From positions 1 through 42,413 of the forward strand of contig NZ_JAKEDS010000007.1 in NCBI RefSeq assembly GCF_021462415.1: a stretch of DNA of 42,413 nucleotides, read 5' to 3'. This document shows, in pieces, positions 1 through 42,413 of the stretch. The DNA is from Rhodohalobacter sp. 614A (GTDB lineage: Bacteria; Bacteroidota; Rhodothermia; Balneolales; Balneolaceae). How positions within the stretch are numbered: position 1 is the first letter of the stretch; the number at the start of each line of letters is the position of its first letter. The translations under genes were made by a program, and so were the position numbers. The notes under the pieces are model-generated. The model was not told where the DNA came from. It saw only the letters and a program-made list of their open reading frames with translations, and did not search any database.

Positions 1-99
1 CCTAAAGGCGAGTTGTTTGAAGGACGGTATGACAACACCGGAATCGCACGAAAGATGTTTGAGGTTTGGGGCAAAACCATTGAGGAACAACCTGAATAA
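1..99 (+). CDS. C-terminal end of a truncated unknown protein
   Basis: An open frame enters from the left edge and ends at the TAA at 97-99. It encodes 32 residues that read smoothly as protein (EGRYDNTGIARKMFEVWGKT in the middle). I do not recognise the family from this tail alone. It lies on the same strand as the GntP permease and sugar-acid enzymes downstream, so it may belong to the same catabolic cluster, but 390 bases of apparently non-coding DNA separate them. Confidence 0.55.
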   Translation, partial: PKGELFEGRYDNTGIARKMFEVWGKTIEEQPE

Positions 100-489
100 T
101 TATGGTTGTGTATGAACATTCATGAATAAAATTCTCCAATTTAAAAAAGCTCTTTCTCAGTCCTTGTGATGTTTTTTGCAAATGTTCTGAAGTCAAGAAC
201 AGAAATTGCCGCAAAGATTGAGAATGAGCTGGAGAATTGCATAAATGGTTGGAATCAGAGAGTTATTCGTAATGAAGAGAGACCCTGAGGAACTTACGTT
301 TAACGGGGGATGAATTTAGCGTAAATCACCCATCCGGAAGGGAAGTTGTCACGCGAGTCAGTCTTTGGCGAACAGCCGGAACGGTTGAGGAATGGATCTG
401 TATTTTTAAACCGGTTTCTAAAATCAAAAAAAAATCAGTATTAAGAGGGTGTAGTTCTGCCAAACATGTCCACTTAACCTGCTGAGCCG
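100..489. other. 390-base gap with no convincing gene
   Basis: No recognisable gene, tRNA or clear terminator is seen. A 39-codon frame at 169-288 (begins MFFANVLKSRTEIAAKIENE) is slightly protein-like but matches nothing I know. It may be a gene remnant or chance. The promoter of the permease gene at 490 probably lies in the last 150 bases; I could not assign its elements confidently. Confidence 0.4.
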
Positions 490-1821
490 ATGGCTGTTCT
501 CTACCTTGTTCTTTCTATAGTGCTGATTATTCTGTTGACGGCACGGTACAAAATACATCCATTTATTGTGTTGTTTTTGGTGGCACTTTTCTACGGAATT
601 TGTGTCGGTATGCCGTTCGATGAAATCATCACTTCAGTAAACGAAGGCTTTGGAAATACGCTGGGCGGAATTGGCCTTTTGATCGTTTTTGGTGTGATTG
701 TCGGTGCTTTTCTGGAACACTCCGGCGGAGCTTATAAAATTGCAGAAAAAGTATTGCAGTGGACGGGCCCAAAACGTGTCCCCACAGCAATGGGAATCAT
801 TGGCTGGTTTGTTTCAATTCCCGTATTTGCCGACAGCGGTTTCATTCTCCTTTCACCGCTGAACAAAAGTCTTTCAAAAAGGGCCAAAATTACGCTTTCC
901 GGTTCAGCCGTGGCCCTCGCTCTTGGATTGACAGCATCCCACACACTTGTACCGCCCACTCCGGGACCGATTGCCGCCGCCGGTATTTTAGATGCCGATT
1001 TAGGACTGGTCATGTTGTTGGGTGTGCCAATCAGTGCCGTCGCATTATTGGCGGGATTGATTTATGCCAATAAATATGTAGCCAAAACCTACATCGATCC
1101 GATTCCCGAAGTGGATGAGATTGAAATTAAAAAGCGTCTTCAGAAAGCGCCCGGCGCTGTGAAATCTTCATTGCCTGTTTTTGTCCCGATAATTCTCATT
1201 GTGCTTCAGTCTGTTATTAATATGTTTGAAGTGGCTCCCGGGAATGTTTTTATAGAGATTCTTCTGTTTTTAGGTGAGCCGATGATTGCCCTCCTCATCG
1301 GAATGTTTCTCGCTTTTCTGTTACCCAAAAAGCTGGAACGAAGCATGCTTTCAACAGACGGATGGGTAGGTGATGCGCTAAAAAATGCGGCCTCTATTAT
1401 TTTGATTACCGGTGCCGGTGGAATCTTCGGGAAAGTGCTTCAAAATTCAGACATTGCGGCTATACTTGGGTCCGCTCTTTCTGATATCAATCTGAGTATC
1501 TGGCTGCCGTTCCTGATTGCGGCTTCCATCAAAACTGCGCAAGGGTCATCAACCGTTGCATTAATTACTGCTGCATCTATTTTAACCCCGATGATGGGCA
1601 CCCTGGGCTTCGACACGGAACTGGAAAAAGCGATGGTGGTTATTGCGATCGGAGCCGGTTCGTCTGTCTTCTCTCATGCGAACGACAGTTTTTTCTGGGT
1701 CATGACCCAACTCTCGGGTATGGATACCAAAATGGGATATCGGCTTTTCAGTTTGGGAACATTTGTTTTAGGAATAACTGCGGTAATCACATTGTTTTTA
1801 TTATACTTAATCATCGTTTAA
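490..1821 (+). CDS. GntP-family (gluconate:H+ type) permease
   Basis: This is an inner-membrane permease of the GntP family, whose members import gluconate and related sugar or hydroxy acids with protons. The 443-aa product matches the usual family length (about 440-460) and is almost entirely hydrophobic, with about a dozen membrane segments starting at residue 3. Family-like stretches include GFGNTLGGIGLLIVFGVIVG near residue 50, the SHTLVPPTPGP loop near residue 150, KTAQGSSTVALITAASI near residue 350 and the SHANDSFFWV block near residue 395. The ATG at 490 is the first start and leaves a complete first helix. Next to pentonate-degrading enzymes, its substrate is probably an aldonate or uronate, but specificity cannot be read from the sequence. 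Confidence 0.9.
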   Translation: MAVLYLVLSIVLIILLTARYKIHPFIVLFLVALFYGICVGMPFDEIITSVNEGFGNTLGGIGLLIVFGVIVGAFLEHSGGAYKIAEKVLQWTGPKRVPTAMGIIGWFVSIPVFADSGFILLSPLNKSLSKRAKITLSGSAVALALGLTASHTLVPPTPGPIAAAGILDADLGLVMLLGVPISAVALLAGLIYANKYVAKTYIDPIPEVDEIEIKKRLQKAPGAVKSSLPVFVPIILIVLQSVINMFEVAPGNVFIEILLFLGEPMIALLIGMFLAFLLPKKLERSMLSTDGWVGDALKNAASIILITGAGGIFGKVLQNSDIAAILGSALSDINLSIWLPFLIAASIKTAQGSSTVALITAASILTPMMGTLGFDTELEKAMVVIAIGAGSSVFSHANDSFFWVMTQLSGMDTKMGYRLFSLGTFVLGITAVITLFLLYLIIV

Positions 1822-1902
1822 ATACAGTTAACAAAGAATGATTATGATTGAAGTACACAGATCTGCCAGATAGAAAAAAATAAATCAAATTTTAAAATAC
1901 GT

Positions 1903-3003
1903 ATGATCAGAAAAATCACATTCCTACTTTTGTTTTCCTGTTTGAGCATTCCGGTTTTCTCTCAATCAAATCTGAAAACAGAAAACGTAATTCTCATTAC
2001 ACTCGATGGATTTAGATGGCAAGAACTCTACACCGGAATCGATGCGGGTTTGATGAATAATGAAGAGTATGTTGAAAATCAGGATCATCTGAAAGAACTC
2101 TATTGGGCAGAAAATCCGGAGTTGAGAAGGGAAAAACTGATGCCGTTTTTCTGGACAACCATTGCCAGAGAAGGACAATTGTATGGCAATCGAAATGCTG
2201 GGAACCATGTGAACGTAACTAACGGACTGTTTTTCTCCTATCCGGGGTATAATGAGATTCTTACCGGCTATGCGGATGAAAAAGTTGACAGCAATGATAA
2301 GATCTGGAACCCGAACAAAACGGTGTTGGAGTTTGTCAATGAACAGCCGGAATTTGCAGGAAAAGTTGCTGCTTTTGCATCATGGGATGTCTTTCCGTTT
2401 ATCATCAACAGCCAAAGAAGCGGAATTCCCGTCAACGCCGGTTTTGAACCTGTTGAGGGCACAGAATTAACCGATCGCGAACGTTTTCTGAATGAATTAA
2501 TCAGCGAAATTCCAAGTCCGTGGGGAACGGTTCGGCTCGATGCATTTACCCATCATTATGCACTCGAACACTTGAAAACCGACAAACCGCGGCTATTGTA
2601 TGTCGCGTACGGTGAGACGGATGATTTTGCACACGATGGCGATTATGAAGCATATATCAAATCTGCGAATCAAACGGATCGGTTTATTCGGCAATTATGG
2701 GAATTTGTCCAGGAGGAAGAGCAGTATCGTGGAAAAACGACATTCATCATCACAACCGATCATGGACGTGGAACGGAACCGACAGACCAATGGCGGCATC
2801 ATGGGGCGGATGTTGATGGCGCAGATGAAATTTGGATCGCCGCTATCGGTCCAGACACACCGGCACTTGGTGAACTCGGAGAGAGCGGTCAGCTTTATCA
2901 AAATCAAATTGCAAAAACGGTTGCAGAGCTTCTCGGGCTAAATTATCAAAACAAAGTGGTGGTCGGGGATGCGATTAATACAATCATACAGAATAGCAAT
3001 TAA
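1903..3003 (+). CDS. Exported alkaline-phosphatase-superfamily hydrolase
   Basis: A 366-aa exported protein with a signal peptide (residues 1-20, ending PVFSQ). It belongs to the alkaline phosphatase/sulfatase/phosphodiesterase superfamily. Visible elements are the first metal site ILITLDGF with Asp35, the segment FFSYPGYNEILTG around residue 115 where this group places its nucleophile, a GETDDFAHDGDYEAY metal-binding block around residue 240, and TTDHGRG around residue 285 with a second metal Asp-His. Members hydrolyse phosphate monoesters or diesters or related esters, and the sequence alone does not say which. It lies 81 bases after the GntP gene and 78 before the FAH gene, so it is probably part of one operon. 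A role in removing phosphate or a similar substituent in the periplasm is inference. Confidence 0.82.
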   Translation: MIRKITFLLLFSCLSIPVFSQSNLKTENVILITLDGFRWQELYTGIDAGLMNNEEYVENQDHLKELYWAENPELRREKLMPFFWTTIAREGQLYGNRNAGNHVNVTNGLFFSYPGYNEILTGYADEKVDSNDKIWNPNKTVLEFVNEQPEFAGKVAAFASWDVFPFIINSQRSGIPVNAGFEPVEGTELTDRERFLNELISEIPSPWGTVRLDAFTHHYALEHLKTDKPRLLYVAYGETDDFAHDGDYEAYIKSANQTDRFIRQLWEFVQEEEQYRGKTTFIITTDHGRGTEPTDQWRHHGADVDGADEIWIAAIGPDTPALGELGESGQLYQNQIAKTVAELLGLNYQNKVVVGDAINTIIQNSN

Positions 3004-3081
3004 ATCATACAAAAAGGCCGTATGGAGTCGCTTCTTCGTCTGTTTATTATTTTATTTAAAGGTGAACGAAAATCCGCATGA

Positions 3082-3921
3082 ATGAAAATTTATAAAACCA
3101 AAAGGGGTGTGGTTATTGAAAACGATGCATCCTTTTATCTGCTGAAAAATGAAGATTGGGATACGTTCATCAACGATGACCATCTCTCCGAAAAAGCAAC
3201 AGAGAAAATTTCTTCCCTGGAATCCATTGCAAACGGTGATGATTTTATTACGGATAAACTGATGGCCCCAATCGGAAACCAGGAAATCTGGGCAAGCGGA
3301 GTAACCTATTACAACAGCAAATTGGGGCGTCAGGAAGAATCGAAAGAAGCCGGTGGCGGTGATTTTTATGCCCGGGTGTACGTGGCCGACAGGCCTGAAC
3401 TTTTTTTCAAATCCACCGGGTATCGATGTGTCGGCTCCGGTGAAAACGTTAGAATTCGGAAGGATTCAACCTGGGATGTGCCGGAACCGGAACTTACATT
3501 GTGCATTACATCCAGCGGAAAAATTGTGGGGTATACTATCGGCAATGATATGAGTTCGAGGAGCATCGAAGGAGAAAATCCGCTTTATCTTCCCCAGGCA
3601 AAAACTTACGATGGTTCGGCGGCAATTGGTCCTTGCATTTACGTGACGAAAAAACCTCTTCCATCCGACACCACCATCACATTAGAAATTAACAGAAACG
3701 GCAAAACTGTTTTTGAAGGTTCAATTGAAATCAACCAAATCAAACGGGATTTTAATGACCTTGTGTCGTATCTCTATCGTGAATGTTCATTTCCGAATGG
3801 CAGTTTTTTAATGACCGGCACCGGGATTGTCCCCGGCAAAGATTTTACGCTGCAAGAGAATGATGACATTCAAATTACTATTCCACTCATAGGAACCTTA
3901 GTCAATAAAGTTACATCTTAA
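3082..3921 (+). CDS. FAH-family 2-keto-3-deoxy-pentonate dehydratase-like enzyme
   Basis: A cytosolic fumarylacetoacetate-hydrolase-fold protein of 279 aa. The closest family I recall is 2-keto-3-deoxy-D-arabinonate dehydratase of Sulfolobus, with shared stretches EIWASG (IWGSG-type), RPELFFK, RCVG, PEPEL, ENPLYLPQ and TGTGIVPG. That enzyme removes water from 2-keto-3-deoxy-pentonate to give alpha-ketoglutaric semialdehyde. The expected metal ligands are present as Glu135 and Glu137 (VPEPEL) and Asp156 (GNDMSSR). The gene immediately downstream, one base after this stop, encodes the matching semialdehyde dehydrogenase, which strongly supports this role over a generic hydrolase. An in-frame-looking ATG at 3078 is in another frame; 3082 is the start. 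Substrate stereochemistry (xylonate or arabinonate derived) is undetermined. Confidence 0.85.
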   Translation: MKIYKTKRGVVIENDASFYLLKNEDWDTFINDDHLSEKATEKISSLESIANGDDFITDKLMAPIGNQEIWASGVTYYNSKLGRQEESKEAGGGDFYARVYVADRPELFFKSTGYRCVGSGENVRIRKDSTWDVPEPELTLCITSSGKIVGYTIGNDMSSRSIEGENPLYLPQAKTYDGSAAIGPCIYVTKKPLPSDTTITLEINRNGKTVFEGSIEINQIKRDFNDLVSYLYRECSFPNGSFLMTGTGIVPGKDFTLQENDDIQITIPLIGTLVNKVTS

Positions 3922-3922
3922 T

Positions 3923-5488
3923 ATGAAGTTAACCGGAGAAAATTTTATCGGTAATAAGCGATCCAGTCAGGGCAATGAACGGTTTCAGGCTGTGAATCCT
4001 GCCACAAAAGAATTGTTAGAACCTCTTTTCCCTGAAGCAACACAAAATGAAGTGAACGAAGCCGTTGAACGTGCGGCTGATACTTTCACGGAATACAGCA
4101 AAAAAAGTGGAGAGGAAAAGGCAGAGTTTCTTGAAACCATCGGGGACGAGATTATGGCTTTGGGTGATAATTTGATTGAACGATGTATGAAAGAATCCGG
4201 TCTGCCGGAAGGTAGACTGACCGGCGAACGCGGTCGGACCGTCAGCCAGCTAAAACTATTTGCCGATGTAGTTCGGGAAGGTTCCTGGGTGGATGCCCGC
4301 ATTGATACCGGGGAACCGGATGTGCGAAGCATGCGAAAAGCGTTGGGACCCGTCGGCGTATTTGGTGCCAGTAATTTTCCTCTCGCATTTTCTGTAGCGG
4401 GCGGCGATACCGCTTCGGCTTTAGCGGCGGGCTGCCCGATTGTTGTAAAGGCACATCCTTCGCATCCCGGAACCTGTGAATGGGTTGCCAAGGCCATTCA
4501 AATTGCTGTGGAAAAAACGGGAATGCCGGAAGGTGTTTTCTCAATGGTGCATGGAACATCGCATGAAGTTGGCCTGGCAATTGTCCGCCATCCGAAGATC
4601 AAAGCGGTTGGATTTACAGGATCATACGGCGGAGGTAAAGCTCTTTTTGATGAAGCCAATAAACGCGCTGAACCTATTCCTGTTTACGCAGAAATGGGAA
4701 GTACAAATCCCGTTTTTATTTTGCCCGGCGCATTAAAAGAGCGTAAAGAGAAAATTGCGGAAGACTTGGCCGGTTCCGTTTCGCTGGGAGTCGGACAGTT
4801 TTGTACCAATCCCGGATTGGTTTTTCATGAGGACTCCAATGATGCAAAATCCTTTCAAACGGAGTTGACAAATCACGTAGAAGAGATTTCAGCGGGAGTG
4901 ATGCTGAATGAAGGAATCAAAAAGAACTATCAATCCGGCCTGTCAAAGCTTTCCGGGATTCAGGGAATTGAAGTGCTTGCGAAAGGGAAGGATGATGAAA
5001 ATGGATTCCGGGGATCGGCGGCTGTTTTAAAGGCTCCGGCATCCGTCTATTTTGAAAACCAGGATGTGGAGGAAGAAGTTTTTGGGCCATCAACCGTTCT
5101 GATTTCATCATCCGGTAAAGAAGAAATACTGAATGCTGCGAAGAAATTAAGAGGCCATTTGACGGCGACCATTCACGGAACCGAAAAAGATCTCACAGAG
5201 TATTCCGAACTCATTGAAGTCCTTGAACAAAAAGTCGGACGAATCATTTTTAACGGATATCCAACAGGTGTTCGGGTTTGCTACGCCATGATCCACGGCG
5301 GACCATTTCCCGCCACAACCGACAGTAGAACAACCTCGGTTGGCACGAAAGCTATAGAACGTTTCTCAAGGCCGGTTTGCTACCAGGATTTACCAAGCAC
5401 AGCTCTTCCTGATGAATTAAAGGATGATAATCCTTTGGAAATTTGGAGGTTGGTGGATGGAGAGTTTTTGAAGAATTCTGTAAGATAG
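3923..5488 (+). CDS. Alpha-ketoglutaric semialdehyde dehydrogenase (NADP+-type aldehyde dehydrogenase)
   Basis: An aldehyde dehydrogenase of 521 aa, typical of the alpha-ketoglutaric semialdehyde (2,5-dioxovalerate) dehydrogenase branch. It converts the semialdehyde to 2-oxoglutarate. The Rossmann cofactor region VFGASNFPLAFSVAGGD is near residue 145. The general base is Glu257 in AEMGSTNP, and the catalytic nucleophile is Cys294 in GQFCTNPG. The C-terminal YPTGVRVCYAMIHGGPFPAT segment near residue 440 is characteristic of this branch. It starts one base after the stop of the FAH-family dehydratase, so the two are translationally coupled and together complete the non-phosphorylative pentonate route. 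I see no missing key residue. Confidence 0.9.
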   Translation: MKLTGENFIGNKRSSQGNERFQAVNPATKELLEPLFPEATQNEVNEAVERAADTFTEYSKKSGEEKAEFLETIGDEIMALGDNLIERCMKESGLPEGRLTGERGRTVSQLKLFADVVREGSWVDARIDTGEPDVRSMRKALGPVGVFGASNFPLAFSVAGGDTASALAAGCPIVVKAHPSHPGTCEWVAKAIQIAVEKTGMPEGVFSMVHGTSHEVGLAIVRHPKIKAVGFTGSYGGGKALFDEANKRAEPIPVYAEMGSTNPVFILPGALKERKEKIAEDLAGSVSLGVGQFCTNPGLVFHEDSNDAKSFQTELTNHVEEISAGVMLNEGIKKNYQSGLSKLSGIQGIEVLAKGKDDENGFRGSAAVLKAPASVYFENQDVEEEVFGPSTVLISSSGKEEILNAAKKLRGHLTATIHGTEKDLTEYSELIEVLEQKVGRIIFNGYPTGVRVCYAMIHGGPFPATTDSRTTSVGTKAIERFSRPVCYQDLPSTALPDELKDDNPLEIWRLVDGEFLKNSVR

Positions 5489-5594
5489 ATTTATACAATA
5501 TTTTCGGATTCCAACTTAGCTTGAAAGGCTGTATAATGAAGGAATGAATTAATGTTAGATGACAACTAACCTGATCACGCACAGCCGTTTATAA

Positions 5595-6824
5595 ATGGCA
5601 ACCAGCAATTCAGCAACTCAACCTTCCGCATTTAACGACAAGCCGTACGCTTCCAAACGCATTGCCACGATTGACATTCTCCGGGCGCTCACCATGGTCC
5701 TCATGATTTTCGTGAACGATCTGTGGTCGCTGACTAATATCCCGGAATGGTTGGAACATGTGGCCCCCGGCGTGGATGGAATTGGGCTGGCTGACGTGGT
5801 TTTTCCGGCGTTTCTTTTTATCGTGGGTTTGTCTCTGCCGTATGCCATTCGTGCCCGCAGAAATAAAGGCGCTTCGGATTGGGAGCTTATCAAGCACATC
5901 CTGGTTCGTACGATTGCGTTACTTGTTATGGGCGTTTTTCTCGTCAATGGAGAAACTATCAATGAGGCCGCAACAGGTATCAGCCGCCATGGCTGGAATA
6001 CCTTGAGCTGTCTCTCATTTATCCTCATCTGGAATGTTCATCGAAACGTCACCGAGTCAAAATTTTACAATCTTGGCAGGGTTCTTGGGGTAATTATTCT
6101 TGTGGTTCTGGCATTCATCTATCGGGGTGGAGGAGATGAGGAACTGGTCCGTTTCACTCCACAATGGTGGGGAATTCTAGGATTGATCGGGTGGGCGTAT
6201 TTGGCAAGTTCACTTGTGTTGGTCTTCTCAAAAGACAACTTTAAATTCTTGTTTGGAGCGTGGATTTTCTTTGCTGTGCTAAGTATGATTTCAGATGCCG
6301 GGAATATTCCCGCATTTTTAACCTTTATCCCCGATGCCATTCTCGACGGAACGCTGACCGGCTTTACAATGGGGGGCGTTTTAACATCATGGGTATTCCA
6401 GCACTACCGCGAAAGAGGGGATGATAAAACCATGACAACCATATTTTTAATTGCGTCAGTGGTTCTGGTCATCTTGTCCGTGGTGACCCGCCCGTATTGG
6501 GGATTGATGAAACTTGGCGCTACACCCGCCTGGCTATTTCTGTGCAGTGCATTTACACTTCTTGCATTTGTCGCTGTTTACTGGATTGCAGATGTTTGGG
6601 GAAAAGCCGAATGGTTTAGACCCGTCAAACCGGCCGGTACGGACACTTTGCTCACCTATTTGATTCCCTATTTTGCCTATGCTTTTGTGGTTTTTACCGG
6701 TTTGAGTTTACCTGATTTCTTTTTGAACGGAATGGTTGGGTTGATCAAATCGCTGGCATTTGCATTCTTCTGTGTTGGAATTACTTTTCTTTTGAATAAA
6801 TCTTTCGTTCGGTTAAAGCTTTAG
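5595..6824 (+). CDS. DUF5009/HGSNAT-like membrane acyltransferase
   Basis: A 409-aa polytopic membrane protein with about ten hydrophobic segments. The N-terminal block KRIATIDILRALTMVLMIFV and the loop ADVVFPAFLFIVGLSLP are hallmarks of the DUF5009/acyltransferase-3-like family related to heparan-alpha-glucosaminide N-acetyltransferase. That animal enzyme moves an acetyl group from cytosolic acetyl-CoA across the membrane onto terminal glucosamine. Bacterial relatives are common in polysaccharide-utilisation loci, but their acceptors are mostly unproven. The neighbouring GH20-like hydrolase and sulfatase genes fit an amino-sugar acceptor; this is inference. The gene is 106 bases from the dehydrogenase and 234 from the next gene. 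Confidence 0.82.
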   Translation: MATSNSATQPSAFNDKPYASKRIATIDILRALTMVLMIFVNDLWSLTNIPEWLEHVAPGVDGIGLADVVFPAFLFIVGLSLPYAIRARRNKGASDWELIKHILVRTIALLVMGVFLVNGETINEAATGISRHGWNTLSCLSFILIWNVHRNVTESKFYNLGRVLGVIILVVLAFIYRGGGDEELVRFTPQWWGILGLIGWAYLASSLVLVFSKDNFKFLFGAWIFFAVLSMISDAGNIPAFLTFIPDAILDGTLTGFTMGGVLTSWVFQHYRERGDDKTMTTIFLIASVVLVILSVVTRPYWGLMKLGATPAWLFLCSAFTLLAFVAVYWIADVWGKAEWFRPVKPAGTDTLLTYLIPYFAYAFVVFTGLSLPDFFLNGMVGLIKSLAFAFFCVGITFLLNKSFVRLKL

Positions 6825-6861
6825 AGATATCAAACTGAAAATATCTAAAAGTCGCAGATCA

Positions 6862-6920
6862 GTCATTGCGAACAAAGTGAAGCAATCCCCGCACATTGAT
6901 TGCTTTATGATTGCCAAGTC
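6862..6920. repeat. Degenerate REP-like palindromic intergenic element
   Basis: Between the acyltransferase and GH20 genes lies a sequence starting GTCATTGCGAAC and containing a perfect 8-base inverted repeat: AAGCAATC at 6880-6887 and GATTGCTT at 6898-6905, ten bases apart. Its left end resembles the widespread intergenic repeat of the type GTCATTGCGAGCGAAGCGAA that I recall from many bacterial genomes, but the right arm has drifted. It could act as a transcript-stabilising or attenuating hairpin. Only one copy is visible here. Confidence 0.5.
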
Positions 6921-7058
6921 ATTACTCCGTGTCTTCTCCAAATGACTCATGAAACCGGTTCCAAAAATTGATTCTTATGGATTTGGACTGGAATAATTAC
7001 CTGTCAATACTATTTTACTGGTTATGGACACAACCAATTCTTAACCTATACCTGCCAT

Positions 7059-8174
7059 ATGAAAAAGATTCCTTTTTTGATTGTCTGCTTGTTCCTGGTT
7101 TCACTCCAATCATTCGCTCAACAACCGCTTGATAGTCTGCTGACCGTCCGCGGGTTTGCTATTGCGGCTCCACAAGTAGATGAAGTGGACAGGTTTGTCA
7201 CTTTTATCGATGAGGAGTTGGCTCCGCGAAATGTTAATACGCTCATTCTTCGGGTTGATTATAACTATCAATATGAAAGCCGGCCTGAGTTGCGTGATTC
7301 CATTGCCCTTTCGAAAGCGGATGTAAAAAAGATTGTAGGCGTTGCTAAAAAGCATAACATTCGGATTATTCCACAAGTCAATTTACTGGGACATCAATCC
7401 TGGGCGGGCGACCTGGAAAATCTCCTGGAAGTCTACCCGGAATTTGATGAGACACCCGATGTAGAAATGCCCGAAAATTACGAATGGCCGAATGAGGATG
7501 GACTCTATTGCAAAAGTTATTGTCCGTTGCATCCCGAAGTTCACTATGTGGTTTTTGATATCGTTGATGAGATTGTGGAGGTTTTTGAAACCGATGCTTT
7601 TCATGCCGGAATGGACGAGGTTTTCTATATTGGACACGAGCAATGTCCACGATGTAACGGACGCGATAAAGCGGAATTATTTGCCGGTGAAGTGACGAAA
7701 ATCAGGAATCATCTTGCTGAAAATGGTGTGGAACTTTGGATTTGGGGCGATCGGCTGATCGACGGCAAAACCACCGGAATCGGTATGTGGGAAGCGAGCA
7801 TGAACAATACTCACCGCGCCATCGACATGATTCCAAAAGATGTTGTAATCAATGACTGGCACTATGTAAAAGCTTATCCAACCGCTGCTTATTTTGCGAT
7901 GAAAGGGTTTAAAGTGGTTTCCTGTCCGTGGCGAATACCGGAAGTAGGAGTAGATCATGTGGAAAATATGCTGCGGTTCAGGGAATTATCAACCGATGAA
8001 ATGAAAGACAACTATTACGGAGTCATGCATACCGTTTGGTCCGGAGCCGGATCTTTTATGGATGGATATTATGAAAACAGGCTGGATGAAGAAGGCGGAA
8101 CCAACACCCAATGGCATACCTTCAAAATGATGTATGATCATGTAAATTCACTGGATGAAAGCAAAATGAGATGA
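7059..8174 (+). CDS. Exported GH20-like glycoside hydrolase
   Basis: A 371-aa exported protein with a signal peptide ending near residue 20 (SLQSFAQ). The rest is a TIM-barrel of glycoside hydrolase family 20 type: LILRVDYNYQYESRPEL near residue 62, a RIIPQVNLLGHQSWAG strand-loop near residue 102, and the family's catalytic Asp-Glu pair as Asp186-Glu187 in FHAGMDEVF. Two CxxC-like cysteines follow (HEQCPRCN), which may bind metal. It lacks a separate N-terminal GH20b domain and is short, so it is a divergent member. Beta-N-acetylhexosaminidase activity is plausible but not certain. It overlaps the sulfatase start by four bases (ATGA), so the two are translationally coupled. Confidence 0.78.
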   Translation: MKKIPFLIVCLFLVSLQSFAQQPLDSLLTVRGFAIAAPQVDEVDRFVTFIDEELAPRNVNTLILRVDYNYQYESRPELRDSIALSKADVKKIVGVAKKHNIRIIPQVNLLGHQSWAGDLENLLEVYPEFDETPDVEMPENYEWPNEDGLYCKSYCPLHPEVHYVVFDIVDEIVEVFETDAFHAGMDEVFYIGHEQCPRCNGRDKAELFAGEVTKIRNHLAENGVELWIWGDRLIDGKTTGIGMWEASMNNTHRAIDMIPKDVVINDWHYVKAYPTAAYFAMKGFKVVSCPWRIPEVGVDHVENMLRFRELSTDEMKDNYYGVMHTVWSGAGSFMDGYYENRLDEEGGTNTQWHTFKMMYDHVNSLDESKMR

Positions 8175-9517
8175 TTAAAAAAACACGTTTGTCGACCATT
8201 CTGTTAGCCTTTGGATTGTTTTTGGCGGGTTTCTCCGCGTCTGTCGCTCAATCTCAGAAACCAAATATTATTATCCTTTTGACGGATGATATGGGCTATG
8301 GTGATTTGAGTGTCCAGGGGCATCCCACCATTCAAACACCGAATATTGACAATTTGGCTTCCCAGGGGATACGATTCACTTCGTTTGAAACAGCCGTTTG
8401 GTGTGTACCTTCCCGGACCCAACTAATGACCGGCCGCTATATGCCCCGGGTTGATTTTGGTGGTGATACCGGTTCGGATGGAGAAGGCGGACTGCCCGAC
8501 AGTGAACTCACGCTGGCTGAAGGATTGAAAGAAGCCGGATACATTACGGGAATGGCAGGAAAATGGCATCTTGGGTACAAACAAAAGAAGTTTCTTCCTC
8601 CCAACCAAGGATTTGATTCTTGGTTTGGCCTCCCATATTCAAATGATTATATGAAACCGTGGGTGCAAACGGATGAGCCGCTGGGTTTATACCGTGGAAC
8701 TGAAATTGTGGAACACCCCTTTAATCAGGATTCCCTCACCGTTCGCTACACTAAAGAGGCGGTTGATTTTATTGAAGAACATGGTCGTGGCGAGCAACCA
8801 TTTTTCTTTTACCTGGCCTATAACATGCCGCATCTTCCCATTCATACAACTGAAGAATTCCGTGGAAAATCAGATGCCGGATTGTATGGAGATGTAATTG
8901 AAACCATCGATTGGAGTGTACAACAGATTTTGTCCAAACTTGATGAGCAGGAAATTGCCGAAAATACCATTGTTTTTTTTGCATCCGATAATGGTCCGTG
9001 GCTGAATTTGCCCGATCGAATGCTGCAAGCCGGAAATAAACCCTGGCACGCCGGTTCAACCGGACATTTACGCGGAAGTAAAGCCACTACCTATGAAGGA
9101 GGGAGCCGCGTTCCCGCAATGATTCGGTGGCCGGCGGTCATTTCTCCCAACCAGGTAAGTGATCAATTGGTAGCCATGCCTGATATTTATCGAACCATGC
9201 TGGAAGCCGGTGGAGGAAGTCTCCCTGATCACACGGTTGATGGGTTTAATTTAATCCCTTTTTTGACCGGAGAAGTTCAAACATCCCCGAGGAAAGAATA
9301 TGCATACATCCGGTATGGTGTACTGGAAGCAATGAGAGTTGGAGACTGGAAGCTCAGGATGATGGAAGAAAATCCTGAACTATTTAACATGCAGGATGAT
9401 CCCGGCGAACGATTTAACAGGGCAGAAGATCATCCCGAAATTGTCCGGGAAATTCGCCTGAAAATGGAAGAGTTTGCCGGTGAAGTTGGAGCAGAACTCC
9501 CCGAACCACAACAATAG
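8171..9517 (+). CDS. Exported type I sulfatase
   Basis: A formylglycine-dependent sulfatase of 448 aa that removes sulfate esters from a glycan in the periplasm. The signal peptide ends near residue 27 (SVAQSQ). The metal-binding start IILLTDDMGYGD carries Asp39 and Asp40. The sulfatase signature is CVPSRTQLMTGRY with Cys78 as the residue converted to formylglycine, so an anaerobic or aerobic maturase elsewhere in the genome is needed. GKWHLGY near residue 133 and FASDNGPW near residue 272 carry further active-site residues. The C-terminus is short and ordinary. Coupling to the GH20-like gene by a 4-base overlap suggests the two act on the same sulfated oligosaccharide. Sulfate position specificity cannot be read. 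Confidence 0.9.
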   Translation: MIKKTRLSTILLAFGLFLAGFSASVAQSQKPNIIILLTDDMGYGDLSVQGHPTIQTPNIDNLASQGIRFTSFETAVWCVPSRTQLMTGRYMPRVDFGGDTGSDGEGGLPDSELTLAEGLKEAGYITGMAGKWHLGYKQKKFLPPNQGFDSWFGLPYSNDYMKPWVQTDEPLGLYRGTEIVEHPFNQDSLTVRYTKEAVDFIEEHGRGEQPFFFYLAYNMPHLPIHTTEEFRGKSDAGLYGDVIETIDWSVQQILSKLDEQEIAENTIVFFASDNGPWLNLPDRMLQAGNKPWHAGSTGHLRGSKATTYEGGSRVPAMIRWPAVISPNQVSDQLVAMPDIYRTMLEAGGGSLPDHTVDGFNLIPFLTGEVQTSPRKEYAYIRYGVLEAMRVGDWKLRMMEENPELFNMQDDPGERFNRAEDHPEIVREIRLKMEEFAGEVGAELPEPQQ

Positions 9518-9956
9518 AGAAAACAGCTCTTCGGTTTTATCTATTATTTGAGAAGATAATTCCACTGAATAGATTGGAATTGTTCTCAGACTAACGCCCT
9601 TCAGAATCCTTGTGCCGAATTCACGCTCCAAAGAATTTGTGTTTCAAAGTCATTTATGGATCACAAAATCACTGCCTTTCACATACAATAAATGACTTCC
9701 GGGAGGCCCCTTTTTTCGTCCGGCTTTACAAAAGATTAACATTGGATTCATCAATCTTATCGTTCAGGTAACATTTTCATAAAGAGCGATCCCCAACTTT
9801 TAAGCGCGATAGGATTAAGAAGTTTGAAGTGTTCGTAATGCTTAAAAAACAATTGCTTAATGAGAAGTTTCTCTTCTGTTAAACCCATTTTAAACACATC
9901 TCCTTGTCGTTTGAATTCTGAGACTCAAAATTAAAATCTCCAAAATACTTGTGTTT
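9518..9956. other. Intergenic region before the SusC gene
   Basis: About 440 bases with no gene that I can support. A short GGG-AGG-CCCC hairpin followed by six T residues at about 9699-9716 could be a weak terminator for the sulfatase operon. The rest is AT-rich and most likely holds the promoter and leader of the SusC/SusD pair. I could not pick a convincing Bacteroidota-type -33/-7 pair. Confidence 0.4.
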
Positions 9957-12900
9957 ATGTTAAAGATGTTAAAATTCAAAAAATCAGGCTGGAATAGTCG
10001 GAAATATCTGTCGGTTATTGGCGGATTCTTGCTCCCCGTTCTGCTATTGAGTACTACGGTTGTTCATGCGTGGACTCTTCATGATTCCGGCAGTAATACA
10101 TTGGCGTTACGGGAATACCAACAACTGGAAATCATCACCGGAACGGTTGTCGATTCCCGAACTGGAGAGCCGCTTCCCGGTGTAAATATACTTGTGAGAG
10201 GAACCACAACAGGAACGACAACAAATCCGGATGGTGAGTTTGAACTGGATATCGAGGATACAAGCCGTCCTCTTGTATTTTCGTATATAGGTTACGAACC
10301 ACAGGTCGTCACTTTAGATGGCAGAACGGATATTCGTGTAGAACTGGTACAGGATATCCAGGTGCTGGATGACTTGGTGGTTGTCGGTTATGGAAGCCAG
10401 AAACGCGAAAATCTTACAGGATCGGTTGATTATGTAGGCGGCGATGAACTGGAAAACAGAAATGTGCCGAATATTTCACAGGGGCTGCAGGGAATGATCC
10501 CGAACCTGAATATCCAGCCGCTGGATGGAAAACCGGTGGAATCTCCGTCCATTAATATCCGCGGTACCACCTCTATCGGTCAGGGTGGGGATGCATTGGT
10601 TTTAATCGATGGTGTTGAAGGAGATCCATCTATGCTCAATCCCGCCGATATTGAATCGATTTCCGTTTTAAAGGACGCCTCATCGGCAGCTGTGTATGGT
10701 GCCCGCGGAGCTTTTGGGGTTGTTTTGATTACCACAAAAGAGCCCGAAACCGATCAGATCTCTGTTACTTATAATGGAAACTTCGGATTTAAGAAACCTA
10801 CTATTTTACCGGATTTTTCGACGGATCCTTTGATCTATGCAACAAGATTCGCTGAAGGATTTATTCTGAATTCCGGAAATTTCCCGCAAAATGTGAACAA
10901 AACGCTTCCCTTTTCACAAGAATACCTAGAAGAGCTGGAGAGAAGAGTGAATAATCCCGGTTTGCCCCGGACGGATGTTGGCCCGGACGGCCTCTACAGA
11001 TATTATCATAGCACAGATTGGTATGGTTTGCTTTACAAAGACCGGCTGATGTCTACCGATCACAATTTGTCTGTTTCAGGTGGTACGGAAACGACAAGTT
11101 TTATGGTTACCGGCCGGTACCAGGGGCAAGATGGTTTGTTCAGATACAACTCGGACGATTTCCAGATACTGAACCTGAGAGCAAAAGGATTTGTGGATAT
11201 TACCGATTGGCTTCGAATCAACAATAATTTTGATATCTCAAAACGTGATTATATCAATCCGCTGAATGTTGGGGAAGGCGGTGGAATCTGGAGAAATATT
11301 GCGGATGAAGGCCATGTACTGGCACCGATGCTGAATCCGGACGGAACGCTAACCCATTCAGCAGCTTACACCGTCGGAGATTTTTATCTCGGAAATAATA
11401 ATATCGATTCTGAAAAGAGAGTGATCCGGAATACTACGGAGCTCGTTGCAGACTTGATGGATGATCAATTGCAATTACGGGGAAACTTCACTTTTCAGAA
11501 TAGCACAGACAACAGCCGTCGCCGCAGGGTACCGGTTCCGTATAGCCGTGCACCCGGTTCTATAGAATATCTTGGAACCCAGTATAACGATCTCACCATT
11601 CAGAATGACGGAACCGACTATGTTGCCTCCAACCTTTATGCCGAGTATGAGAATGAGTTTTCCGGCAAGCACTATTTCAAGGCGATGCTGGGTGGAAACT
11701 ATGAGAGTTCAACCTTTGAACGCGTTGTTGCGCAGAGAAACGGATTGATATTTCCCAATGCAGAAGATCTGAATCTTGCGCTGGGCCAGTCCATCATTAC
11801 CCAGGGCGGCTATGAAAAATGGCAGATTTTCGGTGGATTTACCCGGCTGAACTACATTTATGACGGGCGTTATCTGGTTGAATTCAATGCGCGTTACGAT
11901 GGATCCTCGAAATTTCCTGAAGATGAACGATATGCCTTCTTCCCATCTGCTTCTGTAGGATGGAGAATTTCTGAGGAAAATTTCTGGAATGTCCCGGAGA
12001 ATATTATTTCTCACCTCCAGTTACGGGCATCCTATGGCTCGATGGGAAATGGAAATATTGAATCGTACGTATTCCAGGAAATATTCGATATCTCACAAAT
12101 TGGACGAATTATAAATGGAGTGAGGCCACAGGCCACATCAAATCCCGATGTATTGCCTGAAGGACTAACCTGGGAAACCGCAACGACCCGAAATATTGGC
12201 CTGGATCTCGAGATGCTTTCAGGGAAACTTCAGTTTACGGGCGATGCCTATGTAAGGGAAACCACCGATATGTTTACGCGGGGACTCACGCCTCCGGCTG
12301 TTTTTGGAGCCGCACCTCCGTTTGGGAATTTTGCGGATCTTGAGACCCGTGGTTGGGAACTCTCCTTGAGTTGGCGCGACCAGTTTGCCATGGCCGATAA
12401 GCCATTTGGCTATCATGTGAGAGTCAGCTTGTCTGATTATGTGTCAGAAATTACACGATATAATAATCCTGATAAATTTTTAAGCGACTACTACGAAGGC
12501 CAAAAAGTAGGAGAGATTTGGGGATTTGAAACCGAAGGGTTTTTCCGCGATCAGGCCGATGTTGAGAACCATGCCGACCAGAGCTGGTTCAACCACAGGG
12601 GCGGACGAGGTTTTGAAGCCGGCGATATTAAATTCAGAGATCTCAACGGCGACGGCGTGATTGATGACGGAGACAATACCGTAGATAACCCCGGCGACAG
12701 ACGGATTATTGGCAACAGTTCTCCGAGATATTCATTTGGCGTAAATGTTGGCGCCGACTGGAATAACTTTTTTATCACCGGTTTCTTCCAGGGTGTGTTG
12801 AAACAGGATTGGTATCCAAGCAGCAATGCCGGTCATTTCTGGGGTGGTTATAACCGAATTTATAACGACACACCCAACTGGCACCTGGAAGACGGTATGA

Positions 12901-13280
12901 TTTGGACAGAAGAAGATCCGGATCCCAATGCTTTCTTCCCCCGGTTTGTGGGATATATCGCTCTCGGATCAAACCGAAGTCTTGGAGCTCCCCAGACAAA
13001 ATATTTAATGAATGTGGGCTATGTCCGGCTTAAAAACCTCCAGATTGGGTACAATTTGCCGGCTCAGTTAACCTCCCGGATTGGCATGCGAAATGCCAAA
13101 GTATACGTAACCGGCGAGAACCTGTGGTCATGGTCACCTCTCTATAAAACGGCCAACAATGTGGATGTTGAAGCCATTACCGCTCCGTCTGATCAACTGT
13201 TTACAGGATCCAATTCCGGAGATGGTTTAAACTATCCTAGGCTAAGCAGCTTTGCATTCGGCGTATCATTTACATTTTAA
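9957..13280 (+). CDS. SusC/RagA-family TonB-dependent outer-membrane transporter
   Basis: This is the outer-membrane channel of a SusCD nutrient importer, powered by TonB. An N-terminal signal segment (about residues 15-38) precedes a carboxypeptidase-regulatory-like domain (about 60-130, TGTVVDSRTGEPLPGVNILV), the TonB-box-like DDLVVVGYG near residue 140, a plug with GLQGMIPNL and VLKDASSAAVYGARGAFGV, and a long beta-barrel ending in phenylalanine. Length (about 1107 aa) is normal. The frame is open from a GTG at 9951, but the ATG at 9957 is a better start; an ATG at 9966 is also possible. There is no STN domain, so unlike the second SusC here it is not built for sigma/anti-sigma signalling. 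The SusD partner starts 13 bases downstream. Confidence 0.93.
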   Translation: MLKMLKFKKSGWNSRKYLSVIGGFLLPVLLLSTTVVHAWTLHDSGSNTLALREYQQLEIITGTVVDSRTGEPLPGVNILVRGTTTGTTTNPDGEFELDIEDTSRPLVFSYIGYEPQVVTLDGRTDIRVELVQDIQVLDDLVVVGYGSQKRENLTGSVDYVGGDELENRNVPNISQGLQGMIPNLNIQPLDGKPVESPSINIRGTTSIGQGGDALVLIDGVEGDPSMLNPADIESISVLKDASSAAVYGARGAFGVVLITTKEPETDQISVTYNGNFGFKKPTILPDFSTDPLIYATRFAEGFILNSGNFPQNVNKTLPFSQEYLEELERRVNNPGLPRTDVGPDGLYRYYHSTDWYGLLYKDRLMSTDHNLSVSGGTETTSFMVTGRYQGQDGLFRYNSDDFQILNLRAKGFVDITDWLRINNNFDISKRDYINPLNVGEGGGIWRNIADEGHVLAPMLNPDGTLTHSAAYTVGDFYLGNNNIDSEKRVIRNTTELVADLMDDQLQLRGNFTFQNSTDNSRRRRVPVPYSRAPGSIEYLGTQYNDLTIQNDGTDYVASNLYAEYENEFSGKHYFKAMLGGNYESSTFERVVAQRNGLIFPNAEDLNLALGQSIITQGGYEKWQIFGGFTRLNYIYDGRYLVEFNARYDGSSKFPEDERYAFFPSASVGWRISEENFWNVPENIISHLQLRASYGSMGNGNIESYVFQEIFDISQIGRIINGVRPQATSNPDVLPEGLTWETATTRNIGLDLEMLSGKLQFTGDAYVRETTDMFTRGLTPPAVFGAAPPFGNFADLETRGWELSLSWRDQFAMADKPFGYHVRVSLSDYVSEITRYNNPDKFLSDYYEGQKVGEIWGFETEGFFRDQADVENHADQSWFNHRGGRGFEAGDIKFRDLNGDGVIDDGDNTVDNPGDRRIIGNSSPRYSFGVNVGADWNNFFITGFFQGVLKQDWYPSSNAGHFWGGYNRIYNDTPNWHLEDGMIWTEEDPDPNAFFPRFVGYIALGSNRSLGAPQTKYLMNVGYVRLKNLQIGYNLPAQLTSRIGMRNAKVYVTGENLWSWSPLYKTANNVDVEAITAPSDQLFTGSNSGDGLNYPRLSSFAFGVSFTF

Positions 13281-13293
13281 ATAATTCTTAAAG

Positions 13294-15087
13294 ATGAAAA
13301 TCATGTCAGAAGTAAATAAATCTATTTATTCCATTATTGTACTGGTGGCTGTATTTTTAGCAGCAACTGGCTGTGACCTCACCGAGGCACCCAAAGACTC
13401 CACCACGCAGGATGCCGTTTTCAGTAGCGAAACGGGCTTGCAGCTATATACCAACTCCTTTTATGAATATTTGCCTAGTGCAGACGATATTACCCGGGGA
13501 GATGGGATGAGCGACTACGGAGCAACCCGAAGTCTCGGGACAATTGATTTTATCATTCCCGGAGCCTGGACGGCAGAAACCCACGACCAGGGATGGGATT
13601 GGGGCCGGTTGAGAAACATCAATTACTTTTTGGTAAACAATTTGAATGAGGACGTTCCCCAGGAAGTGCGAAATCACTACAGCGGTATCGCCAGGTTTTT
13701 TCGTGCATGGTTTTATTTTGATAAAGTAAAACGGTTTGGTGATGTGCCCTGGATTGATGAGCCGCTTGATGTGGACGATCCCCGCCTGGAAGGCAACCGT
13801 GACTCCCGGGAGGTAGTGATGAATCATATTCTCGAAGATCTTGATTTCGCCATTCAAAACATCAGGCAAAATGAAGTTTCGAGTCGCACCGAAATCACAA
13901 AAACGGTTGCTCTGGCTTTAAAATCACGAGTAGCTTTATTTGAAGGTACCTTCCGAAAATATAATTCGTGGCTGGGATTAGAAGGTAGCGCGGATGTCTG
14001 GCTGTCAGAAGCTGCGGACGCTTCCAAACAAATTATGGATGGGGGCGCATACAGTTTGTATACCGGCGCAGGACCGGAATTTTCATACAGAGAATTGTTC
14101 ATTACCGATGCTCCTAACAGTGCGGAAGATATTCTGTCTGTTGTTTCGGATGAAGCACTTGGTGTAAGGCATACAGCAAACTGGTGGTTGACGAGCGGTA
14201 CGTTTGGAATCGGGCTGAATTTTACGCGTCAGTTCATCAATACGTACCTGATGCAAGATGGAACTCCTTTTACAGATATGCCAGGTCATGAAACACTTAC
14301 GTTTACGGAAGAGGTGCAAAACCGCGATCTCCGGTTGAGCCAAACGATTCGTACTCCGGGCTATACACGAATCAATGCGGGAGCCGTCGTTTCCGCTCCG
14401 CCCACATTTACCTATACCCAAACAGGATATCAACCCATTAAATGGGTAGTGGATGATATTGGCGTGGACGGTGGAAGCAATAACACCAACTCCGTAACCA
14501 TTTTTCGGTACGCAGAAGTTCTCCTCAATTATGCTGAAGCTAAAGCAGAGTTAGGTGAATTGAATACGTCTGACTGGCAGCAAACCATTGGCGCTCTTCG
14601 CGAACGGGCCGGGATTACAGGCGGCATTAACACCCTTCCCGTTCAGGCTGATCCATATCTGCAGGAAGTTTATTTCCCGGATATTAATGACGCGGTATTG
14701 CTTGAAATTCGCAGAGAGCGTGGTATTGAACTTGCCTTTGAAGCGATTCGGTTTGATGACATCCGGCGCTGGGGAAGAGGAGAGTTAATGGAACAAAAAT
14801 GGCGCGGGTTTTATGTGCCGGCCGCCAACACCTACATGGATTTAAGTGGCGACGGCGAACCGAATGTCTACTTTTACACAACACCTGATGCCCCTCAGGA
14901 TCAAATTGAAGGTGTGCAATATGTGGATGTAAACAGAGAAGATTTTATCCTGTCGGATGGTGACAGCGGGGAGTTAATGTGGCTGCCTAACATTCAAAAA
15001 GAATGGCAGCAGCGAAAATATCTGTACCCGATTCCCCAGGTACACATTCAACGCAATACAAACTTGAATCAAAATCCAGGATGGTAA
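13294..15087 (+). CDS. SusD/RagB-family nutrient-binding lipoprotein
   Basis: A surface lipoprotein of 597 aa that caps the preceding SusC channel and binds the glycan. The lipoprotein signal ends at Cys27 (FLAATGC). TPR-like helices of the SusD fold are visible, with family blocks such as YSGIARFFRAWFYFDKVKRF near residue 128 and ILEDLDFAIQNI near 180. The C-terminal SusD portion includes FRYAEVLLNYAEAKAELGEL near residue 405, RRERGIELAFEAIRFDDIRR near 475 and the usual ending LYPIPQVHIQRNTNLNQNPGW. It is spaced 13 bases from SusC, as expected for a co-translated pair. The sugar bound cannot be inferred from the sequence. Confidence 0.93.
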   Translation: MKIMSEVNKSIYSIIVLVAVFLAATGCDLTEAPKDSTTQDAVFSSETGLQLYTNSFYEYLPSADDITRGDGMSDYGATRSLGTIDFIIPGAWTAETHDQGWDWGRLRNINYFLVNNLNEDVPQEVRNHYSGIARFFRAWFYFDKVKRFGDVPWIDEPLDVDDPRLEGNRDSREVVMNHILEDLDFAIQNIRQNEVSSRTEITKTVALALKSRVALFEGTFRKYNSWLGLEGSADVWLSEAADASKQIMDGGAYSLYTGAGPEFSYRELFITDAPNSAEDILSVVSDEALGVRHTANWWLTSGTFGIGLNFTRQFINTYLMQDGTPFTDMPGHETLTFTEEVQNRDLRLSQTIRTPGYTRINAGAVVSAPPTFTYTQTGYQPIKWVVDDIGVDGGSNNTNSVTIFRYAEVLLNYAEAKAELGELNTSDWQQTIGALRERAGITGGINTLPVQADPYLQEVYFPDINDAVLLEIRRERGIELAFEAIRFDDIRRWGRGELMEQKWRGFYVPAANTYMDLSGDGEPNVYFYTTPDAPQDQIEGVQYVDVNREDFILSDGDSGELMWLPNIQKEWQQRKYLYPIPQVHIQRNTNLNQNPGW

Positions 15088-15089
15088 CG

Positions 15090-15959
15090 ATGAAGAAACA
15101 AATTTATCTGTATTTATTATTGCTTTTATTTGCGGTCGGTTTGACACGGGCCATTTTTGCACAAGCCAATCAGAAACCGGTTGCCGTCATGTCTTACAAT
15201 ATCCGGTATGATAATCCGGGAGATGGTGAGAATGCATGGCCCAACCGGAAAGATCATGTGGCGGAAATGATCGGGTCCCGATACCAGGCCGATATTGCCG
15301 GATTACAGGAAGTGCTGATTCATCAATTGAAAGATCTGGAGACAAGGCTTCCCGATTATGAATGGGTTGGTGTTGGCCGCGATGATGGAAAATCAAAAGG
15401 AGAGTTTTCTCCGATTTTTTATCGATCGGACCGGTTTGAGCTAATAGCCACCAACACATTCTGGCTGTCCGAAAATCCCCAGATTCCCGGCAGTAAATCC
15501 TGGGATACATCCATTACGAGGATTGTAACCTGGGCGAAGTTCAAAGAAGCTGAAAGCGGACAAGAATTCTATTTCTTTAATACGCATTTCGACCATCGTG
15601 GCGAACAAGCCCGTATTGAAAGTGCAAAGGTTCTTGTTGATCATGTGAAATCAATTGCAGGAGATACTCCGGTTCTCATTACCGGGGATTTTAATGTAAA
15701 TGAACGGACAGAAGCCTACGCCATTATGAAAGAAGAGGAGAGTATTCATGATGCCCGGTATCTTTCTGAAACCGCTCATGAAGGCCCGACCTCATCCAGC
15801 AATAACTGGGTGGAGATGAGATCGCCCGAGTCACGGATCGACTATGTTTTTGTAAACGATTCTATCCAGGTACTGACTCACAAAATACTTGATGACCGTT
15901 ATGAAGGTCATTTTCCATCCGACCACCTGCCGGTTCTTTCAACGGTTCGTTTCAAATAA
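15090..15959 (+). CDS. Exported endonuclease/exonuclease/phosphatase-family enzyme
   Basis: A 289-aa exported metal-dependent hydrolase of the EEP (DNase I-like) superfamily. The signal peptide follows MKKQIYLYLLLLLFAVG and ends near AIFAQ. Family motifs appear in order: MSYNIRYDNPGDGENAW (first metal Asn), GLQEV with the metal Glu, FFNTHFDHRG with the catalytic His, LITGDFNV with the Asp-Asn pair, and the terminal SDHLPVLSTV with the general-base His. The frame is open from 15003, but that would lie inside SusD; the ATG at 15090, two bases after the SusD stop, gives a proper signal peptide. Relatives act on phosphodiesters, phosphomonoesters or other substrates. In this locus it probably works on a substituted sugar, not on DNA, which is inference. 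Confidence 0.85.
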   Translation: MKKQIYLYLLLLLFAVGLTRAIFAQANQKPVAVMSYNIRYDNPGDGENAWPNRKDHVAEMIGSRYQADIAGLQEVLIHQLKDLETRLPDYEWVGVGRDDGKSKGEFSPIFYRSDRFELIATNTFWLSENPQIPGSKSWDTSITRIVTWAKFKEAESGQEFYFFNTHFDHRGEQARIESAKVLVDHVKSIAGDTPVLITGDFNVNERTEAYAIMKEEESIHDARYLSETAHEGPTSSSNNWVEMRSPESRIDYVFVNDSIQVLTHKILDDRYEGHFPSDHLPVLSTVRFK

Positions 15960-15986
15960 AATCACTGCAAACTTTTGCATCATAAA

Positions 15987-16020
15987 GGGCAGTCCGTTCA
16001 CACGGACTGCCCCTTTTTTT
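15987..16020 (+). terminator. Strong intrinsic terminator closing the first locus
   Basis: A perfect 10-base stem (GGGCAGTCCG at 15987-15996 and CGGACTGCCC at 16003-16012) with a 6-base loop is followed by C and seven T residues. It lies 27 bases after the stop of the exported EEP-family gene and fits Rho-independent termination of the SusCD operon. Confidence 0.92.
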
Positions 16021-16404
16021 GGTATAAAAAAGAAACTTCCGAAACGTATTAAGTGTGAAATAAGTAAGTTCAAATTTTTGTTCGGCACTTTTTCATATCA
16101 TTTGACATGCCCATTCGTAAAATAGGCGAATGAAAATGGAATCGGTTTGTTAATTGCTGAGCTTCTCATTTCCAATATTTATAAATATAGATTGATTGTT
16201 GCCGGTTTACCTTTTTAGAATTTCGTCACCGGATGTACGAGCGATGATAATTAAAATCAAACCTGTTTACCGAGAAAGGAATTCAAGTCACATCTTTTAC
16301 AACTACAATGAGTGCATTTATTGTTATGAGCAACTAATCAGACAAATTCAGACAGGGTAATGGATGTTCAGGATTTTGTATTTGAAAATCATAGAAACTC
16401 ACTC

Positions 16405-16437
16405 ATACCAACTCTATACCATCTCCGTACCAACTCC
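16405..16437. repeat. 11-base tandem repeat, three copies
   Basis: Three imperfect adjacent copies of an 11-base unit (ATACCAACTCT, ATACCATCTCC, GTACCAACTCC) lie about 310 bases before the DUF6266-like gene. The spacing is close to one DNA turn, so an array of protein sites is possible, but chance slippage repeats look the same. Confidence 0.6.
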
Positions 16438-16589
16438 CCAAAGTTTCGGATTTGGTAGAAGCTTGATACCGTTTTGAATACATGTGGAGATTCTATAATC
16501 AATTGCTGTATTGAGGTTTTGAATTAAATTCGGAATGACTTTATGCCGTTCGAAAGTCTCTTTAAAAAGACTTGTTTACAATCATTTCT

Positions 16590-16629
16590 GGAAGATTTCG
16601 GAAGATCCCGGAAGATTTTGGAAACAGGA
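16590..16629. repeat. 10-base tandem repeat, three and a half copies
   Basis: GGAAGATTTC, GGAAGATCCC and GGAAGATTTT stand head to tail, followed by a partial copy GGAAACAGGA. The array ends about 120 bases before the DUF6266-like start codon, within its probable promoter region. Confidence 0.65.
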
Positions 16630-16748
16630 TAGAGATTGTTTCTGAAGCTGAAATTTGCCTGATAGATTGGCCTCTGAACACGCAAAACCTGATTTGCGAG
16701 AGTGATTTCAGGAGAAGCGATAAATCTTAATTTAAAGCCAATATTATT

Positions 16749-17390
16749 ATGGCACGTTTAACTTCTGGTATCCTGGGTGGAATCTCAGGTACCGTCGGAA
16801 ATGTAGTAGGAGGCCGCTGGCGGGGCATCGACTACATCAGATCGAAACCCGCCTCGGTGAAAAACCCGAACACGGAAGCACAACAGCAACAGCGAATGCG
16901 ATTCAAGCTGGTTATTCAGTTTTTACGCAAAATAAGTCCTTTGGTCAACATTGGACTGAGCAACGGTTCGAATAACCGAACACCGATGAATCGTGGAATG
17001 TCTCTGAACTTAAAAGAGGCCATTACCGGAACATTCCCGGATCTTGAGATCAACTGGGAGAAGCTGATCTTCTCCCAGGGAAATCTTGCCATGGGAACCA
17101 ATGCTGCGGCTGACCTTTCGGTTGCCGATACAGTAACCATTACCTGGGAGAATACCCAAAGCACATCCAGTAGTTCCGACACGGATGGAGCCCTTGTGTT
17201 GCTAAGCAATACAGACCGAGACGAGGTTGTTTACAGCCTTCACGGTGCCTCAAGGGTGGACGGACAAGTTGATGTAGATATTCCGCAAGAGTGGAGTGGA
17301 GAAAACATTGCCTGTTATCTTTCATTCCGTTCTGAAACAGGAAAAGATGTCTCAGACAATCAGTTCCTGGGAATTGAAGTTGCAGCTTAA
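16749..17390 (+). CDS. DUF6266-family protein of unknown function
   Basis: A 213-aa protein matching what I remember of the DUF6266 family of Bacteroidota. It opens with MARLTSGILGGISGTVGNVV, followed by a short basic stretch GRWRGIDYIRSKP and the KNPNTEAQQQQRMRF block, then a beta-rich C-terminal half with alternating hydrophobic strands (TVTITWEN, GALVLLS, VYSLHGASR). There is no signal peptide or membrane helix. The function is unknown. The glycine-rich start and beta-rich body recall small phage or surface-appendage proteins, but I would not assign that. It stands alone, with a terminator on each side, so it is an independent transcription unit. Confidence 0.82.
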   Translation: MARLTSGILGGISGTVGNVVGGRWRGIDYIRSKPASVKNPNTEAQQQQRMRFKLVIQFLRKISPLVNIGLSNGSNNRTPMNRGMSLNLKEAITGTFPDLEINWEKLIFSQGNLAMGTNAAADLSVADTVTITWENTQSTSSSSDTDGALVLLSNTDRDEVVYSLHGASRVDGQVDVDIPQEWSGENIACYLSFRSETGKDVSDNQFLGIEVAA

Positions 17391-17417
17391 TCAAGCTGTT
17401 TCAAATCATACCTGGAA

Positions 17418-17449
17418 AGGCAGTCCGGCGACGGGCTGTCTTTTTTTTT
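17418..17449 (+). terminator. Intrinsic terminator after the DUF6266-like gene
   Basis: AGGCAGTCCG (17418-17427) pairs with CGGGCTGTCT (17432-17441) through two G-U wobbles across a GCGA tetraloop, followed by eight T residues. It starts 28 bases after the stop codon. Its stem core (GGCAGTCCG) is the same as in the terminator at 15987. Confidence 0.88.
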
Positions 17450-17709
17450 GAATACTGGACTAAAGAGAAAACCTGACATAGTCTGGTACACCTTTCCGTG
17501 TTCGATCCATAGATAGATAAAAATGCCCGCTTAGCTATCCCCGCCATGTAAATTGTAAGCACTGCTGTAAATTTTGTCCTGTTACTTTTGGACCGTTTTG
17601 CAAACCGTGCAACTTCTAAACCTATCAAGATCGAAGGAATGGATAGTTTTATTATTACTTATTGCAAGAACTTAGACAAATATTCCTTACAACATTATCG
17701 GATACAACT
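17450..17709. other. AT-rich junction before the secF remnant
   Basis: No gene is supported in this 260-base stretch. Any reverse-strand frame here runs back through the terminator and is not credible. It marks the change from the moderate-GC left part of the window to the AT-rich right part, and it directly precedes a broken gene, so it may be an old recombination junction. Confidence 0.4.
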
Positions 17710-18172
17710 ATGTATTTAATTGTTAATTCGATTCAAAAAATGGACATTTGCAGTAGCTGATATAGCCGCACCGGCTCATGATGTACTTATTACATTGGGG
17801 ATTGTTGTTTTACTTCAGGGAGTAGCATTTTTTTCTCGAAATAAACCAGCCAATGATTGCTGCATTTCTAACTATTGTAGGTTATTCAATCAATGACACA
17901 GTAGTGGTTTTTGATCGGATCAGAGAAAATATAAACAAATACAAAACTCATGACTACTTAACAAAAGCATTAATGAAACACTCAGCCGGACAACAATCAC
18001 ATCTCTTGCCACCATATTTGTTGTAACTGTTTTATTTATTTTTGGAGGCGAATCACTAAAGAGCTTTACTTTTTGCTTATTAGTTAGGCTAATTGTAGGT
18101 GCCTATAGTTCTATTTTTATTGCAACTAATATTGTGCTTGAACTCCATGAAAGATATTTTGCAAATGAATAA
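17710..18172 (+). pseudogene. secF: Decayed 3' half of secF (protein-export membrane protein)
   Basis: The sequence encodes the C-terminal membrane half of SecF, but in shifted frames. Frame one (about 17741-17840) reads [20 protein letters not shown], with the conserved HDVLITLG. Another frame (about 17840-17965) reads [20 protein letters not shown] then [11 protein letters not shown], the SecF signature. A return to the first frame (17969-18172) reads [20 protein letters not shown], then FIFGGESLKSF and LELHERYFANE before TAA. At least two compensating indels are needed, and probably another near 17725. The N-terminal half (first helix and periplasmic domain) is absent. Intact SecF assists preprotein export with SecD, so a working copy must lie elsewhere in the genome. 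Confidence 0.88.
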
Positions 18173-18193
18173 TAGTACTACATAAATATCATC

Positions 18194-19675
18194 ATGCTCT
18201 CAATATACTTGCTTGTAGGAGCTCTTCTTTTACTTTTGAGTATTTTTTCTAGTAAGCTTTCAACTCGATTTGGAATACCAGTATTATTAGTCTTTCTGGG
18301 TATTGGAATGATTGTAGGTTCAGATGGTCTAAACTGGATTTATTTTGATAACTATGAATTAGCTCAATACCTCGGTATTATTGCACTTATTTATATTTTG
18401 TTCTCGGGTGGTCTGGATACACGATGGAAAAAAATACAGCCAGTTATTATTCCAGGCATTTCTCTTTCAACTTTAGGTGTTTTAGTCAGTGCGTTAATTG
18501 TGGGAGTTTTCACAAGTTGGCTGCTGAATTTTGGTCTCCTTGAAGGTGTACTGGTAGGTGCTATTGTATCCTCAACTGATGCTGCTGCTGTGTTTTCAGT
18601 GCTTCGGTCAAAAGCTTTGGGCTTCAAATATCGTCTCAAGGAATTGATGGAATTTGAATCCGGCACTAACGATCCAATGGCTATATTCCTTGCCATTGGT
18701 ATTATCCAATTGCTGATTCTACCGGATTTCGGTTGGCTTGAAATGACCCTTTTATTTTTTCAGCAGATATCTGTTGGTTTGCTTGGAGGTTACATTTTTG
18801 GCAAACTTACTACCTGGATTATCAATAGCATCAATTTAGAATATGATGGTCTGTATCCGGTGTTAATGCTGGCTTTAGTTCCCTTGATTTATTCTGTTAT
18901 TGATTTAATGGGAGGAAGCGGATTTTTGGCTGTTTATATTGCGGGAATGGTGTTGGGAAACTCCAATTTTATTCATCAAAGAAGTTTAATTAACTTTTTC
19001 GACGGTCTGGGATGGTTAATGCAAATCACTATGTTTCTTACGCTTGGCTTACTAGTGTTTCCTACTCAAATAATGGCGATATCAGGAACAGGGTTGTTAG
19101 TTGCGTTAGTTTTAATACTTGTTGCCCGCCCAGTAAGTGTCTTTGTATCGCTGTTTTTCAGTCGTTTTAAGATGCGCTCAAAATTAATGATTTCATGGAC
19201 TGGATTACGTGGTGCAGTTCCCATTATCATGGCGACATTTCCCTTAGGAGCCAGTATGGAAAATGCCGAATTGATATTCAGTATAGTATTTTTTGTAGTG
19301 GTAACTTCTGTTCTTATTCAGGGGCCGTTTATCCCCCTGATTGCACGGTGGCTTCATGTTGATTCTCCCATTCTCCCTAAAACAAAATTTCCCATAGAGT
19401 TCGAACCATCCGTAGATACAAAAAGTGCACTCAAAGAAATTGTTGTTGATGAAAAGGATTCCATAATTGGGAAAAAAATCATTGATTTAGACTTCCCTAA
19501 CGATGCACTGATTGTAATCATTAACCGGGAAGGAAAGTTCTTAGTACCCCGGGGAACCACAGAGTTACAAGCAAATGATAAATTGCTTGTACTTTCTAAA
19601 AAAGATCAGTTTGACAAAATCAAGAGACTATTAAAATCTGATTTCGAAAATCAAACATCGGGAAATGCCGTCTAA
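18194..19675 (+). CDS. CPA1-type K+/H+ antiporter with C-terminal TrkA-C domain
   Basis: An inner-membrane cation/proton antiporter of 493 aa, probably exchanging K+ (or Na+) for H+. Residues 1-390 carry about twelve membrane helices with the CPA1 signatures LIYILFSGGLDTRW near residue 65, GAIVSSTDAAAVFSVLR near 120, FESGTNDPMAIFLAIG near 155 and the ion-site-like SWTGLRGAVPIIMA near 335. Residues about 405-485 form a TrkA-C regulatory domain (SIIGKKIIDLDFPNDALIVI, then LQANDKLLVLS), the arrangement of the NhaP2/CvrA subgroup. It starts 21 bases after the end of the secF remnant and is more AT-rich than the genes to its left. No terminator is evident after it. Confidence 0.9.
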   Translation: MLSIYLLVGALLLLLSIFSSKLSTRFGIPVLLVFLGIGMIVGSDGLNWIYFDNYELAQYLGIIALIYILFSGGLDTRWKKIQPVIIPGISLSTLGVLVSALIVGVFTSWLLNFGLLEGVLVGAIVSSTDAAAVFSVLRSKALGFKYRLKELMEFESGTNDPMAIFLAIGIIQLLILPDFGWLEMTLLFFQQISVGLLGGYIFGKLTTWIINSINLEYDGLYPVLMLALVPLIYSVIDLMGGSGFLAVYIAGMVLGNSNFIHQRSLINFFDGLGWLMQITMFLTLGLLVFPTQIMAISGTGLLVALVLILVARPVSVFVSLFFSRFKMRSKLMISWTGLRGAVPIIMATFPLGASMENAELIFSIVFFVVVTSVLIQGPFIPLIARWLHVDSPILPKTKFPIEFEPSVDTKSALKEIVVDEKDSIIGKKIIDLDFPNDALIVIINREGKFLVPRGTTELQANDKLLVLSKKDQFDKIKRLLKSDFENQTSGNAV

Positions 19676-19948
19676 CAACCGTATTAATGGCGGACGAAAA
19701 TATGGTTTTTGTTATGTTTCTTACCAATGTTTGTTCAAATATTTAACCTTTTAAAATCATAATCCGTGTGTCGGATATGCGGAGTGTCGATAATTTTGCT
19801 AAAAGTTTCGTCATAGGTACCCTCTTAAATGAGGATAAGTACGAATCAAATGTGAAAGTTATTGATTTATAAGAGGGGAGGGTTCCAAAAAGTCTAATAA
19901 TTTCACCTTATTCTCCCTAAAGGTTTTCCCATAATTTATTATATATAG
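19676..19948. other. Upstream region of the Argonaute locus with a long inverted repeat
   Basis: This non-coding stretch holds a perfect 8-base inverted repeat, CCCTCTTA at 19820-19827 and TAAGAGGG at 19870-19877, 42 bases apart. A TATATA-rich segment at about 19935-19947 is a possible -10 region for the gene at 19972. No gene is seen. Confidence 0.5.
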
Positions 19949-19966
19949 GTGTTCACAAGAGAACAC
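19949..19966. promoter_or_regulatory. Operator-like palindrome GTGTTC-N6-GAACAC
   Basis: A perfect 6+6 inverted repeat with a 6-base spacer (GTGTTCACAAGAGAACAC) ends five bases before the ATG at 19972. The same ten bases GTGTTCACAA recur at 21369 between the two Argonaute-locus genes, again paired with a GAACAC arm. It could be a binding site for the helix-turn-helix protein encoded immediately downstream; that link is inference. Confidence 0.55.
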
Positions 19967-19971
19967 GAGTT

Positions 19972-21306
19972 ATGAAACCTTCATTTTCAATGACAGATGG
20001 CTATCGGGAATTGTTGTTTGGGCAGTGGATGCCGCACATTCTGATTGAAGAGTATGAAGCGGAAAGGCTTCCTATTATTGATGAATTGTGGGACATACCA
20101 AGTACCCCTGCGTTATATCTGGAGGCGGATAAGATGCTATTGACCCGCTGGCAGGCTCTGGCGGCTTCGCAATCCGGGTTTTCATCTTGGCTGCCTTCAT
20201 TCTATCAAATGAATAACTCATCATTTGAGCCGTTTCACCCGATTTGCAGATTTTACAGGTCCGTTCTATGGTGTGAGAGCAGAATGATCATGCAGGTTTT
20301 GCATCAGTGGCAGGAACAGATGGAATTAACTATTCTAAAGTATGAGTTGGTGTCGCTTCAAAACCAACTGATCGATTATCTGCTGGAGTGCAAGAAGAGA
20401 ATTTCGGGTTCCATATCTAATCCGGATAAGATTATTGCTACCCTTTTCCGCTATCTGAACTCACTTGTCAAAGATTCCATTCTTATTCTTCTTGTGGAAA
20501 TTAATGAACGATTTGGACACCTTCTGGAAGAAAGAGAATTAGGGGTTGATGAGATATTTGTCAGGTATCTCGAAACACAGGTACCCTCAAGAAAGGGCTG
20601 GTTTTCTACTGTAGACAGAATTAAATGGTATTTAAAAGGTATTCAAGAGGATTCAGAAGCAGGGAAAAATATCACAGAATTACTCACTCAATTGAAGAAA
20701 GAACAAAGTCAGCAAGATCCATTGCATCAGGATCGCCTGTTGAATTCTCGGCACATTCTTGAAAACGCCTGGTTCTGTTGGAAAATCTTTTCAGAGCAAA
20801 AAGGGAGTGAGACATTATTGTATATATCAGAACCTGAAAAGCAGAAGGATTTGCTTTTAAAATGGAAGCAGACGCTATTGGGCCATTCAAAACCGGATGA
20901 GAAGAGTGAAAAAGAGCATCGGGAAATCTACAACACTATTTTGAGCTGTCTGACTGAGATTTTATACACCCTTGAAACGGAACGTGAACCATTTTCGGAA
21001 GCTGCTGAGATGGCCCTTTTGATTAAAGACCTCTTTTCTGAAGAGGCGACTCATACCGGAACTTCTCAAATTCCCGGAAAAAACTTCCCGCCAAATACTG
21101 AAGGTCACTGGCTGCTGGATCAATACATACCCTTATATCAGGTACAGGAGAAATTAAGCGTAACGCCCCGGACAATGAGAACCTATATCAGTGATTATAA
21201 CTTGGAGGTCATTGAAATTACAGCCAAGAGTAAGTGGGTTCATGCTGAAGACTTTGAAATGTTTATGGAGCAGTTTAAGAAAAAGAGTACGCATCGAAGA
21301 AATTGA
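19972..21306 (+). CDS. Unknown helical protein with C-terminal helix-turn-helix, partner of Argonaute
   Basis: I do not recognise this 444-aa protein. Residues 1-360 are predicted mostly alpha-helical with no signal peptide or membrane segment; a stretch rich in heptad-like leucines (about 110-150, WQEQMELTILKYELVSLQNQ) could be coiled coil. The last 75 residues (LDQYIPLYQVQEKLSVTPRT, then MRTYISDYNLEV and KWVHAEDFEMFMEQF) match the layout of MerR/excisionase-type helix-turn-helix domains. No nuclease, Sir2 or TIR motif of known Argonaute partners is visible. It lies 188 bases ahead of the Argonaute gene on the same strand, behind a palindrome that recurs between the two genes. It could be a regulator of the locus, or an effector or target-recognition subunit. 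Distant similarity to RteC-type regulators was considered but not supported. Confidence 0.75.
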   Translation: MKPSFSMTDGYRELLFGQWMPHILIEEYEAERLPIIDELWDIPSTPALYLEADKMLLTRWQALAASQSGFSSWLPSFYQMNNSSFEPFHPICRFYRSVLWCESRMIMQVLHQWQEQMELTILKYELVSLQNQLIDYLLECKKRISGSISNPDKIIATLFRYLNSLVKDSILILLVEINERFGHLLEERELGVDEIFVRYLETQVPSRKGWFSTVDRIKWYLKGIQEDSEAGKNITELLTQLKKEQSQQDPLHQDRLLNSRHILENAWFCWKIFSEQKGSETLLYISEPEKQKDLLLKWKQTLLGHSKPDEKSEKEHREIYNTILSCLTEILYTLETEREPFSEAAEMALLIKDLFSEEATHTGTSQIPGKNFPPNTEGHWLLDQYIPLYQVQEKLSVTPRTMRTYISDYNLEVIEITAKSKWVHAEDFEMFMEQFKKKSTHRRN

Positions 21307-21366
21307 TGAGTATAAATCCCTTTGGGAGAGGGGAAAGTCTCAATCGCTGTACGGGATTGGCCAGGG

Positions 21367-21403
21367 GTGTGTTCACAATAGTCCACTGAGATCACGAACA
21401 CAC
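21367..21403. promoter_or_regulatory. Second GTGTGTTC/GAACACAC inverted repeat
   Basis: GTGTGTTC (21367-21374) and GAACACAC (21396-21403) form a perfect 8-base inverted repeat with a 21-base spacer, 92 bases before the Argonaute start. It shares GTGTTCACAA with the palindrome at 19949. The wider spacing could suit two half-sites bound by a dimer, or an RNA hairpin. Confidence 0.5.
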
Positions 21404-21443
21404 TTCTTGTAAGGCTCATCCGTCTACGGCGATTCTCCTTTAT

Positions 21444-21466
21444 GTTTCTCCTCTCGCGAGAGAAAC
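21444..21466. promoter_or_regulatory. Palindrome before the Argonaute start
   Basis: GTTTCTC (21444-21450) pairs with GAGAAAC (21460-21466), and the interior holds the perfect 12-base palindrome CTCTCGCGAGAG (21451-21462, overlapping the right arm). It ends 28 bases before the ATG of the Argonaute gene and might be a regulator site or a leader hairpin. Confidence 0.45.
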
Positions 21467-21494
21467 TCAATACCCTAAAAATAACTACAGACCT

Positions 21495-23564
21495 ATGAAA
21501 TCAACAGACGTTACACTGAATGTAATTCCCCTAGAACTGGAAGAAAAGTCGAAGCGCTTTAGTTTTTTTGAGAGCAAACCGGATAACGGTACTACTTTTC
21601 CACTCACTCCGCAAGAGATGCCTGTAAATGTGGCTGATATGTACACCGAGCCTATTTATACAGATTTTACTGAAAACCTATTGGCCGATATGACGGTAAC
21701 CGTTAAGTATGAGTTAAGTCCGAGGTTTGCCAAACACTACTTAAACTATCGTATCTATCAATGGTTTGAGGATAAAGCGTACCTGAGAAAACGGAATTTT
21801 ATACAGAACAACGAATTCTATTTTAAAAGCGGAACCGATGAGAAAAACGATATCGCAGAGTTTGAACGCTACCGTATACGGGGGACGTATGGAAGACTGA
21901 CCGACGGCTTTGAGCTAACCATCATCTATTCAGGTACTATGAATGTCTGGTTGAAACCAATCTATGAATACCGGGGGGAATCGACCGATTTTTCAACGGT
22001 TGTGTATCAAAAAGAACTCTACAGGTATGAAAATTTGATGGAACAGACGGGAATCAACAGAAAAGAGGTATTTCCGGTTATAAATCGGGATGTGGCTGCT
22101 GCACTAAATTTACCGCGCCCTCCATGGAAAAAGATCAACAAACTGAAACGATATACGGAGAATATTGACCGCTTTTATAAAAAGTTTATCTGCGACGCCG
22201 ATTTTGTCGAACAGTTTAAACCTTCCCCAAACGGATTCCTCAAAGTAAATAATGACAGCCTCAACCGAATTCCGGTAGAAGCGTCAAACCTGCTTTTTGG
22301 CGAAGGAATTACAGATAAAAATCCTTATGAAGGACTGAAGAGTGGAGGGCCTTTCCAGCCGCCGCCGGTTTCTCATATCGAACTGTTTTTAATCGTTTCG
22401 GAAAAGGATGCAGGTACAGCCGGCAATCAATTGTATAAAATGATGCGTGACGGAACAGGCCACTTCGGCGGACTGAATTCGTTTGCCCGCATCCCCGTGA
22501 ATCACAGCGAACATCATATGACATTCTCGAATACTGACAATCCGCTGCCGGAGATACGTCAAAAACTTCAGCAGATGCACTGGAGAGAAAATGTACATTA
22601 TGGTGCTCTCTATATCAGTCCTATTCACAGAGATGATCCTGATCCAAAAAAGAACCAAGTCTATTACCGTTTAAAGGAGGAATTGTTGAAGTATGATATT
22701 ACCTCCCAGGTGGTTGATGTGGATTCAGTGACCAATCCGTCATTCGCCTATTATCTGCCCAATATTTCACTGGCGTTAATTGCTAAATTGGGAGGGATAC
22801 CGTGGACACTTGAGCGCAAGCAGAAAAATGAACTGGTGATTGGAGTCGGTGCATACAGCCCGCGGCGAAAGCAAAAGAAGTATCTTGGCAGTGCATTTTG
22901 TTTTTCCAATAATGGAGATTTCCGGAGTTTTGATTCTTTTACAGCCGACGACCACCTGATGCTGGCCGGATCATTTCAAAAGGCGATTAAACAATTCAAA
23001 GAGGAGAATGAAGGGGTTGAACGGCTTGTGATTCATTTTTATAAGCGTATGAACCGCGAGGAAGCAAGGATGATTAAGCGGTCGCTGAAAGAGCTGGGTC
23101 TGGATATCCCAATTGTAATTATCACAATTCGAAAAACAGCATCGCAAGACCTTGTACTGAGCGATCGTTCTGTTACTCATAATCTTCCGCTTAGCGGAAC
23201 CTGGATGAAAAGCGGTCCCGGCCAATATTTGCTGTGCAATAATACACGTTTCGATTTGCCGGATGATTCCCTCAAATCGTTCCCATTTCCGATTAAGGTG
23301 TATATCGATATAGCGGGAAATCCCGATGGAGGCGACGGTCAGGAATCCTATCGAGAGTGGAGAAACCGGCACCTGAATGACAATGAATGGGTGGAAGAGC
23401 TATTGACACAGGTATACCAGTTCAGCCGCCTGAATTGGCAAACGATACGTGTAAAAGCATTGCCGGTTACCGTTCGGTATCCCGAAATGGTTGCGCGGAA
23501 GTTTCCTTTTTTTGAAGGTGAGGCCATACCAGAGTTTGGAAAGCGAAATTTTTGGTTTTTGTGA
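21495..23564 (+). CDS. Prokaryotic Argonaute, long form, predicted catalytically inactive
   Basis: A 689-aa Argonaute that presumably uses a short nucleic-acid guide to find complementary targets. The N-terminal 300 residues fit N, linker and reduced PAZ-like regions. KNPYEGLKSGGPF near 280 is the usual linker into the MID domain (about 295-440). The MID pocket pattern for a guide 5' phosphate is kept: Tyr391/Lys394 (YYRLKEELL), Gln405 and Lys431 (AKLGGIPW). The PIWI domain (about 445-689) appears to have lost its catalytic acids: IGVG (450-452) replaces the usual IGxD, and HFYK (514-517) replaces the HxDG-type site. ALPVTVRYPEMVA (655-667) is typical of inactive or short Argonautes. So it should bind, not cut, and rely on a partner. 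The start follows a 188-base gap from the HTH-protein gene. Confidence 0.9.
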   Translation: MKSTDVTLNVIPLELEEKSKRFSFFESKPDNGTTFPLTPQEMPVNVADMYTEPIYTDFTENLLADMTVTVKYELSPRFAKHYLNYRIYQWFEDKAYLRKRNFIQNNEFYFKSGTDEKNDIAEFERYRIRGTYGRLTDGFELTIIYSGTMNVWLKPIYEYRGESTDFSTVVYQKELYRYENLMEQTGINRKEVFPVINRDVAAALNLPRPPWKKINKLKRYTENIDRFYKKFICDADFVEQFKPSPNGFLKVNNDSLNRIPVEASNLLFGEGITDKNPYEGLKSGGPFQPPPVSHIELFLIVSEKDAGTAGNQLYKMMRDGTGHFGGLNSFARIPVNHSEHHMTFSNTDNPLPEIRQKLQQMHWRENVHYGALYISPIHRDDPDPKKNQVYYRLKEELLKYDITSQVVDVDSVTNPSFAYYLPNISLALIAKLGGIPWTLERKQKNELVIGVGAYSPRRKQKKYLGSAFCFSNNGDFRSFDSFTADDHLMLAGSFQKAIKQFKEENEGVERLVIHFYKRMNREEARMIKRSLKELGLDIPIVIITIRKTASQDLVLSDRSVTHNLPLSGTWMKSGPGQYLLCNNTRFDLPDDSLKSFPFPIKVYIDIAGNPDGGDGQESYREWRNRHLNDNEWVEELLTQVYQFSRLNWQTIRVKALPVTVRYPEMVARKFPFFEGEAIPEFGKRNFWFL

Positions 23565-24217
23565 CCCCCGGTCTATTTCCAATGGCTCGGGAAAACATCG
23601 GTGCCACAAGGGGGGGAAGGAGCTTTTAAAATTTCCTTTTCGTGAGGAGATTTCCATATATTTTTTGTTTTTTTGCAATGAAGCTTTGTTATACGGCTCT
23701 GGAGGGAACAGAAGTTTACGACTAATAATCGACCTCGCGAACATACCTCTTCTGATCGCTTAGCAGCCGTTTATCTTTTTCTTATGTACAAAAAAAGAAA
23801 TTATTACTGTTTTTATACAACGGTTGTATATTAAGTTTTCAAGGCTTAGGTAGTGTAAATCTTGAACGACCGCAAAGAATAATATAAATTTCTGAAAGTG
23901 GCAGCTAATTTGAGCAGTTTTTAGTTGAGATAAAACCAAGTAACAAAGTATTTACATGTCTTCAAATGATCAATACTGTTTTGGTTATTGAGTTATACAA
24001 ATTTTTGAAGAAGCGGCTAAGGTAGAAGTTCAAGTTTTGAGTGTAGAAAATGACCTAATAACGAGAGTTGAATATGATTATTAGGCGTAGGATTTTATAA
24101 TACTACCTTAATAATTTGTTTTCATATTTGTCCCATTTTATAGCACTGAAAAGATTTTTAATCATAATTTTTTTTAAAATTTTAATCATATTATAAGCTC
24201 AATTAGATTCTGAGTTG
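23565..24217. other. 650-base AT-rich gap after the Argonaute gene
   Basis: No intact gene is present. Two short frames at about 23910-24085 are weakly protein-like (FEQFLVEIKPSNKVF in one, EEAAKVEVQVLSVENDLITR in another), which may be debris of a decayed gene. A perfect inverted repeat, TATACAA-CGG-TTGTATA, stands at 23814-23830. The last 100 bases are extremely AT-rich and probably hold the promoter of the sigma-factor gene. Confidence 0.45.
23814..23830. repeat. Perfect 7+7 palindrome in the gap
   Basis: TATACAA and TTGTATA flank CGG. The arms are perfectly complementary and could be a regulator site or simply a small hairpin. No gene starts within 380 bases on the + strand. Confidence 0.4.
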
Positions 24218-24742
24218 ATGACACAAAAAGAATTTGAACACCTATATGATTCTTATGTAACCTCGGTTGCCCGTTTTCTTTCCCACTATACCAAGAAAAC
24301 GGATCAGCTTGAAGATTGGGTTCAAATTGTTTTTTTTAAACTTTGGAAGTATCGAGAGAGCGTAGATGTCGACGGAGAGTATTTAAAAACCTATCTACTT
24401 AAAATTGCCAGGAATGTAGCCTTGACACAATTGTCTAAAGAGAAACAAGAAATAGTAGAGTATAAGGCAGACATGAATGAAATTCCAAAGTCTGAAGAAG
24501 TTGAAGAGTGGTATACTCATGCTGGTGAAGAGCAAAAGCCTGGTATTTTTATGGAAAAGTATAATGATGTATTTGATAAAATTCCCCCCCGGGCACAGGA
24601 AGTGTACCAATTAAGTCGTGAAGAGGGACTAACCTATCAAGAAATTGCCGAAACTCTTCAAATATCTCCGAAAACAGTCGAAGTACACATTAGTAAAGCT
24701 CTACATGTGCTCAGAAAGGAATTGGAAGAATTTCAGGGATAA
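24218..24742 (+). CDS. ECF-family RNA polymerase sigma factor
   Basis: A sigma-70 family, extracytoplasmic-function sigma factor of 174 aa. Region 2 is in the first 75 residues (YDSYVTSVARFLSHY, DWVQIVFFKLWKYRESV, YLLKIARNVAL). Region 4 is at the C-terminus (VYQLSREEGLTYQEIAETLQ, then ISPKTVEVHISKAL). The open frame begins at a TTG (24215), but the ATG one codon later is preferred. It is followed by a FecR anti-sigma gene and an STN-containing SusC, the standard trans-envelope signalling set: a ligand on SusC is sensed by FecR, which frees this factor to transcribe the locus. The 650-base AT-rich upstream gap likely holds its promoter. Confidence 0.93.
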   Translation: MTQKEFEHLYDSYVTSVARFLSHYTKKTDQLEDWVQIVFFKLWKYRESVDVDGEYLKTYLLKIARNVALTQLSKEKQEIVEYKADMNEIPKSEEVEEWYTHAGEEQKPGIFMEKYNDVFDKIPPRAQEVYQLSREEGLTYQEIAETLQISPKTVEVHISKALHVLRKELEEFQG

Positions 24743-24941
24743 ATCGCTTCTTTTGGCCATAGACTATTTGTTTATCGTTAATTGCCTCCCTAAGGTTGTA
24801 GATACCTGTGGCATTCGTTATAAGCTTTTCTCTTTATTACTGCCTATTACAAACAGATGGAAACCAGCTTAAATCTTGTCAAAGTAAGTTTTTTAAAAAA
24901 AAACTAAGGGTATCCAAAAAAGTCCGGGTATATAAGAGTAG
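24743..24941. other. Spacer between sigma factor and FecR genes
   Basis: No gene is seen in these 199 bases. They end in a purine-rich leader with repeated GGGTAT (24908 and 24928). Such spacers are usual between ECF sigma and FecR genes in Bacteroidota. Confidence 0.4.
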
Positions 24942-26015
24942 ATGGACAGTAAAAAACCAAATATTCGACTTTTAAAAGCTTACCTGGATGGGAATTGTAC
25001 GAACAAAGAAATCCGGCAAGTGGAACAGTGGTTGGACCAATCACCTGAAAATATTGACTTTTTAGAGGGTTTATTGAACCCAGATGAAAATTTGTTAACT
25101 AATTTTAACAAGAAAAAGGTCAAAGCCGGTATTCTAGAGAAAATTCAAGGGGAAGATTATAAAGATCTTCAGGTTTCTACGAACAGAAAAGTGGTCACAA
25201 CCCAAATGATTTCTCATTCTATGAACTTTTGGGGTAGTCCACAAAAAGCATGGATGTTCCGTGCTGCTGCAATAATCTTGGTGGTTGCTACCAGTTTGAT
25301 GACCGTATGGTTGATGGACGTAAATGAAGAAGCTTCCGAACCTTTTTTCAGCCAAGTTACCAGCCCAGTTCGAACCATAACCACGAGAACATTACCTGAT
25401 GGCACCCGTGTAGAGTTGAACGCAAATAGTACATTGAAATATCCTTCATCCTTTTCGGCGAGTGAACGGAATGTATATTTGGAGGGGGAAGCATTTTTTG
25501 ATGTAGAGTCCGACAAAAAAAGACCATTTAAAGTACACTCGGGCCAATTAACCACAACAGTATTAGGGACCGAATTTAATGTAAAATATATCCCTGAATT
25601 GGGTGATGTAGAAGTAGCTTTGGTAGAGGGAAGGGTTCAGGTAGGGGTGGCCGATAAAAAGAGTTTGAGTTCTTCTGTAACACTTGAACCCAATCAATGG
25701 GTCAGGTATTCAAGTACTGATAACCAAATGGCAGTTGGGGAGGGTATTCAAACAAAAATACTCTGGCGTGAAGGTATTTTGGAGTTTAAAGACAATACAC
25801 TGACTGAAGTTGCCTCAACTCTTCAAAACTGGTACGGGGTTGAAATCTTAATAGATGATTCTGCTGCCAACGAAATAAAAGTAACCGGAACGTTTGAAAA
25901 TGAAAGCCTGGAGCATGTATTGGAAACACTGAATTTTGTGGCTGGGATAGAATATAAAATGGAAAGAAACACAGATAACGAAGTAGATAAAGTAATTTTA
26001 AGCAGCAAAGAATAG
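24942..26015 (+). CDS. FecR-type membrane anti-sigma factor
   Basis: A 357-aa inner-membrane anti-sigma regulator. The cytoplasmic N-terminal sigma-binding part (residues 1-100) begins RLLKAYLDGNCTNKEIRQVE. One membrane helix spans about 106-126 (AAAIILVVATSLMTVWLM). The periplasmic FecR domain (about 140-240) includes TLPDGTRVELNANSTLKYP, VYLEGEAFFDV and TTVLGTEFNVKY. A C-terminal STN-like domain (DUF4974-type, about 275-350, GILEFKDNTLTEVASTLQNW) follows. It should hold the preceding ECF sigma factor inactive until the STN domain of the downstream SusC reports substrate. The gene lies between the sigma and SusC genes, as expected. Confidence 0.93.
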   Translation: MDSKKPNIRLLKAYLDGNCTNKEIRQVEQWLDQSPENIDFLEGLLNPDENLLTNFNKKKVKAGILEKIQGEDYKDLQVSTNRKVVTTQMISHSMNFWGSPQKAWMFRAAAIILVVATSLMTVWLMDVNEEASEPFFSQVTSPVRTITTRTLPDGTRVELNANSTLKYPSSFSASERNVYLEGEAFFDVESDKKRPFKVHSGQLTTTVLGTEFNVKYIPELGDVEVALVEGRVQVGVADKKSLSSSVTLEPNQWVRYSSTDNQMAVGEGIQTKILWREGILEFKDNTLTEVASTLQNWYGVEILIDDSAANEIKVTGTFENESLEHVLETLNFVAGIEYKMERNTDNEVDKVILSSKE

Positions 26016-26104
26016 ATAGTAAGCAGTTTTTGAGAGATTGTTGTTGGATGATTTTTCCAGATCTCTAAAAAAGTAAAACTATTTTAAATACTACATATAA
26101 AAAT

Positions 26105-26147
26105 AGCCCGTCTGATCTCGAAGTTCGCGCGACGGATCAGCCGGGCT
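26105..26147 (+). promoter_or_regulatory. Long imperfect hairpin in the SusC leader
   Basis: AGCCCG and CTGATC (26105-26117, with one mismatched base) pair with GATCAG and CGGGCT (26135-26147). The inner part, CGAAGTTCG, can form a small extra stem. The arms are GC-rich in an AT-rich leader, and no T run follows, so it is not an ordinary terminator. It starts about 85 bases before the SusC ATG and may act as an RNA leader structure or processing site between FecR and SusC. Confidence 0.5.
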
Positions 26148-26188
26148 GCCATTAACAAGTCAACCATAACCTGTTAACACCCTAAAAT

Positions 26189-29100
26189 ATGAAAAAAACA
26201 GTATTGAGGAAACTGGGTAAGATGTCTCGCCTAACGATTGCAGCCCTTTTTCTTGTGTGTCTATGCTCAAATATGATACATGCCTCGGAAAAGGTAGAAG
26301 CACAAACACTTCACGACGTTCAAATTCAAGTCGCTATCAATAAAGCTAATCTGGCAGAGTTGTTTGAATTGGTCGAGAATCAAACCAGGTTTCGGTTTGT
26401 TTACCCGGCTTCTTTGAAAAGGGATGTCCAAACTTCTTTTGATTTTAACTACAACTCCATTTCAGTTGCTGATCTATTGAAGGCTGTAGGGGCACAAACC
26501 GGACTGTGGTTTAGACAGATAAACTCAACTATTGCCGTAAATACGGAGAATGTTTGGTTAAAAGAAGAGGGGGATGAGCTCATATCGCCGATGGAAGAAC
26601 AATCTCAAGAAGTTTATGGTCATGTTACTGACGGACAAAGTGGAGAAGCGCTTCCCGGAGTAAATATACTTGTTTTGGATTCAGAAGAAAGGGCCGGAAG
26701 AATAATAGGTACACAAACTGATTCAGACGGTAATTATTCTATCAGCGTACCAGAGGGGTTGAATACTTTGGGGTTTTCATATATAGGATATGAGCGTTTG
26801 GAGGTTGAAATCGATGGCAGAACAGAGGTTGATGTTCAGCTGACCCCGGATGTTCAGATGCTAGAGGATTTGGTAGTGGTGGGGTATGGATTTGAAAGAA
26901 GGAAGGATTTAACTGGTTCGATTACTACTGTTGAGGGGGAAGAATTAAATGCAAGAAATGGCACCCAATTATCTCAAACACTACAAGGATTTATGCCAGG
27001 TGTCATGGTAACAAGAAATAGTAGTTTGCCAGGCTCTTCTGCTGATATAAGGATCAGAGGTATTACGACTATAGGTGATAGTCAGCCTTTAATAATTGTT
27101 GATGGTGTTCCATATGAAAACATTGATGACATTAATGAGAATGATATTGACCAGATAACCGTCTTGAAAGATGCCGCAGCAGCATCAATCTATGGTGCAC
27201 GAGCAGCTGCAGGTGTGATTCTAATATCAACAAAAAATGCAGAGGTAGGTGAAATTAACTTTGAGTTTGATTCTAATTATGGGTTTGAAAAACCAACAAG
27301 ATGGCCAGGAACAGTTGGGCCCATTAGGTATATGGAGATGTTCAATGAAATGCAGTGGAATGATGCTGGGAATCCTGAAGATGGTGAGTTTACAACATTC
27401 TCCAGAGATGAAATTGCCAACTGGATCGAAAGAAATAAAACCAATCCAAATCAGTATCCATTAACTGATTGGAATAGCTTATTGATTAATGACTATGCAC
27501 CTAAACATAATCATCAATTTACCCTGAGCCATGGGAGTGAGTTTATTAAGACAAGGGCATCAATTCAGTATGAAAAAACTGATGCTCTATACGATTACCG
27601 GAGTTATGAAAGGGTAATGACAAGATTAAATAATGATATTACTTTTACGGATTATCTATCGACAAATGTTGATATTTCGTTTAACAGAAGTATAACAGAA
27701 AGGCCTTCTGCCAATCCTCTTTATTCATCATATAAGTATGCACCTATATATTCGGCAATGTACGATGATGGAAGAATTTCGGGTGGTAAAGATGGATCAA
27801 ATATGTATGCACTTCTACACAATGGTGGATTTGAGGATACGTGGATCAATAAATTTAATGGAAGAGTTTCTTTAGACTTTAAGCCCCTTGATAAACTAAT
27901 TATTACAGGAGTACTGGCCCCAACTTTCCATTCCTTCAAAACTAAGGATTTTAATAAAAAGATAAGTTATACCGATGCAAATGATCCTACTCAAATAGCT
28001 GGGTATATATCTGGTTATAATGAGACATCACTATATGAGGATCGAATAGATCGACAAACTCTGACAAAACAGTTACTTGTAAACTATCAAGTTTCTTTTT
28101 TAAATAAACATAATCTGAATTTTTTAGCAGGCTATGAAGATTATTCATATTTCCAAGAATCTTTAAATGGACAGAGCATTGGCTTTCAGCTAAATGATTT
28201 TCCTTATCTCAATCTTGGAAACAGAGATAATATGATAAATAATGGAAATGCTATCGAGTCTGCATATCGTTCATTATTTGGTCGGTTAAAGTATGATTAT
28301 TTCAGTACATATTATCTTCAAGTTAATTTTAGAGCCGATGGTTCATCTAGATTTCATCCAAATCACAGGTGGGGCTATTTTCCTTCTATATCTGGGGGGT
28401 GGGTTGTTTCGAATGAAGCGTTTATGTCGAACATTAAGCCACTATCATACTTAAAACTGAGAGGTTCATGGGGAAGTTTAGGAAATGAGAGAATTGGGTA
28501 CTATCCATATCAGGCATCAATAAACTTTGCTACAGATGCACTTTTTTGGCAAGGTAATAACATTATGTCAAGATTGGCGGCCGCGCAAGTTAATTATGCT
28601 GTAAGAGACATTTCATGGGAAACTACAAAGACTTGGGATGTAGGAATTGACGCCAACTTTTTTGACAATAAGTTAGAAATATCCTTCGATTATTACGAAA
28701 AACAGACGAAAGACATGCTATTGAAGCTGGAAATTCCTGACTTTATTGGTTTTGAGGATCCAGATCAGAATGCAGGCACAATGCACACAAAGGGTTGGGA
28801 TATAGAATTAGGCTGGCGAGATCAAATCAGAGATTTCGAATATTCAGTTTCGTTTAATGTTTCCGATTTTAAATCAACTATGGGTGACCTTAGTGGTACT
28901 GTTTTTCTTGGTGACCAAATAATCAGAGAAGATAGTGAGTACAATGAATGGTATGGTTATTTGTCAGATGGGATCTTTCAAACACAGGAAGAGGTTGAAA
29001 ATTCACCTGTTCTTGTTTCTAATACTCGTCCTGGTGATTTGAAGTATGTTGACATTTCTGGGCCAGAAGGAGAGCCGGATGGGGAGATAACCCCCGAGCA

Positions 29101-29611
29101 CGATAAGGTACTCTTAGGTGGATCACTGCCACGATTAATATTTGGTAGTAATATTAATCTTAATTACAAAAACTTTGGAATTTCTTTAGCCATACAAGGT
29201 GTAGCTAAACAAAACAGTAGAATAATTCCAGACATGGTTATGCCATTCCAGGCAAACTGGTTATCTCCACCAGATATAATTGATGGTAATTATTGGAGCT
29301 ACAATAATACGGAAGAGGAGAACCTCAACGCAAAGTACCCCAGATTGTCCAATATGGTTGCGGATAACAATTATGTAATGTCTGATCATTGGCTAATTGA
29401 TGGTTCGTATATCAGATTAAAAAACATTTCAATCAGCTACACAATACCTCAAAAAATAACTGAAAGATTAGCATTGGATCTGATAACAATACATTCCTCT
29501 ATTTCAGACCTTTTCAGCTTTGATAATTATCCTGATGGTTGGGATCCTGAAATGGCGGGTAATTCATATATCTCACAAACATTCAATTTTGGTGTCAATG
29601 TTAAATTTTAA
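26189..29611 (+). CDS. SusC/RagA-family TonB-dependent receptor with STN signalling domain
   Basis: An outer-membrane TonB-dependent transporter of 1140 aa with a signalling extension. After the signal peptide (about 1-32) comes an STN domain (about 45-120, LAELFELVENQTRFRFVYP), a carboxypeptidase-regulatory-like domain (about 142-225, VYGHVTDGQSGEALPGVNIL), a TonB-box-like EDLVVVGYG near 235, a plug with VLKDAAAASIYGARAAAGV and a barrel ending in phenylalanine. The STN domain is what contacts FecR, so this receptor reports ligand arrival to the upstream sigma/anti-sigma pair. It is lower in GC than the first SusC of the window and not closely similar to it outside family motifs. The SusD partner starts 15 bases later. 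Confidence 0.94.
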   Translation: MKKTVLRKLGKMSRLTIAALFLVCLCSNMIHASEKVEAQTLHDVQIQVAINKANLAELFELVENQTRFRFVYPASLKRDVQTSFDFNYNSISVADLLKAVGAQTGLWFRQINSTIAVNTENVWLKEEGDELISPMEEQSQEVYGHVTDGQSGEALPGVNILVLDSEERAGRIIGTQTDSDGNYSISVPEGLNTLGFSYIGYERLEVEIDGRTEVDVQLTPDVQMLEDLVVVGYGFERRKDLTGSITTVEGEELNARNGTQLSQTLQGFMPGVMVTRNSSLPGSSADIRIRGITTIGDSQPLIIVDGVPYENIDDINENDIDQITVLKDAAAASIYGARAAAGVILISTKNAEVGEINFEFDSNYGFEKPTRWPGTVGPIRYMEMFNEMQWNDAGNPEDGEFTTFSRDEIANWIERNKTNPNQYPLTDWNSLLINDYAPKHNHQFTLSHGSEFIKTRASIQYEKTDALYDYRSYERVMTRLNNDITFTDYLSTNVDISFNRSITERPSANPLYSSYKYAPIYSAMYDDGRISGGKDGSNMYALLHNGGFEDTWINKFNGRVSLDFKPLDKLIITGVLAPTFHSFKTKDFNKKISYTDANDPTQIAGYISGYNETSLYEDRIDRQTLTKQLLVNYQVSFLNKHNLNFLAGYEDYSYFQESLNGQSIGFQLNDFPYLNLGNRDNMINNGNAIESAYRSLFGRLKYDYFSTYYLQVNFRADGSSRFHPNHRWGYFPSISGGWVVSNEAFMSNIKPLSYLKLRGSWGSLGNERIGYYPYQASINFATDALFWQGNNIMSRLAAAQVNYAVRDISWETTKTWDVGIDANFFDNKLEISFDYYEKQTKDMLLKLEIPDFIGFEDPDQNAGTMHTKGWDIELGWRDQIRDFEYSVSFNVSDFKSTMGDLSGTVFLGDQIIREDSEYNEWYGYLSDGIFQTQEEVENSPVLVSNTRPGDLKYVDISGPEGEPDGEITPEHDKVLLGGSLPRLIFGSNINLNYKNFGISLAIQGVAKQNSRIIPDMVMPFQANWLSPPDIIDGNYWSYNNTEEENLNAKYPRLSNMVADNNYVMSDHWLIDGSYIRLKNISISYTIPQKITERLALDLITIHSSISDLFSFDNYPDGWDPEMAGNSYISQTFNFGVNVKF

Positions 29612-29626
29612 ACAGAGTAAAAAAAA

Positions 29627-31324
29627 ATGAAAACTAACATATTTATTTTACTTTTTGGATTTATTCTAACGGTTTCATGTACCGATTTAAATTTAGATCC
29701 GCTATCCGAAGCTTCCAGTGGAAACTGGTATTCAAATCCAGATCAGGTTGAATTAGCTTTAAATGATTTTTATAGAGAGTATTTATGGTTACTCGAGAGG
29801 AATTTTCAAACGGATAGATGGACTGACGATTGGGCCCAAAGACAAGTAGCCTATTCATTTGCTGTAGGGTCAATCACTAGTGAGTGGGGCGATGCTGAAG
29901 AGGTTTGGAGTAATACCTATAAAGGAATAAGCAGAGCTAATAGAATAATAGAAAATTTAGTTGAACTTGAAGGAAAATTTCCAAGTGAACAAATTAACGA
30001 ATTAAAAGCTGAGGCTAGTTTCTTTCGAGCCAATTTCTATGCTAGGTTAATAACTCTCTACGGCGATGTTCCATTTTATACAGATGAAATATCTATCAAT
30101 GAAGCTTTTGAAATGGGAAGAACAGATCGGGAAGTAGTGTTGGAACAAGTCTATACAGATTTTGACTATGCAATAAATCACTTACCGTTAAACAATACTG
30201 GATCTGGAGGTGAATTTCGTGCCGATAAAGGAGCTGCTTTAGCAATGAAAGCAAGAACTGCATTATATATGTCCGATTGGTCCATGGTTGTCGAATCTAC
30301 AGAAGCGGTCATGAACTTAGATAAATATTCACTATATCCAGATTACGGAGAATATTTTAGGTCAAAAGAAATTGAATCTGAAACTATTTTTGCTATTCCA
30401 AGGGACTATTCTTTAGGAAATTACTCTAGTTCAAGAGGGTTCATACTTAGAACAGCCGGAGGAACTGCAGATGCTCAGCCTTCATGGGGGCTATTAGCGG
30501 CCTATTTGAATACGGATGGACTACCTATTGATGAATCTCCATTATTTGATCCGAAATATCCTTTTGAAAATCGGGACCCAAGACTTACAGAGACCATAGT
30601 TGAACATGGTACTGAGCATGTGGGGTTTATATATCAACCGCATCCAGATACATTGGAAGTATTAAATGTTGAAACAGGGGAGATGGTTACAAATAGAGAT
30701 AGTAAGGCTAATACTCCTTGGGCAGCTTTTGATTGCTTAATGTTAAAGAAATGGGTGACCAATTCTTGGAAAGCCAGTGATGGAAGATATAATGACCAGC
30801 CTTTAATAATTATTAGATATGCAGATTTATTATTGATGTATGCTGAAGCCAAAATTGAACTGAATGAAATTGATCAATCTGTTTTAGAAGCTATTAATAA
30901 AGTTAGAGCACGAGCTTATAAAACGGATATTTCAGCTATTCATGAATATCCTGCCATTACTACCACAAATCAAACAGAACTTCAAAAGATTGTAAGACTT
31001 GAAAGAAGGATGGAATTGGCGTGGGAAGGCCGTAGATACTGGGACCTTTTGAGATGGAGAATGTTTGAAGAAGCTTATAAACCGTACTATGGTCATCACC
31101 CCTTGGCCCTTTTAAAAGAAAGAATAACAGATCCAGGATTATGGTTTTGGCCTTGGACTCCTGAAATCGATGAAAATGGTATTGCTGATTTTGGCCCCAT
31201 GCATGACGCTGGTTTAATAGCTCTTTATATAGAGCGAAATTTTGATGAAAAACAGTATTTGTGGCCAATTCCCAACTCTGAGGTTCTTGCAAATGAAAAT
31301 ATTAAACAGAATCCGGGTTACTAA
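29627..31324 (+). CDS. SusD/RagB-family nutrient-binding lipoprotein
   Basis: The surface lipoprotein partner of the STN-containing SusC, 565 aa. The lipoprotein signal ends at Cys18 (ILTVSC). Family features include EASFFRANFYARLITLYGDV near residue 128, VYTDFDYAINHLPL near 188, IIRYADLLLMYAEAKIELNE near 395, RLERRMELAWEGRRYWDLLR near 455 and the typical C-terminus WPIPNSEVLANENIKQNPGY. It probably binds the imported substrate of the second locus. No sugar specificity can be read from the sequence. Confidence 0.93.
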   Translation: MKTNIFILLFGFILTVSCTDLNLDPLSEASSGNWYSNPDQVELALNDFYREYLWLLERNFQTDRWTDDWAQRQVAYSFAVGSITSEWGDAEEVWSNTYKGISRANRIIENLVELEGKFPSEQINELKAEASFFRANFYARLITLYGDVPFYTDEISINEAFEMGRTDREVVLEQVYTDFDYAINHLPLNNTGSGGEFRADKGAALAMKARTALYMSDWSMVVESTEAVMNLDKYSLYPDYGEYFRSKEIESETIFAIPRDYSLGNYSSSRGFILRTAGGTADAQPSWGLLAAYLNTDGLPIDESPLFDPKYPFENRDPRLTETIVEHGTEHVGFIYQPHPDTLEVLNVETGEMVTNRDSKANTPWAAFDCLMLKKWVTNSWKASDGRYNDQPLIIIRYADLLLMYAEAKIELNEIDQSVLEAINKVRARAYKTDISAIHEYPAITTTNQTELQKIVRLERRMELAWEGRRYWDLLRWRMFEEAYKPYYGHHPLALLKERITDPGLWFWPWTPEIDENGIADFGPMHDAGLIALYIERNFDEKQYLWPIPNSEVLANENIKQNPGY

Positions 31325-31512
31325 ACCTCAATTTGCACAATAAGTGGGGAAAGTTAATACCGTAGCTTTAAGACTATTTTTTATTTCATATCTGATTATA
31401 TGATCAAGAAAGTAAGCTTAGAATTTAATTATCCCCACACTGTTTGATAGTATTCAGAAACCCTTTTTTTCTCACTAAATGCAATGAAATATTTCTATAG
31501 AAAGAGTATTAA

Positions 31513-32424
31513 ATGCATAGAAAACAATTGATAATGAAACCTTTTTATATTTTTCTTTTAATTTTACTACCTGTTATATCCAATGCTCAAAAAGCAGAAA
31601 GTAACAGCAATTATCTGTCTTTCCCCACTCCTAATGCATTACATGAATACTTTAAATATCATGAAAATGCCAAACCCATCATTCAGGGACATAGAGGAAC
31701 TGTAGAAAATGAACTTCCGGAGAACTCTATTGCAGCTTTTGAATATGTTTTAGAGCACACAGAAGCTATTTTTGAAATTGATCCAAGATTAACAAGAGAT
31801 AGTGTAATCGTAGTATTTCATGATGAAACGCTGGAACGCACCACAAATGGGAAAGGAAAGCTCATTGATTATACGTGGGAAGAGTTGCAACAATTTAATT
31901 TGAAGGATGATAAGGGGAATCCAACCAAATATAAAATACCCTCGCTTTCTGAGGTACTTGAATGGGGACGGGGTAAGACCGCATTTATACTTGATAAAAA
32001 GAATGTTCCTCTACATTTGACGGCGAATATAATTCGGGAGAAAAATGCAGAATCTTTTACCATTCCATTAGTGAGAAGTGTAGAAGAAGCTTCGTTTTAC
32101 TATGAGGACAATAATGCAAGAATGTTTTCAATTTCACTTAGATCTACCCAAGAATTTCAAAACTATCTTGATTTAGGGATTTCTCCTTCCCAGATGTTTA
32201 TCGCAGCAGGCACAACTATAAAAAACGAAAGACAAGAACTTTACGACACCATATCCGAATATAAAGTTCGATACCTAATAGCATCAGCTTCTTCGTACGA
32301 CAAGCTTGAAACTCAAAGTAAACGTGCAGAGGCATATCGTAATATCATTAGAAATGGAGCCTCAATGATAGAGTCGAATTACCCAATTGAAGTAGCGCAC
32401 GCATTAGCGGGGCTTCCAGACTGA
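31513..32424 (+). CDS. Exported glycerophosphodiester phosphodiesterase-like protein
   Basis: A 303-aa exported protein of the GDPD family. The signal peptide includes FYIFLLILLPVISNA. Motifs of the family TIM barrel are GHRG with His60, PENSIAAFEYVL, the metal pair in IFEIDPRLTRD with Glu88 and Asp90, and VVFHDETLERTTNG with His103. Members cleave glycerophosphodiesters to glycerol-3-phosphate plus an alcohol, or related phosphodiesters. The usual ExK strand reads DKK here, a mild deviation. An alternative start at 31534 would also keep the signal peptide. The gene lies 188 bases after SusD, so it may have its own promoter or belong to the same long transcript. Confidence 0.82.
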   Translation: MHRKQLIMKPFYIFLLILLPVISNAQKAESNSNYLSFPTPNALHEYFKYHENAKPIIQGHRGTVENELPENSIAAFEYVLEHTEAIFEIDPRLTRDSVIVVFHDETLERTTNGKGKLIDYTWEELQQFNLKDDKGNPTKYKIPSLSEVLEWGRGKTAFILDKKNVPLHLTANIIREKNAESFTIPLVRSVEEASFYYEDNNARMFSISLRSTQEFQNYLDLGISPSQMFIAAGTTIKNERQELYDTISEYKVRYLIASASSYDKLETQSKRAEAYRNIIRNGASMIESNYPIEVAHALAGLPD

Positions 32425-32627
32425 TACAGTGCCGTCTACAACTTCAATTTAATGAGTAAAGTACGTTAAATATCACATTCATTGGCAACCTTTGTGGTCT
32501 TAGAAACAGTACCTGATAACGATATCTACAAAATTTAAGGAACCTGCCACAAATACCCCCGAAAGCTTCTATTCAAAAAATAGAGTATTCAAATACTAAT
32601 AAAAACTGAATTTGAAAGGATAAAATA

Positions 32628-34385
32628 TTGGTTATAACAGATTATATATCGCTGTCAATTTACCTCATCGGAGTATTGATTTTGGGCGGAATTCTTAGCC
32701 GAAAGATTAAGAATTCAAAAGACATGTTCATTGCGGGGAGAAATACATCTTGGTGGATAGCAGGTTTATCAACATATATGACAATATTTTCTGCAGGAAC
32801 CTTTGTCGTGTGGGGAGGGGTAGCTTATCGTTCTGGAATAGTTGCTGTAATAATTGCCATGGCTTTAGGTATCGCGTCGATATTTACTGGTTTATTTGTA
32901 TCAGGCCGATGGAATGGATTAAGGATTGACTCTCCTGCAGAATTTTTAGGGATAAGGTTTGGTAAAAAAACTATAAACTTCTATATGATTCTTGGCCTCA
33001 TAGGCCGTACTGTAAGTACAGCAGTTGCTTTATATGCGATTTCTGTTATAATGGTTGCACTTATTGCGTTACCTGAAGGTAACTTTTTGCGTGATCCTTC
33101 GACCGGAAATATGTCTGTTACTTCAGCCATCATTATTCTTGGGTCTATCGCAATCATCTACACAATCGCTGGTGGTTTTCTGGCAGTATTAGTAACGGAT
33201 ATAGTACAATTTGTAGTTTTAATTGTAAGCATCATTATTGTTATTCCTCTTGGCTTTAAAAGCATAGGTGGAATTACAAATTTCACTCAAAACCTTCCTG
33301 AAAATTACTTCTCTTTAGTAAGTGAAGAGTATTCATTTGTTTGGCTGATATTATGGTGTATCATTAATTTTTTTACGATTAGTGGTGATTGGCCATTTGT
33401 GCAACGCTATATTAGTACACCTACAAAGAATGAGGCTAAAAAAGCTGCTTATCTTGTCGCTGCACTATATTTGATAACTCCAATATTTTGGTACACTCCA
33501 ACATTCTTATATCAGGTAATTAATCCTGACGCGAATCCAGAACAGGCTTATATACTAATGAGCCAGCATGTCCTACCAGCTGGAATTTTAGGGATTATGG
33601 TTGCAGCAATGCTTTCTGCTACAATGAGTATGATAGATTCAACCTTGAATGTATTTGCAAATGTATTTACTTATGACATATATAGGGAAATAAAGCCTGG
33701 GGCATCTGAAAAAAAACTACTCTCTGTTGCACGCCTTTTTACACTACTCTTCGGATTATGCATTATTACATTTGCTATTTTGATCCCATTTTTAGGAGGC
33801 GCTGAAAGAGTCGTAGTGTCCTTTCTAACCTTAGTAATCGGTCCTCTTGCCATTCCAGCTGTCTGGGGTCTTTTCTCTAAATATATAAGCCAAAAATCTG
33901 TATGGGTTTCTTTAGGAATAACTTATTCCATTGGATTCATTATTAAAATTGCATTCTCCGATCCCATTATTTTTGAAGGTGTATGGGATATTGGTTTTCA
34001 AGTAGCTTCTTTTATTCAGTCAAATGTTGAATTTGTAGATGCATTTATTGGATTGCTTGTTCCAGTTACCATTTTATTAACGGTAGAAGTTTTAGGAAGG
34101 AAAAAAGGGATTGATTCTGGTTGGGACAATACTGTCAAATTTATTAATACAAATAAGGCGTCTAAGTCTGATGTTGATTATACGGGCACTGCATCTCTAT
34201 CTAAGCTTACCATTAAAATCATCTTGTTTACCTTAGTTGCTTTAGGCGTTTTTATAGGAGGCTTGGCATTTATAAATCCGCTAGAAAAATCATTTCTATT
34301 ATTTACAAGTGGGGCAATCTTATGCTTAACCTTAATACTTAAAGCTCTTACGGCATTTTTATATAAAACAAAGGGCAATACATAA
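32628..34385 (+). CDS. Sodium:solute symporter (SSS family)
   Basis: An inner-membrane Na+-coupled importer of 585 aa with about 13-14 helices. Family features include ISLSIYLIGVLILGGILSRK at the start, DMFIAGRNTSWWIAGLSTYM, SPAEFLGIRFGKKTINF and LSATMSMIDSTLNVFANVF near residue 335. No ATG fits. The start is a TTG at 32628, with a good ribosome-binding site AAAGGA seven bases upstream, and this start is needed to give the first membrane helix. The imported compound is likely a sugar or polyol released in the periplasm, judging from the downstream polyol dehydrogenase and kinase genes. Confidence 0.9.
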   Translation: MVITDYISLSIYLIGVLILGGILSRKIKNSKDMFIAGRNTSWWIAGLSTYMTIFSAGTFVVWGGVAYRSGIVAVIIAMALGIASIFTGLFVSGRWNGLRIDSPAEFLGIRFGKKTINFYMILGLIGRTVSTAVALYAISVIMVALIALPEGNFLRDPSTGNMSVTSAIIILGSIAIIYTIAGGFLAVLVTDIVQFVVLIVSIIIVIPLGFKSIGGITNFTQNLPENYFSLVSEEYSFVWLILWCIINFFTISGDWPFVQRYISTPTKNEAKKAAYLVAALYLITPIFWYTPTFLYQVINPDANPEQAYILMSQHVLPAGILGIMVAAMLSATMSMIDSTLNVFANVFTYDIYREIKPGASEKKLLSVARLFTLLFGLCIITFAILIPFLGGAERVVVSFLTLVIGPLAIPAVWGLFSKYISQKSVWVSLGITYSIGFIIKIAFSDPIIFEGVWDIGFQVASFIQSNVEFVDAFIGLLVPVTILLTVEVLGRKKGIDSGWDNTVKFINTNKASKSDVDYTGTASLSKLTIKIILFTLVALGVFIGGLAFINPLEKSFLLFTSGAILCLTLILKALTAFLYKTKGNT

Positions 34386-34427
34386 ACGAATTCGAACATG
34401 TCCAATATCAATGAAAACAAAAGAATT

Positions 34428-35705
34428 ATGAAGAAAGTTATATTATTTCTTGCTGGTACTATATTACTCATTCAATCTGCCTGTAGTGTTAATAATAAGA
34501 CTGATAAAAGACCCGTCACTCCTGCGGATTCTTCTAGTATTCCAAAGACACTTCCAGCTTGGGAAGAAGGATATTTGGACATTCATGCTATCAACACAGG
34601 ACGTGGGGAAAGCTCCTTGCTGATTTTTCCCGATGGAACGACTATGTTGATCGATGCCGCAGGTTCCCTGATATCCCCTACACATGAAATACCCCCTCCA
34701 CCTCAAAAGCCGAATATTAATGTGTCTCCGGGACAGGCAATAACAAATTATGCGAGACACTTTATTGAGCCGGCCAGTAAAAAGTTAAACTATCTAATGA
34801 TTAGCCATTTCGATCCAGATCATATGGGTAGCTACAGTGATGATTTACCGTTGGATCCTACGCGAAATTTTCGAATGGGAGGGATCACCGAAGTAGGAGC
34901 GAAAATCACTTTTGATAAAATTTTGGATAGGGGATATCCAGATTACAACTATCCAACCGATATGACTTCAACCGCCAGAATAACGAATTACATTCATTTT
35001 ATCGAATGGGCTGAATCAGCGTATGGTGCAACAGCAGAGCAATTCATTGCTGGAAGAAATGATCAGATCACTCTGATGGAGAATCCATCAAAATATGAAA
35101 ATTTTGAGATTCGCAATGTTGTTTCAAATGGAATGGTGTGGACTGGAACCGGATCGGAATCTGTAAACACGCTTCCTTCAGGCTCTAACGTAGACGGGGT
35201 AATTGGAGCAGAAAATATCTTCAGCTTGGGTTTTTTGTTATCATACGGTGATTTTAATTATTTCACTGCAGGAGATCTTCAATATAACGGGAGATCTACT
35301 TACCCTTGGAGAGATATTGAAGCACCAGTGGCAGAGGTAGTTCCAGCTGTAGATGTGATGAAAGCAAATCATCATGGTACTGCTCACTGTAATAGTGATG
35401 CTCTTCTTAACAGCTTAACTCCGAAGGTGGTAGTAGCTCATACCTGGAGAGACGTACATCCTAATCCTGAAACCATATCCAGGATCTATGCTGCAAACAA
35501 TAGTTGTCAAATATTTTCTACCAATATGACGGATGCCAATAAGTCACGGTTGGGAGATAATATTCATAGGCTGAAAGGTTTACAGGGACATGTCGTGGTA
35601 CGAGTGAATCCCGGCGGGGACGAATACTATGTGTATGTATTAAATGATTCGGACGAAAAAAATTATAGAGTTGAAAAAGTTTATGGCCCTTACTCAAGCA
35701 AATAA
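34428..35705 (+). CDS. Metallo-beta-lactamase-fold lipoprotein, ComEC-hydrolase-like
   Basis: A 425-aa lipoprotein (signal MKKVILFLAG, lipobox ending at Cys19 in IQSAC) with a metallo-beta-lactamase fold of the ComEC type. DIHAINTGRGESSLLIFPDG and TTMLIDAAGS form the first beta sheet. The metal site is SHFDPDHMGS (His127, Asp129, Asp131, His132). A second part FTAGDLQYNGRSTY near 290 is followed by MKANHHGTAHCNS near 318. In ComEC this domain degrades one DNA strand; stand-alone lipoprotein relatives have no settled role. The frame opens at 34398, but the ATG at 34428 gives a clean lipoprotein signal. It sits inside a nutrient locus, where a phosphodiester substrate is possible, given the GDPD-like gene nearby. 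Confidence 0.8.
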   Translation: MKKVILFLAGTILLIQSACSVNNKTDKRPVTPADSSSIPKTLPAWEEGYLDIHAINTGRGESSLLIFPDGTTMLIDAAGSLISPTHEIPPPPQKPNINVSPGQAITNYARHFIEPASKKLNYLMISHFDPDHMGSYSDDLPLDPTRNFRMGGITEVGAKITFDKILDRGYPDYNYPTDMTSTARITNYIHFIEWAESAYGATAEQFIAGRNDQITLMENPSKYENFEIRNVVSNGMVWTGTGSESVNTLPSGSNVDGVIGAENIFSLGFLLSYGDFNYFTAGDLQYNGRSTYPWRDIEAPVAEVVPAVDVMKANHHGTAHCNSDALLNSLTPKVVVAHTWRDVHPNPETISRIYAANNSCQIFSTNMTDANKSRLGDNIHRLKGLQGHVVVRVNPGGDEYYVYVLNDSDEKNYRVEKVYGPYSSK

Positions 35706-35753
35706 CACTTAGAAAAGCTCAAATTAAATTTTTTCAAAAAAACTCTCTTTGTG

Positions 35754-36470
35754 ATGAAAGTTTACAATAAGGTATGGATTATCGTCTCTGCATTTTTAGT
35801 TATGATCTCGGATTTACAGATTCAGGTTATGAATGCGGGAATAGGAGGAAATACAAGTAGAGATCTTTTGCAGAGGATAGATTCAGATGTTATATCTCAT
35901 AATCCTGATGTCGTATTAATGATGATTGGAACCAATGACATGGTTAACTCCAACAAACTGATATCAGTAAATGAATATGAAAATAATCTGAATCATATAG
36001 TCAATAGATTGGAAAAAAGAAATATTGAGGTGGTATTAATAAGCCCAATCCCTGTAGACACCACTTACCTTTTTAGAAGACATGGCCGGGATGCATATGT
36101 ACAACCTCCTAACACAAGAATAGAAACTGCAGGGAATGTGATGAGGCAAATAGCAAAAGAGAAAGGGATATTCTTTTTTGATATGAACCGTGAGTTTACC
36201 GATAGAGGAATACCTACACATAACGAAGATGAATTTATCAGAAATGAAAAAAATAGTAAAGCCACCGATGGCGTTCATCCCACACCTAAGGGATATGAAC
36301 TAATGGCTAACTTGATCTACAAGTTTATGTTGAGCAACAATTTGGTGGAGCCTGGTATGAAAGTAATATGCTTCGGGGATTCTATTACCAAAGGAGTGCA
36401 TGTAAAAGGCAGTGGAACAGCTACAGGAGAAACCTATCCGGGAGTTTTGTCAAGGCTATTGAACCAATGA
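35754..36470 (+). CDS. Circularly permuted SGNH/GDSL hydrolase
   Basis: A 238-aa esterase-type protein with all SGNH blocks, but in an unusual order. It begins with the block II strand VMNAGIGGNTSRDLLQRI (Gly oxyanion residue about 29-32), then block III MMIGTND (Asn61), then block V DGVHPTPKGYELMA (Asp172, His175). Block I comes last: KVICFGDSITKGV with nucleophile Ser210, then ETYPGVLSRLLNQ and the stop. In normal members block I is N-terminal and is followed exactly by the segment that opens this protein. No GDS block lies in the 45 bases upstream and no second block II lies downstream. The first 20 residues (WIIVSAFLVMIS) could be a signal or anchor. The start is the ATG at 35754; a GTG one codon earlier is possible. 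It probably removes acetyl or other acyl groups. Confidence 0.8.
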   Translation: MKVYNKVWIIVSAFLVMISDLQIQVMNAGIGGNTSRDLLQRIDSDVISHNPDVVLMMIGTNDMVNSNKLISVNEYENNLNHIVNRLEKRNIEVVLISPIPVDTTYLFRRHGRDAYVQPPNTRIETAGNVMRQIAKEKGIFFFDMNREFTDRGIPTHNEDEFIRNEKNSKATDGVHPTPKGYELMANLIYKFMLSNNLVEPGMKVICFGDSITKGVHVKGSGTATGETYPGVLSRLLNQ

Positions 36471-36546
36471 AATAAAAAAAATAACTCAAGTCCATTCAAT
36501 AATAAATCCTAAAACCAATTTAAAACTAAACTTACATGCTAATATA

Positions 36547-37488
36547 ATGAGTGATACGATAACAGTAAGCAGATTTCAGCCATTAAAAAGAGTTTTGGTC
36601 CATGATGTGTTCTCCAAGGGGCATCACGGATGGATGGAAATTATGCCTAACTTTTGTGAAGCACCTGATTTTGAAGAAAGTCCAAGTATTTTATCTAAAC
36701 ACCAGTGGCCAGCTGCGATGCTGAGCTCAGCAACATTCCGCTATCCAGGTACCCATGGAGCACTGTCAGGAACATATAGTTTAAAAGTATCAACACGGCC
36801 GGTTTGTGGACCATACGAAGAACCGCCGGTTCCTGGATCGATGGGACACGCCATAAAACGGCTATCGTTCCATCAGCGTAAGAGAAAATACTTGCAATTT
36901 GAGATGTGGTTTGCTTTTACAGCAGAACAAGACAAGGTAGATGGAGAAGGTGAGCTCCCTGGGCTTCATGAAAATTCAATTCGTTCATTTGGTGCTGGTT
37001 TTGATCTACAAGAACGCGGAAACAGATATTTTGTAGGGGCAAGATACCTCAACTCTGTAAATGGTGAACTTCAAAAGAAGTGGCAATTTATCAGCCCTGC
37101 TGATGTAACGGATAAGGAATGGGCGTATGGCACTGAAGGGGACTGGTGTAAGAAGGGTGTTGATCCATTTTGGTTTGGGCGTCGGTATCCTGACGGAAGG
37201 CATGACGGATTTAAAGATGTCCCTAAGGGCCAGCAGGATTTATGCTACAACGAAACCGATTGTAAGATCAACTGGCAATACTTCCGATTGTTGTTTGATA
37301 CCGAAAACCGCAGATATGTAGAGATGCAATGCCAAGACCAGACATTTGATTTGAGTGATTTTCCTATAGAGGTGAGTGCTCCTTATGATAGAATTGATGG
37401 GTTAATGAATCCTCTGGTGTGGGTTGAAAATGATGCAAAAAGAAGAGTATTCCTGTTTGTGGACTCTGTAGTAATATCACAGGAATAA
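36547..37488 (+). CDS. Conserved-looking protein of unknown function
   Basis: I do not recognise this 313-aa protein with confidence. It has no signal peptide or membrane helix and is rich in aromatic residues and predicted beta strands (FEMWFAFTAEQDKV, RNRYFVGARYLNS-type segments, WQYFRLLFDTENRRYVEMQ, VWVENDAKRRVFLFVDSVVI), which resembles a concanavalin-type jelly roll such as found in carbohydrate-binding modules. It may belong to a DUF family of sugar-utilisation loci (DUF6772 came to mind, unverified). It is separated from the SGNH gene by 76 bases and from the next small gene by 53, so the genes are probably co-transcribed. Confidence 0.7.
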   Translation: MSDTITVSRFQPLKRVLVHDVFSKGHHGWMEIMPNFCEAPDFEESPSILSKHQWPAAMLSSATFRYPGTHGALSGTYSLKVSTRPVCGPYEEPPVPGSMGHAIKRLSFHQRKRKYLQFEMWFAFTAEQDKVDGEGELPGLHENSIRSFGAGFDLQERGNRYFVGARYLNSVNGELQKKWQFISPADVTDKEWAYGTEGDWCKKGVDPFWFGRRYPDGRHDGFKDVPKGQQDLCYNETDCKINWQYFRLLFDTENRRYVEMQCQDQTFDLSDFPIEVSAPYDRIDGLMNPLVWVENDAKRRVFLFVDSVVISQE

Positions 37489-37541
37489 TTTGGAAAACTC
37501 ATAAATAAGTCAGTCATCAAATTTTTAAAAAAGATTGAAGT

Positions 37542-37877
37542 ATGAAGGTATTTAATGCGGCACACCTGGAAGTAAAAAAAGATTTTAAAGAAGATTTCCA
37601 AACCAATCCATTTGAAGCGGGCTGGGCAAGTGAATGTATATTCTTTGTTATGGTTGAAGATCTATCAGGAGAAGCTCCAGAACTTACGGCAGAAGTTGAA
37701 ATTTCGCATGACGGTATGAGTTGGGCGAAGGAAGGATCAGCCTTGACTTCGGTTAATAAGAAAGGACTTCATTTTGTAAAGGTCCACCACTTTGGGAATT
37801 GGCTAAGGTTAAACTGCCATATCGAAGGTGAAAAACCCAGCTTTAGGCTTAATATTCAGATTGCTCTGAAAGAGTGA
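37542..37877 (+). CDS. Small beta-rich protein of unknown function
   Basis: This 111-aa product is not recognised. It is predicted to be a single beta sandwich (ELTAEVEISHDGMSWAKEGS, GLHFVKVHHFGNWLRLNCHI, SFRLNIQIALKE), without signal peptide or membrane helix. It follows the 313-aa unknown at 53 bases and may form a functional pair with it. The codon pattern and clear strand alternation make it look like a real gene. Confidence 0.65.
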   Translation: MKVFNAAHLEVKKDFKEDFQTNPFEAGWASECIFFVMVEDLSGEAPELTAEVEISHDGMSWAKEGSALTSVNKKGLHFVKVHHFGNWLRLNCHIEGEKPSFRLNIQIALKE

Positions 37878-37984
37878 ATGTATTGAACAGCCTAAGGTTA
37901 GTAGCTTGAATTTAAAACTGCTTCAAAACAAAATTATCCCAGACAAATCTGAGATGATTTTCTCACACAGTAGAAAGGGTTTGT

Positions 37985-38068
37985 ATGACGGAACGAATCA
38001 TGCTACGCGAGCCTGAAACGTATGACGTGTTTATAAGGGAAGGAATGCATGAAAAAAATCAATTTTAA
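37985..38068 (+). pseudogene. Possible short gene remnant
   Basis: A 27-codon frame (MTERIMLREPETYDVFIREG, then MHEKNQF) ends 22 bases before the FAD oxidoreductase gene. Its composition looks protein-like, with the residue sequence of a conserved tail rather than random AT-rich DNA, but it matches no family I recall. It may be debris of a deleted gene, or chance. Confidence 0.25.
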
Positions 38069-38090
38069 AATTTATTAGAACTCATTACTC

Positions 38091-39386
38091 ATGGAGAAAA
38101 TAAGACAAACAAGGGAAATACCTGTGATTGCTGAATATGATGTTGTTGTTTGTGGTGGAGGTCCTTCTGGTTTTATTGCAGCTATTGCTGCAGCAAGAGG
38201 TGGAGCTCGCACTGCGCTTATTGAACGATACGGGTTTCTTGGAGGTATGGCTACAGCAAGCCTCGTTGCGCCAATCAGTGTTTTTAACTACAATCAGCGA
38301 CGAATAATAGATGGCATTCCTTGGGAGTTTATAGAACGTCTCATTGATATCGAGGGAGCCAGAGAAGAAAAACCTTCGGGTAACATTACATTTTCACCTG
38401 AAAAATATAAGCTTATTGCACAGCGTATGGTTCTTGAAGCAGGTGTATCTCTTTATTTCCATTCTTATATCACCGGTTGTAAAAAGTCTGAAAACAATTT
38501 GACTCATGTAATTCTGGAGAATAAAAATGGTACAGAAGCAATAGCTGCAAAATATTTTATTGATTGTACTGGTGATGCTGATCTTTCGTATCAGGCTGGA
38601 GTACCAATGCAGCCGAAAAGCTCAGAACTCCAACCGGCATCACTGATTTTTATGTTGGGAGGGGTTGATACGGACTCTCTTCCAAAGATTCGCCATAACG
38701 AACATAAAGTAAATTATCATGACTTAGATATCAGGCAGGCATTTGAAGATTTGGACATAGATCTTCCTCAGTATGGTGGCCCCTGGTATTGCGGAATTCT
38801 TGCCAACGATCTTGTATTAGTAAATATGACACGTACTTATGCAGATATGGCGAACAATCGTGAGGCAACAAATGCCGAGTGCGTGCTAAGGGAAGACGTA
38901 TTTACATTTGTTGATCTTTTAAAAAAGAATATTCCAGCATTCGAGAATGCTCATCTTGTTATGACTGCCCCCCAAACAGGTACACGCGAAACCCGTAGAA
39001 TTAAAGGGGTTCACACACTTACAGGGGAAGAATATATAGAGGCTCGTAATTTCGATGATGCTATTTCAAGGGGGTGCCATCCAGTAGACATACATTCTTC
39101 GTCATCAAATAACCAGCTGTGTGAGTTTTTAGAAGATGCTGCTTTTGTTCCATACAGGTGCTTAATAGCTCCGGGTTTCCCAAATTTGTTAGTAGGTGGA
39201 AGAGCGTTTTCAGCCGACGGCATATCTTCGGCATCGGTTCGTGTGCAGGCGTCTGCAATGGGTCTTGGACAGGCTGCTGGTGTGGCTGCTGCATTATGTG
39301 CTCAGTATGGTACAAATGTTTCGGAGGTTGATATCAAGAAACTCCGTAATACATTAATAAAATATGGAGCTAATCTTACAAATTAA
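38091..39386 (+). CDS. FAD-dependent oxidoreductase (FAD_oxidored family)
   Basis: A cytosolic 431-aa flavoprotein. The dinucleotide-binding motif is YDVVVCGGGPSGFIAAIAAA (Gly22, Gly24, Gly27) with Glu45 at the end of the second strand (ALIERYGFLGGMAT). The middle part has FIDCTGDADLSYQAGVPMQ near residue 160, and the C-terminal FAD segment is LLVGGRAFSADGISSASVRV near 370. Such proteins are common in sugar and polyol utilisation loci of Bacteroidota; their substrates are mostly unknown. The tenth-residue region RQTREIPVIAEYDVVV is usual for this family. It could oxidise a sugar or polyol before the dehydrogenase step. Confidence 0.85.
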   Translation: MEKIRQTREIPVIAEYDVVVCGGGPSGFIAAIAAARGGARTALIERYGFLGGMATASLVAPISVFNYNQRRIIDGIPWEFIERLIDIEGAREEKPSGNITFSPEKYKLIAQRMVLEAGVSLYFHSYITGCKKSENNLTHVILENKNGTEAIAAKYFIDCTGDADLSYQAGVPMQPKSSELQPASLIFMLGGVDTDSLPKIRHNEHKVNYHDLDIRQAFEDLDIDLPQYGGPWYCGILANDLVLVNMTRTYADMANNREATNAECVLREDVFTFVDLLKKNIPAFENAHLVMTAPQTGTRETRRIKGVHTLTGEEYIEARNFDDAISRGCHPVDIHSSSSNNQLCEFLEDAAFVPYRCLIAPGFPNLLVGGRAFSADGISSASVRVQASAMGLGQAAGVAAALCAQYGTNVSEVDIKKLRNTLIKYGANLTN

Positions 39387-39496
39387 CCTTCAACAACGTT
39401 AGGCTTATATGGACATTATTAACTTCAGTAAGATATCAGTATTTGATACAAAAACTCGTCAACTTGAATTATTTTGCTCCGATTTTTACTTGAGAT

Positions 39497-39820
39497 ATGC
39501 AGCAAGCTATAATAACTGAACCGAGAAGCCTTACCTTTCGTGAAGTACTCTGTTTTTCTGGTATTAGTAAAGACGAGGTTCTTTTAAAAATTAAGTGCAT
39601 CGGTGTATGTGGCTCAGATATTCACGTATTTCACGGAGAATACCCAGCGGTCGTTTATCCTGTTATTCAAGGCCATGAGTTTTCAGCCGTGGTAGAAAAT
39701 ATAGGTAAGAACGTAAAAAAATTAGACCAGAGATGAGGGTAACGGCAAGACCCCAATTGGTCTGTGGCCAGTGCCCACCTTGTAAACGTGGGTTTTATAA
39801 TATTTGTGAGCATCAATTTG
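39497..39820 (+). pseudogene. Frameshifted, truncated zinc-type alcohol dehydrogenase
   Basis: The N-terminal part of a medium-chain zinc alcohol dehydrogenase is intact at first: IGVCGSDIHVFHGEYPA carries the catalytic-zinc Cys, and YPVIQGHEFSAVVENIGKNV the following His-Glu. The frame then stops at 39734-39736. One base shift restores homology as MRVTARPQLVCGQCPPCKRG and FYNICEH, the structural-zinc cysteine loop. After about 39820 the match ends, and the whole Rossmann domain is missing; the next intact gene starts at 39867. So this is a relic with an indel plus a deletion, not a functional 79-aa protein. Confidence 0.88.
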
Positions 39821-39866
39821 TAAGCGAATGGATAATAATAAACAACACAATTGCAATTAAAACAGA

Positions 39867-41360
39867 ATGATATTAAATCAAGGAAATTTAAATTCGATAT
39901 CAAAACGAATTGCAGTTCCAGCATATAATAGGAATAATCTAAAACCAGGTATAGTACATATTGGGGTGGGAGGTTTTCATCGAGCTCACCAGGCCTGTTA
40001 TACGGATGAGTTGATGAGTAAACAAGATGCTGATGAATGGGGGATTTGTGGAATAGGTATTCGTGAAGCAGACCGATCTATGTGGCAGGCTTTATCGGAA
40101 CAGGATTTTCTTTACACGGTTGTGGAGAAATCTCCTGATGGCGGTAGTAACCCAAGGGTGGTAGGATCAATTATTGACTATATTTTAGCTCCCGATGCCC
40201 CAGAAAAAGCAATTATTAAATTGGCATCCTCCACAACAAAGATTGTGAGCCTCACAATTACCGAGGGAGGCTATAATCTGAGTGACAGTTCAGGTGAATT
40301 CGATTTCAGCAACTCGGATGTGCAGTGGGATTTACATCACCCCGAAGAACCACGAACGGTATTTGGTTATTTGGCGGCAGCGCTGAACAAAAGAAAAGCG
40401 GCAGGGTTTCCGGGTTTTACTATTCTCTCCTGTGATAATATTCAAACTAACGGCGATATAGCACGGAAAATGTTTCTCACCTTTATTAAAGAACAGGATA
40501 GAGATCTGGTCGGTTGGGTTGAAAAAAATGTCCGTTTTCCGAATAGTATGGTTGATCGAATTACTCCGGTTACCACTCCTGATGACATTGAGGAGTTAAA
40601 GACAAAATTTAATATTGAGGATAACTGGCCTGTTGTGTGCGAATCGTTTACACAATGGATCATTGAAGATAATTTTGTGAATGGAAGACCTGAATGGGAG
40701 AAGGCCGGCGCACAATTTGTAAGTAATGTTGAACCTTATGAAATGATGAAGCTCAGGCTTTTAAATGCTGGGCACTCCCTGTTAGGGATTATCGGAACTT
40801 TGCTGGGATACACTTCAATTGATGAAGCCGTAAAAGATCCAATACTGGAAAAGATGTTGTGTCAATTTTTTAATGAAGAAGTAAGCCCCACGTTGGGACA
40901 AGTAGAAGGGATTGACCTGGACGCCTATAAGGAGAAGTTAATAGAACGGTTTGGTAATCCGAATATTAAAGATAAGCTCTCGCGGATTTGTTCTGAATCT
41001 TCAGCTAAACTTCCCAAGTTCTTACTGCCAACTATTAAATCACAAATTGAAACAAACGGACAAATAAAAATCAGTGCAGCTATTGTGGCCAGCTGGTATC
41101 GGTACCTTGAGCTTGATGGGAAAAATGATGACGGTCAGAGGTATGAAATTATAGATGAAAAGTATGATCTGCTGCAAAAAGCGATCAGCAATACAGATAA
41201 AGATAATCCTGTAGCCTTTCTTAAAATTGAAAGTTTGTTTGGAGAGATCGGTAATTCTGACCGGTTTTTGAATCATTATCTTGCAGCGGTGGATGAATTA
41301 AGAAAGAGAGGTCCCCGTCCTTTAATTGCAGATGTTATTCAAAATACAAACCGTCGCTAA
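39867..41360 (+). CDS. Mannitol 2-dehydrogenase-family polyol dehydrogenase
   Basis: A 497-aa member of the polyol-specific long-chain dehydrogenase family, which oxidises mannitol or a similar polyol or hexonate with NAD. The N-terminal nucleotide-binding part has VHIGVGGFHRAHQACYTDEL near residue 30. The catalytic residues known from Pseudomonas fluorescens mannitol 2-dehydrogenase occur at the same numbers: Asn191 (SCDNIQTNG), Lys295, Asn300 and His303 (MMKLRLLNAGHS). Family relatives include fructuronate reductase and arabinitol dehydrogenase, so the exact polyol is not certain. A PfkB kinase starts two bases after this stop, so a mannitol to fructose to fructose 6-phosphate route is likely. 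It follows a broken alcohol dehydrogenase. Confidence 0.88.
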   Translation: MILNQGNLNSISKRIAVPAYNRNNLKPGIVHIGVGGFHRAHQACYTDELMSKQDADEWGICGIGIREADRSMWQALSEQDFLYTVVEKSPDGGSNPRVVGSIIDYILAPDAPEKAIIKLASSTTKIVSLTITEGGYNLSDSSGEFDFSNSDVQWDLHHPEEPRTVFGYLAAALNKRKAAGFPGFTILSCDNIQTNGDIARKMFLTFIKEQDRDLVGWVEKNVRFPNSMVDRITPVTTPDDIEELKTKFNIEDNWPVVCESFTQWIIEDNFVNGRPEWEKAGAQFVSNVEPYEMMKLRLLNAGHSLLGIIGTLLGYTSIDEAVKDPILEKMLCQFFNEEVSPTLGQVEGIDLDAYKEKLIERFGNPNIKDKLSRICSESSAKLPKFLLPTIKSQIETNGQIKISAAIVASWYRYLELDGKNDDGQRYEIIDEKYDLLQKAISNTDKDNPVAFLKIESLFGEIGNSDRFLNHYLAAVDELRKRGPRPLIADVIQNTNRR

Positions 41361-41361
41361 C

Positions 41362-42273
41362 ATGAAACAGCCAAAAGTAGTTTGTTTTGGGGAGGTGCTT
41401 TGGGACGATCTGCCATCGGGAAGAAAACCTGGCGGGGCGCCCATGAATGTAGCTTATCATTTAAATAAATTAGGTGTAGAAGGGGTAGTCATAAGTAGAG
41501 TTGGTGAAGATTCTGACGGAGAAGATCTATTAGAAGAATTGAAAAACCTGGGCTTAAAAGCTGATTACTGCCAGACAGACTCTGAACATTCCACTTCAAC
41601 CGTAAATATAAAAACCAATGCCGAAAACGAACCTTTTTATGAAATAGTAAGTCCTGTTGCGTGGGATTATATAGAATTTGAGCATAGCTACGTGAAATTA
41701 CTGGAAGCTTCGGATGCTTTTGTATATGGTTCGCTTTCGGCGAGGAATTACCTTACACGAAACACTTTGCATCAATTACTAAGAAAAGCTCCTTACAAGA
41801 TTTTTGATATCAATTTAAGGGAACCTTTTTTTAAAAAAGATGAAGTTACATACCTACTGAAAGAAGCCAGCCTTGTAAAAATGAACCTAAACGAATTGCA
41901 TATTTTACATCACTGGCATGATGATATTGGCAATGAAAGTGAAGCAGGAATGGTGAGTAGTTTAATGGAGAAGTTTAACATTGACGAAATATTGTTGACA
42001 AAGGGAGGACACGGAGCTTGTTATTATTCCAAAGCCTATCGATTTCATAGCACTGCCTATAAAATTGAAGTTAAAGATACTGTGGGAAGCGGAGACTCTT
42101 TTTTAGCCGCTTTTCTCTCAAAAAAGCTAACCGGATGTAAAATAAAGGATGCATTAGATTTTGCTTCGGCTGTAGGAGGTTTTGTAGCTACTAAGCCTGG
42201 TGCCTGCCCAGACTATGTGCAGGAAAATATTAATGATTTTATCACGAAAGGAATGGCTAGCAATTCTCCATAA
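41362..42273 (+). CDS. PfkB-family carbohydrate kinase, fructokinase-like
   Basis: A 303-aa ribokinase-type sugar kinase. The N-terminal block VVCFGEVLWDDLPSGRKPGG and APMNVAYHLNKLGV fits the fructokinase branch, and the signature near the end, VKDTVGSGDSFLAAFL (about residue 250), holds the catalytic Asp in the anion-hole motif. The gene begins with the ATG at 41362, one base after the dehydrogenase stop; the open frame back to 41326 overlaps the previous gene and is not needed. With the upstream polyol dehydrogenase it would phosphorylate the ketose produced, most simply fructose to fructose 6-phosphate. No missing residue is seen. Confidence 0.88.
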   Translation: MKQPKVVCFGEVLWDDLPSGRKPGGAPMNVAYHLNKLGVEGVVISRVGEDSDGEDLLEELKNLGLKADYCQTDSEHSTSTVNIKTNAENEPFYEIVSPVAWDYIEFEHSYVKLLEASDAFVYGSLSARNYLTRNTLHQLLRKAPYKIFDINLREPFFKKDEVTYLLKEASLVKMNLNELHILHHWHDDIGNESEAGMVSSLMEKFNIDEILLTKGGHGACYYSKAYRFHSTAYKIEVKDTVGSGDSFLAAFLSKKLTGCKIKDALDFASAVGGFVATKPGACPDYVQENINDFITKGMASNSP

Positions 42274-42339
42274 ATCTATATGGATTCTTTTCTAGTGTCC
42301 TTAATTATACCAATTTAATCTTAATCGAAGTTTTAAAAA

Positions 42340-42413
42340 ATGAAGATTCAATCAAAACATCTGTTCTCATTGCTTTTCGCTTTGTTAGTAATGTCCATGG
42401 CAGCCTGCCAGCA
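42340..42413 (+). CDS. Start of a lipoprotein gene, cut by the window end
   Basis: The ATG at 42340 opens a frame that runs off the window after 24 codons: MKIQSKHLFSLLFALLVMSM followed by AACQ. This is a clear lipoprotein signal with a Cys at residue 23. Lying 66 bases after the kinase gene, it is probably another exported or surface protein of the same locus. The family cannot be told. Confidence 0.7.
   Translation, partial: MKIQSKHLFSLLFALLVMSMAACQ

Follow-up and report, generated by a model that had tools for sequence, protein, structure and literature searches.

A putative exported SGNH-superfamily esterase with a C-terminal nucleophile block, and its circularly permuted relatives in Bacteroidota and phages

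Introduction

Ordinary SGNH (GDSL) hydrolases, such as the acetylxylan esterases Axe2 and AlAXEase and the lipase/acylhydrolase 1yzf, are recognized by four canonical motifs, the nucleophilic Ser of GDS (block I), Gly (block II), Asn (block III), and D-x-x-H (block V), which follow each other in the order I-II-III-V. Natural circular permutation of this core has already been described, as far as the available portions of the sources go, in AlgX, AlgJ, and WssI (PMC9487903, PMC4148444, PMC10302187), and in the DHHW family and PatB1 (PMC9487903, PMC5697884). AlgX, AlgJ, WssI, and PatB1 have the order H-S-G-N, with Tyr or Asp in place of Asn in some of them, possess altered motifs, and serve polysaccharide O-acetylation (PMC9487903, PMC4148444, PMC10302187, PMC5697884). 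For instance, AlgJ and AlgX carry GTSYS in block I and D-x-H in block V, while the DHHW/PatB1 proteins are transferases with the TDHHW and DxRY motifs. SGNH domains of the ordinary type are also found in phage receptor-binding proteins, such as G7C gp63.1 and the Klebsiella prophage fibres, and have been shown there to be esterases (PMC13123978, available portion).

Here we analyze a gene at positions 35754-36470 (+ strand) of the window, that is, the whole 42,413-nucleotide stretch of contig NZ_JAKEDS010000007.1 from Rhodohalobacter sp. 614A. Its motifs, Pfam matches, and conservation identify it as a circularly permuted SGNH hydrolase gene, and its product very probably is an exported SGNH-superfamily serine esterase whose block I was shifted from the N- to the C-terminus by a natural circular permutation.

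Order of the catalytic blocks

The open reading frame starts with ATG at 35754, one codon downstream of an in-frame GTG, and encodes 238 amino acids, the stop codon ending at 36470. All four canonical motifs are present, but they run II-III-V-I (G-N-H-S). Block II (NAGIGGN, residues 27-33, positions 35832-35852) is followed by block III (GTND, residues 59-62, 35928-35939), block V (DGVH, residues 172-175, 36267-36278), and, at the very end, block I, which combines the predicted strand 203-208 and the GDSIT motif at 208-212 with the nucleophile Ser210 (36360-36389). As judged from the sequence and the model, the linker 195-202 (36336-36359) connects the block-I strand with the helix that closes the normal fold, that is, it bridges the old C- and N-termini. 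The predicted helix 228-237 (36435-36464), which normally comes after block I, here ends the protein: YPGVLSRLL occupies residues 228-236, and only NQ and the stop codon follow. Thus both the II-III-V-I order and the C-terminal location of GDSIT and YPGVLSRLL claimed in the preliminary description of this DNA are confirmed at the named positions. Its further statement that the protein begins exactly at VMNAGIGGN has to be corrected, as about 24 signal-peptide-like residues precede this point.

These residues form an N-terminal hydrophobic segment (residues 1-23, 35754-35822), modelled as a helix at 2-19 with a pLDDT of about 60, and the mature chain may start near VMNAGIGGN. Inspected by eye, the homologue from Flavobacterium algicola seemingly has a classical signal that stops right ahead of block II, and several homologues have lipoprotein-like or twin-arginine-like N-termini at the equivalent place.

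Comparison with Pfam profiles gives the same picture. Residues 22-183 of the native protein match positions 32-178 of PF13472 without block I (E 8.5e-27, 95.2 bits), and when block I is rotated to the front, the match becomes continuous over 1-178 of the 178 positions, with a score of 107.2 bits. Similarly, PF00657 is matched without block I by the native sequence and over 1-208 of 208 positions by the rotated one. Since the rotated protein matches the whole profile, nothing is missing, and one piece has been moved. The order of blocks in this protein exceeds chance.

The protein is neither an AlgX nor a DHHW member. The cut lies between blocks I and II here and before block V in AlgX, AlgJ, and WssI, giving G-N-H-S instead of H-S-G-N/Y/D; the G-D-S and D-G-x-H motifs, invariant in all 54 permuted proteins described below, replace the GTSYS and D-x-H of AlgJ/AlgX; and block V has D-G-x-H in place of TDHHW. 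No AlgX-type model was found among the Pfam matches of the window protein at E<=1. Because it has all the canonical motifs in the order II-III-V-I, we assign the protein to a permuted branch of the SGNH superfamily rather than to its ordinary members.

Homologues with the same order

Scanning 84,980 species genomes with patterns derived from the 238-residue protein yielded 14 relatives, four of which, from Sinomicrobium oceani, F. algicola, a Pedobacter MAG, and a Sphingobacteriales MAG, are nearly full-length and have the same order (32-45% identity). Together with the window protein, they form the five rows of profile A1, which was run on whole genomes. Among 394 genomes of the phylum, it finds at least three permuted proteins, including that of the window, all with at least 262.8 bits, and the best other SGNH protein scores 81.0 bits. 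At cut-offs of 1e-26 or 1e-30, permuted proteins were detected in at least 5 of 348, 18 of 344, 6 of 299, and 20 of 150 genomes of four families; these counts are lower bounds, as only the best 7 to 18 candidates per genome were scored with A1.

With three copies taken out, the proteins that match the permuted profile end to end number 54, all distinct and permuted, and include that of the window. They were picked by this match, so their shared order is by construction, but the conservation of their residues is not. Ser210, Asn61, Asp172, His175, Gly29, Asn33, Gly208, Asp209, and Thr212 are invariant in 54 of 54, Gly32 is kept in 53, and further invariant positions include Asn27, Arg41, Pro51, Arg109, Asn167, Cys206, Tyr228, and Pro229; the window protein retains all four catalytic residues, as had been noticed in the single sequence. 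A GDS motif ahead of block II is absent from all 54, and in each the chain ends 23-40 residues past the G of GDS. For comparison, among 65 other SGNH ORFs with a partial match, block I stands before the core in 59, after the core in none, and is unrecognized in six. The median pairwise identity among the 54 proteins is 42%, and the lowest is 28%. Invariant residues and a tail of this length in every member at such divergence demonstrate prolonged selection on the two parts jointly, hence a long-maintained function rather than decay.

The search for homologues sharing the block order, proposed in the preliminary description, thus returned 53 other distinct proteins from dozens of Bacteroidota genomes. 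Its concern that homologues might all have block I first is not borne out, since 54 proteins have it last, and the circular-permutation reading withstands the suspicion of an assembly error, since independent assemblies share the order. The permuted form is an established enzyme family. One homologue (L104, 154-2163) is a 670-residue fusion with a possible N-terminal right-handed beta-helix (PF13229, below the cut-off) and could possibly be a two-activity polysaccharide enzyme.

Predicted fold

The AlphaFold2 model, built from a five-row alignment (pLDDT 87.2, pTM 0.85), has the three-layer SGNH architecture on a five-stranded sheet. The strands, which DSSP calls only where paired, succeed one another as they should in a permuted SGNH chain, and the block-I residues 203-208 form one of the five. 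Superposition on ordinary SGNH esterases, another check suggested earlier, agrees with this prediction; the structural aligners used are sequential, so the comparison covers the model without block I. The VIA-align match to 1yzf (Z 17.0, 155 residues, 2.0 A) pairs residues 22-201 of the model with residues 39-193 of the chain, leaving the first 38 residues of 1yzf without a sequential partner. The Z-scores are 16.8 for the acetylxylan esterase 7ddy and 14.8-15.0 for Axe2. Overall, structural alignments with the ordinary hydrolases have 25-31% identity at Z 14.8-17.0, and sequence matches to them extend over blocks II-V; the permuted proteins differ in having block I last and the termini between helix 1 and strand 2. 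The best 50 VIA-align matches stay within residues 15-202 of the model and leave block I without a sequential partner, which is what a permutation would give. AlgX-like chains are absent from the 50 matches listed by Foldseek or VIA-align, which carries no evidential weight.

Gene context

In the window, the permuted gene follows, on the same strand, a SusC-like (TonB plug) and SusD pair of the glycan-uptake type (26189-31324), a sodium:solute symporter (PF00474, 32628-34385), and a metallo-beta-lactamase-like protein (PF00753 below the cut-off, 34398-35705), the latter ending 48 bases upstream. Directly downstream, also on the + strand, is a gene for a DUF6772 protein (36547-37488, by Pfam), and three genes 3' of the SGNH gene there is an FAD-dependent oxidoreductase (PF12831, 38091-39386), followed by a mannitol-dehydrogenase-family protein and a PfkB sugar kinase likely to act in sugar catabolism (39867-42273). 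A DUF6385-like protein (below the cut-off, 37542-37877) is encoded after the DUF6772 gene. Farther upstream, the window encodes a 689-residue prokaryotic Argonaute (21495-23564, + strand; PADLOC pAgo 5.7e-204, Piwi domain 5.3e-16), preceded by a 444-residue protein (19972-21306) that has no Pfam or PADLOC match at E<=0.001 and may be its partner.

Neighbourhoods of five genes on each side were prepared for 44 loci and counted for 42 (L141 and L142 were left out, as was L147, a copy of L034). An FAD oxidoreductase of one family occurs in 31 of the 42 (L034, L035, L037, and 28 loci of L127-L166), being the direct same-strand neighbour in 24 and lying within 60 bases in 19 of these. It is absent from the remaining 11. 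One of these is the window, whose own PF12831 protein is only distantly related (1.9e-34 against the oxidoreductase profile). Two representatives of the family match PF12831, and one representative has a Golvesin_C domain. With the oxidoreductase profile, a member is found within 1.5 kb of 37 out of 50 permuted loci and none of the 57 other SGNH loci; the former count is partly by construction, as neighbours of permuted genes went into building the profile, and the latter is not, though the 57 control loci contain several near relatives, and contig ends truncate some of these loci.

SusC-type genes are present in 25 and SusD genes in 23 of the 42 neighbourhoods, in clusters to which the window's own pair belongs, and a cluster of apparently FecR-like regulators accompanies 16; this label and the label sulfatase-like were assigned by eye. 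Other neighbours of the permuted genes encode GH29, GH92, an SASA esterase, a GMC oxidoreductase, and an MFS transporter. Two neighbour clusters, represented by proteins from L035 and L127, have no Pfam match. The SusC/SusD proteins, the FAD oxidoreductase, and the sugar enzymes together suggest deacylation of an imported glycan or of a sugar derived from it, but since the sugar enzymes (GH29, GH92, SASA esterase) vary from one neighbourhood to another, no single substrate follows.

Permuted domains in phage contigs

On viral contigs, profiles A1 and A2 detect 9 and 21 loci, respectively. Three distinct loci match through to block I, and all lie in tail or lysis regions. In L195 (4251-5654), the permuted SGNH domain is the C-terminal part of a 467-residue protein encoded 3' of baseplate genes (GPW_gp25, Baseplate_J) and 5' of a GH108 endolysin. 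In L183 (2329-3627, the same as L213, 7338-8636), it ends a 432-residue protein, on a contig that also carries the major head protein and the tape-measure protein. Finally, L182 (2950-3645, the same as L212, 3013-3708) is a stand-alone gene for 231 residues between an fn3-containing protein and an amidase endolysin; its model has the same strand order (pLDDT 82.5, pTM 0.85).

Among named phages, the L182 domain matches two records and the L183 domain three over 81% (its residues 4-174, which stop before block I). The window protein itself matches 32 named phage records and 36 plasmid records, none over 80% of its length. The available portion of the description of phage tail SGNH esterases makes no mention of permutation (PMC13123978), and the domains on the three contigs found here are permuted. 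By analogy with the ordinary tail esterases, the phage forms may deacylate host surface glycans.

Origin of the permutation

Trees were built from 46 of the 54 permuted rows (seven near-copies and L100 were dropped) and 33, 30, 30, or 29 of the 65 other rows, which were selected on motif, length, and score and then pruned of long branches. They group the permuted proteins save for 2-3 label changes (mean of 23-25 after shuffling), and no supported split separates the permuted proteins in these trees. In the first tree, L017, a very long branch, falls among the permuted proteins with starred support; after removal of long rows a single permuted clade is still not recovered and is not rejected (p-AU 0.502). 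The sequence data are thus compatible with a single origin, and the support is not clean.

Tandem duplication followed by loss of the outer halves is a plausible route to the permuted order. A junction search for SGNH-SGNH tandem proteins in 198 genomes produced matches in 20 at E<=0.01, and none of the loci read from it encodes a tandem protein. Two of the 20 are the permuted genes of the window and of genome G237. Thirteen further loci were considered: by pattern, eight (L169, L170, L173, L175, L176, L178, L179, L181) carry the two motifs with block I leading, two (L171, L172) have block I first as seen by eye, and in three (L174, L177, L180), by pattern only, block V is present and no second domain start follows.

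The three further matches in the Rhodohalobacter genome itself are weak and partial (31-37% identity, none past residue 148 of the query), and therefore offer no close linear paralog fit as parent. Outside the window's own gene, among the matches listed in related genomes, only one, in G036, passes residue 192 of the query; this candidate (19-216, across two stops) turned out to be an ordinary SGNH gene with block I first. Among the matches in 98 related genomes, its own included, the window protein alone is permuted, and its nearest kin by tree path is that of Sinomicrobium, which suggests that the gene was gained by transfer.

Alternative explanations

An assembly or sequencing error, or a one-off rearrangement, could have reordered an ordinary SGNH gene, as the lack of another permuted homologue among the matches in 97 related genomes might indicate; however, the 53 proteins from independent assemblies that keep both order and catalytic residues refute this, and its probability is negligible. 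It is very improbable that the gene is a truncated two-domain SGNH protein, made of a dead first domain devoid of block I and a stub of the second. Such a product would show the observed order just after tandem duplication and loss of the outer halves, but Ser, Asn, Asp, and His would hardly stay invariant at 42% median identity, nor would a tail of 23-40 residues persist in 54 of 54 proteins; moreover, the tail is predicted to be a strand of the fold, and no tandem SGNH-SGNH ORF was seen among the loci read.

More serious, though still unlikely, is a domain-swapped dimer, in which each active site would be completed by block I from the partner chain. In favour of it are the short linker of about 8 residues and the discreteness of block I as a C-terminal module; moreover, terminal strand-helix units are known to swap. 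The monomer, however, is modelled confidently as one fold (pTM 0.85). An acyltransferase activity like that of the permuted AlgX/AlgJ, WssI, and PatB1 has a small chance. According to the available portions of the papers, these proteins serve polysaccharide O-acetylation (PMC9487903, PMC4148444, PMC10302187), but they combine the order H-S-G-N with altered motifs (GTSYS, DxH, Tyr/Asp for Asn, DHHW), whereas the family considered here keeps canonical GDS, G, ND, and DxxH. Among solved structures, this family comes closest to acetylxylan esterases and GDSL hydrolases, and its gene context is that of glycan uptake, not export.

Functional prediction and significance

We favour a permuted hydrolase, most likely an exported carbohydrate O-acylesterase. 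The moved piece would comprise strand 1 and helix 1 together with the nucleophile turn GDSIT, with the old termini joined by the linker of about eight residues and the new ones opened between helix 1 and strand 2, so that the C-terminal strand would slot back into the sheet. The predicted triad is Ser210, His175, and Asp172, and the oxyanion hole would be formed by Gly32, Asn61, and the Ser210 amide. An acyl ester would be hydrolysed by the ordinary acyl-enzyme route, so that a glycan taken up by the cell, or a sugar obtained from it, may lose its O-acetyl or other acyl groups.

A wider reading, to which we give about even chances, is that a single-origin, hitherto undescribed family of permuted SGNH esterases (G-N-H-S, canonical motifs) has spread through Bacteroidota glycan-uptake loci, shares one pathway with FAD oxidoreductases belonging to a single family, and has passed between bacteria and phages, the latter using a tail form to strip acyl groups from host surface glycans. 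The frequent oxidoreductase neighbour points to an uncharacterized sugar pathway, while the permuted topology in phages hints at a group of tail esterases built in this way.

Permutation of the SGNH fold is already known; the G-N-H-S permutation with intact hydrolase motifs is new as far as searched, and this order was not found for SGNH proteins in the available portions of the open-licence literature. The family is easily overlooked, since Pfam labels its members simply as GDSL lipase. For a very common enzyme fold, it provides another natural permutation, distinct from the one described before and with the active-site motifs unaltered, and is thus directly comparable with the ordinary members. 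Such a comparison bears on how a nucleophile placed at the chain end may affect folding, export, and substrate range.
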